Assembly: GCA_012960155.1 (NCBI GenBank)
Contig: DUBU01000021.1
Location: forward strand, 1 to 64,000
Reading direction: 5' to 3'
DNA from: Micavibrio sp.
Lineage (GTDB): Bacteria; Pseudomonadota; Alphaproteobacteria; Micavibrionales; Micavibrionaceae
DNA: 64,000 bases
Shown piece after piece: positions 1-64,000 of the stretch. A program made the translations under genes and the position numbers. Every line of letters starts with the position of its first letter. Position 1 is the first letter of the stretch. Under the pieces are notes generated by a model, which worked only from the letters and a program-made list of their open reading frames with translations, had not been told where the DNA came from and did not search any database.

Positions 1-15
1 TAATAAGCTCACTAA

Positions 16-369
16 TTAAAAAGAGTGCGAGAGATAAAGTGTAGCCGTGAAAGCGGCTGCCCCGCACGCCACAGCAAACAGAAAAATCACAAATACATTC
101 ACTTCTGATTTCTGCTTTATTTCCTGAAAAACTTTTAAAGTCGTATCAATATTACGATTTTGTTTCTTATCAAAGTATTTCTGTTTTACTTCAACTTTCG
201 AATATTGTCCTGTATCGAACAACTGCTCCGCAGCCTTGAGCGCATCAGCCATCTGGGTCTGGGTACCCTGCATTTGCCACTTGCCTTGATCAGCAGCAGA
301 CTTTGTCTTCTCGAACGTATAGACAGAAAATTCAATGCCCTGATCTACTTCTTTAGCCGTTCCGGCCAT
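16..369 (-). CDS. Hypothetical C-tail-anchored protein, 117 aa
   Basis: Not recognised as a named family. The first 90 residues are hydrophilic, with no signal peptide. One strong hydrophobic segment lies near the C-terminus (about residues 91-113, VFVIFLFAVACGAAAFTATL), so it is probably a tail-anchored inner-membrane protein with a cytoplasmic domain. The ATG is preceded by GGGAG about 8 nt upstream, which supports the start. It is the first complete gene of the window; its upstream neighbour on the same strand is an NTF2-like gene about 130 bp away. The function is unknown. Confidence 0.6.
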   Translation of the reverse strand: MAGTAKEVDQGIEFSVYTFEKTKSAADQGKWQMQGTQTQMADALKAAEQLFDTGQYSKVEVKQKYFDKKQNRNIDTTLKVFQEIKQKSEVNVFVIFLFAVACGAAAFTATLYLSHSF

Positions 370-502
370 ACATAATTCTCCCGCCCTGACGAGCCCAATA
401 ACTTAAATATTATCTTTATGAAAGCTTTGCGATACGCAAAAAACAGTAATAACTCTAGGATAACATTCTGCTAAAAACCTTAACAAAACATTAACAAAGA
501 CT

Positions 503-928
503 TTAAAAGTGTCGACGAAGCCAATTAAATCCGTGCTTTAGGATCGGCGCACCCGCCATAATCTGGCTACCTGTGTCCCAAAAATTGTAGTGCCCGACAA
601 CAAGAGCATTATGATCGTAAACAACCTCGCTCATACCAGATAAGGTAATCGGATCTTCATTACCAATAACGGCTTCCCAGCGCAGAAAGACTGTACGGCC
701 ATCATTCGAAAAGCCGTAATTGATAACTTTGATATTACGCAAACGAACACCTTCAAGATAACGCCGCAGAACGGCCTCAAACGCATCCTCACCACGCACA
801 TCATGAAACGGGTCTGTATACGAAATCCCTGACGCAGCAAGCTTTTCCACCAAGCGTACAGAACGTACGTTCAAAGTTTCCCAGTAACGGATATAATCCT
901 CTACAGCGCGCTGCGTCACATCTTTCAT
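503..928 (-). CDS. NTF2-like / SnoaL-fold protein
   Basis: 141 aa, the length of a single NTF2-like (SnoaL) alpha+beta barrel. An N-terminal helical stretch is followed by the SYTDPFHDVRG segment typical of nuclear transport factor 2-family proteins. The C-terminal half has alternating strands (TVFLRWEAVIG, SEVVYDHNALVVGHYNFWD). Such proteins bind small hydrophobic ligands or act as small enzymes; no catalytic assignment is possible here. It starts 18 bp beyond the stop of the 3-hydroxybutyrate dehydrogenase gene on the same strand, so the two are probably co-transcribed. Confidence 0.65.
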   Translation of the reverse strand: MKDVTQRAVEDYIRYWETLNVRSVRLVEKLAASGISYTDPFHDVRGEDAFEAVLRRYLEGVRLRNIKVINYGFSNDGRTVFLRWEAVIGNEDPITLSGMSEVVYDHNALVVGHYNFWDTGSQIMAGAPILKHGFNWLRRHF

Positions 929-946
929 CGCATAAGCCTAACGATT

Positions 947-1732
947 TTACTGCGCCGTCCAGCCGCCATCAACAGGCAGCATCGCGCCCGTAATATTGGA
1001 CGCTGAATCAGAACATAAGAACACCGCCAAGTCACCAAGCTGGTCAATCTGCGTAAACTGCTTGGTCGGTGAGGCCGCAAGCATCACATTATTCACGACT
1101 TCATCTTCTGTGATACCACGCGCCTTGGCCGTATCCGCAATCTGATTTTCTACCAGTGGCGTTTTCACGTAGCCAGGACAAATCGCATTTACAGTAATGC
1201 CCTGCTGCGCAACTTCCAACGCCACCGTTTTAGTAAATCCGGCAATACCATGCTTGGCCGCAACATAAGCAGACTTGAACGGTGAAGCAACCAGCGCATG
1301 GGCAGAGGCCAAATTCACAATACGGCCCCATTTATTTTTCTTCATATAAGGCAAAGCATGCTTCGTCATATGAAAGGCCGAAGACAGGTTAATCGCGATA
1401 ATCGCATCCCACTTCTCTTCAGGAAATTCATCAACAGGACTTACATGCTGGATCCCTGCATTATTGACGATAATATCAACGCTACCCCAGCGATCCGCCG
1501 CATCCTTGATAAGATCGGCAATCTCTTGCGGCTTGGTCATATCCGCACCATTATAGGCTATCTGCACCCCATGCTCGTTTTCAAGCCCCGCACGCACCTT
1601 TTCAATCTCATCCGCATCACCAAAGCCATTCAGCATCACATGGCATCCTGAAGCCGCCAATGAGCGCGCTATCCCTAAACCAATACCGCTGGTGGATCCT
1701 GTAACAATTGCAACTTTACCCTTGGATGACAT
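947..1732 (-). CDS. bdhA: D-3-hydroxybutyrate dehydrogenase (SDR family)
   Basis: 261 aa classical short-chain dehydrogenase, oxidising D-3-hydroxybutyrate to acetoacetate with NAD. The N-terminal TGSTSGIGLGIA is the glycine-rich cofactor loop and NNAG is present. The catalytic Ser-Tyr-Lys region is NLASAHALVASPFKSAYVAAKHG. The C-terminal stretch PGYVKTPLVENQI, the length and the ending MLPVDGGWTAQ match bacterial 3-hydroxybutyrate dehydrogenases rather than FabG. A GGGG stretch precedes the ATG. It probably forms a unit with the downstream NTF2-like gene. Its product acetoacetate is also the end product of the aromatic cluster at 18.9-22.6 kb. Another SDR specificity is possible but less likely. 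Confidence 0.85.
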   Translation of the reverse strand: MSSKGKVAIVTGSTSGIGLGIARSLAASGCHVMLNGFGDADEIEKVRAGLENEHGVQIAYNGADMTKPQEIADLIKDAADRWGSVDIIVNNAGIQHVSPVDEFPEEKWDAIIAINLSSAFHMTKHALPYMKKNKWGRIVNLASAHALVASPFKSAYVAAKHGIAGFTKTVALEVAQQGITVNAICPGYVKTPLVENQIADTAKARGITEDEVVNNVMLAASPTKQFTQIDQLGDLAVFLCSDSASNITGAMLPVDGGWTAQ

Positions 1733-1819
1733 GATATTTACCCCGTCAAAATGATGTTAAACACGTATAGCTTTATAGCAGTCTCGCGCCCGCAACAAAA
1801 CCGTTTTCAAATTTTTCAG

Positions 1820-1847
1820 TTGCACCGCAGCGCATATTATGTAATAT
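1820..1847 (+). promoter_or_regulatory. Candidate sigma-70 promoter of the 584-aa unknown gene
   Basis: TTGCAC (1820-1825), a 16-nt spacer and TAATAT (1842-1847) lie about 77 nt upstream of the start codon at 1924. The distance from -35 to ATG (104 nt) and the AGGTGTG ribosome-binding site nearly match those of the unknown gene at 35751. Confidence 0.4.
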
Positions 1848-1923
1848 TTTTATTGCTTAATCTCACACTTGGATTTAGCTGTACGATAGCTGATTTGTTC
1901 GACAACTAAACATAGGTGTGTTT

Positions 1924-3678
1924 ATGACAGAAGTAACGAAGACGACCTCAGACGCTTCTAACGATAACAAAAAAGAAGCGCAGCCGCTTTCAGGCACACA
2001 GCTTCGTGACAGATCTTGGGGCATGATTTATGCCGCAGGTCTTGATTACTCTCCGAAATATATTGAATCAAGAGACGCCGATAGCGGCAAACCTCATCCG
2101 ATCGACGGCTTAGTGCGCACACCGCGCGGTTATTACCGCCTCGCTGAAGATATGCGTGACGGCACGCGTGTACTATTGCACTCCTACGAACGTGATCAAA
2201 TCATCGGCGTAGAGAACGAAGACGGTCAGATTGTCCTCGGTGAGAACGCGGACGATGTCTACGGTATCTCAGCCCGCAAAGATGTATTGGGCCCAATCTT
2301 CCGCGATGACATGACCCATGACATGCGCTTTCTGGAGCGTACGTTCCAAAAGGATATGAACCTGCACGCGGAAGAAATACTCGTCCCATCAGGCGATCCG
2401 AATATGCGCCCGCTGCGCACGATCAAACTTGCCAACTCACAAGTCGCATTCGGTATTAGCGAAACCACAGAAGGAAAATGGCAGATCCGCGTGTACAACA
2501 ATCTGCGCAAAGACTGGGATGATGCCGCCCGCTTCGTACAAATCAATCAGGAGCCTGAAAAAGGCTATAAAGGCAGCCTGCTATCTGCCGGCAAAGATAT
2601 CAGGGACTTTGAATCACTCGACGAGGCGCTTTACTACGTACGTCGTTTTTGGAATATCGAATCCCAGTCCCTGTTCAAAGGCCGCTCTACCATGGCCGAA
2701 ACAGCGCAAGATAGCCGCTTCCACCGCTTTAAAAATCGCCTACTTTCTAGTGCCCTCTATATCACAGACCACAAAATCGACCGTGACTGGAAACGTGCCA
2801 TCGGTGTGAGTGTGGCCGTTGGCGCCTTAAGTGCCCTTGTCACAGGTACACCTGTGGCAGCGCTCGCGGGTCTTCTCTACACAGGTTTCTTCTGGGCGAC
2901 TGTCGGCAAATCAACCGAGACAGTAGTTGGCAAAATTCAAGAATCGCTGCTAAAGCAAGTGGATGAACAAAAAGCCGAAGCCATCCTGCCTTACTTTGAA
3001 AAAGACTACATCAAGGATTACTGGCACGATACAGAACGCAACCGTAAGCGCTTCCGTAAGAAGCTGGACCCGGATGCAAAACAGCATCTACGCCTTCTTA
3101 ATCTAGATGAAGCCGACATGATTCACGATGATGCCGATCCCTCATCGCCCGAAAACACATGGCGTGATTACGAGCGATTATCATCTGCCGCCTTCCGTTA
3201 TTTCGGCGCGCAGTTTGATCCGACCTACGCCGAGGACGGCGTTTTGATCGCCTCATACCCTAATGGCCTTATATCACTAGTACAGGTCGATAAAACTACA
3301 CGCGCCACACGTCACTACGTGACCTATAATGATGAATTTAACGTTATGGAGCGCGATAACTACAAGCACTTGGATCCCAACCTTACACACCTGCCGGAAG
3401 ATGGTGACGTACACAAAATCACGCACCGCCGCGGCAAAGACTTCCGTTACACGCCTATGGATTGTGATGAATTTTTATCTGATTTATCGCACCAGCTTGG
3501 CAAAGATGCAAAAGACCTGAAAGCTTTTGGACTACCGCTCAGTAAGCTATTCAATTGCCAAGCATGCCACGGCTTAATGCCTGCACAGGCTAAAGAGGCC
3601 AAGCCCATCGAGCATTGGCGCGAAACTGCTGACACAAGAAAGCTGAAACAATCTTTACCTATTCAGCAGCTTTCATAA
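1924..3678 (+). CDS. Unknown 584-aa protein with a central hydrophobic hairpin and a CQACH motif
   Basis: No family recognised. A GTG at 1918 is in frame, but the ATG at 1924 sits 7 nt after AGG and is preferred (584 aa). There is no signal peptide. Residues 1-280 are polar. A hydrophobic hairpin at about residues 290-330 (AIGVSVAVGALSALVTG then PVAALAGLLYTGFFWATVG) would enter a membrane. The following region is charged. Near the C-terminus C545-Q-A-C548-H549 has the form of a c-type haem or metal-binding CxxCH site, although no export signal is visible. The gene overlaps the convergent kynureninase gene by 20 bp. Its promoter and leader resemble those of the unknown gene at 35751. Confidence 0.7.
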   Translation: MTEVTKTTSDASNDNKKEAQPLSGTQLRDRSWGMIYAAGLDYSPKYIESRDADSGKPHPIDGLVRTPRGYYRLAEDMRDGTRVLLHSYERDQIIGVENEDGQIVLGENADDVYGISARKDVLGPIFRDDMTHDMRFLERTFQKDMNLHAEEILVPSGDPNMRPLRTIKLANSQVAFGISETTEGKWQIRVYNNLRKDWDDAARFVQINQEPEKGYKGSLLSAGKDIRDFESLDEALYYVRRFWNIESQSLFKGRSTMAETAQDSRFHRFKNRLLSSALYITDHKIDRDWKRAIGVSVAVGALSALVTGTPVAALAGLLYTGFFWATVGKSTETVVGKIQESLLKQVDEQKAEAILPYFEKDYIKDYWHDTERNRKRFRKKLDPDAKQHLRLLNLDEADMIHDDADPSSPENTWRDYERLSSAAFRYFGAQFDPTYAEDGVLIASYPNGLISLVQVDKTTRATRHYVTYNDEFNVMERDNYKHLDPNLTHLPEDGDVHKITHRRGKDFRYTPMDCDEFLSDLSHQLGKDAKDLKAFGLPLSKLFNCQACHGLMPAQAKEAKPIEHWRETADTRKLKQSLPIQQLS

Positions 3679-4957
3679 CCGTAGACAGCCCCAAGGCCTG
3701 CTCAAAAATCTCGACGAACTCATAAACATCTTCGTATGAGTTATAAAGCGGCACAGGAGCAATACGAATAACCCCGGGCTCGCGCCAGTCACAAATGACC
3801 CCGCCAGCCTCCAGCGCCTCGAACACTTCGCGCCCCTTGCCGTGGACTAAGATAGATACCTGTGCGCCGCGCTGCGCATCATCACGCGGTGTAAGAATTT
3901 CAAATTCCGCATCCACCTGATCCAGTAAGTACATACAATACGCTGACAGGCGCAAGCTTTTATCGCGCAAATGCTCAATACCCGCTTCAGCAAAGATTTT
4001 CAGAGACGTACGTACGGGCGCCAAAGAAAACACTGCAGCATTAGAAAGCTGCCATGCGGCCGCCCCTGCCGAAGGCACAAAATCAGGCGTCATTTTAAAA
4101 CGTTCTTCCAGATCTTCACCCCACCAACCACAAAAACGTTTCAGCGTGGCATTACCACTTGTATGCTTTTCATGCACAAAAGCACCGCCCGGACAGGCAG
4201 GCCCCCCATTCAGGTATTTATAATTACACCATACAGCAAAATCGATGTCATCATCATGCAAGCTCATCGGAATATTACCTGCTGCGTGCGCCAGATCAAA
4301 TCCGACCAGACATCCTTTTTCATGCGCGGCTTTTGTAATGGCAGCCAAATCAAAAAACTGTCCGCTGTAATAATTAACCGCGCCAATCATCACCAGCGCA
4401 ATCTCTTCACCGCGCTCTTCAATTGTCCTAAGTATATCTTCAGTGCGTATTGTATGTTCGTCCGTACGCGGCTGCATTTCGATCACGTGGTCACTTGGAT
4501 CATAACCGTGGAAGGCCACTTGCGAGTTCACCGCCTGCCTATCAGAGGGAAACGCGTTCTCTTCAACAAGGATTTTTGTACGTGTCCCCTCAGGGCGATA
4601 AAAAGACACCATCATCAAATGGAGATTCACCGTCAATGTATTCATCAGAACAACTTCGGTTGTGCGCGCACCGACAATAGCCGCCATCTCTTCGCGTATA
4701 TTTTCATTAAAACGCACCCATGGATCGCCATCTTTAAAATACCCGCAAACGCCTAAATCCGCCCAAGCATTCATCTCGGCCTCCACGGCCTGACGTGCGG
4801 CCTTAGGCATTAGCCCCAGCGAATTGCCGCAGAGATATATACTAGTCTTACCGCTATCGGTGAGCGGTATGTGAAATTTATCTCTGTAAGATGATAAAGG
4901 ATCTTGCGCATCGAGTGTCTGCGCGAAAGCACGACCTGCCTGAAATTCATTAGACAT
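3659..4957 (-). CDS. kynU: Kynureninase
   Basis: 432 aa, the normal length. It is a fold-type I PLP enzyme that cleaves L-kynurenine to anthranilate and alanine. The family start (FAQTLDAQDPLSSYRDKFHIP), the YLCGNSLGLMP motif and the PLP-lysine region NYKYLNGGPACPGGAFVHEK (Lys near residue 246) are all present. AGGGA lies 8 nt before the ATG. It begins 38 bp after the usher stop on the same strand, so it may be read from the pilus operon although it is functionally unrelated. No tryptophan 2,3-dioxygenase, kynurenine monooxygenase or formamidase is visible nearby. Its 3' end overlaps the plus-strand neighbour by 20 bp. Confidence 0.93.
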   Translation of the reverse strand: MSNEFQAGRAFAQTLDAQDPLSSYRDKFHIPLTDSGKTSIYLCGNSLGLMPKAARQAVEAEMNAWADLGVCGYFKDGDPWVRFNENIREEMAAIVGARTTEVVLMNTLTVNLHLMMVSFYRPEGTRTKILVEENAFPSDRQAVNSQVAFHGYDPSDHVIEMQPRTDEHTIRTEDILRTIEERGEEIALVMIGAVNYYSGQFFDLAAITKAAHEKGCLVGFDLAHAAGNIPMSLHDDDIDFAVWCNYKYLNGGPACPGGAFVHEKHTSGNATLKRFCGWWGEDLEERFKMTPDFVPSAGAAAWQLSNAAVFSLAPVRTSLKIFAEAGIEHLRDKSLRLSAYCMYLLDQVDAEFEILTPRDDAQRGAQVSILVHGKGREVFEALEAGGVICDWREPGVIRIAPVPLYNSYEDVYEFVEIFEQALGLSTVMKAAE

Positions 4958-4995
4958 GATAATAGTCCCTGTAGTTTATTTTTCTTTGAGAATAT

Positions 4996-7845
4996 TTATA
5001 ACGGCTCAGCGTCATTTTTAACAGCCCCGCTAAGCGTAGACTGTAATTTTTTCAGATTGGTCAAAATAGACGCCATGTTTTGCTTAACCTGCGTTTTTTC
5101 AACCTGAATATCGGATTTAGGAGGCTCCTGCATATTCACATTCACGCCATAGGCAAATAATGCATCAGGTGAAACAATAACCGTACGCGGAGGCACAGCA
5201 ACATCTAGCTGCGGATCAGCCCGAACGATATACGTACCCGGCTTAATAAATTCAAAAACAAAGAAACCGTCATAAGACGTCATCGTTTCCTCAATCACCT
5301 CACCATGGCCGCTAACGAGCTGCATTTTCAATCCCGGAATAGGGTTTCCATTTTCAAAATAAGCGCTACCGTCAATCACACCTGTTTCCACAACAGGGAT
5401 TTCAACATCCTGCGCCACTCCGGGACGCAGCAATACCACATACCCCTTAGCCGCTGTGCGGTGAAACGGGTTTGTTAAACGTTCTTCATCCAGTGTTACA
5501 CCGGCATAATCACCTTGTTCGCCTTGAACATAAGAGACACTGCCATCTTCATTCGTCAGTTCAAGCTCACGGCCATCAACTTCCAAACCTGTATCTGAAA
5601 GCCACTCATCATCACCATCAAAAACATTATTAAGGTTGCGGTCCAAGAAAACCTTACTGCGCAGCGCATTATGAGTACGTTTTGTGCGGCTATCAAACAT
5701 ATAGCCGCCATCATCCGCAAACGGCGCCAACGTCGTCGAAGCACGTAGAACAACATCCACACCGCCATCATGGTTCCAATTTCCATCAATACTTCCAAGG
5801 AACGTGCCAAAATCATAACCGACATCTGCACCTATACGGACATCACTCGTATCTCTTAAGCTCTGCCCGTAAGTCAGTCCCGCGCGCAACTCGCGATTAG
5901 GACGGTACCTCAGCTCGGTTGTGAAATTCTGCCAATCAAACGTAGGATAAACACCGTATGTCAGTAAAGAACGACTGCTTAGCTCGCGCGACAATCTAAA
6001 GTTTGCATTTGTACGCCCAATCACAGAGCTCAAATCACTATCTTGATATATGGCCGTTAATGTGTTGCCATATCTTTGCCCGCCGCGCGCAAGGCTGTTT
6101 GACAAGCGGTATCTGGAACGCGTTGAATCATCTTCACGCTTTTCATGGTCACCGGAAACCTGAATACCGACAGAACCAAAATCCGTTGCAAAACGCTTTG
6201 TCGCGCGGCCCTCAATATCATATTTACGAGCACTCTCATCAAAGCCCGTGCGATCACTTTCAAAATCTTTGTAAAGCCCTGTACGTAAATTCACGCGCCA
6301 GCCTGCCAGTGACGTAGCTAGCCTGTTATCAACCGCATTACCGCCCCCAAATTCCTGATAAACCTCGGTCGAACCTAAGACATTACCAAAACCGTAATTA
6401 GCACCAACAGTGGCGTAGGCACGCTCCCCTTGGCGGCTAAATGTGTTCGTGCCAGTGGCAAACACTGTCAAATTACGATTAATACCGTGCGATACAGAAC
6501 CTGAATACGCAATACCCTCATCATTTTGACCAACATCTTCGAGTGTACGTACAAAGGGATCATCATCATCCAGTGTGATCAAATTATCTGTTGTATCAAC
6601 AATACCTGCTTCATATTCAGTCTTACCGGGACTTAGCAAACTGCCGCCTATCGTATGCTCTTCAATACGCTCTTCGGTTTGTCCTTGAGGCCCATACAAG
6701 ACAGTGCGGAAGATATTGTTGCCGGCGAACAGCTCTACATTCTCAAAACGATATTCACCAGTGTCACTAACAACGCCGAAATCAATCAGCTCGGAATTGC
6801 GGTACAGCTCTATCTCGTAACCAGGAATACCTGTACCATCAATCGTGATTTCGTCAAAATTCTGCTGTCTTTTTACGGGACGAGAGGAAACAGTGACACC
6901 GCGACCGCCAGTGGCACCGCGCACAAGGTTGGGCGTACGCAAGCCGACATCACCAACCCTAACTTCGCGAATACCGAGGGGCATTGTGTCATTGCCAAAA
7001 GCACGGCGCGTAAATAAAGCACGAATATTATCCGGCATTTCAATCTCACCATCCTCTATGCCAAAACGCGCACTGTAATCAGCAGAGAAACCAAGAAAAT
7101 CATTTCGACCATAGAGGTTGGTATAACCATTTGTACTGTCATCAGAGCCGCGACGGCCAATTTGCGCATCAATATCAACAGCAGGCTTGCTAATCATGCG
7201 ATAAGGGTTTTCTTTAACTACATAGCCTTTGTAATCAGGGTTACCATTTGCAAGACGCTCTAACGCTTGATCACGTCTTTCTTCGCGCTCAATACGCAAT
7301 TCATAGGGCAGCTTACGCGGTGTTGCGAGCTCCATCTGCAACTTCAAAAAGTTAAACTCGATATCTAAGGGAAACAGCTCGTTCAGACGCTCGAGCTTCA
7401 AATAAATATCACCAAAACCGCTACCATAACTTTTGATAATAGCATCATCGGGCGCCAGATCATAAACCTCACCGCCGGACGTCATGTAGTAGCCATTGGC
7501 AATATCGACCACAAATTCATTTTCAGGCTGACTATACCAACCGGTTACTTTCTGGCCTTCCAAATCAAGCTCTGTATAATATTCAATCATACGACCAAGC
7601 TCTGCGATAGGAAGATAATAGGACGAATACCCGACTTGATATCCCAAAAGCGTGCGCGCGACCACTTCATCATGTCGGCGCACCTGAACAATCAGCTCAT
7701 AAGCGTCCTTTTCACTAATCTGCGCCTTTGCAGGGGAAAGCGGCAGAATCAAAGCGCAAAAAACCAGCACCACGACGCTTAATCGTATGCTGAAAAACTT
7801 TGAAATTGTGTCACGCACTGAATGTGTGCTCATGAAACGAGCCAT
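4996..7845 (-). CDS. Outer-membrane pilus usher, alpha type (TcfC/CooC-like)
   Basis: 949 aa. A signal peptide covers about residues 20-42, ending SPAKAQ. An N-terminal domain (about 45-190; YLPIAELGRMIEYYTELD) precedes a long barrel-like region rich in alternating strands. The barrel is interrupted near residue 340 by an E-set-like plug (GTGIPGYEIELYRN, then FGVVSDTGEYRFENVELF). The last 200 residues hold an SdrD-like calcium loop (FLDRNLNNVFDGDDEW) and a carboxypeptidase-regulatory-like sandwich (SYDGFFVFEFIKPGTYIV). This architecture matches ushers of the alternate/alpha chaperone-usher class. It lies downstream of the chaperone and first pilin on the same strand. No clear Shine-Dalgarno is seen; the ATG at 7833 is an alternative start. 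Confidence 0.8.
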   Translation of the reverse strand: MARFMSTHSVRDTISKFFSIRLSVVVLVFCALILPLSPAKAQISEKDAYELIVQVRRHDEVVARTLLGYQVGYSSYYLPIAELGRMIEYYTELDLEGQKVTGWYSQPENEFVVDIANGYYMTSGGEVYDLAPDDAIIKSYGSGFGDIYLKLERLNELFPLDIEFNFLKLQMELATPRKLPYELRIEREERRDQALERLANGNPDYKGYVVKENPYRMISKPAVDIDAQIGRRGSDDSTNGYTNLYGRNDFLGFSADYSARFGIEDGEIEMPDNIRALFTRRAFGNDTMPLGIREVRVGDVGLRTPNLVRGATGGRGVTVSSRPVKRQQNFDEITIDGTGIPGYEIELYRNSELIDFGVVSDTGEYRFENVELFAGNNIFRTVLYGPQGQTEERIEEHTIGGSLLSPGKTEYEAGIVDTTDNLITLDDDDPFVRTLEDVGQNDEGIAYSGSVSHGINRNLTVFATGTNTFSRQGERAYATVGANYGFGNVLGSTEVYQEFGGGNAVDNRLATSLAGWRVNLRTGLYKDFESDRTGFDESARKYDIEGRATKRFATDFGSVGIQVSGDHEKREDDSTRSRYRLSNSLARGGQRYGNTLTAIYQDSDLSSVIGRTNANFRLSRELSSRSLLTYGVYPTFDWQNFTTELRYRPNRELRAGLTYGQSLRDTSDVRIGADVGYDFGTFLGSIDGNWNHDGGVDVVLRASTTLAPFADDGGYMFDSRTKRTHNALRSKVFLDRNLNNVFDGDDEWLSDTGLEVDGRELELTNEDGSVSYVQGEQGDYAGVTLDEERLTNPFHRTAAKGYVVLLRPGVAQDVEIPVVETGVIDGSAYFENGNPIPGLKMQLVSGHGEVIEETMTSYDGFFVFEFIKPGTYIVRADPQLDVAVPPRTVIVSPDALFAYGVNVNMQEPPKSDIQVEKTQVKQNMASILTNLKKLQSTLSGAVKNDAEPL

Positions 7846-7953
7846 TGATAGTGAAAGACGTAGTTAACCAGCTAAAATCATAGCATGAGACCACGCCTTA
7901 CCCCAACGGAATATGCGCATCAGGAAACAAATATCCTTTTAAAAAACAGAGGA

Positions 7954-8805
7954 TTACTTTAATTGCGTCGAAATAATGTAATCAGTAGAGGCTAAAGGAT
8001 CGCCATCATGGAGCTTATAGCCCATAACAATACTGTTACAACCTGCTGGCGGCACATCGATATAGCGCGTAAAACTACGACTACCAATCTCTTTGAACAC
8101 ACGGGCCTTGGCACGGCTAAGAATTAAATTACGGCCATCTGGCGCAGCACAGCGAATTTCAATATCCCCTAGAGCAGAACGTGTCCCTGAACGATTTAGC
8201 GTAAAATCCACACGAGTACGCGTATCATCAACCTTTTGGAATACGACGTTCGAAAAAGAAACATCCAAAGTCGTTTCACCGTGCAGAAAAAACACAGGAA
8301 TTCTATAGCCTGTCAACATCGTAAGCTCAGCCGCCTGTCCGCCGCCGGGTTTTGACTTCGTAGAACCGTCAGGATTAAATTCAGGCGGAATTTCTTCAGG
8401 GCCAATAGTGATGTATGAACGGTACTCCCCTGCCGCCATATTGTTATTACGGCGCAACATAAAACGGATATTTTGAAGCTGTCCCGGCTGCAGCAGCAGA
8501 CGGCGCGGCGCCACATACATATGCGGAGACGCTGGCTCTACGCCCATTGAGCGGGCCTCTTCTTCACTCACCGTCAACTTGGGACCATCTTGCCCCATAA
8601 TCAACTGATCCCACTCTAAGCGGTAAGATTCCGGCTGCTGCGCTGTATTCTTCAATTTAAAAACCGCAGAGCCGCCCTTCGGGCCAATAAAAACAAGGCT
8701 GTCCGTTAGCAAAAGTGCATTAGCCTGTCCTGTAAACGACATAAGTCCCAAAGACAATGCGCACGTAAAAACACTCTTTTTAAGGATCGCTTTAATATTC
8801 ATCAT
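7954..8805 (-). CDS. Periplasmic pilus chaperone (alpha-type, PapD-like fold)
   Basis: 283 aa with a signal peptide ending GQANA near residue 30. The next residues (LLLTDSLVFIGPKGGSAVFKLKN) resemble the first immunoglobulin-like domain. APRRLLLQPGQLQNIRF corresponds to the G1-strand/linker region of pilus chaperones. GETTLDVSFSNVVF and later strands would be domain 2. Such chaperones cap pilin subunits in the periplasm and deliver them to the usher. It starts 21 bp after the pilin-1 stop and ends 108 bp before the usher start, giving the order pilin-chaperone-usher. It is longer than typical PapD (about 220 mature residues). Confidence 0.8.
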   Translation of the reverse strand: MMNIKAILKKSVFTCALSLGLMSFTGQANALLLTDSLVFIGPKGGSAVFKLKNTAQQPESYRLEWDQLIMGQDGPKLTVSEEEARSMGVEPASPHMYVAPRRLLLQPGQLQNIRFMLRRNNNMAAGEYRSYITIGPEEIPPEFNPDGSTKSKPGGGQAAELTMLTGYRIPVFFLHGETTLDVSFSNVVFQKVDDTRTRVDFTLNRSGTRSALGDIEIRCAAPDGRNLILSRAKARVFKEIGSRSFTRYIDVPPAGCNSIVMGYKLHDGDPLASTDYIISTQLK

Positions 8806-8826
8806 ATTTTCTCTGCTCTCGTTATC

Positions 8827-9351
8827 TTATGGCGTAAAGGTTACAGTCATGATCATAGACCCTGCATAGGACCCTTGCTGCTGCGGAAATGTAGTACTAA
8901 TACGCGCTCCAATAGGAACCGTTAACTGCGTGCTAGTCAAAGTTTTAGAAGTATAGGTTTTGGTACGGCCACCTTTGGATGTCGCAATATTAAATTTTGA
9001 TACAACCATAGTCTTGCCACTTACAGAAATATTTGCAGCTTTGGCACTCAACTGAAATTCAACACTACCTGTCGTGCTCGTGATACCTGTTGCTTTACAA
9101 ACACCGGGCTGCGGCGTACCCAAAACAATAGGGCAGCCATTAGTATTCACAGCGCCACCGGGTGTAACCGTAAGCTTGCCGTTGCCACAATCTGCTAAGG
9201 TGCCATACTGGATAGGCTGACACGTAATTGCAATCTGGGCCATAGCCTGTGAAAAAGGCATCATCGATGCAATAGCTAAACTAAGCTTCACCATCACATG
9301 GCCAGATTTTTCCACAAATCCTGTCGATACTCTATTAAGCCCGGAGCCCAT
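8827..9351 (-). CDS. DUF4402-like pilin subunit 1 (cysteine-containing)
   Basis: 174 aa from the ATG at 9351, chosen because AGGA lies 5 nt upstream; an in-frame ATG at 9390 lacks such a site. The signal peptide ends near MMPFSQAMAQ. The mature part has four cysteines within about 45 residues, suggesting two disulphides. It ends in the GSYAGSMIMTVTF strand typical of DUF4402 proteins, which are candidate pilins of alphaproteobacterial chaperone-usher systems. First gene of the pilin-chaperone-usher operon. Because it differs from the cysteine-free pilin at 10870, I infer a minor, tip or adaptor subunit; this is not proven. Confidence 0.7.
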   Translation of the reverse strand: MGSGLNRVSTGFVEKSGHVMVKLSLAIASMMPFSQAMAQIAITCQPIQYGTLADCGNGKLTVTPGGAVNTNGCPIVLGTPQPGVCKATGITSTTGSVEFQLSAKAANISVSGKTMVVSKFNIATSKGGRTKTYTSKTLTSTQLTVPIGARISTTFPQQQGSYAGSMIMTVTFTP

Positions 9352-9505
9352 ATAAATCCTTACAAAAACTGAATATTCCGAGTACAGCATGGACGCATGC
9401 CATCATCAAGTCCTTATAAAGATTCATACGCAAAGAATTCACCTTGCCTTCGCAAAAACTATAGATGACAATGTTACAAATGCTTTTTAAATCAGGAATC
9501 TAGAT

Positions 9506-10795
9506 ATGATCAAAATTGACAGTGACAATGCCGCCATTGAGAAAAATATCCGCCTCATGGAAAAACGTATCGAGGAATATGGTGGCTACCTTGACCCTGA
9601 TCTTTACATCACCTGTGAAAACGGAGAGATGAGCGTTGAAAAACACGGCTTCATCAACCCGACAAAGCCTCTGATTGCGCTACCAACAGACTTGTTACTG
9701 CCGGCAGAAGCCATGAAAATGAGCGTAAAAAATGATGAGATGTTTATGAATCCTGACAAGGGTACGTTAACAGACATCCAAACAGAGATGGCTGAAACCA
9801 TGCTGGATCTGTACAACCTGACAACAAAAATCAAAAACCACAAGGCAAGCTGCTGCTGGTTCACATACCAAGAAGCGCCAGAAGCTCTGGAAGACTTAAT
9901 GTCCGCGCGGGCCATGAACGACAACCAAAACAAGTTCATGAAATTCACACGCGGCGAAAGCGATCTCGATAGAGATCAGTTCCTTTGCGAAACATACGTA
10001 AAAACCAGAACAATCGGCTATAAAAACCCTGACTCCGAAGACGATGATGCGCCGCAGACTAAAATCATGCCCATCGTCGACTTCATCAACCACCACGCCA
10101 CAGGCGCTAATTTCGGTTTCGCAAAAGGCTTTGATAACACGCAAAAAGACAAAGAATTTTTGCAGATTAAGGATAGCCGCCCGCTGACAAACAGCAATGA
10201 GTGCTTCGCCTATTACAATCAGATGGACACTCTGGATGCCTTTATTAACTATGGCTTTCCGGATACCAGCACAAATTTTGTACGCTCCGTACCTGTTGAG
10301 TTCAGCCTGCCCGATGGCACCGTCATTGCGGCGCGCGGCCTGATGGGCGCCAATAAAAAAGGCAAACTGAATAAAACACTGGCCGGCTTGCGCCCCTACA
10401 TTCCACCGACAATTATAAATACGGAGGAAAGACTGGAAGTATCCTACTTCATTATCCCTTGTGATGCGCAGACACAGCACGCTTTGCGCCGTGTTTTAAG
10501 ATTATTTATATCCAACCGTGCCGCACGCAAACTCAATACAAATCAAATTTGGGCAGAGGTTCTAAAGGCTGAGGAAATCATCGTCTCGACCAATGTTAAA
10601 TTCTATCAGGACCTGATCATGAAATGTGATCAGAATCTAGCCAAAGCGCCAAACGCCTCCTGGGAAATGACCAAAATGGTTGCGCGCATGCAATTGGAAA
10701 AACTTTTCAAATACCACTACGAAGAGAGCCACTTTACAGGCGAAGCCTCTACAAATGCCGGCGCAGAGACCGAAGAGTTCGCCGCCGCTGAATAA
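9506..10795 (+). CDS. SET-domain protein lysine methyltransferase (SETD3/Rubisco LSMT-like)
   Basis: 429 aa, no signal peptide, so cytoplasmic. A split SET fold can be followed. Residues 53-70 (TKPLIALPTDLLLPAEAM) match the early SET strands. Residues 155-171 match the inserted helical region. D192-x-x-N195-H196 and N202 form the NH cofactor motif. Residues 232-251 (ECFAYYNQMDTLDAFINYGF) contain the catalytic Tyr249 in the NYGF motif. The C-terminal 150 residues (LRRVLRLFISNRAARKL and later helices) resemble the LSMT substrate-binding domain. The family transfers methyl from SAM to protein lysine or histidine. It sits between two pilin genes, divergent from the pilin-1 operon. AGGAA lies 7 nt before the ATG. 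The substrate is unknown; pilin is an inference. Confidence 0.78.
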   Translation: MIKIDSDNAAIEKNIRLMEKRIEEYGGYLDPDLYITCENGEMSVEKHGFINPTKPLIALPTDLLLPAEAMKMSVKNDEMFMNPDKGTLTDIQTEMAETMLDLYNLTTKIKNHKASCCWFTYQEAPEALEDLMSARAMNDNQNKFMKFTRGESDLDRDQFLCETYVKTRTIGYKNPDSEDDDAPQTKIMPIVDFINHHATGANFGFAKGFDNTQKDKEFLQIKDSRPLTNSNECFAYYNQMDTLDAFINYGFPDTSTNFVRSVPVEFSLPDGTVIAARGLMGANKKGKLNKTLAGLRPYIPPTIINTEERLEVSYFIIPCDAQTQHALRRVLRLFISNRAARKLNTNQIWAEVLKAEEIIVSTNVKFYQDLIMKCDQNLAKAPNASWEMTKMVARMQLEKLFKYHYEESHFTGEASTNAGAETEEFAAAE

Positions 10796-10822
10796 GCGAT
10801 AAATTTTGAAATCCAAACATGA

Positions 10823-10850
10823 AAAAGCCCGCTAAAGCGGGCTTTTAAAA
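10823..10850. terminator. Bidirectional rho-independent terminator
   Basis: A perfect 10-bp stem (AAAAGCCCGC / GCGGGCTTTT) with a 4-nt TAAA loop lies between the convergent SET methyltransferase and pilin-2 genes. A or T tracts on both sides allow it to work in both directions. Confidence 0.9.
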
Positions 10851-10869
10851 TTTCTATGCTCAACAATTC

Positions 10870-11475
10870 TTAGAATGTTGAAAGCAGTGTGTAAGTACCT
10901 GTGTATGTACCTGGGACGTTGTTCGCTTTAAAGTTCAGAATACCACCGATAGAAACGTTACCGATTGTACCTGAGTTAACTACAGCACCTGTACGAACGT
11001 TACCACCAGACTTAAATGTCTTAGTATACGCCGCCATTTTTGCTGTCGCTTTGTAAAGCAACTTAACAACTTTAATCGTTTTAGATGTCGCACCACCCGC
11101 ACCTGCTGTTGACAGTGTCAAAACACCGGCAGCAAATTCAGGAATAGACAGTGTGAATGTCGCACTTTTTGGTGCTGTCAAAGCTACTTTACCGTTTGTA
11201 CCGGCAGAGATGATAACACCTTTGGTGATTGTAGAACCACCAGCAGCTGATTGCAAAGTAAGAACACCTGCTGATTTTACCGCGAAAGTACCGAAGTTCA
11301 GTTTTGTTAACTGGCTAACGCCAAGTGGGTTAACAATTTTCGCTGTAATGTTCATAGTGTCTGACGCTGAGGCCTGGGCCCAAGCATCGCCGGTCAAGAA
11401 TGGGTTAGGGACAAAAGTACTTAATGCCACCATAGCCACGCCCGTACCGAGGGCTTTTTTATTGAGATGACTCAT
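10870..11475 (-). CDS. DUF4402-like major pilin candidate (subunit 2)
   Basis: 201 aa from the ATG at 11475, which has AAGGAG 7 nt upstream; a longer frame to 11559 lacks this. The signal peptide ends near GDAWAQA. The mature protein is cysteine-free and rich in Gly, Ala, Thr and Lys (about 14 lysines). It has the DUF4402 pattern: an early NITAKIVNPLGVSQLTKLNFG strand pair region and a C-terminal PGTYTGTYTLLSTF strand suited to donor-strand exchange. A strong ribosome-binding site, its own promoter and a good terminator suggest high expression, as expected for a major pilin. It is convergent with the SET methyltransferase gene and downstream of the TPR-sulfotransferase. Confidence 0.72.
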   Translation of the reverse strand: MSHLNKKALGTGVAMVALSTFVPNPFLTGDAWAQASASDTMNITAKIVNPLGVSQLTKLNFGTFAVKSAGVLTLQSAAGGSTITKGVIISAGTNGKVALTAPKSATFTLSIPEFAAGVLTLSTAGAGGATSKTIKVVKLLYKATAKMAAYTKTFKSGGNVRTGAVVNSGTIGNVSIGGILNFKANNVPGTYTGTYTLLSTF

Positions 11476-11565
11476 GACTACACTCCTTGCTTCAATAAAA
11501 TTGTGAGCCTGTAAACCAGAGAAACTCCTGTTTCTCTTTCCGGTTAATGACAGAAACACAGATGC

Positions 11566-11593
11566 AGCTTACCACATTCATAGAATCATGCAA
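11566..11593 (-). promoter_or_regulatory. Candidate promoter of pilin 2
   Basis: On the minus strand TTGCAT (11593-11588), a 16-nt spacer and TAAGCT (11571-11566) would start transcription near 11559, giving a leader of about 85 nt. The rest of the 280-bp gap up to the sulfotransferase stop (11476-11755) shows no gene. Confidence 0.35.
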
Positions 11594-11755
11594 AGGCCAA
11601 AAACCCTTTTTGCATAAGCACTTGTGACTAAAATACACCTGTTCTTACACTATACAGTCAGAGACTAAACAAACTATTAACGCACTGCGAGAACACATAT
11701 ATCTAAAGATCATGTACTTAAAAGTGTGTAATAAACGGCCTTATATACTGAGGCC

Positions 11756-14167
11756 TCAATCCACCAAACCTGCCTCTTTCAATCGGTCGTAGGTTGGCTG
11801 AAGTTGTTCCTCATAGCGTCTCCAAGCCTCTACAGAAGTCTTATAAATAGGTTTAATGACCTGGTTTTTACTTGCCGTTAGAACAGCACGCTTCTGTTTA
11901 TGCGGCTCAAGGCACGCATCATCCCACTCCAGTCCAACGTAATCGATAAGCTTACGAGCGTTTTCTTCGAAATTATTAACTGTATCCTCGTAATTAACCT
12001 CAAGAAAACTACCTTCAGGCAATATTTCGCGCCAGTAATTTACCATATCATTATAAGCAATGTACTGCTCAGCCATCAGCTCCAGATCATATGACCAGAT
12101 ATGACCGACCGCGAAATTCTGCTTGTAACAAGACAGCAAATTATCCATCGGGTTACGACGACAGACAATAATCTTTGCATTCGGCAGTATACACTTCAGC
12201 AGCGCAATACTGTTATAATTACCAGGCATCTTATCGGTAATGCGCTTAGCCTGCCCTGTATCATCGCGCTTCTTAATCAAATCAACATAAGCCTCACCCA
12301 TCATATTGGCATTCTCATGCTTCAAAGGCCCCTTGGTGCGCACTACAGTATTCAGATCATATAGCTCGCCCGCGCCAAAAACGTCAGGATGTGAAGAAAT
12401 AATCTGTTCCGTCAATGTCGTGCCGGAACGCGGCATACCACAAATAAATACAGGCAAATCGGACTGGCAGCCCAATCCCTCAAACGATTTAACCATATCG
12501 GCCGAAAAGGCGTTCTTGCGTGCTGTAAAGCCCTTCCACACAAGATCTTTATCATAGTATTTAGACTCTAACTTAAGATCATTCGCCTTTTTCAAATGCT
12601 CGAAGGCCTTGTCATAATCTTTGATATGCTGGTACACATCAAACATCGTAAAGTGGATATTCGCCTGCGCATCCAGACCAAAATCATCAACTTTATCAGC
12701 AATAGACTTAATAGCGGCGAAGTCTGGGTCATCCTCGGTAAACTTTTTGAATGATGTCAAACTGGCATAAAACGCAGGAGATGTTGAAGCTGTTTCACGG
12801 GCAGATTCCAGAACCTCATAGGCTTCGTCTTTACGGTTAATAGTTAGAAGCATCTCCGCCTTCAATATTAAAGCAGTAGGGTTTTTAGGCGCATGAGCTA
12901 AAATTTTCTCAACAATTTCAATTGCCTTATCAACCTGATTAGCTTGCTCATATAACCTGGCTTTTTGAGCAAGAAGATGCGGCGTTTCATCACCTAAGTC
13001 AGTTGCCTGATCGAGTGCTTCAATAGCTTCATCAATCATATCCAGGTTCTGTCGAATTTCAGCAAGCTTAACCAAAGAACGCATTGATTCGGGCTCTAGT
13101 GCCAGCGCCTGCTGCATTACAGCGTCCGCCTCGTCATAGCTATCCATTGCCAGCAGAACATCCACCATATCCAGATAGTGAATGGCTTCTTCTGGCTCTA
13201 AACGAATCGCTTTATCAGCAGCCTGATAGGCATCATCCAAACGCCCCATACCGCGCAAGCCAACACAAAGAATGCTGAGCGCCTCTGTATGATCTTCTTT
13301 AAATGACAGAGCATAACGTGCCGCAGTAATCGCTTCGGGATAACGCTCTTGCTCAAGGTATGTCATCGCCAGATTAGCGTGCGCTGTGTAATAGTCCGGC
13401 TTGCAATCCGTGGCCTTCTTATAAGCTTTGAAAGCCTCATCAAATTCACCCAAATCACGCAGCGCATTCGCCAGATTATTCCATGCTTCCGCATTAGTAT
13501 CATCCAGCTCAACAGCCTTTTCGCCTTTTTCTTTAGCATCATCGAGTTCACCGATGGTACGCAATGTATTAGACCAATTCGCAAACACCTTGCTATTATC
13601 AGGCGCCATCTCAGCCAGCTGCTCCCAAACATCAAGAGCTTCCTGATACTTCTCCTGAGGAACAAGCGAAATACCTAAGTTGATATATGCGTCCGGATTC
13701 TCCTCATTTATAACGGTTGCCTGCGCCGCGGCCTCTTCAGCTTCTTCATAGCGCTCCATAAGGTAAAGCGCATAAGACTTGCTCGCCCATGCCTCGTAAA
13801 GCTCAGGCTCAATCGCCAGCGCTTCATCAAAAGCTTCGATTGCCTCTTCATTCTTGTCATTAACAGACAGAATAACGCCATAATTAACCCAGCAGCCCGG
13901 AACTTCAGGTTCGACCTCGACCGAAATCTTGCCATATTTCATGGCCTCCTCAGCATTACCGCGCTGAAAAAGCAGCGATGCCAGATGGTAAACAGTCGGA
14001 AAATGATCAGGTACAGCGCGCAGAATATCTTTATAAGTACGCTCGGCGATTGTCAGGTTACCGCTTCGGTGATGCGCCTGCGCAAGCTTTGACGCTTCTT
14101 CCAGCGTAACTTCTTGACCACCAGTGGTCTGATCTTCTGCCTTGGAACTTGTTTCTGCTGCTGACAC
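11756..14167 (-). CDS. TPR-repeat sulfotransferase
   Basis: 803 aa starting at GTG (AGGAG 8 nt upstream). About residues 20-520 are tandem tetratricopeptide repeats (AWNNLANALRDLGEFDEAF, AYKKATDCKPDYYTAHANLA and similar). The C-terminal third is a PAPS-dependent sulfotransferase. The 5'-phosphosulphate loop is FICGMPRSGTTLTEQIISSH near residue 574. The 3'-phosphate region is KIIVCRRNPMDNLLSCYKQN. This resembles tyrosylprotein sulfotransferase-like bacterial enzymes. No signal peptide. It lies directly upstream of pilin 2 on the same strand, so a role in modifying a surface protein or glycan is possible; the acceptor cannot be read from sequence. Confidence 0.87.
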   Translation of the reverse strand: MSAAETSSKAEDQTTGGQEVTLEEASKLAQAHHRSGNLTIAERTYKDILRAVPDHFPTVYHLASLLFQRGNAEEAMKYGKISVEVEPEVPGCWVNYGVILSVNDKNEEAIEAFDEALAIEPELYEAWASKSYALYLMERYEEAEEAAAQATVINEENPDAYINLGISLVPQEKYQEALDVWEQLAEMAPDNSKVFANWSNTLRTIGELDDAKEKGEKAVELDDTNAEAWNNLANALRDLGEFDEAFKAYKKATDCKPDYYTAHANLAMTYLEQERYPEAITAARYALSFKEDHTEALSILCVGLRGMGRLDDAYQAADKAIRLEPEEAIHYLDMVDVLLAMDSYDEADAVMQQALALEPESMRSLVKLAEIRQNLDMIDEAIEALDQATDLGDETPHLLAQKARLYEQANQVDKAIEIVEKILAHAPKNPTALILKAEMLLTINRKDEAYEVLESARETASTSPAFYASLTSFKKFTEDDPDFAAIKSIADKVDDFGLDAQANIHFTMFDVYQHIKDYDKAFEHLKKANDLKLESKYYDKDLVWKGFTARKNAFSADMVKSFEGLGCQSDLPVFICGMPRSGTTLTEQIISSHPDVFGAGELYDLNTVVRTKGPLKHENANMMGEAYVDLIKKRDDTGQAKRITDKMPGNYNSIALLKCILPNAKIIVCRRNPMDNLLSCYKQNFAVGHIWSYDLELMAEQYIAYNDMVNYWREILPEGSFLEVNYEDTVNNFEENARKLIDYVGLEWDDACLEPHKQKRAVLTASKNQVIKPIYKTSVEAWRRYEEQLQPTYDRLKEAGLVD

Positions 14168-14337
14168 GGTGCAATCTCCTGCTACATAATCTTTACTTCA
14201 GCGTAAAAGTTTAGAAGGTTAACGCCGCAACGTAAAGCCCATCATGTTAACCAATCCTCACATTAATTAACCAGGGCCTTAAATATAAGAAATCCACAGA
14301 TTATCCCCATTTTATACACAACAATCCTTTGTTTGCA

Positions 14338-14366
14338 TTGACGGATTCGCAATTGCCACTTAACCT
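14338..14366 (+). promoter_or_regulatory. Candidate sigma-70 promoter of the AMIN lipoprotein gene
   Basis: TTGACG (14338-14343), a 17-nt spacer and TAACCT (14361-14366). The predicted start near 14373 makes the in-frame TTG at 14381 an unlikely start codon and favours the ATG at 14438. Confidence 0.4.
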
Positions 14367-14437
14367 AGTAATCGGGTGACTTGCCTAAATTCTTGGGCAA
14401 ATTTAGTAAATTTATATCAGGATTCTCGCCATGCCTT

Positions 14438-15424
14438 ATGGCGCCCTGCAGCGATTCGGCTGCACTCGGGACATATAGATGCCTATGCATTCTGATGCTG
14501 CTCAGCTTTACAGTTGTGCTGTCGGGCTGTGGCAACTGGCTTTTCGGCGAATCATCCTCATCTTCACAGTCATCCGCAAGCACCCAAAACGTAGCCCCAG
14601 CACCGCCCGGAAGCACTTTGATGCCCGGCGATCCCAATGCCCCAACTGACGCTACAGCACCCAGCTATGTATCCAATTATGTTGACCCACTGCTAGAGGC
14701 TGGCCCTCTGGAATTAAGGCCTGACGGGTCTTTAGGCTCTCTTGGCCTCAATCTGGATACCTATTTCGCGCACAACCTGGACGGCATGCACACAAACGAA
14801 GCCCGTATCGGCCGCATTGAAAACGTCCTGTCAGCCATGCAAAAAGATCTGCGCCGCATGGCACCACCCATACAGCGCCTTATCTCCATCGAGAGCGATA
14901 TCAGAGCATTAGTCACCCAACTAAGCCAACTCGCAGAAGAAGAGCCCGAAGCCATCGCGCCCCCGACGCAAATGGCCGGCAACACAATGAACGCACCGCC
15001 CGCGTCCAGCGCTCCGATGGCTGTCGCCCCTGTCACGCCGCCGCAAACAGGCGGCAAAGCTGTGCCTGCGGCCGCAAACGGCACGACTGTAAATCGCGTG
15101 CGTATCGGCGAACACAAAGATAAAACAAGAATTGTACTGGATGTCAGCGGTCCTGCCTCGTACCGCTATGACCTAGATAACGGCGAGAATCTACTGGTTA
15201 TCGAACTGCCGGGCACATCATGGTCCGCGCTGAACCAATGGCAAGGTAAAAAGTCACCCCTTTTGGCCTCCTATAGCGCCGCTGCCACAGGAAGTGGCGG
15301 CTCCCGCCTTGTCATTCAGTTACGAGAGAGTGCATCTGTGATCAACGAATCCGTGATACAGGAGAATGGCTACCCTGACTACCGCATCGTCATCGACGTC
15401 AAAGGGTCAACCATTCACCAATAG
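14438..15424 (+). CDS. AMIN-domain lipoprotein
   Basis: 328 aa from the ATG at 14438. The frame extends up to a TTG at 14381, and the best Shine-Dalgarno (AGGA, 14419-14422) better suits an out-of-frame ATG at 14431, so the start is uncertain. A hydrophobic segment ends in the lipobox LSGC (near residue 30), indicating a lipoprotein. A Ser-, Pro- and Ala-rich linker is followed by a short coiled-coil-like stretch (RIGRIENVLSAMQKDLRRM) and a second Pro/Ala linker. The last 110 residues are an AMIN-like domain (VNRVRIGEHKDKTRIVLDV, LVIELPGTSW, RLVIQLRES), a fold that binds peptidoglycan or targets envelope complexes. The exact role is unknown. Confidence 0.7.
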   Translation: MAPCSDSAALGTYRCLCILMLLSFTVVLSGCGNWLFGESSSSSQSSASTQNVAPAPPGSTLMPGDPNAPTDATAPSYVSNYVDPLLEAGPLELRPDGSLGSLGLNLDTYFAHNLDGMHTNEARIGRIENVLSAMQKDLRRMAPPIQRLISIESDIRALVTQLSQLAEEEPEAIAPPTQMAGNTMNAPPASSAPMAVAPVTPPQTGGKAVPAAANGTTVNRVRIGEHKDKTRIVLDVSGPASYRYDLDNGENLLVIELPGTSWSALNQWQGKKSPLLASYSAAATGSGGSRLVIQLRESASVINESVIQENGYPDYRIVIDVKGSTIHQ

Positions 15425-15452
15425 GATCGTGATCAATTCTTAAAATATAGGC

Positions 15453-16064
15453 TTAGTTGTTATAGCGCGGCTTCTCGAAGCGCTTCGGATCGCTATAGAT
15501 AAATAGGCTTCTATCAAGACTGATCCCTGTTTGCATCTCAAACAGTTCAATCTCTGTTACGTTACCGAGTGAATCGGTCACGCGCCATTTCTTCAGCCAC
15601 ATAGGGTTTTCCTGAAAGCCCAGCGTGATAGAGCCCGCACCCGGATCAGCCGTTTGCGTTAAAGTGATCTGTAGCAGTCCCCCTTCACGGCGCAAATCAG
15701 TAACCGTGATATCACCTGACAGCGACAAATCAGAACGCAGCAGGAAATCAGCCAAAGTCTGGCCAATCGGCGCATTACTCTGCTCCTGCAGCTCGGCATC
15801 ATAGAAATAGATAAAGAAGCTATCAGCGACAATAAAGTCCTCCAGATCGTCATACTCGAAACGCAGACGACCGGGACGGTTTAGATAAAACGTACCTTTG
15901 AGCTGGCTACCATCAGGTGATGTTTGCAAAAAACGCGCTTTCGCCGTATCCAGCGACTTTAAATAAGTTTCCGCCTGCACAACCGCAGGCGGACGCTTCG
16001 CAGATTGCGCCTGCGCTGCCGTAAAGGGAAACACCATCAAAAGAATCAGTAATAAATATCGCAT
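15453..16064 (-). CDS. lolA: LolA-like outer-membrane lipoprotein carrier
   Basis: 203 aa with a signal peptide ending AQAQ near residue 20. The mature protein follows the LolA pattern: LKSLDTAKARFLQTSPDGS, GTFYLNRPGRLRFEYDD, then antiparallel strands and GGLLQITLTQ. LolA shuttles lipoproteins across the periplasm from LolCDE to LolB; alphaproteobacterial members often lack a recognisable LolB partner. It is downstream of ftsK on the same strand, an order common in proteobacteria. Paralogues with other periplasmic roles exist, so the symbol is slightly less certain than the family. Confidence 0.82.
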   Translation of the reverse strand: MRYLLLILLMVFPFTAAQAQSAKRPPAVVQAETYLKSLDTAKARFLQTSPDGSQLKGTFYLNRPGRLRFEYDDLEDFIVADSFFIYFYDAELQEQSNAPIGQTLADFLLRSDLSLSGDITVTDLRREGGLLQITLTQTADPGAGSITLGFQENPMWLKKWRVTDSLGNVTEIELFEMQTGISLDRSLFIYSDPKRFEKPRYNN

Positions 16065-16170
16065 AGCTCACTCATACATAAATTAATCACGACTGCCCAT
16101 AGTTAATTGCGCCGCCTTGAATATATACGAGATATAACGATCAATCCTTTAGGAAAGTTTCTTACAAGCC

Positions 16171-18666
16171 TTAAGCATCAGAGAAATCAGACACAAGCAC
16201 TTCGCGCTTACCTGTCGGGCTGGCTTTGGACACAACACCCTGACGTTCCATTTCTTCAATGATACGTGCAGCGCGGTTATATCCGATTTGTAAGTGACGC
16301 TGGATAAAGCTGGTAGACGCCTTACCCTCACGTGCGATAACGGCCACGGCTTTATCATATAGCTCATCAACATCGCTGCTGCCGCCTTCATCACCAAACA
16401 TGGCATTCATGACTTCGCTGTCACCGAATTCGCCGCCCTCTGTAACTTCTTCCAGATATTGCGGTTCACCCTGTGCTTTCAGGAAGCTCACAACCTGCTC
16501 GACCTCATCATCGGATACGAACGGACCGTGTACGCGCTGAATACGACCACCAGGGGCCATATAAAGCATATCACCCATACCGAGCAGCTGCTCCGCGCCG
16601 CCTTCACCCAGAATGGTGCGGCTATCGATTTTCGATGTCACTTGGAAAGAAATACGGGTCGGGAAGTTGGCTTTGATAACACCTGTAATAACGTCAACGG
16701 ACGGACGCTGTGTTGCCATGATGATGTGAATACCCGCAGCACGCGCCATCTGCGCCAGACGCTGTACGGCATTTTCAACATCTTTACCAGCCACCAGCAT
16801 CAAATCGGCAAATTCATCGACGATCACCACGATATAGGGCAGCTCCGTCATATCCATTTGCTGGTCTTCGAACACAGGTTTGCCTGATTCAGGGTCAAAG
16901 CCCGTTTGAACCTTGCGCATCAATGTCTCGCCCTTTTTACGCGCCTCGACAAGGCGAGCGTTATAGCCTTCGATATTACGAACGCCCAGCTTTGACATCG
17001 CGCGGTAACGGTTTTCCATCTCCGCCACAGCCCATTTCAGCGCCACGACAGCCTTACCGGGCTCTGTCACCACAGGCGCCAGCAAATGCGGAATATCATC
17101 ATAAACGGACAGCTCCAGCATTTTAGGGTCAATCATAATCAAGCGGCACTTTTCAGGCGGCAATTGATACAGCAGCGACAACACCATCGTGTTCACAGCC
17201 ACCGACTTACCCGAACCCGTCGTACCCGCAATCAGCAAGTGCGGCATTTTGGCCAAATCCGCAATGATCGGCTCCCCGCCGATATTCTTACCTAAAATCA
17301 GCGGCAAATGCGCTTTGGTCTTTGCCACAGCCTGCGTTTCCAGTACTTCACGGAAATAAACTGTCTGGCGCTTTGCGTTCGGCAATTCAATACCGATTAC
17401 ATTGCGACCAGGCACCACAGCAGAACGCACAGACACCGCAGACATGGAACGCGCGATATCGTCAGACAAACCGATCACACGTGCAGATTTCGTACCTGGT
17501 GAAGGCTCCAGCTCGTACAGCGTAACGACAGGGCCGGGATGCACGCTGACAATCTCGCCGCTGACACTGAAATCAGCCAGCGTATTTTGCAAAAGCTCCG
17601 CATTCTGGCGCAAGGCTTCTTCATCAAGCTGCATATCTTCAACTTCCTGCGGCACATCCTGCAGCAGATCAACGGGCGGTAATTCCCACTGGATATCACC
17701 GCTCACACGGCCTGACAGTACCATATTACTCTGCTTCGCGCCTTTTTGCGCGGCCTTCTCGGGCGCAACAACTTTGATGCCCGCTTTGGCAGCAGGAGCA
17801 GCAGGCGTATCCACATCAAAGGGTGGTTCTTCATCCTTGCTGGACATAGGTGGCGTAATTTTCTGCAGGATAGATTTTTCTTCTTTAGCGGCCTTAGCAG
17901 GTTTTTCTTTTTTAACCTTAGGCGCGCGCTCACGCTTTTCTTTCGGCGCGGCATAGTCTTCGTCGTTATAATGACGCACCCAGTAAACAAAATCCGCCAG
18001 CGCATCAAAGACATTCAGGCTTATATTCAAAGCGCCTGCGGCAACCATCAGCACAAAGTCTTTCACCTGTGTACGTGTCACAGCGGCAGCATATAAAAAC
18101 GCGCTAAAACCTAAGACACCTGCCACTACAGCCACAATCGTATGTTCGTAAGTACCGCTGATACCGCTGATTTTTGTCGCAACACTATTCAGCATCAGAC
18201 TGCCGCCGCCGCCGCCAAGATAAGGCAGTACCAGCCAGTCACCTGACGGTATGCGCGCAAAGGCAATCGCCCCCAGAATAGTCGCCGCCAGCATCGCTGC
18301 AATTTTCGGCATCAAAGGCGCCATCGGTTTACGCTTCCACAAACGAAAGCCCCAAATCGAAAAAACAGCCGCCAGCACCACAGTGCCCAGCCCAATTGTC
18401 TGCAAGCCCAGATCTGCTACAAACGCACCGCTTTCACCAAGCCAGTTATGTACGATCTCGCTGTCATTGGCGCGTGCCGTATTCCATGACGGATCAGCAT
18501 TATTATAGGTCATGACAGACAGCATCAAAGCCGCCCCGCCGCCTAAAAAGCCGAACGCCAGCACATCAAAGATGCGTCGCGCCAAAAACGCCTGTACAGG
18601 TTCCGGCAGAAAACTGCGTTTTTTACGGTTTTTCTTCTTTTTTACGACTTTGGAATAACGCGCCAT
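16171..18666 (-). CDS. ftsK: DNA translocase FtsK
   Basis: 831 aa. The N-terminal 215 residues hold about four membrane segments, anchoring the protein at the septum. A charged Lys/Glu/Ala/Pro linker (about 225-320) is much shorter than in E. coli. The RecA-like motor has Walker A (GTTGSGKS near residue 480), Walker B ([13 protein letters not shown]) and [13 protein letters not shown]. The C-terminal gamma domain ([20 protein letters not shown]) is the winged helix that reads KOPS and activates XerCD. FtsK moves chromosome dimers and terminus DNA during division. It is followed by the LolA-like gene. Confidence 0.95.
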
Positions 18667-18882
18667 GGTGATGTGATTCGTGAATACGGGTTAAGGATAT
18701 TGCCGCAAACGGAATATGCGGGGAATGATTATGTATTGTATCCGCCACAAGCCGCTATGGCAATGGCTTTTCCCGCGAATTAAGTGGCTGCGGCAACGCA
18801 CAATGAATCCCCCATGGACATTTTGCGGTTAATTCCCTACTCTGCGTGACAAGAATTTAAATGAAAAACAAGGGAGACTACA

Positions 18883-19950
18883 ATGGCTGATCTTTTCGAA
18901 AACCCGCTGAAAACCAACGGTTTTGAGTTCGTTGAATTTACAGGCAAGGACATTCCCCAGCTTGAAAAACTGATGAAAGAATTCGGTTTCACAGCCGTTG
19001 CCAAGCACAAGACAAAAGACATCACGCTTTACCAGCAGCACGATATCAAATTCCTAATCAACCGCGAAAAAGACGGCCAGCCCGGCAATTTTGCAGATAT
19101 CCATAACGGCGGCGCCAGTGCAATGGCCTTTAAGGTCGCTGATGCTGATTTTGCCATTGCCGAAGCTAAAAAGCGCGGCGCTGAAGTCGTTGAAGCCGGC
19201 GAACACGGCGGTTCGATGAACCTGCCTGCGATTAAGGGTATCGGCGATACGCTGCTATATTTAATCGACTCAGAAACAGTTTACGACGAAGAGTTCGAAG
19301 GTCTGGCGATCGCCATGCAAGGCTGTGGTCTGACATATATTGACCACCTGACGCATAACGTACACCGCGGTAATATGGCCAAATGGGCTAAATTCTATGA
19401 AGACATCTTCAACTTCCGCGAAATCCGCTACTTCGATATCGAAGGAAAGCTGACAGGCCTGAAATCAAAGGCCATGACAAGCCCATGTGGTAAAATCCGT
19501 ATTCCGCTGAACGAATCATCTGACGATAAATCCCAGATCGAAGAATTCCTAAAGCGCTTTAACGGTGAAGGTATCCAGCATATTGCTCTGGGCACAAACA
19601 ATATCTTCGCCACAGTCGAATCCATGAGCGCCAACGGCGTTCCGTTTCAGAAAACACCGGCAACATATTACGAATTGCTGGACGAGCGCGTTAAAGGCCA
19701 CGGCGAAAATACAGCCGAGCTAAAGCGTCTCAACATCCTGCTCGACGGCGCACCGACAGAAGATCAGGGCTTGCTGCTGCAAATCTTCACACAAGACGAA
19801 ATTGGTCCTGTATTCTTCGAACTGATCCAGCGCAAAGGCAACGAAGGCTTTGGCGAAGGCAACTTCCAAGCCCTGTTCGAATCCATCGAGCTCGACCAAA
19901 TTCGCCGCGGCGTGCTGGAAGACGGCGAAAAAGACAAAGCTGCAGGATAA
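18883..19950 (+). CDS. hppD: 4-hydroxyphenylpyruvate dioxygenase
   Basis: 355 aa, normal bacterial length. It converts 4-hydroxyphenylpyruvate to homogentisate with Fe(II) and O2. Two vicinal-oxygen-chelate domains are visible. The iron ligands lie in DHLTHNVHRG (near residue 155), EGIQHIALGTNN (near 232) and FFELIQRKG (Glu near 311), and the C-terminal GFGEGNFQALFESIE matches the family. A strong AAGGGAG site precedes the ATG. First gene of the hppD-fah-maiA-phhA cluster (42 bp to the next gene). Confidence 0.95.
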   Translation: MADLFENPLKTNGFEFVEFTGKDIPQLEKLMKEFGFTAVAKHKTKDITLYQQHDIKFLINREKDGQPGNFADIHNGGASAMAFKVADADFAIAEAKKRGAEVVEAGEHGGSMNLPAIKGIGDTLLYLIDSETVYDEEFEGLAIAMQGCGLTYIDHLTHNVHRGNMAKWAKFYEDIFNFREIRYFDIEGKLTGLKSKAMTSPCGKIRIPLNESSDDKSQIEEFLKRFNGEGIQHIALGTNNIFATVESMSANGVPFQKTPATYYELLDERVKGHGENTAELKRLNILLDGAPTEDQGLLLQIFTQDEIGPVFFELIQRKGNEGFGEGNFQALFESIELDQIRRGVLEDGEKDKAAG

Positions 19951-19992
19951 TAACCTGCAGCCTAAATCACACAAAAAGTAAGGAGTGAAACT

Positions 19993-21012
19993 ATGAAACT
20001 CGGTTCACTACAAGAAGGTCGTGACGGCCAGCTGATCATCGTGAAGAACGATCTGAGCATGTACGTCCCTGCGGTGCATATCGCGCCGACTATGCAAGCA
20101 GCGCTCGACAAATGGGATCAGGCAGAGCCTAAATTACGCGATATAGCACAAAAGCTGGAAAACGGCGAGATTCCGAACGCCAAGCCGTTCGAGCCTGCCC
20201 GCATGGCATCGCCGCTACCCCGCGCTTACCAAATCGCCGATGGCAGTGCTTACTTGAACCACGTGGAGCTTGTCCGCAAAGCACGCGGCGCTGAAATGCC
20301 GCCCGAATTTCTGTCAGACCCGCTAATGTACCAAGCAGTCAGCGATACTATCCGTTCCCCGATGGAAGACGTGCCGATCCCGTCCGAAGATTTCGGCATT
20401 GATTTCGAAGGCGAAGTGGCCGTAATCGTAGATGACACACCAATGGGCGTAACCCCTGAAGACGCGCTGAACCACATAAAACTGGTGATGATCATGAATG
20501 ATGTATCATTGCGCAATCTGATCCCGAACGAACTAGGCAAAGGCTTCGGCTTTTTCCAGTCAAAACCGCCCAGCGCCTTTTCCCCTGTCGCCGTAACGCC
20601 CGACACATTGGGCGGCGCATGGAAAGACGGCAAATTACACCTGCCGCTGGTTTGTACGCTAAATGATACAGAAACAGGCCGCCCGAATGCGGGCATCGAT
20701 ATGCAGTTCGATTTCGGTCAGCTGATCGCCCATGCTGCCCGTACGCGTCCGCTTTCCGCAGGCGCCATCATCGGTTCAGGCACGATTTCAAACCATGATC
20801 CTGACTCTGGTATCTCATGCCTTGCTGAAATTCGCATGATCGAAAAAATCGAAAGCGGCGAGATGAAGACGCCATTTATGAAATACGGCGACCGCATCAA
20901 AATCGAAATGTTCGATGAAAACGGCCAATCCATATTCGGTGCCATTGATCAAAAAATCGTGCCGTACGCGTACAATGCAAACACCGCAGAAAACAAGGCA
21001 ATGGCGGGTTAG
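19993..21012 (+). CDS. Fumarylacetoacetate hydrolase
   Basis: 339 aa, the single-domain-plus-extension FAH type common in proteobacteria. It cleaves fumarylacetoacetate to fumarate and acetoacetate. The metal-binding region DFGIDFEGEVAVIVDD, the NDVSLRNLIPNELGKGFG stretch and the KPPSAFSPVAVTPD substrate segment support family and role. AAGGAG precedes the ATG. The stop is 1 nt before the start of maiA, so translation is probably coupled. Context (hppD upstream, maiA and phhA downstream) fixes the pathway as tyrosine degradation. Confidence 0.9.
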   Translation: MKLGSLQEGRDGQLIIVKNDLSMYVPAVHIAPTMQAALDKWDQAEPKLRDIAQKLENGEIPNAKPFEPARMASPLPRAYQIADGSAYLNHVELVRKARGAEMPPEFLSDPLMYQAVSDTIRSPMEDVPIPSEDFGIDFEGEVAVIVDDTPMGVTPEDALNHIKLVMIMNDVSLRNLIPNELGKGFGFFQSKPPSAFSPVAVTPDTLGGAWKDGKLHLPLVCTLNDTETGRPNAGIDMQFDFGQLIAHAARTRPLSAGAIIGSGTISNHDPDSGISCLAEIRMIEKIESGEMKTPFMKYGDRIKIEMFDENGQSIFGAIDQKIVPYAYNANTAENKAMAG

Positions 21013-21013
21013 C

Positions 21014-21709
21014 ATGTTAAAGCTGTACAGCTATTTTCGTTCGTCCACATCCTATCGCGCGCGCATTGCCTTAAACCTGAAAGGCATGGAATACGAAACC
21101 GTGCCTGTAAATTTGTTAAAGGACGAGCAGCGCAGCGAGGACTACCTGAAAATCAATCCTATGGGCGGCGTACCCGCGCTGATAGACGGTGATTTCGTGC
21201 TAAGCCAGTCCTTGGCGATTATCAACTATATCGACAATATGAAATCAGAACCGTCCCTTGCCCCCGGTGATTACAAAGATCAGGCCTTCGTGCGCCAGAT
21301 CGCGCTTAGCATCGCCGAAGACATCCATCCGCTGATTAACCTGAAAACCCAGAAATACCTGTCCGACCATCTAGGCGCTGACGAAGCCGCTAAAAAAGAA
21401 TGGTACATTCACTGGACAACAACGGGTATGGCAGCGGTCGAAAAAATGATCGCAGGATACGGCAAAGCAGGCAACTTCGTGCTGGGCAATAAAGTCAGCG
21501 TTGCCGATATATGCCTGATCCCGAATATGTATTCCATGCGTCGTTTTGGCGTTCCGCTGGATGCGTACCCGCTATGCTGCGCTATTGAGCGTCATTGCAT
21601 TACATTGCCGGAATTTATAAAAGCAGCACCTGAAACACAGGCCGAAGCGCCCGAGGATCTAGAACAGATCCACGGCCCCAACGCCCCGTTTCTTAAACAA
21701 GCCGCATAA
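21014..21709 (+). CDS. maiA: Maleylacetoacetate isomerase (zeta-class GST)
   Basis: 231 aa. The true start is the ATG at 21014; the open frame begins earlier, inside the preceding gene. The N-terminal thioredoxin fold carries the zeta-class SSTSYRARIALNLKG motif, and NPMGGVPALIDGDFVLSQSLAI is the glutathione-binding cis-proline region. The C-terminal helical domain has VSVADICLIPNMYSMRRFGV. It isomerises maleylacetoacetate to fumarylacetoacetate using glutathione, the step before fumarylacetoacetate hydrolase. A glutathione requirement fits the GCS-like ligase encoded at 22631. Confidence 0.93.
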   Translation: MLKLYSYFRSSTSYRARIALNLKGMEYETVPVNLLKDEQRSEDYLKINPMGGVPALIDGDFVLSQSLAIINYIDNMKSEPSLAPGDYKDQAFVRQIALSIAEDIHPLINLKTQKYLSDHLGADEAAKKEWYIHWTTTGMAAVEKMIAGYGKAGNFVLGNKVSVADICLIPNMYSMRRFGVPLDAYPLCCAIERHCITLPEFIKAAPETQAEAPEDLEQIHGPNAPFLKQAA

Positions 21710-21733
21710 AAAAAACTATAAAAGGGAGACATC

Positions 21734-22615
21734 ATGTCAAAACCAGAGCGCGTTACAGGCAATCCGACAGGGTTCGGCAATCCAGATAACTTTATGACCT
21801 ATATCGTTAATCAAGGCTGGAATAATTACACAACCGCAGAACATGACGTTTGGCGCTCTCTCTTTAATCGTCAGCGCGAGATTATAAAAGGCCGCGCCTG
21901 CCGCGAATTTCTCGAAGGACTGGAAGCCCTGAATATAGATGAAAACCAGATTCCTAATTTCGAAGACACCAGCAAACTTCTAAAGCAAAAAACAGGATGG
22001 GAAGTTGTTGCCGTCGAAGGCCTGATCCCTGATCTACCTTTCTTTAAAATGCTCTCCGAGCGCAAATTTCCCGCGGGCAACTTCATCCGTACGCGTGAAC
22101 AGATCGACTATATCGAAGAGCCTGATATCTTCCACGATGTCTTCGGCCATGTCCCGTTGCTCGCCAATCCGATCTTTGCCGATTATATGGAAGCCTATGG
22201 CAAAGGCGGTCTACGCGCACTAGAATTCGGCACAGTCAAAAATCTCGCCCGCCTTTACTGGTATACCGTAGAATTCGGTCTGATTAACACAGCAGAGGGT
22301 GTACGTATTTTCGGCGCGGGTATCCTGTCTTCACCCGGCGAGACTATCTTTGCCTTAGAAAGCCCTTCACCGAACCGTATCGGCTTCGATTTAAAACGTA
22401 CGATGCAAACCAATTATCGCGTTGATGATTACCAACAAACCTATATGGTCATCGACTCTTTTGAAGATTTATTCAAACAGACATACGCCGATTTTGCACC
22501 GATCTATGGGGAACTCAAAAACGAAAGCGTAGAGTACAGCCCCGAAGATTTGGCAAAACAAGATCAGATCTTTACAAAAGGTACGCAGGAATACGCGAAG
22601 ATTAAAAACACTTAA
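21734..22615 (+). CDS. phhA: Phenylalanine 4-monooxygenase
   Basis: 293 aa, bacterial single-domain length. It hydroxylates phenylalanine to tyrosine using Fe(II), O2 and a pterin. The iron ligands are in DIFHDVFGHVPLL (His near 134 and 139) and YTVEFGLI (Glu near 179). The N-terminal EHDVWRSLFNRQRE is typical. AAAGGGAG precedes the ATG. Last gene of the aromatic cluster; its neighbour is convergent 15 bp away. No pterin-4a-carbinolamine dehydratase or Lrp-type regulator is adjacent. Confidence 0.95.
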   Translation: MSKPERVTGNPTGFGNPDNFMTYIVNQGWNNYTTAEHDVWRSLFNRQREIIKGRACREFLEGLEALNIDENQIPNFEDTSKLLKQKTGWEVVAVEGLIPDLPFFKMLSERKFPAGNFIRTREQIDYIEEPDIFHDVFGHVPLLANPIFADYMEAYGKGGLRALEFGTVKNLARLYWYTVEFGLINTAEGVRIFGAGILSSPGETIFALESPSPNRIGFDLKRTMQTNYRVDDYQQTYMVIDSFEDLFKQTYADFAPIYGELKNESVEYSPEDLAKQDQIFTKGTQEYAKIKNT

Positions 22616-22630
22616 AGTTCAAAAGCGTTT

Positions 22631-24151
22631 TTATTTATGTTCAGGTTTATGGCTTGCATCTTTACGCGGGGCACTTAAGTACCCTTTATCTTCGAGCTGC
22701 GCAAAATTCGTATACACCTCGCCATAGGCCGCGCAATTAAAATCACGCATCACCTGCAGCGCCTCATCATGCGTACGGCAGTTATCAAACAGCCACTGAG
22801 CATTGGTTTCGCCCTTGCACTTGCGTTCAAATGTTTCCAGATACTCTTCACCCATATACTTAACAACATAAGGCTTAAGGGCTTCATACAGCGATGCACC
22901 TAATGCACCGTATGTCGTATCTGCCATCGGAATATCAGCGATACGCTTGCCTCTGCGAATAAAATGATGACGCTCTTGCATTAAAAAATCCAGATCCTGC
23001 TTAATCTGCATTTTTAAAATGCGCGGTTCATCCAGCCTATAACCCGCGTCTCGCAGGACGGCCATAACAGCTTCGCGGCATTCATAATCATTGGCGGGAA
23101 TGGCTTCCAGAATAAAGGTATCAACAATCGTCGAGGGACCTGAATCCTTATCACGCCCTTCATTGTGCGTAGCAGCACTGCCGTCTGCCATAGGATGAAT
23201 CGGGTGCTTAACGCTATTCCACCAAAGGTTATAAGCATTGACCAAATTCTTCATCGTCTGCAATTCACGCGGCAGCTCTGAAAACGTCGGTGCCTTTTCA
23301 TCCTCACCAATAATCGTGTAAGTCTGCCCGTCCTCATTACAATAGAAAATCATATTGGTCTCGTAATAAGCACGCTCGGCCAGATACAGCAGATAATCAT
23401 AGCCATCTTCGGCCTCAAAGGGCAGCCCGCTAACCAGAGCTTTGTACTCCAGCAAATAACGATCCTTCATACCCATGTGGTTGTAATACGGTTTCTGCTC
23501 GCCATAGCGGAAGGGTAGTGCACTCTCGCACATCGTAACAGCAAAGGGCAGCAACGTGTATTTCAGCAGCGTATCCTCCAGCATATCACTAGGGCCGCTA
23601 TGGCTGGTGTTCATCTGTACGCAGGCGTGTTTGACGGGGTACGGCACAGCCTCACGCCATGCATGGCGCTTGAACGCCTGCATCATAAGGCTCGCACGCT
23701 GCCCCCACTCAGGATCATCATCATAGGCGGGCGTGGTGTACGCGATCAAATCTTCATCGGAAATATGGTTGATAACGCCAACAGGTAGTATTTTGATACC
23801 TTGATCTTTGGCCAGCATAGCCAGCTCGCTCTGAAAATCAGCCATCGTTCTGAACGCCGCACCTGATTGATCCAGACGCATAGGATTCATTTTAAACTCG
23901 AGCATATGCGGCGGCGGTTCGGCTGAAATATCAATATCAGCGAAGGCATCTTGTTTTAAAATACGACGTACGCCCTTTACAAAAGCAATATGCGCATCAC
24001 CTGAAATCGGCCTTAAGCTGTCTTCGGCAACTAAAAACAGCTCAACCTCAGGCCCCCACTCCGCATCAGGGTTACCTGAAGGACGCTCTAGAATACGGAT
24101 CAAATCTTCAGGCCCGTTTACCAGCTGATTATCGACTTTGACTGTTGACAT
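22631..24151 (-). CDS. Glutamate-cysteine ligase-like carboxylate-amine ligase
   Basis: 506 aa. WGPEVELFLV near the start and AEPPPHMLEFKMNPM resemble the Glu-rich ATP/metal motifs of the glutamate-cysteine ligase superfamily (glutamine synthetase fold). ACVQMNTSHSG resembles the Q-x-N substrate strand of alphaproteobacterial/plant GCS enzymes. I infer ligation of glutamate to an amine, perhaps the first step of glutathione synthesis, but the match is remote and no gshB is adjacent. Convergent with phhA, whose cluster contains a glutathione-dependent isomerase. The substrate is uncertain. Confidence 0.5.
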   Translation of the reverse strand: MSTVKVDNQLVNGPEDLIRILERPSGNPDAEWGPEVELFLVAEDSLRPISGDAHIAFVKGVRRILKQDAFADIDISAEPPPHMLEFKMNPMRLDQSGAAFRTMADFQSELAMLAKDQGIKILPVGVINHISDEDLIAYTTPAYDDDPEWGQRASLMMQAFKRHAWREAVPYPVKHACVQMNTSHSGPSDMLEDTLLKYTLLPFAVTMCESALPFRYGEQKPYYNHMGMKDRYLLEYKALVSGLPFEAEDGYDYLLYLAERAYYETNMIFYCNEDGQTYTIIGEDEKAPTFSELPRELQTMKNLVNAYNLWWNSVKHPIHPMADGSAATHNEGRDKDSGPSTIVDTFILEAIPANDYECREAVMAVLRDAGYRLDEPRILKMQIKQDLDFLMQERHHFIRRGKRIADIPMADTTYGALGASLYEALKPYVVKYMGEEYLETFERKCKGETNAQWLFDNCRTHDEALQVMRDFNCAAYGEVYTNFAQLEDKGYLSAPRKDASHKPEHK

Positions 24152-24204
24152 AAAATTACCATTAAAAAATTAAGCGCCACAGTATTCAATTTTGGGAAGT
24201 TTTG

Positions 24205-24918
24205 TCAAAAACTATTCTGAATAACGGATAGTGAATAAAGGGCAGCGGTCTCCGCGCGCATAATTGTTGCCCCCAGCGACACAGCGACAATAAAGGAATA
24301 CGCCTTGATCAACGTAACCTCATCCGCATCAAACCCGCCCTCAGGGCCGATTAAAACGGCACGTACACCCTGCTCTACTTCACCGAGCATCGGGTAGTCG
24401 CCGCGCTCTAAACAAGCAGCTACAGGTACAGATTTATCCCAGCCTGACAGGAAGTTTTTCAAAGATTGTATGGGTAACATCTCGGGTATTTCCAATCGTT
24501 CACTTTGTTCGCAAGCTTCAACGATCTGGGCAAAAATTCGTTCCTCGTTCAGTTTACGAACTTCGGTATGATTGGTCACAACAGGATGTAAATGTGTAGC
24601 GCCCAGCTCAACCGCCTTTTCAATCATGAAATCCATACGCTGCTTTTTGATCGGCGCGAAAATCAAATGAAGCTCACGCTTCTCTTCTGGTTGTTCATGC
24701 AATTGTTCGCTCAGATCAATGGTAACTTCACGTTTAGACAGGCTTGAAATACGCCCGCCCCATTCACCATCACGCCCGTTAAAAACACGCAAATTATCAC
24801 CCACATTACGGCGCATAACATTGGCCAGATAATGGCTTTGCGCCTTATCCAGTGTAATAGTGCCGCCTGCCGACATTGGGGTATCGACATAAAGGCGCGG
24901 GGTCTTTATAAAATCCAT
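24205..24918 (-). CDS. rsmE: 16S rRNA m3U1498 methyltransferase
   Basis: 237 aa from the ATG at 24918; in-frame ATGs at 24927 and 24963 would run into the divergent ubiA. The N-terminal PUA-like part has TPRLYVDTPMSAGG and QSHYLANVMRRNVGD. The C-terminal SPOUT knot has IGPEGGFDADEV, VSLGATIMRAETAALYSLSV and the KKQRMDFMIEKAVELG motif. These place it firmly in the RsmE family, which methylates N3 of U1498 in the decoding centre. It is divergent from ubiA with only a few bases between starts, so the two promoters must lie within each other's coding sequence or be shared. Confidence 0.93.
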   Translation of the reverse strand: MDFIKTPRLYVDTPMSAGGTITLDKAQSHYLANVMRRNVGDNLRVFNGRDGEWGGRISSLSKREVTIDLSEQLHEQPEEKRELHLIFAPIKKQRMDFMIEKAVELGATHLHPVVTNHTEVRKLNEERIFAQIVEACEQSERLEIPEMLPIQSLKNFLSGWDKSVPVAACLERGDYPMLGEVEQGVRAVLIGPEGGFDADEVTLIKAYSFIVAVSLGATIMRAETAALYSLSVIQNSF

Positions 24919-24925
24919 TGAAACC

Positions 24926-25846
24926 ATGACACATGATAAAGCGCAAAACTTCACGGATATCAAGAAAAATGCCGGATGGCTGAAAATGCTCCCGGCGTTT
25001 TTGCAGCCCTATGCGCTGCTCATGCGGCTGGATCGCCCGATCGGATCATGGCTTTTATTGCTGCCCGGTCTTTGGTCAATTGCCCTGGCCTCTGGCGGCA
25101 TTACTGGGTTCACCCCTGAAATTGCGATGATCTTTGTCCTGTTTTGCATTGGCGCCATCATAATGCGCGGCGCAGGCTGTGTGATTAATGATTTATGGGA
25201 TCGCAATCTGGATAAAATGGTCGAACGTACAGCGCAGCGCCCCTTGGCCGCGGGCACAATCAGTCCGAAACAAGCACTGGCCTTTTTAGGGTTTCTTCTA
25301 CTGCTCGGCCTCATGATCCTTCTACAGCTAAATTTCATGGCAATATTACTCGGCGTACTGACAATCCCCCTCATCGCGTCCTACCCGCTGATGAAACGCA
25401 TTACATGGTGGCCGCAGCTGTTTTTAGGCATCACCTTTAACTTTGGCGCACTTATTGGCTGGGCTTCGATTAACGAAACAGTATCGTTGTCTGCCCTCAC
25501 CCTATATATCGCAGGCATCTTCTGGACATTGGGGTATGACACTATCTACGCCCATCAGGATATGGAAGACGATATCAAAGTCGGCATTAAATCAGCAGCC
25601 CTGAAACTCGGCCAGAATAGCCGCAAAGGCATTGCCTGTTTTTACGCCGTAGCCTTCGCGCTGATTGCCATTGCCTTTACAATGGCGCATGCAGGCGCTC
25701 TGTCACTGATCGCTTTGGCAGCCGCAGGCTACCACCTCTGGCATCAAATCAAGAATTGGCAGCCCGAAAGTCAAGAAAGCTCGCTCGCGACATTTAAATC
25801 CAACCGCAATTTCGGCCTGTTGGTATTGTGCGCCGCGTTAATATGA
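24926..25846 (+). CDS. ubiA: 4-hydroxybenzoate polyprenyltransferase
   Basis: 306 aa integral membrane prenyltransferase that attaches the polyprenyl tail to 4-hydroxybenzoate in ubiquinone synthesis. The LMRLDRPIGSWLLLLPGLWS start, the first Asp-rich motif NDLWDRNLDKMVERTAQRPL and the second (YAHQDMEDDIKVGIKS) distinguish it from haem O synthase, which is also in this window at 51384. About eight membrane helices. Divergent from rsmE. Confidence 0.93.
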   Translation: MTHDKAQNFTDIKKNAGWLKMLPAFLQPYALLMRLDRPIGSWLLLLPGLWSIALASGGITGFTPEIAMIFVLFCIGAIIMRGAGCVINDLWDRNLDKMVERTAQRPLAAGTISPKQALAFLGFLLLLGLMILLQLNFMAILLGVLTIPLIASYPLMKRITWWPQLFLGITFNFGALIGWASINETVSLSALTLYIAGIFWTLGYDTIYAHQDMEDDIKVGIKSAALKLGQNSRKGIACFYAVAFALIAIAFTMAHAGALSLIALAAAGYHLWHQIKNWQPESQESSLATFKSNRNFGLLVLCAALI

Positions 25847-25925
25847 AAACCTTGACAACCCCCTGAGGAATATCTTTAACTATCTTCCTAAGTTGAACAT
25901 TGGGAATACATTTAGGGAGATATTT

Positions 25926-26543
25926 ATGCAGTCTAGAACTGACAGCACCGCTTTTTCTTTGCCGGAAACATTTATGGAACAGGTCAAACAGGCACGCCGC
26001 GCCGCGATGGAAGCCGGTATGCGCCATGTATCATATCAGGTTGAATATCTGCTCCCTGATAACCCGCATATTATTGGCCTACCCTTCATACATTACATCG
26101 AAAGCGACTTTTTCTCTGTCGGCGAAGACCTGCGTAAACGTATCGATGATTTAATGGCACGAAGCACAACGCTTCTGGACGAAGAAACAGCCAACCAGCT
26201 CGCCAAAGAATACGCGCAGCTCGGCGAAGACATGAAAACGCACTTACAGCGCGTTCAGAACACGCCCGAAGATTTCATCTTGCCCTTTAAAGGCCTGACA
26301 TCAACACAGCGCCACGAAGCCATTGCCGAAGTACCGCTGCAAAAACTGCGCAACTTCCTGCAATTCTGGGAACGTGAAATTGATGGCCCGCTGGAACAAG
26401 TCACCGTTAGCATGAAAAAACTGCCTGAAAGTGATATGAGCCGCGCCTTCTTGAACGCCTCAAACGCAGCACCGTCAGCTGAAGTACAAACGCGCGTCAA
26501 AGGACTGGTCGGTATTAAACCGAAAAAGCTGATCATGAACTAA
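25926..26543 (+). CDS. Hypothetical protein, 205 aa
   Basis: No family recognised. The ATG at 25926 has AGGGAG about 6 nt upstream; an in-frame ATG at 25893 is less well placed. Soluble, no signal peptide or membrane segment, mostly helical and charged (EQVKQARRAAMEAGM, ETANQLAKEYAQLGEDMKTHL, PLQKLRNFLQFWEREIDGP). It follows ubiA by about 80 bp and ends at a strong shared terminator. A small cytosolic regulatory or structural protein is possible; no function is proposed. Confidence 0.6.
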   Translation: MQSRTDSTAFSLPETFMEQVKQARRAAMEAGMRHVSYQVEYLLPDNPHIIGLPFIHYIESDFFSVGEDLRKRIDDLMARSTTLLDEETANQLAKEYAQLGEDMKTHLQRVQNTPEDFILPFKGLTSTQRHEAIAEVPLQKLRNFLQFWEREIDGPLEQVTVSMKKLPESDMSRAFLNASNAAPSAEVQTRVKGLVGIKPKKLIMN

Positions 26544-26560
26544 GCAAAAAACGAATTTTA

Positions 26561-26598
26561 AAAAGGGGCATCCACATAATCAGCGGATGCCCCTTTTT
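26561..26598. terminator. Strong bidirectional terminator
   Basis: A 13-bp stem (AAAAGGGGCATCC / GGATGCCCCTTTT) with an 11-nt loop and T/A tracts lies between the convergent 205-aa hypothetical gene and the glutamate dehydrogenase gene. Confidence 0.92.
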
Positions 26599-26612
26599 TA
26601 ATGCATAAAGCT

Positions 26613-29600
26613 CTAACGTTCGTAAAGCTGGCGAATGCGCTGCTCGGCAATCAACAGCATCGGAATATCTGTCGCGCCCGCCTTCTGGATTTCATTCAGC
26701 AGGGAGTCAACAAACACAGACTGACTTGCAAACTCATCCATCCAGCGCTGGATCACATCCTGACCTGAAATATTCTTATCGGATTTACCTTTAAGCTTCA
26801 TGTCTTGCAGAATGCGATCCGTCAAGCCTACCTGACAGCTATAGAGCTGAGATAGCAAGCTATCCACGGCCTCTGCCGCCCACTGGCTATCGATATTCAA
26901 ATGACGGGCCTGACGACGCAGCCAATCCAGTCTGAAATGACTACCTGCCGCAAAATACACGCGCGCCGTCAAAGTCTGGTCAACGTCACGTTCCATCGAC
27001 AATTTGATGATATCAAATGACGCGCCCATCTTCGGCGTCACGGAAATATGATGCGCCAGATCTTCAGGCAGACCATCATTTATCGCCGCTTCCTTACGAC
27101 GGTTCATGCTATACGCCATTTTCTCAGGCACAACCTTATCCATGTTCTTGTAAAGCGTCGCCACACCCTTGCCAAAATCATTGATGTCCTTGATGACATC
27201 AGGCTTACGGCCCAATTTCATCAAGATCCAGATTGTCTCACGTTCCATCATGCGGGCAATTTCCTGCATAGAACGCAGCTGCACTTCTGCGGGAACCTTA
27301 CCGTCTTGCTTCTCGATATCATCCCAGAAACTGCGAATATCAAAGGCTTCACGAACGACCAGATAGGCCAAAGCCACATCACCGCAGCTGGCACCGGTCT
27401 TGTTCATGATCTTCTTGATAAAGGTTGGCCCCATACGGTTTACAAGTGAACTTGCCAATGTCGTTGCCACAATCTCGCGGCGCAGACGGTGGGATAGGAT
27501 TTCCTCACGATATTTATCACGCAAACGCTCGGGAAAATAAGCCAGCAGCCAGTAATCCTGCATCTCCGGCATATCAGGAATATCCGTTTTCAGCATATCC
27601 TTGGAGAACAGGATTTTCGAGTAAGCCTGAATAATACTCAGCTCAGGTCTTGTCAGACCATGACCTTCGGAAAGACGCTTCTCGATCTCTTCACGACTTG
27701 GCAGACCTTCAACCTCGCGGCTGATGCCATGATCACGTTCCAGATCGTCAATAAAATCGGCGTGCATTTCCAGATCTTTGGCGGCTGTACGTTCCATCAA
27801 ACTAATAGCCTGCGCCTGCTGATAATTATTACGCAGCACCAGATGCGCGATATCATCCGTCATTTTTTCAAGCAGCTGATCACGCTTTTTCAGTGTCATC
27901 TTATGCTTGTCATGACTCATCACCTCGGTCATCAAAATCTTGATATTTACCTCATGGTCAGATGAATCAACGCCGCCCGCATTATCAATAAAGTCCGCAT
28001 TCACCTTACCGCCTTTTTCGGCGTAATTAATGCGGCCTGCCTGCGTCACAGCAAGGTTTGCACCTTCACCAAGAACATGGGCACGTACTTCTTCAGCATT
28101 AATACGGATCGCATCATTGGCCTTATCGCCCACCATTTCATGGGTTTCTTCCTTGGCCTTGATATAGGTACCGATACCACCGAACCACAGCAAATCCGTA
28201 CGTGCCTTCAGCATCGCTTTCATAAGCTCTGACGGCGGTACTTTCTCGCTCTGAATATCAAAACGCTTCATAATCTCAGGCGTCAGAGTCAGGCTCTTAT
28301 CACTGCGATTATAAATACGACCACCTTTGGAAAGCTTCTTCTCGTCATAATCGCCCCAGCCGCTCACAGCTTCGAATAAACGCTTACGCTCTTTAAAGCT
28401 GCTAGCCGCATCAGGTTCAGGATCACAGAAAATATGCAGGTGGTTAAACGCACCTACCAGACGGATATGCTCAGACAATAACATACCGTTACCGAACACA
28501 TCACCGCCCATGTCACCGACACCGATAACATCGAAATCTTTGCTCTGCGTATCGTGATTCATTTCACGGAAGTGGCGCTTTACAGATTCCCACGCGCCGC
28601 GCGCTGTAATACCCATTTCCTTGTGGTCATAACCGGCACTGCCGCCTGATGCGAACGCATCATCCAGCCAGAAACCGTATTCTTGTGACAGACCATTCGC
28701 GATATCAGAGAACGTCGCCGTCCCTTTGTCAGCCGCCACAACCAGATAAGGATCATCACCGTCATGACGCACCACATTCTTTGGCGGCACAACTTTCTTG
28801 CCCTTGCGGTTATCTGTAATATCCAAAAGACCACTAATGAAACGCTTGTAACATGCCACGCCTTCATCATATTGCGCCTTACGATCACCATTAAGCGGCG
28901 GGCGCTTAACCACAAAACCGCCTTTGGCGCCCATAGGCACAATCACGGAGTTCTTCACCTGCTGTGCTTTCATCAAGCCCAGAACTTCTGTACGGAAATC
29001 TTCATGACGATCGGACCAGCGAATACCGCCGCGGGCGATAACATCGCCACGCAAATGGATACCTTCCACGCGTGGTGAATATACAAAAATCTCGCGGTAA
29101 GGTACGGGCTTTGGCAAATCTTTAATCTTCGCGCTGTTCATCTTCACAGCCAGATATGTCTTCGGCTCGCCGTTCTCATCCAACTGATAGAAGTTTGTGC
29201 GTAATGTCGCCATTACCAGATTGGTCAGACTGCGCAAAATACGATCTTCGTCCAGTGACGCCACAGCTTCCAGAGCTTGCTCAATACTATTTTGCAGTTT
29301 CTCGGTTGCCTTCTCCATATCATCCTGGTTTGCAGGATCATGGCGTGCCTTGAACAGATCGATAATCATCTGCGCGATATTAGCATTGTTGTTCAAAGCC
29401 TGCGCAATATAACGATGACCAAAGCTTGACCCCATCTGGCGCATATAACGCACATAGGTGCGCAAGATCATGACAGAACGCCAGTCCATCTTGGCATTCA
29501 AAATGAGTGCATTAAGCGAGTCATTTTCTACCGCATCGGCCCAGATTTTTTGAAGTGCTTCTTCAAAATGACGTTTCACAGCATCAATGTCAGTAATTTC

Positions 29601-31445
29601 AGTGCCGTGACTTTGCGTCATCATAAAATCATGAATCCACACAGACGCTTTCGTGTCAGCTGGCTTGATTTCAAAAGGCATTTCAGATTCAACGCGCAGT
29701 CCCATATTTTCAAGCGTAGGCAGAATGGCAGACAACCCGACCGGGGCGCCTTTCTTGTAAACTTTCAAGCGGATTTCATTACCGACGCATGTTTTGCATT
29801 TATACAAATCAAGTGCCAGCGTGCCTTGCAGTGCCTCTTCAACCTTATAAAGATCAAAGATCGCCTGACGCGGCTCATAGTGTTCACGATAGCCAACAGG
29901 GAATGCGTCACCATATTTCATGACCAGCATACCGATCGTATCCTGATCCTCATGACCATCTGCCAGCATCGCATCATGTAAACGCTCGCCCCACAAACGA
30001 CCTGCTTCCTGAAGCTTGGCTTCAATCGCGGCGACATCATATTTTTTCTTGTTCTTTTGGTCGACGTAAATGACGAACATGATCCGTGCCAACGGCGAGT
30101 CATCGAGATTCGTATAGAAGTCACCGATCGTACCCTCGAACGACTCTTCGAGTATTTCATGGATACGTAAACGAAGACGCGTGTCATAACGATCGCGCGG
30201 CACGTATACCAGACATGATACATAACGACCAAACGGATCAGGCCTTGTGTACAGGGCAATGCGCTGCTGTTCTTGCAGGCGCATAATGCTAACCCCTGTT
30301 TCCAGTATCTGCTCTTCTGTCATCTGGAACAGCTCGTCACGCGGATATTTTTCCAGCACATGGCGCAGTGATTTAAAATCATGGCTGCCTTCGGTAAAGC
30401 GTGAATTCTGCATCACCTTTTCCGTACGACGGCGCAGCAGCGGCACATCCTGAATACTGCGTGAATATGTTACAGACGTAAACAAGCCGATAAACAGACA
30501 TTCGCCGGTCACATTACCTTTTTCATCATATTGCTTCACGGCAACGGCATCCAATGGCACCGAACGGTGAACCGTAGAACGCTTATTCACCTTGGAAATA
30601 GAAAGCGGCGGCAAATTTTTGCGGTATTTTTGCAAGTCCGACGACAACCCACTTTGATCATCACTTAGATAAACAGGTGTTACCTGATCATGCAGCAAAC
30701 CAAGGCTGGAGTTTTTAACGATATCGCTTTTAACTTCGCCGTTCTTTTCAGAAAACTTATATTCACGGTAGCCCAGCAGCGTGAAGTTATCGCTATACAG
30801 ATAGTCCAGGAATGACAGATATTCTTTAACCTGATTGGTGCTGTACTTGCCTGTTGGCGCGTTTTTCAGCTTATCTTCACAGTCGCGCAGTTTCTGGCGC
30901 ATCGTCTGCCAGTCACGCGTAGCAACGCGCACATCACCGATAATTTTCCGCAAACGCTCTTCCAGCTCATCTGCCGCTTGAACAGCCAGCGTGCCTTGCA
31001 ATTCAATATGAATATGGGATTGTCTGTAAGATGTCGGCTTATGCTCTTTATCAATATGCGAGAACTTACCGTTCTTTCCGACACTGACGCTAATCAGCGG
31101 ATGTACCAGCAAATGGATCAGTTTGTAATTATGCGTAATCTCTGCTGCGATTGAATCAACAAGAAACGCCATATCATCATTGATGATTTCGATCACCGTG
31201 TTCGGGTGCGCCGCCCCGCCACTTGGTTTTTCAGGAATAAAAATCTCGATCTGCGTCTCGCCGGGTTTACGCTTTTTGGATAGCGCTAGGTGCTTTTCCG
31301 CAGCCAGTGCCAGCATCGACGGATCCATCATTTCCAGATCTTCGCGCGGCATGGATGTCGCAAAACATTCCAGAAATTCCTTTAATTCCGCAGTAGCTTT
31401 AGGGGGGAGAGCTTTCAGTGCAGTTTTGATAATTGATTGAGACAT
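26613..31445 (-). CDS. gdhB: NAD-specific glutamate dehydrogenase, large (180-kDa) type
   Basis: 1610 aa from the ATG at 31445 (the frame runs on to 31556, but that would overlap the divergent SRAP gene; GGGAAAAAG precedes the chosen ATG). Oxidative deamination of glutamate to 2-oxoglutarate with NAD. The N-terminal 700 residues are the regulatory ACT/PAS-like region of this family ([19 protein letters not shown]). The catalytic core has [20 protein letters not shown] and the lysine motif [10 protein letters not shown] near residue 840. The dinucleotide fold shows [13 protein letters not shown], and [13 protein letters not shown] and other family blocks are intact. It is monocistronic, ending at a strong terminator. 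Confidence 0.95.
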   Translation of the reverse strand: [1610 protein letters not shown]

Positions 31446-31525
31446 AGTAGTTACTTTTTCCCGTCGATACGTTAGGCTCGGATATATAACGTTAGTCCTA
31501 AATATTTCAACCAGCAAGTGACAAG

Positions 31526-32194
31526 ATGTGTGGAAGATACACTCTTTATGACGCACCGCATAAATTAAAAGACCTTTTTGGCACGGGAAACCTTCCTAAC
31601 TTTGGCGCACGGTACAATGCTGCACCGCTCCAAGAAATGCCTGTCATTGTCAAAAATAAAATGGGTATCGCGCGTTGGGGCTTCTTGCCGCCATGGGCGC
31701 ACGAAGATGACCACGGGTTATGCGCCAAAATGATCAATGCCCGTAGTGAAACTGTCGCAGATAAACCAAGCTTCATTGAAAGCTGGCAAAAAGGCCGCCG
31801 CTGCCTGATTCCCGCCAATGGCTATTACGAGTGGCAAAAGGACGAAACTTCAAAACAAAAGCAGCCTTATTATATAACCAGCAGCCGCCATGACTGCTTT
31901 GCCTTTGCAGGCTTATGGTCAAAACACAATGACCTTGTGACCTTTACGATACTAACCAAAGAAGCCGACGCCGCCATTGCACATTTACACCATCGTATGC
32001 CCATAATGCTGTCGCCCGATGAAAAAGAAGATTGGTTTACCGCAAACACAGAAGGCGCGGCCGCCATCATACAATCGGCACATGGTAAAGACTTGGTGTT
32101 TCACCCAGTATCTGATGATGTCGGGAAAGTTGCCAATGACAGTGAAGCGCCCATCGCGCCTGTCACGATCATGCAGCAGCAAACTATGTTTTAA
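31526..32194 (+). CDS. SRAP-domain abasic-site processing protein (YedK/HMCES family)
   Basis: 222 aa. The protein begins Met-Cys2 (MCGRYTLYD); after Met removal Cys2 crosslinks to abasic sites in single-stranded DNA. MINARSETVADKPSF (Asn near 71), ANGYYEWQ (Glu near 101) and HLHHRMP (His near 158) supply the rest of the active site. Role: shielding abasic sites at replication forks. Divergent from glutamate dehydrogenase. Its 3' end overlaps the convergent methyltransferase gene by 11 bp. No LexA-type box was identified. Confidence 0.92.
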   Translation: MCGRYTLYDAPHKLKDLFGTGNLPNFGARYNAAPLQEMPVIVKNKMGIARWGFLPPWAHEDDHGLCAKMINARSETVADKPSFIESWQKGRRCLIPANGYYEWQKDETSKQKQPYYITSSRHDCFAFAGLWSKHNDLVTFTILTKEADAAIAHLHHRMPIMLSPDEKEDWFTANTEGAAAIIQSAHGKDLVFHPVSDDVGKVANDSEAPIAPVTIMQQQTMF

Positions 32195-32792
32195 GATGAT
32201 AAATCTGTAGCCGCCAGAAGCGATCAGGACGTAAAATCTCTTCATCGGCTATTGTAAAATAATGCCCGAGCACACTGCGCAAAGCCTCTGAAGAGTAACC
32301 TTTACTAAATGACTCCTGCTTTCTCCGCCAATACAGCGCCGCAGCCTTCATGGCCAAACCATCCAAGGCAAAATCACACAGAAATATGTCGCTGCAGCCT
32401 TGAGCCTTACTGTAAGAAGACAGCTGCTGGATAAAGGCGCCGGGGTCATCAAGATGATGCAAGACATTCAAACAGATCACAGCATTCGGCAACGTACGTA
32501 TCAGGGAAAAATCATTGATATCGCCTTGCGTTAAAACGGCGGACGGCCCCTGACGGTAGGCTTGCTCCAACATTTCCCGGCTGGCATCTATGCCCTGCAA
32601 CATCGCCATCGGAAAACGCGCATGAATTAACGATAGCAGTTTACCCGTCCCGCAACCCAAATCCAGAACGGACGCAGGACGATCCAAACGTTGCATCACC
32701 CAGCCATGAACGAGATTTGAAAATTTACCCCAGCGTTTATCGTAGCTCTCCGCAAGCGCACGATAATCATCCTGAACGGCATTTATGATCAT
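32184..32792 (-). CDS. Class I SAM-dependent methyltransferase
   Basis: 202 aa. Motif I is VLDLGCGTGKLLSLI; motif II-like GIDASREMLEQA and ICLNVLHHLDDP follow, as in small-molecule methyltransferases of the UbiE/Tam type. The substrate cannot be read. It starts 6 bp after the ptsN-like stop on the same strand, so it is the last gene of the rpoN-hpf-ptsN unit, an unusual partner there. Confidence 0.82.
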   Translation of the reverse strand: MIINAVQDDYRALAESYDKRWGKFSNLVHGWVMQRLDRPASVLDLGCGTGKLLSLIHARFPMAMLQGIDASREMLEQAYRQGPSAVLTQGDINDFSLIRTLPNAVICLNVLHHLDDPGAFIQQLSSYSKAQGCSDIFLCDFALDGLAMKAAALYWRRKQESFSKGYSSEALRSVLGHYFTIADEEILRPDRFWRLQIYHLKT

Positions 32793-32798
32793 GAAGGA

Positions 32799-33272
32799 TT
32801 AAGCCGCCAAACGACGTTGCTCTGCAGTGCTCCAGATCGCTCTGACCGCATCTTCGGTTTCGGCACTACGCAAACAGTGACAGAAGTCACGATCACGCAG
32901 CATACGGCTAATCTGTGAAAGACGTCTTAAGTGCAGCGGCCCTGTTTCAGGTGAGGCCAAAAAGACCAGAAGATCAACAGGCTCATTATCAATCGCCTGA
33001 ATATCAATGCGGTTCGGCATACGGGCATACATCACAAACGGACGCTCCAGCTCAGGCAAACTCATCTGCACGATCGCAACGCCTTCGCCAATCCCTGAAG
33101 GCGACTGCGCTTCCTGCTCCAGCAATTGCTCCTCAACATCAGTTACGCACAAGCTCTCATGACGCTGCGCTGTATATTCTGCAAGCACCTTAAACACTTG
33201 TTTTGCGTTGGACGCACGCAAATCTGTAAGAACTGTATCGGGGTATAGAAGACCTGAATCGGAAAAAGACAT
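32799..33272 (-). CDS. ptsN: PtsN-like EIIA-Ntr protein lacking the phospho-histidine
   Basis: 157 aa, family length. LYPDTVLTDLRASNAKQVFKVL, GIGEGVAI and AIDNEPVDLLVFLASPE match EIIA-Ntr along its length. In the canonical GVAIPHGR-type active site the Pro-His pair is replaced by Val68-Gln69 (GVAIVQMSLPEL), so the phosphorylated His is absent. Other PtsN proteins take phosphate from NPr and, unphosphorylated, bind targets such as K+ transporters or KdpD; this one should be locked in the unphosphorylated state. It is downstream of hpf and rpoN, the usual place. Its ATG directly follows a terminator-like hairpin. Confidence 0.85.
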   Translation of the reverse strand: MSFSDSGLLYPDTVLTDLRASNAKQVFKVLAEYTAQRHESLCVTDVEEQLLEQEAQSPSGIGEGVAIVQMSLPELERPFVMYARMPNRIDIQAIDNEPVDLLVFLASPETGPLHLRRLSQISRMLRDRDFCHCLRSAETEDAVRAIWSTAEQRRLAA

Positions 33273-33310
33273 AAAAAAGACCCTTTGAAAATCTCTACAA
33301 AGGGTCTTAA
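33273..33310 (-). promoter_or_regulatory. Terminator-like hairpin abutting the ptsN start codon
   Basis: On the minus strand an 11-bp perfect stem (AAGACCCTTTG / CAAAGGGTCTT, loop about 10 nt) is followed by a T run that ends directly at the ptsN ATG (33272). The only Shine-Dalgarno-like sequence (AAAGGG, 8 nt before the ATG) lies in the 3' arm of the stem. The structure would both end hpf transcripts and hide the ptsN ribosome-binding site; it could act as an attenuator or a translational switch. The stem and the T run are seen directly; the regulatory role is inferred. Confidence 0.75.
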
Positions 33311-33387
33311 TCCGTTACGGCTCATAAATCTACTGAAAATATGTCCGATCTATAATTTTTTTAGGATAATTGGGAAAATCAAACCGC

Positions 33388-34011
33388 CTAAGCGGTTTGA
33401 GCCAACTCGCCTTCATCGGCTTCAGCAGGGTCAACCCAGCCAATATTTCCATCAGGACGGCGATATACCATGTTCAGCTTCTTATGCTTGGCATTGCGGA
33501 ACATCATCGCTTGCTGGCCTGACAAATCAAGGCGCATCACAGCATCAGATACGCTCATGATCTGGATATCTGTGGTGATTTCTGCAATCACAACTGGATC
33601 TTCGCCCTCTGGCACGCCGTTATTGTCATCAGCCTCTTCAGGCTCATTGGCAAGCGTGTAATCGCGGGCTTTCACAAATTCCGTTTCAGGTGTTTGTTCC
33701 AGACGATCATGATGATCACGCAGACGCTTTTTATAGCGGCGCATCTGCTTGGCGACCTTTTCTGCTGCGGCATCAAACGCGCCATGCGCATCGCCTGCCA
33801 GCGTATCGGCCATCACTGAAATGTCCTTACCTATACGGATCTGGATATGAGCTTTGATTTGGCCGTGCCCATGTCCTTCTTTTGAAAATGTCACAGTCGC
33901 GAACGTGGCATGATTGAAATATTTACTGTTAATATCCTCCAGCTTCTCGGTTACGTGAGTACGCAGGGCATCGCCCACATCCATTTGTTTTCCTTGGACT
34001 GTTATTTGCAT
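33388..34011 (-). CDS. hpf: Ribosome hibernation promoting factor, long form
   Basis: 207 aa. The N-terminal ~100 residues are the HPF/YfiA ribosome-binding fold (MQITVQGKQMDVGDALRTHV, HIQIRIGKD, DAAAEKVAKQMRRYKKRLRDHH). The C-terminal ~60 residues are the dimerisation domain of long HPF (SVSDAVMRLDLSGQQAMMF, LNMVYRRPDGNIGWVDP). Long HPF forms 100S ribosome dimers in stationary phase. It lies 84 bp after rpoN and is followed by the hairpin before ptsN. Confidence 0.95.
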   Translation of the reverse strand: MQITVQGKQMDVGDALRTHVTEKLEDINSKYFNHATFATVTFSKEGHGHGQIKAHIQIRIGKDISVMADTLAGDAHGAFDAAAEKVAKQMRRYKKRLRDHHDRLEQTPETEFVKARDYTLANEPEEADDNNGVPEGEDPVVIAEITTDIQIMSVSDAVMRLDLSGQQAMMFRNAKHKKLNMVYRRPDGNIGWVDPAEADEGELAQTA

Positions 34012-34095
34012 AGTTTAGTCACCTTTCTTCTTAAGTATCTAAAATTATACCTAGAGTGTTTTAACCAAAGTTAAAGATACGGAACTTCGAAAATT

Positions 34096-35571
34096 TTATT
34101 CCGATAATTCCGCCTTCTTCTGTTTGCGGCGCTGTACTGAAGAGCCGATATGCATCGCCTCACGATATTTCGCCACTGTGCGGCGGGCAATATCAACACC
34201 TTCCGCAGTCAGAATTTCTACAATTTTGTCATCCGATAGAATTTCACCGGGCTTCTCGGCATCAATCAGGTTCTTGATTTTCGCTTTTACAGCTTCTGCT
34301 GAATGCGCGCCGTCACCATCACCCAGAGCCGTCGAAAAGAAATACTTTAATTCCAGAATACCGCGCGGCGTACCGATATACTTATTATTGGTCACACGGC
34401 TAACCGTGCTTTCATGCATATCAATTTTCTCGGCAATATCTTTAAGTGTCATAGGGCGCAAAAATTCAACGCCATATAAAAAGAATGCTTCCTGCTCTTC
34501 GATAATCTCGCCGGCAACCTTTAATATAGTCTTGGCGCGCTGATCCATCGCACGTACAAGCCAGTTGGCAGAATTTAATTGTTCATCCAGATACTGGCGA
34601 TCTTTTTTGTCCTTCGCCGTTTTCGAGACCTCGATATAATAATCATTATTAATAAGGACCTTCGGCAATGTGTCGTGATTTAATTCAACGCGCCATCCGC
34701 CACCCAGATTTTTCGGCAAGCGCTTCATCAACACATCAGGCAATGCCGTTTGCACCACAAGATGGTCAAACAGAGTCGCAGGCTTAGGATTCAAGGTTCT
34801 GATCTCGTCTATCATGTCCGACAAATAGGTCTCGTTAACCCCACATTTGTCTGCCAGTTTTTTGTGATCATATGAGGCAATCATATCCAGATTATCAAGC
34901 AGTTCACGCATAGGGTCATCGAGCCGATTCTGCTCCTCTAACTGCAAAGCAAGGCATTCTTTCAGATCAGCAGCAAATACACCCGTGGGATCGAATTGCT
35001 TCAAAATAGGCAGAATATTTTCAATACGCTCCGTTTTGCACCCAAGTCGCTCAGCAAGCTCATCTATACCTTCGCGCAAATATCCACCCTCATCCAGCAG
35101 ATCAATGAGCCCTGCGCCGATCATACGATCCCTAGGGTCCGAGAAGGCAACATGCAGCTGTTCTTGCAAATGCTCCCGCAAAGTCACTTCACGGCTCATT
35201 TGGTTCTCGAATGAACTATCCGCATCATCAAAAGAATGGTTTCCCCCTGCACCGATATTGGCCATTGAGGACCCTGCATCAAAATCTTCTCGCGGTGATT
35301 TGTCATCGGATTCATTCCCCGTCCAGGCCTCGTCAAATTCCTGCGCCATATCATCGCGCGTGTCATTTTCATAGGCCTCGGTATCATCGCCTTCACGATC
35401 CTGATCGGACTCGTCTTTTTCAAGTAAGGGATTTTGCGCGAGCTCTTCTTCAATCATTTCGGAAAGCTCGACATTATTCAGCTGCAGAATCTTGATAGCC
35501 TGCTGCATTTGCGGCGTCATCGTAAGGGTCTGCGACTGTCTGAGATCAAGCTTTTGTGAAATATTGCTCAT
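34096..35571 (-). CDS. rpoN: RNA polymerase sigma-54 factor
   Basis: 491 aa. Region I is the Gln/Leu-rich activator-interacting segment (LDLRQSQTLTMTPQMQQAIK and following). Region II is a long acidic linker (residues about 52-120). Region III has the core-binding and -12-binding parts, with the RpoN box ARRTVAKYRE at about 461-470. It directs transcription from -24/-12 promoters with AAA+ activators. In most alphaproteobacteria it follows lptB directly; here an unknown plus-strand gene intervenes. Confidence 0.96.
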   Translation of the reverse strand: MSNISQKLDLRQSQTLTMTPQMQQAIKILQLNNVELSEMIEEELAQNPLLEKDESDQDREGDDTEAYENDTRDDMAQEFDEAWTGNESDDKSPREDFDAGSSMANIGAGGNHSFDDADSSFENQMSREVTLREHLQEQLHVAFSDPRDRMIGAGLIDLLDEGGYLREGIDELAERLGCKTERIENILPILKQFDPTGVFAADLKECLALQLEEQNRLDDPMRELLDNLDMIASYDHKKLADKCGVNETYLSDMIDEIRTLNPKPATLFDHLVVQTALPDVLMKRLPKNLGGGWRVELNHDTLPKVLINNDYYIEVSKTAKDKKDRQYLDEQLNSANWLVRAMDQRAKTILKVAGEIIEEQEAFFLYGVEFLRPMTLKDIAEKIDMHESTVSRVTNNKYIGTPRGILELKYFFSTALGDGDGAHSAEAVKAKIKNLIDAEKPGEILSDDKIVEILTAEGVDIARRTVAKYREAMHIGSSVQRRKQKKAELSE

Positions 35572-35647
35572 ACGCTTATTTTACCATGTTTTACAGCCTT
35601 TTACAGCAGGAAAGCGCATTAGCGGAATGCATCCGCATCTATAAAAT

Positions 35648-35674
35648 TTGCACGTACACCCAAAATGGTATAAT
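35648..35674 (+). promoter_or_regulatory. Promoter of the 331-aa unknown gene, with extended -10
   Basis: TTGCAC (35648-35653), a 15-nt spacer and a perfect TATAAT (35669-35674) preceded by TGG, i.e. an extended -10 (TGGTATAAT). It lies in the 179-bp gap between rpoN and the unknown gene. The start codon lies 103 nt from the -35 box, nearly the same as at the unknown gene at 1924. Confidence 0.6.
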
Positions 35675-35750
35675 ATTATGTGAAATTAATACTGCATTAG
35701 CTTTCTATATAAAACTATCGCTGTGTTAATTTAAGGTGTGAGGTGTGGTT

Positions 35751-36746
35751 ATGTCTTGGCTTAGCAGAGCGTGGGATAGCACAACCGAATTTGTTTCCGA
35801 TACATATGAAGGCGCATCAGCCGCCATAGACGTCATTATGACCGATCCCGGTCATGCAGCAGCAGTTTTTATTGATGGTGTAGAGCACGGTATCACAGAC
35901 GTAGCAGGCGTAGTCCTAGGCGCTGTTCCGGATCTAATTGACTACGGCTCCGAACGATTACTGGGCGTAAACCTGTATGACGGTTCCGCCATGACGGCCA
36001 TTTCCGATGGTATGATGTGGGCCGTTGACGGCGTAGAATCTTTAGCAGGCTTTGAAAAACCTGAAATCCGCGGCGATGGCGACGAATTCCTGTTCGGCGC
36101 AGGCCGCGTAACAGGTCAAGTTGTCGGTGCTGTGACCGTAGTGGGCGCAGGCGGTGCAATCATGTCTGCTGCACAAAGCACATTACAAGGTGCATGGTGG
36201 GTCGCTTCCACAGGCTATAAAGTCACTGCAGTAGCCAGCACAGCCGTGACCGGCGCCACAGTCGGTACAGGCGCACTGGTGGCTGCCGACGTAAACTACA
36301 ATGACGGCCGCCTGACAGGCGGAGCCATTCAAGGTGTATCCAACTGGGTTATCAGACAGATCACAGGCTATGAAAGCACAGGCGACCTTTACGAAGACTT
36401 CGTACCGGAAGAAATTAAAGACGCCATGGATGATTTCATGGCCTTCATGGGTGATAACCCTGATATTGCCAAATGGGCCAGCTTCGGCGCGTCTATGCTT
36501 GTCGGCGGCGGCTTGGTCAGCATGATCGCAGGCGACAGCTTCATTGGCAAATTCGTGGGCCTCGCGCTTGTTGGCGCAATTTCATGGGGTGTCTCCAATA
36601 TCTTCAAAGATGCCGCGACAGACGCGGCCAATGAAAACACAGCTCCCGAGGCAGACGGCGCAACCCCGCCCGCAGCAGAAGAGCAAGCCCGAGCCGTAAT
36701 GGCAAGCGCACCACGCGTTTCTGCCCCGACTTTAGGCATGGCATAA
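35751..36746 (+). CDS. Unknown glycine/alanine-rich membrane-active protein, 331 aa
   Basis: No family recognised. A GTG at 35745 is in frame, but the ATG at 35751 fits AGGTGTG better (331 aa). No classical signal peptide. Residues 1-110 are amphipathic and acidic. Residues about 115-185 are a long Gly/Ala/Val stretch with small-residue spacing (GQVVGAVTVVGAGGAIMSA, AVTGATVGTGALVAAD) able to enter membranes. A second hydrophobic hairpin is at about 245-285 (ASMLVGGGLVSMIAG, FVGLALVGAISWGV). The C-terminal 45 residues are an Ala/Pro/Glu tail. It is inserted on the opposite strand between lptB and rpoN, ending 8 bp from lptB. A secreted or pore-like role is possible but unproven. Confidence 0.68.
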   Translation: MSWLSRAWDSTTEFVSDTYEGASAAIDVIMTDPGHAAAVFIDGVEHGITDVAGVVLGAVPDLIDYGSERLLGVNLYDGSAMTAISDGMMWAVDGVESLAGFEKPEIRGDGDEFLFGAGRVTGQVVGAVTVVGAGGAIMSAAQSTLQGAWWVASTGYKVTAVASTAVTGATVGTGALVAADVNYNDGRLTGGAIQGVSNWVIRQITGYESTGDLYEDFVPEEIKDAMDDFMAFMGDNPDIAKWASFGASMLVGGGLVSMIAGDSFIGKFVGLALVGAISWGVSNIFKDAATDAANENTAPEADGATPPAAEEQARAVMASAPRVSAPTLGMA

Positions 36747-36754
36747 TCTTTAGA

Positions 36755-37513
36755 TTACAGAGAGAACCCTTCACCCAGATAGACGCGGCGCACATCTTCG
36801 TGCGCCACGATCTCTTGCGGCGTACCTTCATGCAACACAACACCATCATGAAGAATGTAGGCGCGATCAACAATATCCAGCGTATCACGCACATTGTGAT
36901 CGGTGATCAGAACACCGATATTACGGGTTTTCAAATGACCGATCAGCTCACGGATTTCACCCACGGCAATCGGATCAATCCCCGCCAAAGGCTCATCCAG
37001 CAAGATAAATTGCGGACGACTGGCCAGCGCGCGGGCAATCTCAACGCGTCGGCGTTCACCACCTGACAAGGACACAGACGGCGTACGGCGCAAATGCCCC
37101 ACGGCGAATTCTGCCAGCAGCTCTTCCAGAAACGCTTCCTGATCCTCACGGCTCATATCCTGTGCTTGCAGCACCGCATTGATATTATCTTCAACAGACA
37201 AGCCGCGGAAAATAGAAGCTTCCTGCGGCAAATAACCGACCCCTAGGCGCGCGCGACGATACATCGGCAGCTGCGTGATATCCTGACCATCCATCATGAT
37301 GTAACCGGAATCCGCGCTAATCAGACCTGTCATGATATAAAAACTGGTTGTCTTACCCGCACCATTCGGACCGAGCAGCGCCACAGCTTCCCCGCGCTGA
37401 ATAGACAGGGAAACATCACGTAAAACAGGGCGCTTCTTATAGCTTTTTGAAAGATGCTCTGCCACAAGACCCTTGGGCACAGCTTTTAAACGGGGATGTT
37501 TCATCACTTTCAT
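36755..37513 (-). CDS. lptB: LPS export ABC transporter ATPase LptB
   Basis: 252 aa. Walker A GPNGAGKTT (near 48), LSGGERRRVEIARALA signature, Walker B FILLDEPLAGIDPIAVG and H-loop VLITDHNVRDTLDI; the PLAGIDP and ITDHNVR strings are diagnostic of LptB. It powers LPS extraction with LptFG at the inner membrane. Start at 37513 or 37504 is equally possible. Downstream of lptA by 70 bp; convergent with the unknown 331-aa gene. Confidence 0.95.
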   Translation of the reverse strand: MKVMKHPRLKAVPKGLVAEHLSKSYKKRPVLRDVSLSIQRGEAVALLGPNGAGKTTSFYIMTGLISADSGYIMMDGQDITQLPMYRRARLGVGYLPQEASIFRGLSVEDNINAVLQAQDMSREDQEAFLEELLAEFAVGHLRRTPSVSLSGGERRRVEIARALASRPQFILLDEPLAGIDPIAVGEIRELIGHLKTRNIGVLITDHNVRDTLDIVDRAYILHDGVVLHEGTPQEIVAHEDVRRVYLGEGFSL

Positions 37514-37583
37514 AATGCCAGAACTCTCATCAATCTGCCAATGGTATAACCTGTGATCTTACGCAGGTCATCTAAAAATCCTT

Positions 37584-38528
37584 TTAACGGGTCAACATTC
37601 CGCGCGGCGAAGTCTCTATTTGCGGCTGCACAGCTGGCTGCTGCAAAGGCTGCGGCGCTGCATAAGGCTGCGCCTGAGGCGTACTTTGCGGCACAGGCTG
37701 AATGCCATCACCGGCCGCGCCTTCACTCCCCGGATAGAAAACACCGCGTACACGACCAGCGCCGCTACCACCGCGCGATGCGCCGCCATGCATCTTACTG
37801 ACATTAGTCGCCAAATTCACTTCGGCGCGCTCACCTTCCAGAATATTCTGGCCGCGCGTAATCGTTACATCACCGATCAACTCCGCAATATTGCTGTTGG
37901 ATTTATAAATACCCCGCTGGCCGCGCAATACTTCTGTCGGCGTGGTAATCACAACATTTCCGATCGCTTCCATCTGCTGCAGCTGGCGCTTACCTGTATT
38001 ATCTTCGGCAAACTGCGCGACGCCCTGATCCGCCTCCAGCGTATCCTCACCGCGCAGCACCTTCATACCGCCCAGCGCCTTTAGCTGGCCTTGCGCCACA
38101 TGATACTCAAAACGGTCACGCGCCGTTACAGTCTGGTCAGGCGAACGCAGGCTCAAATTATTACCTGTCATAACCGCCAGACCTTTATCAACCTCGTACA
38201 CCGCCAGATCGCCTGTTGCCGTATTCCCTTGGGAAATGATGCGCACATTCCCCTCCGCCGTCAGCTTGTAGATATCCTGCGAAGATTCAGCCGTTTCACG
38301 GTAATCCGCGGTGAGCGTGTCACAGAAAATCTGCACATCACCCTGCTTGGCAATCACATTGCCGCGCGCGATGTATTTCTGCTCATCTCGATGCCATTCC
38401 AGCGTTTGATCCGCCGTAATTTCCATCGGTTCGTTCTTGTTCGGATTTACAGGCATGGTTTGCTGCTGCGCCATGACAGGCAGCGCAAAACAAACAGCAA
38501 ATAACGACATCAAAATGAATTGTTTCAT
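37584..38528 (-). CDS. lptA: LptA/OstA-family periplasmic LPS transport protein
   Basis: 314 aa from the ATG at 38528, 1 nt after the lptC stop (an in-frame ATG at 38546 would overlap it). Signal peptide ends PVMAQ. The OstA_N beta-jellyroll begins MEITADQTLEWHRDEQKYIARGN and continues through repeated strands. The last ~70 residues are a Gly/Arg then Pro/Gln-rich low-complexity tail not found in E. coli LptA. It bridges the periplasm between LptC and LptD. Confidence 0.9.
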   Translation of the reverse strand: MKQFILMSLFAVCFALPVMAQQQTMPVNPNKNEPMEITADQTLEWHRDEQKYIARGNVIAKQGDVQIFCDTLTADYRETAESSQDIYKLTAEGNVRIISQGNTATGDLAVYEVDKGLAVMTGNNLSLRSPDQTVTARDRFEYHVAQGQLKALGGMKVLRGEDTLEADQGVAQFAEDNTGKRQLQQMEAIGNVVITTPTEVLRGQRGIYKSNSNIAELIGDVTITRGQNILEGERAEVNLATNVSKMHGGASRGGSGAGRVRGVFYPGSEGAAGDGIQPVPQSTPQAQPYAAPQPLQQPAVQPQIETSPRGMLTR

Positions 38529-38529
38529 C

Positions 38530-39186
38530 TTACGGAATCCCCTCAACCGAACGGTTCAGAACCAATTTCAAAGGCCCTGTAAAAATCAGGCGGTTATTTG
38601 TACTATCAGCCTGCATTCCTGTTGCCTCAAGCGTCCCCGCAGGGCCTTGGGCGTAAACAGGCTGATCGGACCATGCCGTGCGCGCCTGCATATCCACCTG
38701 CAGCTTATCAGTATTCAGCTCATACCCGTTATCATGGAATAATTTGACTTTGCCCTTAAGCAGCAGCTTTTCCGTATCCTGACGATAAGCGCCCTGCTCA
38801 GCCTCCCCTGCCATCCAGGTACCATCATTCATGGTGATATCGGCCATCGGCTTTTCCAGTAAGATAACAGACGGATCGCGTGCACTCTGGATCGCGCGCT
38901 CGGCTGTAATCGTATACGGCTGGTCTTTCTCGTCACGGCTCTCAAAGCGCGGGTTCACAAGCTCGTTCTTACCGACAGATTTAGGGATCGTTGCCTGCTC
39001 TTCAATAGGGACAACCGTCTCTTCCACCTGCGGCCATGCCATCACCAGACCGATCAAGCCCACAGCAATCAGCGGTAACGTCAAGCGCAATGCACGCACA
39101 GCAACAGAATATCGTTTGCTGATTTGCGTCTGGGCGCGCTCCTCGCCGAGATGATGTAATCGCTTTTTCGGGGCGGAAAGACTCAT
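38530..39186 (-). CDS. lptC: LPS export protein LptC
   Basis: 218 aa. One membrane anchor at about residues 32-50 (LTLPLIAVGLIGLVMAWPQ) and a periplasmic beta-jellyroll (NPRFESRDEKDQPYTITAERA, LDVQ-like strands) typical of LptC. Receives LPS from LptBFG and passes it to LptA. It lies between kdsD and lptA, with 15 bp and 1 nt gaps, so one transcript is likely. Confidence 0.9.
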   Translation of the reverse strand: MSLSAPKKRLHHLGEERAQTQISKRYSVAVRALRLTLPLIAVGLIGLVMAWPQVEETVVPIEEQATIPKSVGKNELVNPRFESRDEKDQPYTITAERAIQSARDPSVILLEKPMADITMNDGTWMAGEAEQGAYRQDTEKLLLKGKVKLFHDNGYELNTDKLQVDMQARTAWSDQPVYAQGPAGTLEATGMQADSTNNRLIFTGPLKLVLNRSVEGIP

Positions 39187-39201
39187 ATTTGTCCTGCTTG
39201 T

Positions 39202-40209
39202 TTAGGCAATCCCTGCTTGCAAACAATCCTGCAAACGGATCATACCGGCCAGCTTGCCATCCTTCATCACCAGCAAGCTGGTCAGATAACGGCCTTTTGT
39301 CTGCGTCATAACGCTCATGGCCTCAACAGCCAGCGCATCAGATTCAATGCTCACAGGTGTTGTGCTCATGACATCCGTCACAGGCTTGGTCAGAAGATCA
39401 TCACTCATATGGCGCTTCAAATCACCATCCGTGATAACGCCTTTCACAGCGCCGCTTGCATCTTGCACAATTACACAGCCCAGGTTCTTCTCACTGAGAA
39501 CCAGAATGGCATCGCCCATGGCTTTATCTTCAGAAATCAGCGGCAAATCACCATAACCATGCATGATATCAGAAACCTTTTGCAGCTTCTGACCCAGCTT
39601 ACCACCAGGGTGGAATACTTTGAACTGCTCCTCAGTTAAACCCATGCGTTCCAACAGACAAACAGCGAGCGCATCACCCAGCGCCAGCATCATTGTAGTG
39701 GACGTTGTCGGTGCAAGACCGTTCGGACAGGCCTCCGCGACCTTGGGGATCAGCAGTTGAATATCGGCATGCTTTGCCAGAGTGCTGTTCGGGTTACCAG
39801 TCATAGCGATCAGCGCGATACCGAAACGACGCGTATAATGAATCAAATCAGATAGTTCGGCGTTTTCGCCGGAGTTTGAGAGCATCAAAACAACGTCATG
39901 CTCCGTAATCATTCCGAGGTCACCATGGCTCGCTTCGCCTGCATGCACAAAATAGGACGGCGTCCCTGTCGAGGCAAAAGTCGCCGCCAACTTACGACCG
40001 ACATGACCGCTTTTACCGATACCGGTAATAATCAGGCGCCCCTGCATTGTACCTTGCTTCATCGCGTTTATCACCGCAACAGCCTCAGCAAAACTCTGGT
40101 TCATGGATGCGGACAAGGCCTGCAAACCCTGAATTTCGGTTTCCAGCACACGGCGTGCAACATCAATATCATTATGTTCGGGTGTATTTGCCATCTTCAT
40201 ACTCTGCAT
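39202..40209 (-). CDS. kdsD: Arabinose-5-phosphate isomerase (KdsD/KpsF)
   Basis: 335 aa from the ATG at 40209 (GAGG 8 nt upstream; the frame extends to 40233). An SIS domain (about 40-190) carries GRLIITGIGKSGHVGRKLAA, GTPSYFVHAGEASHGDLGM and SNSGENAEL. Two CBS domains (about 210-335) follow. It makes D-arabinose 5-phosphate for KDO, the inner-core sugar of LPS. Co-location with the lpt genes agrees with this. Confidence 0.94.
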   Translation of the reverse strand: MQSMKMANTPEHNDIDVARRVLETEIQGLQALSASMNQSFAEAVAVINAMKQGTMQGRLIITGIGKSGHVGRKLAATFASTGTPSYFVHAGEASHGDLGMITEHDVVLMLSNSGENAELSDLIHYTRRFGIALIAMTGNPNSTLAKHADIQLLIPKVAEACPNGLAPTTSTTMMLALGDALAVCLLERMGLTEEQFKVFHPGGKLGQKLQKVSDIMHGYGDLPLISEDKAMGDAILVLSEKNLGCVIVQDASGAVKGVITDGDLKRHMSDDLLTKPVTDVMSTTPVSIESDALAVEAMSVMTQTKGRYLTSLLVMKDGKLAGMIRLQDCLQAGIA

Positions 40210-40296
40210 TACGCAATCCTCTTGCGGTCTCATTTGCTTAAAAACTGAGGATTTTATGGCACAAACAGCCTGAAAAAGCCAGTAAGCTTTTCCCGC

Positions 40297-40917
40297 TTAG
40301 CTATGAGCGAAGATATCGACCTCAGGCCAGCCTGACAGATCAAGTTCGGCACGTACGGGAATAAAGTCCATACATTGCTGCGCAAGCTTTAAGCGGCCTT
40401 CACGCTTAAGCATCTTATCCAGCTCTTTTTTAATGGCATGCAGATACAAAACATCGTTCGCGGCATATAGCAGCTGGTCTTCGGAAAGCTCTTTCGCACC
40501 CCAATCAGACGACTGCTGTTGCTTGTTAAGCTCCACACCTAGCAGCTCACGGCACAATTCACGTAAGCCATGACGATCTGTGTATGTACGGCATAGATTA
40601 GACGCTATTTTCGTACAATATAGCGGCGTACACTCAACGCCCAGATAATGCTTAATAATCGACACATCAAAGCGGGCATAATGAAAGAGCTTAGTCACCT
40701 TCGGATTACCGAGCATCTTCTTTAGGTTCGGCGCTTTATATTCGCCGGGCTCGAACTTCACCAGATGCGCCGTGCCATCACCTGACGATAATTGCACCAG
40801 ACACAAACGGTCACGGTGGTTGTGAAGCCCCATTGCCTCTGTATCTACAGCGACAACCTTACCAAGATCTATATTTTTCGGCAAATCGCCGTGATGAAGA
40901 GTAATGCTCATAGACAA
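40297..40917 (-). CDS. rnd: Ribonuclease D-like 3'-5' exonuclease
   Basis: 206 aa, DEDDy exonuclease core only, without HRDC domains, as in many alphaproteobacteria. Exo I is VDTEAMGL (Asp25, Glu27); Exo II is in FHYARFDVSII; Exo III (LLYAANDVLYL) supplies the Tyr and Asp. Likely trims tRNA and other stable RNA 3' ends. Upstream of kdsD by 87 bp on the same strand; downstream of tRNA-Leu on the same strand. Confidence 0.9.
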   Translation of the reverse strand: MSMSITLHHGDLPKNIDLGKVVAVDTEAMGLHNHRDRLCLVQLSSGDGTAHLVKFEPGEYKAPNLKKMLGNPKVTKLFHYARFDVSIIKHYLGVECTPLYCTKIASNLCRTYTDRHGLRELCRELLGVELNKQQQSSDWGAKELSEDQLLYAANDVLYLHAIKKELDKMLKREGRLKLAQQCMDFIPVRAELDLSGWPEVDIFAHS

Positions 40918-40988
40918 AGTGTTATCGGATGCGCCCGATTTGTCAAAGGAGAAATTTTATATAGAGATTTTAAAGGGGAAAATTTAAA

Positions 40989-41075
40989 TGGTGCCCAGAA
41001 GAGGACTCGAACCTCCACTCCCCGAAGAGAACTACGACCTGAACGTAGCGCGTCTACCAATTCCGCCATCTGGGC
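40989..41075 (-). tRNA. tRNA-Leu (anticodon CAG)
   Basis: On the minus strand the 87-nt sequence begins GCCCAGA and its 3' end pairs as TCTGGGC, followed by discriminator A and an encoded CCA. The anticodon loop is TTCAGGT, giving CAG, which reads CUG. A long variable arm (GTTCTCTTCGGGGAGT) is typical of tRNA-Leu, and GGTTCGAGTCC is the T-arm. Confidence 0.95.
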
Positions 41076-41110
41076 AACAAAAATAAAACTGTTTTTGAAA
41101 CAGGTTAGGG

Positions 41111-41139
41111 TTTCTAGCGCGCCTAAAAAAAAATGTCAA
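41111..41139 (-). promoter_or_regulatory. Promoter of tRNA-Leu
   Basis: On the minus strand a consensus TTGACA (41139-41134), a 17-nt spacer and TAGAAA (41116-41111) lie about 35 nt before the tRNA 5' end. Confidence 0.6.
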
Positions 41140-41187
41140 CAAATCTGAGATGTTTTTGAGATTTTTTCTATTTTTGTTAACTCTCTA

Positions 41188-41215
41188 TTGGCACACTGGT
41201 TTTATTAGTTAATAT
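41188..41215 (+). promoter_or_regulatory. Candidate promoter of the REC-GGDEF-like gene
   Basis: TTGGCA (41188-41193), a 16-nt spacer and TAATAT (41210-41215), 34 nt upstream of the ATG at 41250. Confidence 0.4.
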
Positions 41216-41249
41216 AGTCAAAGCTATATTCTCTTTTCAGGGGACTCTT

Positions 41250-42092
41250 ATGAAAATTTTGGTAATCGACCGCGACTCTCTTTCAACGCAATTGCTCAAG
41301 CCACGCCTTGAAGCAAAAGGCCATGTCATCATTGAAGAGCCCGTAAAGAATAACGCCCTGGCAATGCTGGAAAAAGAAAACTTCGATACTGTTCTGTTCG
41401 ACCCCGCACCGCTGAATAATCCACGCCCGATCGTTCTGGGTATTCGCCGCGCAGTACGCAACTACCCATACGTTGTCATGATGTCGCAAGATATCGACCG
41501 CGAGCAGGCCTTAAAATCTGGCGCGAACGAAGTCATTGCCAAACCTCTGGACGCCAATAAATTCGACCATATCCTAGAAAACGGCAGCCGTATGTTAGAC
41601 TTGCTCAAGCGCATCGGTGATGAAAGCGAAGATTTCCCGAGTGCTGGCGGCGTTATTGCCAAATCAGCTTTTAACCAGCTTTTCCTGTCCGCCGTTGACC
41701 GCGCTGATCGCTACGGCGAACGCTCATACCTTGTATTCATTGGCATTAAGAACTTCCAGGAAGTGTATCAAATGGATGGCCCGCAGGCTGCCGGCTACTC
41801 TGCTGCGAAACTTTCCCAGTATCTCGTACGCCTGCGCCGCCAAAGTGACATCATCGCGCAAACCGGTAAGGCTGAATTCTGTTTGATGCTGCAAAGACCC
41901 CAATATGAAACAGAACCAATGGAAGCCGCCAACCGTTTCGGCGAAGCATTATCACAACTACAAGACATCACAATGGGCGGATCATCCTCTCTGGATGTGT
42001 ATGTAAAGCTGCTGGACGTCCCGGTTTGCGAAAAAATGGTCGAGCATATCATTCGTTATGACAGCAATGGCGCCCAGCGCATCACAGCCTAA
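41250..42092 (+). CDS. Response-regulator protein with receiver and degenerate GGDEF domain
   Basis: 280 aa. Residues 1-115 are a receiver domain: acidic D7/D9, phospho-acceptor D51 (VLFDPA), S79 and K98 (AKPLDA) are in register. Residues 135-260 follow the GGDEF fold (DRADRYGERSYLVFIGIKNF, AAKLSQYLVRLRRQSDIIAQ), but the GGDEF signature is replaced by TGKAEF (205-210), so diguanylate cyclase activity is not expected. It may bind a nucleotide or act through protein contacts. AGGGGA precedes the ATG. Monocistronic between tRNA-Leu and the outer-membrane barrel; no histidine kinase nearby. Confidence 0.72.
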   Translation: MKILVIDRDSLSTQLLKPRLEAKGHVIIEEPVKNNALAMLEKENFDTVLFDPAPLNNPRPIVLGIRRAVRNYPYVVMMSQDIDREQALKSGANEVIAKPLDANKFDHILENGSRMLDLLKRIGDESEDFPSAGGVIAKSAFNQLFLSAVDRADRYGERSYLVFIGIKNFQEVYQMDGPQAAGYSAAKLSQYLVRLRRQSDIIAQTGKAEFCLMLQRPQYETEPMEAANRFGEALSQLQDITMGGSSSLDVYVKLLDVPVCEKMVEHIIRYDSNGAQRITA

Positions 42093-42246
42093 GACTCACA
42101 ATCGACTCACGTGGATTCCAATACAGTCCGTTTTTATCGAAAAACTACTTTCGAATAACTACAGATTGCCTCTGGTAACGATGAATCTTCTCTTATATAC
42201 TTGAAGCAGTATTTTCATCTTTTCCTCAATTCCGGGGTACATATTC

Positions 42247-43635
42247 ATGTTACGTTTATCGACGCTTTTAACGGCAACTGCCGTTTTTGCCTTAGGGTGC
42301 ACAACATTCAATAACGGGTCATTTGCGGCAGGCGCCAATAAAACTGATGCCCTCCTACAACAAGCTATTCAGGAAACAGCCATACCCGAGCCCACGCCGG
42401 AACCTGTAATGGAGCCGGAGCCAATGCCCGTCATTGAAGAACCCCTGCCCGTAATCGTTGATAACAACATCGAAACAATCGAACCGCCACCACCATCTGA
42501 CGAACTTGGTCTGCGTTGGGGCGGCCTTCTGATCAAGCCGCAATTACTGGCATCTGAAACATATGATGACAACATCTATGCCACAGACATCAATACAGAA
42601 AGCGACTTCGTAACTGCCCTGCGCCCCAGCGTAGAGATCACACTCCCCGACAGCAGACACGAACTAACCATCAAAGGCGACTACGAATTCCGCAAATATC
42701 TGGATAACGACAACGAAGACCAGCACAATCTGGGCGCCAGCATCGAAGGCTTCTTAAAAGGCGCCGACTGGCTGAAAATTCCGTTTGCCGCCTTCTGGAG
42801 AAATAAACACGAAGAACGTGCTGATGATCTGACCGTCCAGCTCTCTGATGACCCTATCCGCATGGATACGCTGGAGGCACGTACAGGTATTGAAATCAAG
42901 CCTGGCCGTCTGGCACTGGGTATTCTCGGTCACTACGGCAAAGAGCGCTACGAAGACGGCTTTTCAACGGTGAATAACGCGCAAGTCATTCGCCGTGACG
43001 GTGATCGCGACTGGATGAAGGCGGAAGCGTACACAGCCTACGACCTGTCCAATAACCACCGTATTAAACTCTCCGGCACAATCGGTGAACGAAACTACGA
43101 AAACCGCAACTTCCAGGGCGGCGGCTTTAACGGTCCGCTGCGTGACAGCCAGACTTGGGGCGCTACAGCAGGCTGGCACTTTGCTTTTGCTGGCCTTAAA
43201 GGCCACCTGACAGGTGGTATGGAAGAATACAACTATGACAGCGCTGCCATTAATGACATCAATGAAGTCGTCTTAAGCGGTCTCGTATCTCATGATTTTA
43301 ATGACAAAACGTCATTTAACCTAAGTTTTGGCCGTGATATCTACGAACATCCCGAGATCATAAACCCCGCCATCCGTAATCAGGTCGGTGTATATCTGGA
43401 TCACAAACTGGGCGAGAGCTTCCTTGTGGCTGCAGGCGCAGATTACGAATATCTGGAATTTGATAATCTGGCACGTGATGACGAAACATGGAAACTGCGC
43501 GCACTGGCTGATTATTTCCTCACAGACAATTTCGCACTGGGTCTTGAATACATTTACAGCCAGCGCGACAGCTCGGTTCTTGGCGCCGATTATGACCGCA
43601 ATCAGATCATGCTGAAAGCACGCGGTCGTATTTAA
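42247..43635 (+). CDS. Outer-membrane beta-barrel protein (BBP2-like)
   Basis: 462 aa. The N-terminal hydrophobic segment ends in ALGC, so it may be a lipoprotein or have a conventional signal peptide (…GSFAAG). A Pro/Glu-rich linker (about 45-85, repeated PEP and MEPEP) is followed by some 16 amphipathic strands (RHELTIKGDYEFRKYL, FLVAAGADYEYLEF) ending RNQIMLKARGRI. This fits the BBP2 family of barrels often linked to polysaccharide export; no polysaccharide genes are nearby. It ends at a good terminator. Confidence 0.75.
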   Translation: MLRLSTLLTATAVFALGCTTFNNGSFAAGANKTDALLQQAIQETAIPEPTPEPVMEPEPMPVIEEPLPVIVDNNIETIEPPPPSDELGLRWGGLLIKPQLLASETYDDNIYATDINTESDFVTALRPSVEITLPDSRHELTIKGDYEFRKYLDNDNEDQHNLGASIEGFLKGADWLKIPFAAFWRNKHEERADDLTVQLSDDPIRMDTLEARTGIEIKPGRLALGILGHYGKERYEDGFSTVNNAQVIRRDGDRDWMKAEAYTAYDLSNNHRIKLSGTIGERNYENRNFQGGGFNGPLRDSQTWGATAGWHFAFAGLKGHLTGGMEEYNYDSAAINDINEVVLSGLVSHDFNDKTSFNLSFGRDIYEHPEIINPAIRNQVGVYLDHKLGESFLVAAGADYEYLEFDNLARDDETWKLRALADYFLTDNFALGLEYIYSQRDSSVLGADYDRNQIMLKARGRI

Positions 43636-43704
43636 AAACAGGCCCTGTTGACACCAGAACAAAAATAGAACAAACTACTTTATACAAAGAGACGATTTGT
43701 ATCT

Positions 43705-43736
43705 AAAACCCGCTCCAAACAAGAGCGGGTTTTGCT
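43705..43736 (+). terminator. Terminator after the barrel gene
   Basis: An 11-bp stem AAAACCCGCTC / GAGCGGGTTTT with a 7-nt loop, followed by T-rich sequence, 70 bp after the barrel stop. Confidence 0.85.
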
Positions 43737-43757
43737 TTATGACCAAAGGAGATTAAT

Positions 43758-44093
43758 ATGGCAACACTGCTTCCCACAGACCTAAACGATAACCCGATCC
43801 CTGCAATTCGCCTGAAATCAGGCGGTGCACACAGCATCTCATCAGGGGCATCATCGACCCGTAATAGCACCGCATTTGAAACCGACACAAAAGTCATCAG
43901 CCTCTACGCCACTGAAGATGTATACGTGAAATGTGGCGATTCATCCGTTACGGCAACAGCATCCGATCACTTCTTCCCCAAGGGCGTATACTACGACCTA
44001 GCCATCGCAGGCGAAGGTACAGCGCAATACACCCACATCGCCGTCCTGCAAGTCAGCACCGCCGGCACCGTCTACATTTCCGAAAAAGAATAG
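43758..44093 (+). CDS. Phage structural-like orphan, 111 aa
   Basis: Small protein resembling those found next to tail or capsid genes in phages of alphaproteobacteria (LYATEDVYVKCGDSSVTATA, FFPKGVYYDLAIAGEG), a compact beta-sandwich of unknown role. AAAGGAG lies before the ATG. No other phage gene is nearby, so it is either a prophage remnant or a domesticated gene. It is followed by a nested inverted repeat and then convergent recR. The family resemblance is from memory of pattern, not from a search. Confidence 0.6.
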   Translation: MATLLPTDLNDNPIPAIRLKSGGAHSISSGASSTRNSTAFETDTKVISLYATEDVYVKCGDSSVTATASDHFFPKGVYYDLAIAGEGTAQYTHIAVLQVSTAGTVYISEKE

Positions 44094-44119
44094 AATAAGC
44101 CCAAAAAAAGCCGACGAGA

Positions 44120-44197
44120 GTTTGGCCGGAAACACGAATGAAAGGCGCAGCGTATTAACAATACGTAAGCCTTGAAATGACGCAGTTCCGGTTAAAC
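44120..44197 (+). repeat. Nested inverted repeat / structured RNA candidate
   Basis: Three nested stems: an outer one of 12 bp (44120-44131 with 44186-44197, including two G-U pairs if read as plus-strand RNA); a middle one AAGGC (44142-44146) with GCCTT (44069+100 = 44169-44173); and an inner one CGTATT (44151-44156) with AATACG (44160-44165). It fills the gap between the 111-aa orphan and recR. The G-U pairs favour a plus-strand transcript. It could be a terminator-like 3' UTR, a REP-like element or a small RNA; no second copy was noticed in the window. Confidence 0.55.
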
Positions 44198-44200
44198 TAT

Positions 44201-44791
44201 CTAGGCGCGGGATTTTAATGCGGTGGTGATGGTACCTTCATCCAGATAATCCAGCTCCCCGCCGACAGGTACACCATGCGCCAGACGGGTAATGCGGGCC
44301 GTGCTTAAACCATCCAGCTTATCTGCGATGTAATGGGCGGTGGATTGCCCGTCGACCGTGGCGCTGAGCGCAAGAATAATTTCATCGAACCCACCATCCT
44401 TCACACGGGTCAAAAGTTCCCTGATGCGAAGGTCATCTGGCCCGACTCCGTCCAGCGCGGACAGCACGCCTTCGAGCACATGATACTGCCCTTTGAAGGT
44501 ACTTGTGCGTTCAATCGCCCACAAATCGGCAACGCCAGCCACAACACAGATAACATTTTGCTGACGTTGACCGTCTTGGCATAAACGACACGGGTCGTAG
44601 GCGTCGAGATTTCCGCAAGTTTCACATTTTTTTACACTCTCGGCAGTCTGCTCCAATGCCTTGATCAGGGGCATCATTTTGCCTTCTTTATTAGTCAGCA
44701 AATGAAGCGCAATGCGTCGCGCTGACCTCGGCCCCATTCCGGGGAGTCCGGCCAGTGCTTTTATCATACTGTCAAAAGGACCATCTCTCAT
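44201..44791 (-). CDS. recR: Recombination mediator protein RecR
   Basis: 196 aa. An N-terminal HhH (AGLPGMGPRSARRIALHLL), a four-Cys zinc finger (CETCGNLDAYDPCRLC) and a Toprim domain (ICVVAGVADLWAIERT, GQSTAHYIADKL) are all in place. It loads RecA with RecFO on gapped DNA. In many alphaproteobacteria recR follows dnaX and the YbaB gene; here it instead overlaps a flavin reductase-like gene by ATGA. Confidence 0.96.
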   Translation of the reverse strand: MRDGPFDSMIKALAGLPGMGPRSARRIALHLLTNKEGKMMPLIKALEQTAESVKKCETCGNLDAYDPCRLCQDGQRQQNVICVVAGVADLWAIERTSTFKGQYHVLEGVLSALDGVGPDDLRIRELLTRVKDGGFDEIILALSATVDGQSTAHYIADKLDGLSTARITRLAHGVPVGGELDYLDEGTITTALKSRA

Positions 44792-45501
44792 GCTTTCAGG
44801 TTACCAGCTTCAGGATGCTTGTCGTAAGAGATTTTTGAACGATCCGCTTTTTTATCCAGCAAAAGCGGGATGGCGTGACTGATCATTGCCGGCGACCCTG
44901 ATAAAAAGACGTGATGCAATGATAAATCATCAAAAGCCTGTAGCGCGGCTTCCGTCACAGACCCGCCCGTAACTACATGAAAATCAAAACCCTCATGTGT
45001 ACGTGCCAAATCTTCAAAGTAATCACGCAAATACTGCTCGCCTTCATCAGCCGTGCCCCAATACAAGTGGATCGGCGCGACGTACGCATCATAAAGCGCT
45101 TGCTCTATAATAGATTTAAGCGGCGCAATACCCAGCCCGCCGGCAATAGCAATGACTGGGTCGCCTTTGGCAGTGTTATATGTACTGTACCCTTGCGGCT
45201 CAGACAGCATAGCTGTATCACCGACCTTCACATCATCCATAATATGCGCACTCGCTTCACTCACACCGCGCTTGATATGAACTTCCAGCTCATCCGGCCC
45301 GGGGCGCGACGCAATTGAATAAGGACGCGGCGGCAAGTCATTGAAGGCAATATAAGCATATTGCCCCGCGTCAAACGCATAAGACTGCACAGGCTTCAGA
45401 CGAAATACACGGATATCACCATGCACTTTGTCTATAGATTCAATAATAGCCTTAAAGGATTTCATATCGTTCTGATGTGTAAAAGAGGCTTCGGAACCCA
45501 T
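44788..45501 (-). CDS. Ferredoxin/flavin reductase-like FAD-NAD(P) oxidoreductase
   Basis: 237 aa, FNR superfamily. FAD site RPYSIAS (near 80), NAD(P) loop AGGLGIAPLKSI and the C-terminal HHVFLSGSPAMI are visible. There is no 2Fe-2S domain, so it resembles flavin reductase (Fre) or a stand-alone reductase module. The electron acceptor is unknown. An internal ATG at 45465 is an alternative start and gives a better-fitting N-terminus (MKSFKAIIESID). Its TGA overlaps the recR ATG (ATGA), so the two are translationally coupled although functionally unrelated. Confidence 0.75.
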   Translation of the reverse strand: MGSEASFTHQNDMKSFKAIIESIDKVHGDIRVFRLKPVQSYAFDAGQYAYIAFNDLPPRPYSIASRPGPDELEVHIKRGVSEASAHIMDDVKVGDTAMLSEPQGYSTYNTAKGDPVIAIAGGLGIAPLKSIIEQALYDAYVAPIHLYWGTADEGEQYLRDYFEDLARTHEGFDFHVVTGGSVTEAALQAFDDLSLHHVFLSGSPAMISHAIPLLLDKKADRSKISYDKHPEAGNLKA

Positions 45502-45670
45502 GACGTCATATTACTCTATGTATTCAAAACACGGTTACCTATTAACGATATAAGTCGGCAAGTGCAAGTTTTCCATTCATTTTAAACCTTCGCGGCCCTG
45601 CGCCGTAAAACGGCCTTGCATGCACTATAATTTTGGGTGTATCTAAAACACTTAATAAGGCATATTAGAT

Positions 45671-46567
45671 ATGCTCTACAAACCAGTAACAAGTGCGACT
45701 ATCAAGATGAACAGATTATTTAACTTAGTTTTCGGTGCAATCCTTGTGGCAGGTCTCGTTCTGATCTCCCAACACAGTTTTGCGAATATGGGCATGGAAC
45801 CATGGGGTATCGACCTGCAGCATTCTGCAAGCCCGATCAAAGACCGCATCCACGACTTCCACACGCTCCTACTCTGGGTTATCTCAGCGATTGTAGTACT
45901 GGTTATGGTCTTGATGCTGGTTATCATGGTACGCTTTAACGCAAAAGCCAACCCAACACCATCGAAGACAACACATAACTTCCTGTTGGAAGTCATCTGG
46001 ACAGCACTGCCTGTTGTCATCCTGATCGCAATCGCTATTCCATCCATTCAGCTGCTGTACTACGAAGACCGCACAATTGATGCCGACATGACAATCAAAG
46101 TTGAAGGCCGTCAGTGGTATTGGAATTACACATATTTGTCAGATGAAGAAGGCGAAGATCTGCAATTTGATGCTTACCTTATTCCTGAAAAAGATATTGA
46201 TACCTCAAAAGGCCAGATGCGCTTGCTGTCTACAGACAATCAATTGGTTCTACCAATCGACACAGATATCGAAATTCTGGTAACGGCCGGTGCTGAAGAC
46301 GTATTGCACTCATATGCGATGCCTGCTTTCGGCATTAAAATGGACGCCGTACCGGGCCGCATGAACCATACATGGGTGCGCATTTCTAAAGAAGGCCGTT
46401 ACTACGGCCAGTGTTCCGAACTTTGCGGACAAGGCCACGCCTATATGCCATCCGAAGTCGTTGCTGTTTCTAAAGAAGAATACGCAGCATGGCTGGACGC
46501 TGCCAAAAACGGCACAGTGGCTTATGACGAATTCAAAGCAGGCTATGACCTGGCAAACGCACAATAA
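45671..46567 (+). CDS. coxB: Cytochrome c oxidase subunit II
   Basis: 298 aa. A signal/anchor (LFNLVFGAILVAGLVLISQ) precedes two membrane helices (about 58-85 and 98-122). The periplasmic cupredoxin domain holds the CuA ligands: HSYAMPAFGIKMD and CSELCGQGHAYMP (near 247-258). It takes electrons from cytochrome c. First gene of the oxidase block; coxA follows after 54 bp. The start at 45671 has AAGG upstream; an ATG at 45707 is also possible. Confidence 0.96.
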   Translation: MLYKPVTSATIKMNRLFNLVFGAILVAGLVLISQHSFANMGMEPWGIDLQHSASPIKDRIHDFHTLLLWVISAIVVLVMVLMLVIMVRFNAKANPTPSKTTHNFLLEVIWTALPVVILIAIAIPSIQLLYYEDRTIDADMTIKVEGRQWYWNYTYLSDEEGEDLQFDAYLIPEKDIDTSKGQMRLLSTDNQLVLPIDTDIEILVTAGAEDVLHSYAMPAFGIKMDAVPGRMNHTWVRISKEGRYYGQCSELCGQGHAYMPSEVVAVSKEEYAAWLDAAKNGTVAYDEFKAGYDLANAQ

Positions 46568-46594
46568 GTGCTGAATACTAACCAAATCGAGTAG

Positions 46595-48244
<1,650 letters not shown>

Positions 48245-48265
48245 GCTGAACAAAAGAACACCAAG

Positions 48266-48293
48266 AAGGCCGCTGATTTCAGCGGCCTTTTTT
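48266..48293 (+). terminator. Terminator after coxA
   Basis: An 11-bp stem AAGGCCGCTGA / TCAGCGGCCTT with a 2-nt loop region and a T6 run, about 20 nt after the coxA stop. Confidence 0.92.
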
Positions 48294-48330
48294 AATGCGC
48301 GCCACGGGTTCGGTTATTTGCATATTATTT

Positions 48331-48359
48331 TTGACAGCCCTTAACCTGCATGCTAGTCA
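48331..48359 (+). promoter_or_regulatory. Candidate sigma-70 promoter of pmbA
   Basis: A consensus TTGACA (48331-48336), a 17-nt spacer and TAGTCA (48354-48359), about 50 nt before the pmbA ATG. Confidence 0.5.
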
Positions 48360-48410
48360 TATTCATCAAAATAATTATGAACAATAAATAGAAAGACACA
48401 GGGGTTAAAT

Positions 48411-49724
48411 ATGTCCGACACATCGCGCATCTATACTCAGCTCGAAGATATTGCAAAAGAAGCAAAGCGCAAAGGCGCTACTGATACACGCGTTATTCTC
48501 AAACAAGCCGACAGCGTCAGCGCCGAAATTCTGAACGGCCGCCCTGTAGAGCTTGATAAAACAGAAAACGCAGCCATTCAGCTGGATGTATTCCTGGGCA
48601 AAAAACAAGCAACGACAATCATCCAATCCATGCGTGCCGAGAACATCTCAGCCGCCATCGACAGCGCCATTGCATCAGCCAAGCTATCCAGTGAAAACCC
48701 ATTCGCAGGTCTGGCAGAAAAATCACTGCTGACAACAACATGGTCAGATCCTGATATTTACGATGCGTCTGTACCAACGGTTGAAGAACTATTTGAAATG
48801 GCCAAGGAAACAGAAGCAGCAGGTATGCAGGAAAAGCGCGTTAAACAAAGCGACGGTGCCTCCGCAGGTCGTCAAAAATCACACCTGTTCCTGCTGCAAT
48901 CCAACGGTTTCCACGGTGATTACGAACGATCAAGCAGCTATATCTCTTCTGTTGTCATTGCAGAGAGCAACGGCCGTATGGAGCGCGCAGGTAATTCCGA
49001 TGCCGCGATCTACACAGCCGACCTGCAAGACACAAGCGAGATTGGCATGGAGGCTGCAAAGCGCGCATTGCAAAAATTAGACGCCCGTAAGGTAAAATCA
49101 GGCCAGTACCCTGTCGTATTCGACAAGCGCATTGCCAGCCGTCTAGTGGCTGAATTCGCCCAAGCGGTAAGTGGTAACGCTGTGGCCAAAGGCATGACAT
49201 TTCTTAAAGACGCCTTCGGTAAACAGGTTCTACCCAAAGGCATGAACATTGTTGATGATCCGACGATCAAACGCGGTCTGGGCTCACGCCCATTCAACAC
49301 AGAAGGCCTGACATCAACACGCAAGTTTCTGGTTGAAGACGGTAAGCTAGTCCGCTGGCTGGTGGATCTGAAATCAGCACGTCAGCTGGGCTTGGATATT
49401 CGCGATCATATCGCTGGAACAAGCAACCTGTTCATCGAAAATGGCGCTGACACGCCCGAAGATCTAATGTCAGACATCAAAGAAGGATTCCTTGTCACAG
49501 GCCTGATGGGCCATGGCGGCGATACTCTGACAGGCAATTTCAGCTTTGGCGCGAGCGGTCTTTGGATCCAGAACGGTAAACCGACATTTGCCGTCAGCGA
49601 AGTCACAATCTCTGGCGATATGAAAGACATGTTCGTTAACATGACAGCTGCGAACGACATGGACATGAAAAAACCATCTGCGCCCACCATGCGCATCGAA
49701 GGCATGACCATCGGCGGCAACTAA
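48411..49724 (+). CDS. pmbA: TldE/PmbA-family metalloprotease subunit
   Basis: 437 aa. Family features include the N-terminal domain (KGATDTRVILKQADSVSAEILNGRPVE), MAKETEAAGMQ and the C-terminal DMFVNMTAANDMDMKKPSAPTMRIEGMTIGG. PmbA/TldE partners the zinc-bearing TldD; the pair matures peptides such as microcins and degrades CcdA in E. coli. The partner tldD is convergent 76 bp away. The family HExxxH is not expected in TldE and is absent. Confidence 0.93.
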   Translation: MSDTSRIYTQLEDIAKEAKRKGATDTRVILKQADSVSAEILNGRPVELDKTENAAIQLDVFLGKKQATTIIQSMRAENISAAIDSAIASAKLSSENPFAGLAEKSLLTTTWSDPDIYDASVPTVEELFEMAKETEAAGMQEKRVKQSDGASAGRQKSHLFLLQSNGFHGDYERSSSYISSVVIAESNGRMERAGNSDAAIYTADLQDTSEIGMEAAKRALQKLDARKVKSGQYPVVFDKRIASRLVAEFAQAVSGNAVAKGMTFLKDAFGKQVLPKGMNIVDDPTIKRGLGSRPFNTEGLTSTRKFLVEDGKLVRWLVDLKSARQLGLDIRDHIAGTSNLFIENGADTPEDLMSDIKEGFLVTGLMGHGGDTLTGNFSFGASGLWIQNGKPTFAVSEVTISGDMKDMFVNMTAANDMDMKKPSAPTMRIEGMTIGGN

Positions 49725-49750
49725 CCCAATCGCAACCATTACGAATAAAC

Positions 49751-49780
49751 AAAAGGCGCTTGAAACCAAGCGCCTTTTTC
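49751..49780. terminator. Bidirectional terminator between pmbA and tldD
   Basis: A stem AAAGGCGCTTG / CAAGCGCCTTT with a short loop and T/A tracts between the convergent genes. Confidence 0.9.
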
Positions 49781-49800
49781 TTACCCCAGCAAAGTCTGTT

Positions 49801-51258
49801 TTATGGTTTTGGCTTAGATGGTCCTCTACCGCCTACGGTGATCCCGTCCATTCTTACAGTCGGCTGACCGATACCAACAGGAACGCCTTGTCCTGATTTA
49901 CCGCATACACCAACACCCGGATCAAGCTCTAGATCATCACCCAGCATTTTAATCTGCTTCATGGATTCTGGTCCGTTGCCGATCATTGTGGCGCCCTTAA
50001 TCGGCTCACAAATCTTACCGTTACGAATGCGGTAGGCTTCTGTCATTTCGAACACATACTCACCGCTCACGATATCAACGGAGCCGCCGCCGAAATTCGC
50101 GGCAAACACACCGTCCTTCACAGACGCGATAATCTCTTCATGATCATACGTGCTGCCAGCGGCCTTCATGAAGGTTGTCGTCATGCGCGGCATAGGCGCG
50201 TATTCGTAACCCTGACGACGTCCGTTACCTGTTGGGGCTACGCCCATCAAACGCGCATTCATGCGGTCTTGCATATACCCTTTCAAAACACCGTCTTCAA
50301 TCAAGACGTTCTCTTGTGTCGGTACGCCTTCATCATCAAAATTCAATGAACCGCGACGATCGGCAATATCACCCTGATCAATCACTGTCACGCCTTTAGA
50401 TGCCACTTGCTGACCAACCTTGCCTGAAAACGCAGACGACCCTTTGCGGTTAAAATCGCCTTCCAGACCATGGCCAACAGCTTCGTGCAGCATCACACCA
50501 GGCCAGCCCGGATTAAGAACCACTGACATCTCGCCTGCTGGCGCATCAACAGATTCCAGATTAACTTCCGCTTGTCTGATGGCATCATCCGCCAGAGCCT
50601 TCCAGACCTTCTCATCAAACAAATCTTCTAGGGCATAACGGCCACCGGTTGCAGTCGAACCTTTTTCACTACGTCCGTTCTTCTCCAGAACCGCCGCTAC
50701 ACGCAGCTGAACAAGCGGACGGATATCTGCCATGCGCTCACCGTCTTCACGGATAATTTGCACAGCTTGTGTTTCAGATGAAATCGCTACAGTAGCCTGC
50801 TTAACTTTAGGATCTTTGCTACGAACATAAGCATCAATTTTTTGCAAAAGCTCAATCTTGCGCTTTTTCTCGATCGCGGCAATCGGATCTTCTTCGGTAA
50901 ATAACAAAGAACGGCTCGGCGCTGTTGCCAAAGACGTTGTGCCACCTTTGGCAAAAGTGCTCATTTGTCCAACTGTATCAGCCGCATCCAGTATAGCTTT
51001 TTCAGAAAATTCATTGCTTGTCGCATAGGCAAACGCATCATTGGCAATAAAGCGCAAACCAAAACCTTCGCTTAGGCTGCTGCTATTTGTGCTCAGGCGC
51101 CCTTCATCCCAGACCAGAGTCTCTGCTTTACGCTGTTCCATAAACAGCTCACCGCCATCAGAACCTTGCAAACCGTCCATGACAATACGGCGTACGCGTG
51201 CCGGATCCATATTGGTGTCGGCATAAAAAAGTTTGTCGGTCTTTTTAAGAGCGCTCAT
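49801..51258 (-). CDS. tldD: Metalloprotease TldD
   Basis: 485 aa. The zinc motif HEAVGHGLEGDFNRKGSSAF (HExxxH near 256-261) and the C-terminal GVCGKSGQGVPVGIGQPTV carrying the third ligand Cys are conserved. Forms the TldD-TldE heterodimer with PmbA. TAGGGAG precedes the ATG. Position between coxBA and ctaB is common in alphaproteobacteria, where tldD often accompanies the cox block. Confidence 0.95.
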   Translation of the reverse strand: MSALKKTDKLFYADTNMDPARVRRIVMDGLQGSDGGELFMEQRKAETLVWDEGRLSTNSSSLSEGFGLRFIANDAFAYATSNEFSEKAILDAADTVGQMSTFAKGGTTSLATAPSRSLLFTEEDPIAAIEKKRKIELLQKIDAYVRSKDPKVKQATVAISSETQAVQIIREDGERMADIRPLVQLRVAAVLEKNGRSEKGSTATGGRYALEDLFDEKVWKALADDAIRQAEVNLESVDAPAGEMSVVLNPGWPGVMLHEAVGHGLEGDFNRKGSSAFSGKVGQQVASKGVTVIDQGDIADRRGSLNFDDEGVPTQENVLIEDGVLKGYMQDRMNARLMGVAPTGNGRRQGYEYAPMPRMTTTFMKAAGSTYDHEEIIASVKDGVFAANFGGGSVDIVSGEYVFEMTEAYRIRNGKICEPIKGATMIGNGPESMKQIKMLGDDLELDPGVGVCGKSGQGVPVGIGQPTVRMDGITVGGRGPSKPKP

Positions 51259-51383
51259 GATATCTCCCTATATATTTATGTCTTATGGCTATTAATTTGC
51301 TTTCTAGCACCCGATATGAAAAAAAGCAAAAGTTTATTTGCCTGCGCGGCCAACCATGCTAATAGAAGGCATACGAGGAAATT

Positions 51384-52289
51384 ATGAGTACGGATACATC
51401 CATACATAGCGGCATTCACGGCGAGACAAACGAGTCCCGTATCAGCGATTTTTATGCGCTGCTGAAGCCGCGCGTCATGTCTCTGGTCGTATTCAGCGGC
51501 TTTGCCGGCATGTGGGTGGCACCAGGCTTTAATTCCCTACATCCGCTGCTCGCCTGTATCGCTATGTTCTGCCTTGCCATTGGCGCTGGCGCGTCAGGTG
51601 CGATCAATATGTGGTACGAGCGCGATATCGACGCGATCATGAACCGTACCAAAAACCGCCCTCTGCCTTTAGGGCGCATGCATCCAGACGAAGCCTTGGG
51701 CTTTGCCGTTACGCTTTCCTTGCTGTCCTTCATGTTAATGGGTCTTGCACTCAACTGGGTCGCCGCTGGCTTACTGGCTTTTGCGAACTTCTTTTACGTT
51801 GTGATTTACACCATGTGGCTAAAGCGCCGCACACCGCAAAATATTGTTATCGGCGGTGCCGCAGGCGCTTTCCCGCCTATGATCGGCTGGGCAGCTGTAA
51901 CAGGTGATATTACACTCTTCCCGATCCTGATGTTTATGATCATCTTCATGTGGACACCGCCGCATTTCTGGGCGCTGTCATTATTTGCTAATGAAGATTA
52001 CAAACGTGCCAATATTCCGATGATGACCGTCACGGCGGGCGCACGCTCAACCAAAATTCAAATGCTGGTATACACAATCCTGCTCTTCCCCTTGCCTATC
52101 CTGCCATATTTCTTAGGATATGCGGGCATTGGCTATGCAATTGCTGCTACAGCCCTTGGCGGATTTTTTGTGTTCACAGCCGTGAAGGTTCTTTTTGATA
52201 ACGGCCTGAAAAGTGCTAAATTGATGTTCGGATATTCTGTATTCTACCTATTCGCCATCTTTTTGGCCCTTATGATTGACTCGTTTTAG
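51384..52289 (+). CDS. ctaB: Protoheme IX farnesyltransferase (haem O synthase)
   Basis: 301 aa, about nine membrane helices, UbiA superfamily. NMWYERDIDAIMNRTKNRPL (near residue 75) is the Asp-rich motif with the NxxxDxxxD form of CtaB/COX10, and KPRVMSLVVFSGFAGMWVAP is its usual N-terminus. It adds the farnesyl group to haem B for haem A synthesis. First gene of the run ctaB-coxF-ctaG-coxC-DUF983-surf1. Confidence 0.96.
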   Translation: MSTDTSIHSGIHGETNESRISDFYALLKPRVMSLVVFSGFAGMWVAPGFNSLHPLLACIAMFCLAIGAGASGAINMWYERDIDAIMNRTKNRPLPLGRMHPDEALGFAVTLSLLSFMLMGLALNWVAAGLLAFANFFYVVIYTMWLKRRTPQNIVIGGAAGAFPPMIGWAAVTGDITLFPILMFMIIFMWTPPHFWALSLFANEDYKRANIPMMTVTAGARSTKIQMLVYTILLFPLPILPYFLGYAGIGYAIAATALGGFFVFTAVKVLFDNGLKSAKLMFGYSVFYLFAIFLALMIDSF

Positions 52290-52297
52290 GAGTTCCC

Positions 52298-52789
52298 ATG
52301 CCGCATAGCGAAGTACATAAAACAAAAAAGAAAAAGAACTGGGCCGTTATGGGTCTGATCTTTTTATGGTGTGTACTGATCTTCAGCCTGACCATCGTTA
52401 AAATGGCGCGCGCTGAACCCCTACACCACGCAAAGTCTTACGATATGCCGCAAGGCGTACACGAAGAAGACCGCCGCGATTATCAGGAAACCGTTAAGAC
52501 CACCGAAGAAGAGTGGAAAAACGATTACCTTGAAAACAAAGCGCCCGTACGCATGGGTATCCAAGAAGACATGGACGCCGCGCGCGAAGAGCACAGAAAT
52601 CATATCGTAGTCACTGAAGAAGACTGGATTCAAGATTGGGAAGCCAAAACGGCAGAACGTAGCGAAGCCGAGCTAGTCACAGATGAAACGCGCGACGCAC
52701 ATGATAGAAATTTAAGCGAAAAGCCTAAAGAGTGGTGGGAACAGTGGGTCGAAAAATATAACGATCCCGACTACGACAAAAACGAATAA
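52298..52789 (+). CDS. CoxF-like protein with a duplicated acidic C-terminal tail
   Basis: 163 aa. Residues 1-37 (KKKKNWAVMGLIFLWCVLIF, one membrane helix, positive inside) resemble the small alphaproteobacterial CoxF proteins found between ctaB and ctaG. Usual CoxF proteins end soon after the helix; this one continues for about 125 residues of Glu/Asp/Lys/Trp-rich sequence. Two copies of a 37-residue unit are visible (TEEEWKNDYLENK near 69-81, TEEDWIQDWEAKT near 106-118), with a third weaker Trp motif (KEWWEQWVEKYND, 144-156). Stop overlaps the ctaG ATG by 1 nt. Function of the tail is unknown. Confidence 0.75.
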   Translation: MPHSEVHKTKKKKNWAVMGLIFLWCVLIFSLTIVKMARAEPLHHAKSYDMPQGVHEEDRRDYQETVKTTEEEWKNDYLENKAPVRMGIQEDMDAAREEHRNHIVVTEEDWIQDWEAKTAERSEAELVTDETRDAHDRNLSEKPKEWWEQWVEKYNDPDYDKNE

Positions 52790-53409
52790 TGGACGATCAG
52801 GACCTTATCAGAAAAAACAGACGTATGGGTCTGTATGTCATACTGACCGTAGTTTTTATGGTTGGTTTGTCATTTGCGTCCGTGCCCTTATATAATCTGT
52901 TTTGTCAGGTCACAGGCTATGGCGGCACAACCCAAACTGCCGAAGCATTACCAAGCAAGGTTATAGAAGACCGCACCATCACCATCCGCTTCAACACTGA
53001 TGTCGCGCCCGACCTGCCATGGGAATTCGAAGCCGAGAAGAAAACAGTCTCTGTGCATCCCGGACAAAAAGGCCTGATCACATATCGTGCCAAAAGCTTG
53101 TCTGACTTGCCTGTTGCCGGCGCTGCGCTTTACAACGTAATCCCCCTTAAAGCAGGTCAGTATTTCCACAAAGTACAGTGTTTCTGCTTTGAAGAGCAGA
53201 TTTTAGAACCGGGACAAGAAGTGTCCATGCCCGTAATGTTCTATGTAGATCCATCGATTGCCGATGATCCGGGCATGTCCGATGTTAATCACATCACTTT
53301 ATCTTATACTTTTTATAAAACAGAGACAGAGGCGCTTGAACAAGCGCTCGAAGACTTCTACAATCAAGCGCCCGAAACTTCGGAGACGAAGAACCCGGGA
53401 GAAATATAA
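52789..53409 (+). CDS. ctaG: Cytochrome c oxidase copper chaperone CtaG (Cox11)
   Basis: 206 aa. One N-terminal membrane helix (MGLYVILTVVFMVGLSFASV) followed by SVPLYNLFCQVTGYGGTTQ and the periplasmic immunoglobulin-like domain with the copper site KVQCFCFEEQ (near 130). Delivers Cu(I) to the CuB site of subunit I. Translation is coupled to the CoxF-like gene (TAATG). Confidence 0.96.
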   Translation: MDDQDLIRKNRRMGLYVILTVVFMVGLSFASVPLYNLFCQVTGYGGTTQTAEALPSKVIEDRTITIRFNTDVAPDLPWEFEAEKKTVSVHPGQKGLITYRAKSLSDLPVAGAALYNVIPLKAGQYFHKVQCFCFEEQILEPGQEVSMPVMFYVDPSIADDPGMSDVNHITLSYTFYKTETEALEQALEDFYNQAPETSETKNPGEI

Positions 53410-53441
53410 TATGCCTGCAGATACTATGACGGAGAGTAAGA

Positions 53442-54314
53442 ATGGCTGAAGAAATCGAATACGGCACAACAGGTAAACCACACCCTTACCATTTGGTAAG
53501 ACCTAGCATTTGGCCAATGGTTGGCGCATTTTCAGCGGGTTTACTAGCTGTTGGCGCAGTCTTGTATATGCACGGCGTTGAATTTGCAGGACAGGCCGTA
53601 GGCTTGAAAGGCGTGATTATCGGCTTGATGGCCGTTCTGGCGACAATGTTTTTCTGGTGGAAAGATGTACTCTTCGAAGCCGTCACAGAAAAAGCGCATA
53701 CGCCAATCGCTAAAATCGGTATGCGTTATGGCATGGCATTGTTCATTGCGTCCGAAGTCATGTTCTTCGTAGCATTCTTCTGGGCGTTCTTTGACGCGAG
53801 CATCTATGCGAATGATGCCAAACAATTCCTGCGCGCAGAACATACTGGCGGTATCTGGCCGCCTCAAGGTCTGGAAACAATTGCAGCCTTTGACATTCCG
53901 TTCCTGATGACCATGATCCTGTTGCTATCCGGCTGTACCGTGACATGGGCACACCACGCTATCCTTGAAGGCAAGCAAGAAGAAACAATCAAAGCACTGG
54001 GCATCACAGTATTTCTGGGCGTGTTCTTCCTGTGCTTCCAGGTTTACGAATATGCGCATTCCCATTTCGGTTTCTCAGACGGTATTTACCCATCAACATT
54101 CTACATGGCCACAGGCTTTCACGGCTTCCACGTATTCGTAGGCACGCTGTTCCTGCTGGTATGCTGGATACGTGCGAAAAAAGGTCACTTCACAAAAGAC
54201 TCCCATTTCGGTTTCGAAGCGGCCGCATGGTACTGGCACTTTGTTGACGTTGTATGGCTGTTCCTGTTTGTTGCCGTTTACTTCTGGGGTAACGATATTG
54301 GTGTCGGCCAGTAA
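53442..54314 (+). CDS. coxC: Cytochrome c oxidase subunit III
   Basis: 290 aa with seven membrane helices. HPYHLVRPSIWPMVGAFSAG, the conserved Glu segment FIASEVMFFVAFFWAFFDAS, STFYMATGFHGFHVFVGTLF and the ending WYWHFVDVVWLFLFVAVYFW are all diagnostic. Stabilises proton uptake by subunit I. 32 bp after ctaG. Confidence 0.97.
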   Translation: MAEEIEYGTTGKPHPYHLVRPSIWPMVGAFSAGLLAVGAVLYMHGVEFAGQAVGLKGVIIGLMAVLATMFFWWKDVLFEAVTEKAHTPIAKIGMRYGMALFIASEVMFFVAFFWAFFDASIYANDAKQFLRAEHTGGIWPPQGLETIAAFDIPFLMTMILLLSGCTVTWAHHAILEGKQEETIKALGITVFLGVFFLCFQVYEYAHSHFGFSDGIYPSTFYMATGFHGFHVFVGTLFLLVCWIRAKKGHFTKDSHFGFEAAAWYWHFVDVVWLFLFVAVYFWGNDIGVGQ

Positions 54315-54328
54315 TCCGTGAGAACATC

Positions 54329-54706
54329 ATGGCCACATCTTTATTACCGGACAGTGAACTAATCAAACAGGCATGGGCCTGTAAATGTCCCAAATGTGGC
54401 CAAGGTGATCTCTACAAGGATCGCATACAACCCACCATTAATGAAAAATGCCCGTCGTGTGGCATGGAATTATCAGAACATGATTGCGGCGACGGCGCCG
54501 CCGTGTTTCTGATCTTTGTTCTAGGCTTCCTGCTAGTACCAGCAGCATTGTTACTGCAAAAACTCGCCGAACCGCCACTATGGGTTCATATTATAGTCTG
54601 GAGCATCGTAACCGTCGGCTTAACCGTACTAGCCATGCGCCCCTTAAAAGCCTATATCATTGCCCTACAGTTCAAACATAGACCGGGCAGCTGGAAAGAC
54701 TCTTAA
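54329..54706 (+). CDS. DUF983 zinc-ribbon membrane protein
   Basis: 125 aa. Two CxxC pairs (CKCPKCGQGDLY, CPSCGMELSEHDCGDG) form a zinc ribbon, followed by two membrane helices (AVFLIFVLGFLLVPAALLL; VHIIVWSIVTVGLTVLAM). DUF983 genes occur between coxC and surf1 throughout the alphaproteobacteria, suggesting a part in oxidase biogenesis, but no biochemical role is established. It is 14 bp after coxC. Confidence 0.88.
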   Translation: MATSLLPDSELIKQAWACKCPKCGQGDLYKDRIQPTINEKCPSCGMELSEHDCGDGAAVFLIFVLGFLLVPAALLLQKLAEPPLWVHIIVWSIVTVGLTVLAMRPLKAYIIALQFKHRPGSWKDS

Positions 54707-54720
54707 CTAGGGAGGCATCA

Positions 54721-55449
54721 TTGGCCTTACGAAAACCACCAATCATCGCGACCGTCCTTACTATTATGGGCATCGCCGTCCTGTGCACCCTTGGCACGTG
54801 GCAGTTACAGCGCCTTGAATGGAAAGAAGGCCTGCTAGCCCGCATTGCCTTAGAAACCTCTTATGAAACCGTGATACCGGCGAGCGATATTGAGACACTA
54901 GCGTATAGCAGTGATAAAAACCTGTATAAGCGCGGCACAATCTATGGCCGTTTTACAGGACAAACACGGTATCTGATGCCCCGTACGCATGAGGGGAAAT
55001 CAGGGAAAAACGTTATCGCGCCCTTCATTACCGATAACAATCAATTCATTATCGTAGATCTCGGCTGGCTGCCGTTTGATCATGAAGGCATCAATGAATT
55101 CGATTTAAACCGCACCGCCTTACAAGGCGTTCTACGCCGCCCCGACGGTAAAAACTGGCTAACCCCCGCCAATGATGACGCCAGCGGCATATGGTACGCC
55201 ATCGACTTTGATAATCTCGGACAAGGGTTTGTGCCCCAAGGCTATAACGTAATGCCTGCCGTATTCTACAGCGAAGGCGATTTGCCTTTCGCCCATGACG
55301 GTTTAATTGCACATACTGCAGGTTGGCAGCCGCCAAACAACCACCTGTCCTATGCTTTCTTCTGGTTCATTATGGCAGGCGTTCTGGCTGTAATCTTCGC
55401 CCTGCGCTTTGTAAAAGAGCCAACCCCAAAGGCCCAAGACAATGACTGA
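54721..55449 (+). CDS. SURF1-family oxidase assembly factor
   Basis: 242 aa starting at TTG (GGGAGG 5 nt upstream). First membrane helix followed by the SURF1 hallmark GTWQLQRLEWKEGLLARI; RYLMPRTHEGKSGKNVIAPF and FIIVDLGWLPFD follow; a second helix lies near the C-terminus (SYAFFWFIMAGVLAVIFAL). It helps insert haem A into subunit I. Its stop overlaps the next gene's start (8 nt). Confidence 0.94.
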   Translation: MALRKPPIIATVLTIMGIAVLCTLGTWQLQRLEWKEGLLARIALETSYETVIPASDIETLAYSSDKNLYKRGTIYGRFTGQTRYLMPRTHEGKSGKNVIAPFITDNNQFIIVDLGWLPFDHEGINEFDLNRTALQGVLRRPDGKNWLTPANDDASGIWYAIDFDNLGQGFVPQGYNVMPAVFYSEGDLPFAHDGLIAHTAGWQPPNNHLSYAFFWFIMAGVLAVIFALRFVKEPTPKAQDND

Positions 55450-56521
55450 ATATCTGACATTCCCCGCACGTACACTGCGTGACTTTGCCGCTACCATCAT
55501 GCAATCAGGCGGCTTTACAGCAGACGAAGCCGCCATTACAGCCGACAGTCTTATCCTGTCCAACTTGCTAGGCCATGATTCGCATGGCGTTATGCGCGTA
55601 ACCGAATATATGTCTTTCCTAAAGAACGGAGAACTCTTCAGCGGCAAGCAATTAGAAACCCTTAAAGAGACGGAAAATAGCCTCTGGGTGAACGGTCATT
55701 ACGGTCTGGGACAAGTACAAATGTCGCGCTTTCTCGATCAACTCGTTGCCAAAGCTAAAACGCAAGCCGTCGTCTGCGGCGCCATGCAGGATTGCGCGCA
55801 TATCGGCCGCTTGGGCGAGTGGAGCGAACGCTTAGGGGCAAAAGGTTTTGCCGCGATTGTATGCGCCAATGACAATGGCACTTTGCAATTCGTAACGCCC
55901 CCTGGTGGCAAACAAGGCCGCACCAGTACAAACCCCATGGCTCTAGCCATCCCGCTACCTGATAATGATGTCTTTAGTCTGGATATCTCCACCAGCGCCG
56001 TTGCGGTCGGTAAAATAAAGCTCGCCTATCAATCTGGCGAACGTGTCGCTGAAGGGCTTTTACAAGACGCTGAGGGCAGCCCGACCACTGACCCGTCAGT
56101 AATGTTCACAGAACCCAAAGGCACCTTACAGAGCTTTGGCGGCGCACAGAGCTATAAAGGATTTGGCCTTTCTATGTTTGTAGACTTGCTGGTCGCAGGT
56201 TTAAGCGGCGGCTTTGCGCCGCCCGCCCCCGATAGCGCTCTGGCATCAAATAATGTCACGGTCACACTCTGGAACCCTGAATATTTTGCAGGGGTCGCTC
56301 ATATGCAAGCCGAGGCTGAAAAATATCTGGATTTTGTCAGGCAAACAGAACCGGCACCGGATAAGCCGCCCGTACGTGTTGCTGGCGATCGCGCCAAGCA
56401 AGAGAAATCAAAGCGCGAAGCAGGTGGCGTTGCGATCTCTCGCGGAACATTGGAAAAGCTCGTACGTCTGGCAGGTCACTGTAATGCCGCCGTTCCTGAC
56501 GCCATTACAAGCAAACTATAG
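55442..56521 (+). CDS. Ldh-family (malate/L-lactate/sulfolactate-type) NAD(P) oxidoreductase
   Basis: 359 aa, family length. NLLGHDSHGVMRVTEYM holds the catalytic His, and PPGGKQGRTSTNPMALAIP and DISTSAVAVGKI are typical of the unusual Ldh_2 NAD(P) fold. Members reduce 2-oxoacids (malate, sulfolactate, ureidoglycolate and others); the substrate is not determinable here. Its overlap with surf1 suggests co-transcription rather than shared function. Confidence 0.88.
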   Translation: MTEYLTFPARTLRDFAATIMQSGGFTADEAAITADSLILSNLLGHDSHGVMRVTEYMSFLKNGELFSGKQLETLKETENSLWVNGHYGLGQVQMSRFLDQLVAKAKTQAVVCGAMQDCAHIGRLGEWSERLGAKGFAAIVCANDNGTLQFVTPPGGKQGRTSTNPMALAIPLPDNDVFSLDISTSAVAVGKIKLAYQSGERVAEGLLQDAEGSPTTDPSVMFTEPKGTLQSFGGAQSYKGFGLSMFVDLLVAGLSGGFAPPAPDSALASNNVTVTLWNPEYFAGVAHMQAEAEKYLDFVRQTEPAPDKPPVRVAGDRAKQEKSKREAGGVAISRGTLEKLVRLAGHCNAAVPDAITSKL

Positions 56522-56539
56522 ATAAGTAAGATTTTAGGA

Positions 56540-58042
56540 TTACTGGTCTTCTAGCAAGGCAAGCTTTGGATTACCTGACAGCTTCACAAATTCACCGCGA
56601 ATACTGGCCACCTGCGCTTTGAAGTTTTTAAGCTCTTCGCCAACCAGTGTTTCACCCTGAGGCAGCTTCACAGTTTTGGGGTTAACCTGTGCGCCGTTCA
56701 TCAGGACTTCATAATGCAGATGCGGGCCAGTCGAGCGGCCTGTCGTACCGACATAACCAATGATATCGCCCTGCTTAACGCGCTTACCCGCAGAGATACC
56801 TTTACCGAATTTATGCATATGCGCATAAGCCGTTTTCAAATTCGAATTGTGACGAATGCGTACATAATTGCCGTAGCCGCCATTACGGTTCGCGCGCTCG
56901 ATCGTACCATCACCAGCAGCATAGATCGGTGTACCTGTGGCCGCTGCGAAATCAAGACCTTTATGCATTTTGTCGTAACCCAGAACAGGGTGATGACGCA
57001 TACCAAAGCCAGATGACAAACGCGCACCATCTATCGGTGTTTTCATCAACGCTTTGCGCATACTTGCGCCTTTTTCATCAAAGTAATCAACATCGCCGTT
57101 CTTCATCTCGTAACGATAAACAGGAATATCCTGACCATTGATGTTCAAACGGGCATAAACGATATTGCCGTTTTTGACCTTTTCACCATCCTCGGAGAAG
57201 ACCTCTTCATACATCACTTCGATCAGATCACCTTTGCGCACATCACGCTGGAAATCGACATCCCATGAATAGATATGAATCGCCTGCGCGATCACACCGG
57301 ACGGAATACCTGCTTTTTCAGCAGAACCGTAAAGCGATACTTCGATATTCGCCTTACCTGTATTCATCTTTGTGACGGTCTCTTTTTCGATCATTACAGA
57401 TTCAAAACCATCATCACCGCGCGTCAAACTAACAACATGCAACGGATCAACCGCCATTGTCATCTGTGCCAGGTCATACGCACTACCGGCTTCATCAACC
57501 GGATCAAAACGAAACTCAAGCTTTTGTCCCGGACGAATGCGACGCGGGTCATAATGCTCTTCCATAGATTGTACAAGCTTATAAACTTCACTCGCACCTA
57601 AACCTGCGCGCTGCATAACAGCCCCCAGCGTATCACCGGCACCAACAACCAGCGACTTCTCGCGCGGCTTGGCTGGCTCAGGCTGGAACAAAGCAACTTC
57701 TTCGACTTTGCCCTCGTGATTCTCGTAACGCTCCAAACGCTTCTCGCGGGCATTACTCAGATCTGCCATATTCATATCATCATGAGCCTGCCCCGAAATA
57801 AGAGAGCGAGGTTCGGAAATATCCGGACCCATTTGAAAGGCCTGACTATCCATAGAGAAACTAGCCAGCGTAAATACGCCCACAAACGCGGCCGCAGATA
57901 CAGGCACAACAACACGCAGACGCAATCTGCCGTCACGCGTCAAAAGATGACGGTGCTTAAAGTTCATTGTATTGCTTAAAAATTCTGCGATCTCTTGCGC
58001 TTTAGGAAATCTTTTTTCAATCGCTTTTGACATCGTTGTCAT
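56540..58042 (-). CDS. M23 peptidoglycan endopeptidase (MepM-like)
   Basis: 500 aa from the ATG at 58042 (the frame extends to 58210 without a good start). One membrane anchor at about residues 48-68 (VVPVSAAAFVGVFTLASF). A LysM/OapA-like domain (near 125-180; VVGAGDTLGAVMQRAGLGAS) is followed by a linker domain and the LytM peptidase: HKGLDF (near 357, His and Asp zinc ligands), AYAHMHK and HLHYEV (near 438). All zinc ligands are present, so it should cut peptide crosslinks. Similar to E. coli MepM by domain order. Confidence 0.9.
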   Translation of the reverse strand: MTTMSKAIEKRFPKAQEIAEFLSNTMNFKHRHLLTRDGRLRLRVVVPVSAAAFVGVFTLASFSMDSQAFQMGPDISEPRSLISGQAHDDMNMADLSNAREKRLERYENHEGKVEEVALFQPEPAKPREKSLVVGAGDTLGAVMQRAGLGASEVYKLVQSMEEHYDPRRIRPGQKLEFRFDPVDEAGSAYDLAQMTMAVDPLHVVSLTRGDDGFESVMIEKETVTKMNTGKANIEVSLYGSAEKAGIPSGVIAQAIHIYSWDVDFQRDVRKGDLIEVMYEEVFSEDGEKVKNGNIVYARLNINGQDIPVYRYEMKNGDVDYFDEKGASMRKALMKTPIDGARLSSGFGMRHHPVLGYDKMHKGLDFAAATGTPIYAAGDGTIERANRNGGYGNYVRIRHNSNLKTAYAHMHKFGKGISAGKRVKQGDIIGYVGTTGRSTGPHLHYEVLMNGAQVNPKTVKLPQGETLVGEELKNFKAQVASIRGEFVKLSGNPKLALLEDQ

Positions 58043-58275
58043 GAAACGCACACACCCTATACAAATAGGCCCTATCTTTCTAATACTTTGAATGCTTATT
58101 TTTCTAGCACCAATACTAAGCAAACGCCATGCTGATATAGGCTTATTCAGCATTTTTTCAGGGGACAATTTGACCGTATATTGTATCCAGTGAATCCAGA
58201 GCAGTTTCAAGATACTCCCGCATTAAGGCGAGCTTCACCCAAGCCCTATTAAAACATAGAAAATTGTGCGGTGAA

Positions 58276-58788
58276 TTAGATACCACACTCTTTAGAAATA
58301 GCTTCATGCGCGGCAGAAGAGCCGCCCAAACCAAAACTGTCAGTCGTCAAAGTACCACGTGAAGATGTACCTGTTACTGTCATCTTGCTGCCTTTACGAA
58401 TAGCATTGGTAAGGCGCGTATCAGAATCAGCATCAGGCGTCCACGCTGTTTCGTCCTGTGTAAAAAGTGTGAAATTCGTTGAATCAATCTTCACTGTCAC
58501 ATCGCTACCTGGCTTGTATTCATAACCTGTGATGTAGCTAAATACATTTTTGCTGCCCTCGGCAGGACGGTGCGTAATCAACGCAAACACATCACCACGG
58601 CGTGTGTAATCGCCTTTTGAATCTTTTGGCTTACTCGCCATGTAACAAACCTTGTTACCACCTTCCATAAACACATAGGCAGACCAATCACTGTAATTGC
58701 CGATCAATCTGGGTTCTGCCGCTTGCGCATGACCGCATACTGTCAGAACTGTAAGGAAAACTGCCGCGCGCGATAGTAGGTGTTTCAT
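58276..58788 (-). CDS. Invasion-associated locus B (IalB)-like periplasmic protein
   Basis: 170 aa from the ATG at 58788 (GAGGCG upstream; the frame extends to 58842). Signal peptide ends GHAQA. The mature part (YSDWSAYVFMEGGNKVCYMAS, DVFALITHRP, GSKMTVTGTSSRGTLTTDSF) follows the IalB-family pattern, with two cysteines (VCYM and the C-terminal ECGI) able to pair. Family members in Bartonella affect host-cell entry, but the family is widespread in non-pathogens. Divergent from the ECF sigma gene. Confidence 0.78.
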   Translation of the reverse strand: MKHLLSRAAVFLTVLTVCGHAQAAEPRLIGNYSDWSAYVFMEGGNKVCYMASKPKDSKGDYTRRGDVFALITHRPAEGSKNVFSYITGYEYKPGSDVTVKIDSTNFTLFTQDETAWTPDADSDTRLTNAIRKGSKMTVTGTSSRGTLTTDSFGLGGSSAAHEAISKECGI

Positions 58789-58926
58789 TGTATTCGCCTC
58801 GAAAAAGCTGCTTGTTGTTAAAGTAATCTTGGACAAAGTCATACGATCGATGACCGGAAATCATACGCGTAAATCAGCGTATATACCAATATACCCTATA
58901 ATTTCTCTAAGAAAAGGGCAAATTTA

Positions 58927-58952
58927 TGATCCTTTTCAACTGCTGTCCCGTA
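58927..58952 (+). promoter_or_regulatory. ECF11 (RpoE/ChrR-type) promoter
   Basis: TGATCC (58927-58932), exactly 16 nt, then CGTA (58949-58952). This matches the recognition pattern reported for RpoE/ECF11 sigma factors (TGATCC ... CGTA). It lies 25 nt before the sigma gene start, so the operon is probably autoregulated. Confidence 0.75.
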
Positions 58953-58977
58953 TGAGAAGTAGTAGGAAAACAAAGTC

Positions 58978-59649
58978 ATGAAAAACTTAGGGCTTTACGA
59001 GCAAGAGAATACGTTGCTTAATTCCCTGATGGCAATAAAGCAGAAAGCGCAAACGCCTTCGGGAAAACGGGGCACAAAAACCAAAACAGATTTATCGGAT
59101 GAAGTCACATTCGATGATCTGCTTGTGTCTGTGGGCGCAACGCAGAACCGCGATTCCTTCATTCGCGTGTTCGAATACTTCGCGCCGCGCGTTAAATCTT
59201 TTCTGATGCAAGGCGGCTTTAATCCTGAAACAGCGGACGAATTAGCGCAAGAAACCATGCTAACCGTATGGGACAAAGCATCATCTTTTGATCCGGCACA
59301 AGCCAAAGCAAGCACCTGGATTTTCACCATCGCCCGTAACAAAAAGATCGATTACATCCGTAAATACAAACGCACGCCTTTAAAGGCTGAAGATCTAGCA
59401 TTCGCTCAATCGGAAACAAATGCGCCGGACGATAATCTAGCCACGTTACAAGATAACAAGGCCTTGACCGAAGCCCTGGAAAAGCTGCCGGAAGAACAAG
59501 CAGCACTGCTGCGCAAATCTTTCTTTGAAGACAAAACACATAATGACATCGCCGAAGAATCGGATATTCCGCTCGGCACAGTAAAATCACGTATAAGACT
59601 GGCGCTAGAACGCCTGCGTTATCATCTGGGGGCAACAGATCATGGCTGA
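58978..59649 (+). CDS. rpoE: ECF sigma factor, RpoE/ECF11-like
   Basis: 223 aa. Sigma region 2 at about 60-125 (FIRVFEYFAPRVKSFLMQGG, ADELAQETMLTVWDKASSFD, ASTWIFTIARNKKIDYIRKY) and region 4 at about 160-215 (LEKLPEEQAALLRKSFFEDK, EESDIPLGTVKSRIRLALER). The N-terminal ~45 residues are an extension. It overlaps the downstream ChrR-like gene by 8 nt, the usual sigma/anti-sigma arrangement. In Rhodobacter the pair governs the singlet-oxygen response. Confidence 0.9.
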   Translation: MKNLGLYEQENTLLNSLMAIKQKAQTPSGKRGTKTKTDLSDEVTFDDLLVSVGATQNRDSFIRVFEYFAPRVKSFLMQGGFNPETADELAQETMLTVWDKASSFDPAQAKASTWIFTIARNKKIDYIRKYKRTPLKAEDLAFAQSETNAPDDNLATLQDNKALTEALEKLPEEQAALLRKSFFEDKTHNDIAEESDIPLGTVKSRIRLALERLRYHLGATDHG

Positions 59650-60355
59650 GTTTAAAGACACATTATGCACAGAACTCGGCATTTGTGACGATGTCCACGC
59701 GCTGCTATGGGAATACGCCTGTGGCTCCTTGGACAAATCACATAATCTGCTGATCGAAAGCTTTCTAGACATCAGACCACAAGCCCGCAAAGTCATTAAC
59801 CAGTTTGAGACCATAGGCGGAGCCATGCTTGAAAAAGGGTGCAACCCAACTAAAATGGCCGAAGACAGTCTCGCCAGAGTATTGGCCGCTATGGATTGCT
59901 CAAAAGCTACAGCCAGCCGTACAAAACCGGACACAGAGCCAGATCAGCAAAAACTATGCAAAAAATCACAAGAACTACCGCCTAGCCTTAAATATTACAT
60001 CAATGATTGCGGCCAAAAACCGCGCTGGAATAAAATGGTGCCGGGCATGGCTTTCTGCAAATTACCGGGACAGGACGGGCGTTATACCATCACCATTCTT
60101 GAAGCAAAGCCAGGTGTCAAAGTGCCTGACCACAAGCACAAAGGCACAGAAATCATTCTGGTACTCAGCGGCGCTTTTTATGATGAAAACGGCACATACA
60201 CTCAAGGCGATATCATCATCAACCATGATCAATCACACCATGAGCCTGCCGTGCCAAAGGATTGTGATCGTGCCTGCACATGCTTGATCGTCGCCGATAA
60301 TCCGATGCAGTTTACGGGCGCGCTAACAAGGCTACTAAATATTTTCAAACTTTAG
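59642..60355 (+). CDS. ChrR-family anti-sigma factor lacking the zinc ligands
   Basis: 237 aa. Residues 17-65 match the ChrR anti-sigma domain (LLWEYACGSLDKSHNLLIE, NQFETIGGAMLEKG), but in the zinc motif (usually H-x3-C-x2-C) the three ligands read F41, R45 and A48. The C-terminal cupin (about 150-225) keeps its metal residues (PDHKHKGTEIILVLSGAF, SHHEP). In ChrR the zinc site holds sigma, and the cupin domain is needed for the singlet-oxygen response. Translation is coupled to the sigma gene. Which of its signals survive is unknown. Confidence 0.8.
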   Translation: MAEFKDTLCTELGICDDVHALLWEYACGSLDKSHNLLIESFLDIRPQARKVINQFETIGGAMLEKGCNPTKMAEDSLARVLAAMDCSKATASRTKPDTEPDQQKLCKKSQELPPSLKYYINDCGQKPRWNKMVPGMAFCKLPGQDGRYTITILEAKPGVKVPDHKHKGTEIILVLSGAFYDENGTYTQGDIIINHDQSHHEPAVPKDCDRACTCLIVADNPMQFTGALTRLLNIFKL

Positions 60356-60357
60356 GA

Positions 60358-60906
60358 TTAATCTTTAGGCGTACGTATCTTGCGGCGATTGCCGTGTACG
60401 TGCTGCGGCGCAGCTTCTGTCGGGCCACCCGCAGTCGCAGGACGCTCGGCAAAACGACCATTCGGACCACCCATCGACAGCATACGATCATACATAACAA
60501 TCGCTGCCGCCACGCCAACATTCACACAGAACTTCATCGGAATTTTGATTACATGATCACAACGTTCCAGCATCTCATCCGATAAATTGCCCATTTCAGG
60601 CCCCAGCACATAAGCCGCACGCAACGGATGACGGAAGCTTGGTAACTCGATGGAATCATCCACCAGCTCCACGCCAACAAGCTGACAACCCTTTGGCAGC
60701 ACCAACTCGTTACTATTGGCGTATTGATGATACGGCACATGGTCAAACGCGCCGGAGGTATCGGACTGACGCATAGCACGCACGTCAATATCAGGGGCAA
60801 TCGTAAAAAAGAAACTGGCACCGAAGGAATGCGCCGAACGCGCAATCGTCCCGACATTTTGTTCCTTGCTAATGCCCTCGACCCCGACTCCAAAATATCC
60901 GCGCAT
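60358..60906 (-). CDS. SpoU/TrmH-family RNA 2'-O-methyltransferase
   Basis: 182 aa. SPOUT knot motifs: NVGTIARSAHSFGASFFFTI, YVLGPEMGNLSDEML and IKIPMKFCVNVGVAAAIVMY. Probably methylates a ribose in tRNA or rRNA; a TrmL-like or TrmH-like target is possible. The C-terminal 40 residues are a Gly/Pro/Arg-rich tail. Convergent with the ChrR-like gene with a 2-nt gap. Confidence 0.88.
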   Translation of the reverse strand: MRGYFGVGVEGISKEQNVGTIARSAHSFGASFFFTIAPDIDVRAMRQSDTSGAFDHVPYHQYANSNELVLPKGCQLVGVELVDDSIELPSFRHPLRAAYVLGPEMGNLSDEMLERCDHVIKIPMKFCVNVGVAAAIVMYDRMLSMGGPNGRFAERPATAGGPTEAAPQHVHGNRRKIRTPKD

Positions 60907-60924
60907 ATCTTTATCCTGTTTTTA

Positions 60925-61617
60925 CTAAGGCTCAAACGCCAGACGCAGAGCCTCTTCTACATGAATTCTGGTTGTATCAAAGACAGGAATAGCCACATCT
61001 GCCTGCTGAATCAACAACGTAATTTCCGTGCAGCCCAGAATAACGCCCTCCGCGCCACGTGATTGCAAATCAGAAATCACATCCTGATATGCTGTCTTAG
61101 AGGCAGACAGAACCTTGCCATGACACAGCTCGTCATAAATAACAGTATTAACAACATCTATGCCGACCGGGTCAGGCACAAGCGCCTGCACCCCATGCTC
61201 ATCCAGGCGCCCTTTATAAAAATCCAGCGCCATCGTGTATTTGGTACCGAGCAAACCAACGGTCTTAACGCCCTGTGCTTTGATTACGCGGGCCGTAGCA
61301 TCTGCCAGATGTAAAAACGGAATATTAAGCGCCGCCTCGATCTGATCCGCCATTTTATGCATGGTATTCGTGGCCAGAATGATGAAATCCGCGCCCGCAC
61401 GCTCAAGGGCTTGGGCTTCTTCGCAAAGCATCGCGCCTTGCGTATCCCAATCACCCTTTTCTTTCAGCGCGACGAACTCGCCGAAATCCACCGACGCCAT
61501 TTTAATTTTAGCACTATGGTGCCCGCCAAGCTTTGCGCGGACACCATCATTCAGCCATTGATAATAGCTCATCGTGGATTCAGGGCTTAAGCCGCCGATG
61601 ATACCGATCGTCTTCAT
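60925..61617 (-). CDS. Aspartate/glutamate racemase-family protein (YgeA-like)
   Basis: 230 aa, family length. IGIIGGLSPESTMSYYQWLN and ILATNTMHKM mark the YgeA type, in which one active-site cysteine is replaced by Thr83 while the other (LGCTEIT, Cys196) is kept; the E. coli enzyme with that pair is a broad-specificity amino-acid racemase. Its ATG overlaps the stop of the upstream aminotransferase (ATGA), so the two probably act on the same amino acid pool. Confidence 0.85.
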   Translation of the reverse strand: MKTIGIIGGLSPESTMSYYQWLNDGVRAKLGGHHSAKIKMASVDFGEFVALKEKGDWDTQGAMLCEEAQALERAGADFIILATNTMHKMADQIEAALNIPFLHLADATARVIKAQGVKTVGLLGTKYTMALDFYKGRLDEHGVQALVPDPVGIDVVNTVIYDELCHGKVLSASKTAYQDVISDLQSRGAEGVILGCTEITLLIQQADVAIPVFDTTRIHVEEALRLAFEP

Positions 61618-62870
61618 GACTTCAGCGCACGGTCAAGACGATCCAATGCATCATCAAGACGAGCCTCGGACACCGCATAGCATAAACGCATATAGCCTTG
61701 CCCGACCTTACCGAACGCACAGCCCGGTGCCAGAGACAGGCTAACATCGTCAATCAAGCGTTTGGCAAACTCAAGACAGTTGTCTTCACCATCGATTTTG
61801 AAGAAGCTGTAGAATGTGGCTTCGGATTCAGTCGCATCAATACGCCCTGTGCTTTCAAAAAATTCCTGCACACGGGCACGGTTACGTTCCCAAAGCTGCA
61901 TTTGCTGAGCGATAAAGTCTTCGCCGTGACGTAAGGCTTCAATGCCGCCATACTGGGTAAATGTCGGCGGCCCCATATTATCGTAGAGCGCAATGTCACG
62001 AACCGCATCTTCAACGCGAGACGGGCCCGTCAGCCAGCCCAGACGCCAGCCTGTCATAGCCCACGCCTTTGAAAAACTATTCACGGTAAACAGGCGATCA
62101 TCATCTTGCGCGAACTCCAAAAAGCTCGGCGCATGGCTATTGCCATAGACTAGGCGGCTGTATACTTCATCAGCAATCACCCAGATGTCACGCTCACGTG
62201 CAAACTCCATAACGGCTTTGATCTCTTCACGCGACATCACCCAGCCTGTCGGGTTAGACGGCGTTGTAATCAAAATAGCGCGCGTGTCTTTATTACACGC
62301 GTCAAACAGCTTATCCAGATCAAGACTCCACGCGCCTTCATTATTATCAAGCGCCACTTCTTTGAACTTGGCTTGCGCCAGCTCAATCGCGCCCAGCAGA
62401 TTTTTCCAGATCGGCGTTACCGCCACGACCTCGTCACCTGCATCCAGAATAGCTGTCAGTGCCAAATGCATCGCCGTTGTGCCCGAACTTGTTACAAACA
62501 CGCGGTTTGTTGGCACACGCAAATCATAAATACGGTCATAATAATTGGAAATTTCCTGACGCAGCGGATCCTGCCCTAAAACAGGCCCATAAAATGTGCG
62601 CCCGTCATCCATCGCCTTCTGCGCGCCCTTAAGGATAAAATCCGGCGTTGCGGCATCACCTTCACCCTGCCCCAAGGACAGGATATTGGCCTTGCGACGG
62701 CCATAGCGGACAATTTCCGCACCGGGATTTTGAGAGAGATTTTCTACACATTTACGAATTTTGCCGGAATGCGGCTTGGATACGTCCGAATGCTCGTCCA
62801 GTAAATGTTTATCAGTATTGTCTACGCGGTCTTCAGGCATGCTGTCGCCTATCAATTGTTCATGTCTCAT
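61614..62870 (-). CDS. Class I PLP-dependent aminotransferase
   Basis: 418 aa. Fold-type I: PLP lysine in NSFSKAWAMTGWRLGWL (near 265), TPSNPTGWVMSREEI, IADEVYSRLVYG. The ~45-residue polar N-terminal extension is longer than usual for the family; the ATG at 62870 has GGAG 8 nt upstream. Amino donor is unknown. It is translationally coupled to the racemase gene downstream, suggesting D-amino-acid or aspartate metabolism. Confidence 0.9.
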   Translation of the reverse strand: MRHEQLIGDSMPEDRVDNTDKHLLDEHSDVSKPHSGKIRKCVENLSQNPGAEIVRYGRRKANILSLGQGEGDAATPDFILKGAQKAMDDGRTFYGPVLGQDPLRQEISNYYDRIYDLRVPTNRVFVTSSGTTAMHLALTAILDAGDEVVAVTPIWKNLLGAIELAQAKFKEVALDNNEGAWSLDLDKLFDACNKDTRAILITTPSNPTGWVMSREEIKAVMEFARERDIWVIADEVYSRLVYGNSHAPSFLEFAQDDDRLFTVNSFSKAWAMTGWRLGWLTGPSRVEDAVRDIALYDNMGPPTFTQYGGIEALRHGEDFIAQQMQLWERNRARVQEFFESTGRIDATESEATFYSFFKIDGEDNCLEFAKRLIDDVSLSLAPGCAFGKVGQGYMRLCYAVSEARLDDALDRLDRALKS

Positions 62871-62958
62871 GAAATAACTCCACCACTTGTTATGTGAGTG
62901 TTAGGGAATGGTCAAATAAAAACGTGCTCTTGCACTATGTGGGGAGAATATAGGGGCG

Positions 62959-63045
62959 TTAGCCCGCGCACGCGGCAACGGTCGCTGCGCAGAAAACTGC
63001 TGCCGCGATCAAAGAATAAATTTCCGTGCCGAATTCAAAAATCAT
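62959..63045 (-). CDS. Possible small membrane peptide, 28 aa
   Basis: A short frame encoding one hydrophobic helix (EIYSLIAAAVFCAATVAACA) lies in the 231-bp gap between the aminotransferase and cmk, on the minus strand. No well-spaced Shine-Dalgarno was found (AGGAAA lies 15 nt upstream), so it may not be translated. It is listed because the gap holds nothing else recognisable. Confidence 0.25.
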   Translation of the reverse strand: MIFEFGTEIYSLIAAAVFCAATVAACAG

Positions 63046-63101
63046 ATTTGTGAAATAAAACGTTTCCTGTTTTATTACAAGAAAAAAACGACGTGAGTAC
63101 C

Positions 63102-63764
63102 ATGAGCACAGAAAAAGTAATCGCAGTAGACGGCACCGCCGCCAGCGGCAAAGGCACACTGGCCAAGCGTTTGGCAAAAGAATTAGGCTTTGCCTATCTT
63201 GATACAGGCAAGCTATACCGTTATGTTGGCGCACGCCTTCTGGCGCGAGGCGTAGACCCGCAGGACGAAGCTGAAGCCATTGCCGTTGCCCAAGGCCTGA
63301 ACACCACACTAAAACCCGAAGATCTGCAAGACCCCGCTCTCGGTAGCGATGAAAACGGGCAGGCTGCCTCAAAAGTCGCCGCCCTGACAGGGGTACGTAC
63401 AGCCCTGCTGGATTACCAGCAAAACTTCGCAAAAACGCCCCCCGGAGGCGCTTCAGGCGCTATTCTGGATGGCCGCGATATCGGTACCGTGATCTGCCCT
63501 GATGCCGATTTGAAGCTCTATATCGACGCAAACCTAGAGATTCGGGCGCAAAGACGGTTTAAAGAGTTGCAATCTAAGGGAATTTCCGTTACATATGACG
63601 CCGTTTTGGCAGATATGCTCGAACGCGACAAAAGGGATTCATCCCGTGCCACGGCACCAATGAAACCTGCTGACGATGCGATTGTACTGGATACCAGCAC
63701 CATGAGCGCCGATGACGTGTTTGATAAAGTCCGGAGCGCTGTTACAGACAGGCTCGGCATTTAA
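63102..63764 (+). CDS. cmk: Cytidylate kinase
   Basis: 220 aa. P-loop VDGTAASGKGTLAKRL near the N-terminus, LDTGKLYRYVG and ILDGRDIGTVICPDADLKLY match CMP kinase. It phosphorylates CMP and dCMP. A GTG at 63093 is in frame three codons upstream; the ATG at 63102 is chosen. The order cmk-rpsA is conserved widely and identifies the next gene. Confidence 0.95.
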   Translation: MSTEKVIAVDGTAASGKGTLAKRLAKELGFAYLDTGKLYRYVGARLLARGVDPQDEAEAIAVAQGLNTTLKPEDLQDPALGSDENGQAASKVAALTGVRTALLDYQQNFAKTPPGGASGAILDGRDIGTVICPDADLKLYIDANLEIRAQRRFKELQSKGISVTYDAVLADMLERDKRDSSRATAPMKPADDAIVLDTSTMSADDVFDKVRSAVTDRLGI

Positions 63765-63887
63765 TCAAAGTATAGACCATATCTAAAAGGGCAAAGCCCC
63801 GCCGAAAACACTGAAGGTATGCTTTTCTTATCTTGCCGGTAGACCGGGGTTAAGTTGTACCTATCAAAACTACGAAAGGAATTAGAT

Positions 63888-64000
63888 ATGGCAAAAAAAG
63901 CCGCTAATTTAATCGATAACCAAGAGTCACAGGAGTTCGCTGCGCTACTGAACGACTCTCTAAAGCAGCAAGACAACTTCGAAGGAAGTGTAGTCGAGGG
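63888..64000 (+). CDS. rpsA: 30S ribosomal protein S1, 5' part
   Basis: Only the first 37 residues fall inside the window; the frame is open to its end. FAALLNDSLKQQDNFEGSVV matches the start of S1 leading into the first OB-fold repeat. AAAGGA precedes the ATG. The 123-bp gap after cmk contains no gene; a short CCGG.../CCGG stem lies about 45 nt before the start and may be part of an autoregulatory leader. Confidence 0.9.
   Translation, partial: MAKKAANLIDNQESQEFAALLNDSLKQQDNFEGSVVE

Follow-up and report, generated by a model that had tools for sequence, protein, structure and literature searches.

A predicted SET-fold methyltransferase in pilus gene clusters of uncultured alphaproteobacteria is paired with lysine-bearing pilins

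SET enzymes are read mostly as eukaryotic chromatin writers. Bacterial SET proteins have mainly been discussed as effectors acting on host histones (PMC3980110). Rubisco LSMT, SETD6 and SETD3 combine a split SET fold with a C-terminal helical substrate domain. In SETD3, which shows that this fold can act on histidine, the pocket is built by N255 and W273; these are replaced by Phe and Ala in the lysine enzymes LSMT and SETD6, whereas Y312 is shared (PMC6684798). Lysine methylation of bacterial surface filaments and adhesins is known. FliB of Salmonella methylates many surface lysines of flagellin and raises hydrophobicity and adhesion; it uses a [4Fe-4S] mediated reaction (PMC7181671, PMC8598068). 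KmtA and the rickettsial outer-membrane protein lysine methyltransferases act on many lysines of the adhesins AtaA and OmpB (PMC11784438, PMC4023394). These are not SET proteins and probably have a class I methyltransferase fold; their substrates are autotransporter-type adhesins, not chaperone-usher pilins. A methylated pilin, linked to motility, has been reported for Synechocystis, and no SET enzyme is named for it (cited in PMC4023394). Methylation is also reported to shield the mycobacterial adhesin HBHA from proteolysis (PMC4023394). A SET enzyme that modifies pilins was not encountered in the open-access literature searched.

Here, we examine a SET-like gene in a 64,000-nucleotide stretch of Micavibrio sp. 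DNA (contig DUBU01000021.1, assembly GCA_012960155.1; the window). A first-pass annotation from the sequence alone had described a SETD3/LSMT-like protein between two pilin genes. It considered methylation of pilins before export as a testable idea, and a ribosomal or other target as equally possible. The observation is confirmed. The reading frame is open, starts with ATG and carries D192-F-I-N195-H196 and an NYGF motif with Y249. It is flanked by two minus-strand DUF4402 genes, one of which encodes a pilin with about 14 lysines after its signal peptide. The features of the locus and of related loci in the same genome (G000) are compiled in Table 1.

Table 1. Features of the pilus locus in the window and of related loci elsewhere in the same genome (K, lysine).
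Location	Strand	Feature	Basis
4996..7845	-	Usher-like outer-membrane protein, 949 aa; divergent	No PF00577 hit; synteny in 20 or more loci; TcfC E=0.04 in 1 of 11 homologues; usher identity not confirmed
7954..8805	-	PapD-like periplasmic pilus chaperone	PapD_N E=0.14 alone; NCBIfam PRK09918 E=5e-4; PapD_N in 7 of 13 homologues, best 9e-7
8827..9390	-	DUF4402 pilin, chaperone-proximal; likely substrate; true start probably downstream of the ORF start	PF14352 E=1e-10; 8 K in the last 140 aa
9506..10795	+	Predicted SET-fold methyltransferase gene, 429 aa; R168, D192, N195, H196, Y237, Y249 at the SAM and catalytic site	Alignment, profile search, structure model, fold match
10823..10846	.	Terminator-like hairpin in the 75-bp gap between the convergent SET and pilin genes	Consensus match only, scored on the - strand
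10870..11475	-	DUF4402 pilin with signal peptide, proximal to the TPR-sulfotransferase, lysine-rich; likely substrate; the mechanical ORF reaches 11559 from a GTG, MSHLNKK start preferred	PF14352 E=2.2e-7; 12 K in the last 140 aa
11756..14167	-	TPR-sulfotransferase with a PRSGTT motif	PF13469
14381..15424	+	AMIN-domain protein	PF11741 E=3e-9
G000:C11:2584-3117		TPR-sulfotransferase	Neighbour of the second SET/pilus locus
G000:C11:5641-6798		Second SET paralogue (29% identical), locus L031	In a second complete pilus locus, same direction as the pilins
G000:C38:49274-49702		Orphan DUF4402 pilin, locus L156, similar to the pilin at 10870-11475	10 K in the last 140 aa; no chaperone or usher gene in the 3.4 kb read

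Sequence models alone do not identify the protein. Single-sequence searches of Pfam, NCBIfam and the PDB gave nothing, and the SET model PF00856 reaches only E=0.073 in one of 27 homologues. The SET assignment therefore rests on a profile hit and a fold match. Homologues were collected from 142 genomes of the order and 27 proteins were aligned. Most notably, R168, P189, H196, Y237, D241 and Y249 are invariant, and N195 is missing in one row only. The profile of these 27 finds human SETD6 (E=0.0014), followed by pTAC14/PAP7 at E=0.7-1.6, aligned on P-x-x-D-x-x-N-H and Y-G-F. An AlphaFold model has a pLDDT of 90, and a Foldseek search returns only SETD3 (E 3e-8, prob 1.00), LSMT, plastid polymerase (PAP/pTAC14-type) and SETD6 chains at E<=0.001. 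A viral fold library contained no match at E<=0.001. The TM-scores are modest (0.3-0.5), so the domain arrangement differs. The C-terminal part (residues 326-402) is helical in the model, yet Pfam searches gave no PF09273 hit. Of note, the classic GxG motif of SET-N is degenerate and replaced by NGE(M/L)S-like residues. Accordingly, we consider the protein a divergent relative that would work like LSMT rather than a typical member of this group. With respect to the target residue, an alignment anchored on the R and D-x-x-N-H motifs places I170 and V191 (I/L/A and V/I/L/A/G across the family) at the positions of N255 and W273 of SETD3, and an invariant Tyr at that of Y312. By alignment only, this pocket, which includes I247, is of the lysine type. 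The SETD3 label of the first-pass annotation fits the fold, but the pocket is unlike the histidine pocket of SETD3.

The association with pili is not a local coincidence. Up to 20 kb around the homologues were examined and the ORFs were clustered without prior labels. The recurrent neighbours were DUF4402 pilins, chaperone, usher and TPR-sulfotransferase. Of the 27 SET genes 21 have a pilin, chaperone or usher gene within 2 kb. Of the other six, two (in genomes G023 and G028) sit at loci broken by contig ends; the likely other halves were found on other contigs, joining them being our inference. The SET gene occurs between the pilins in opposite orientation, in the same direction ahead of the pilins, or beyond the usher, so adjacency is not one frozen arrangement. 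Like the genome of the window, genomes G002, G013 and G120 have two SET genes, each at a pilus locus. SET and chaperone trees agree (Mantel r=0.57, p=1e-4). All 23 SET genomes have the chaperone, against 69 of 119 others (Fisher p=2e-5). The gene family is confined to this order plus family f10 and one weak match in the class sample, with none elsewhere in a sample of the phylum. The f10 homologues (L146-L148), two in tandem in some genomes, and the two homologues of the group labelled f3 (L052, L053), which lie next to dnaN, are outside pilus loci. They may be the older, non-pilus form or have another substrate. The proximity of TPR-sulfotransferase genes in f10 was dismissed because those genomes hold 13-16 such genes.

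Strikingly, the pilins differ in lysine content according to the presence of the SET gene. We fetched 80 further chaperone loci as controls, counted lysines in the last 140 residues of each pilin, taken as the mature region, and sorted the loci by SET status. The 22 SET loci average 5.9 lysines. In SET-less genomes 17 TPR-sulfotransferase loci average 0.56 and 30 other loci 0.87 (Mann-Whitney p=7e-11). Using 120 or 160 residues gave the same result. In seven genomes with both a SET locus and another pilus locus, the SET-linked pilins have more lysine on average every time. Phylogenetic least squares on the chaperone tree keeps a slope of 3.8-4.0 lysines (p=9e-8 at lambda 0.8; p=3e-6 at lambda 1), and of three independent pairs three were mostly concordant and none opposed. 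Inside the TPR-sulfotransferase class p is 4e-5 to 1e-4. Of 20 amino acids lysine is first by four orders of magnitude or more; Asp (lower, p=0.002) and Tyr (lower, p=0.02) follow. Pilin arginine, chaperone lysine, usher lysine and locus GC (0.474 against 0.453) do not differ, and base composition was rejected as the cause. Admittedly, the SET status changes only about four times on the tree, which limits phylogenetic independence, the genomes are drafts, ORF calling was mechanical, and the lysine measure was chosen after looking at the pilins. The hypothesis was formed on the first 66 loci plus the window; the later 40 behaved the same, including three loci assigned by a SET gene elsewhere in the genome (L097, 10 and 4 lysines; L103, 9 and 9; L100, 4 and 3).

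The correlation is not without exceptions. Some SET loci have modest lysine (L050, 1 and 3; L039, 1 and 4), and a few SET-less pilins have 4-6 (L071, L117, L118). Other SET-less loci, e.g., L062, L064, L065 and L079, have pilins almost without lysine although neighbouring secreted proteins have 4-6% lysine. Three stray SET genes are informative. In genome G118 the gene is far from the pilus genes, N195 is changed to R, and the pilins have no lysine. The stray copy of G064 has lost R260 (R260V) and its pilins have 0-1. The stray copy of G071 is intact and its pilins have 10 and 4. These cases fit a model in which active enzyme and pilin lysine go together, in trans too, yet they are only three and were read after the fact. 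Convincing pseudogene remnants of SET were not found in SET-less loci. Recognisable DUF4402 pilins outside the order have 0-4 lysines, which is only a hint because automatic ORF picking failed on high-GC loci. A sharp lysine motif was not found; T/S at -2 and hydrophobic residues at +/-1 are consistent with strand surfaces and loose specificity. An AlphaFold model of the pilin was unusable (pLDDT 48), so that lysine exposure could not be mapped.

The reading which we consider likely is that the protein is a divergent lysine methyltransferase of the LSMT/SETD3/SETD6 architecture, dedicated to the DUF4402 pilins of its own locus, although neither catalysis nor methyl-lysine has been demonstrated. 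Enzyme activity, lysine as the target atom, compartment and benefit are inferred. A signal peptide is not apparent by eye and the enzyme would need SAM, so it would act in the cytoplasm on pre-pilins, before or during Sec export, with R168, N195 and H196 at the SAM site and Y249 as the catalytic tyrosine. It would methylate several scattered lysines with loose sequence specificity, as FliB does on flagellin and KmtA on AtaA. The subunits would then be assembled by the chaperone and usher-like protein into a filament whose surface lysines are methylated, probably more hydrophobic or more protease-resistant. The predicted fold and the linkage to pilus loci, either of which could have refuted the proposal of the first-pass annotation, do not do so; the proposal is supported, not proven. 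The comparison of pilin lysine content with SET presence, which that annotation had not proposed, points strongly to pilin lysines as the substrate and makes a ribosomal or housekeeping target unlikely. We further consider it more probable than not that the presence of the enzyme decides whether the pilin can carry lysine: without it DUF4402 pilins are kept nearly lysine-free, with it lysines are admitted and methylated. This would be the first SET-based modification system for a bacterial surface filament, with enzyme and substrate residue content co-evolved. If confirmed, it is an independent solution to filament methylation beside FliB and KmtA and offers a native bacterial substrate for an LSMT-type enzyme.

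Presently, other explanations appear less likely. The one which survives best, though improbable, is that the enzyme methylates another component of the pilus system, i.e., the TPR-sulfotransferase, the chaperone in the cytoplasm, or one non-lysine pilin residue, and that the lysine difference is a hitchhiking trait of the pilus types that carry SET. The linkage covers the whole locus, SET is more frequent in TPR-sulfotransferase loci (17/39 against 5/46, p=0.001), histidine is a possible target of this fold, and there are few SET changes on the tree. However, SET loci without a linked sulfotransferase exist (L032, L044, L048, L055), chaperone lysine does not differ, pilin His does not rise, and the pocket is lysine-type. 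Further, lysine stands out among 20 residues after phylogenetic correction and inside the sulfotransferase class. A catalytically dead SET-fold scaffold or pilin-binding factor, i.e., an escort or regulator, is doubtful. The degenerate GxG motif and the absence of any hit to a curated SET model would fit, yet the SAM-site and catalytic residues are the most conserved positions over very divergent sequences, the copy that lost N195 is a stray on a long branch away from pili, and a scaffold does not explain the lysine correlation. Least likely is a housekeeping methyltransferase for a ribosomal protein or translation factor: the f3 and f10 copies outside pilus loci would allow it, but most copies are at pilus loci in different orientations and positions, with one copy per locus where a genome has two, and the gene is present in only 23 of 142 genomes of the order.

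The TPR-sulfotransferase is a core neighbour of this pilus class with or without SET. The genome of the window has only 3 Sulfotransfer_3 genes and two of them sit at its two SET/pilus loci, which raises the possibility that the pilin or a surface glycan is sulfated. Finally, AMIN genes recur beside the other pilus class, and AMIN hits appear within the usher-like protein in some genomes.
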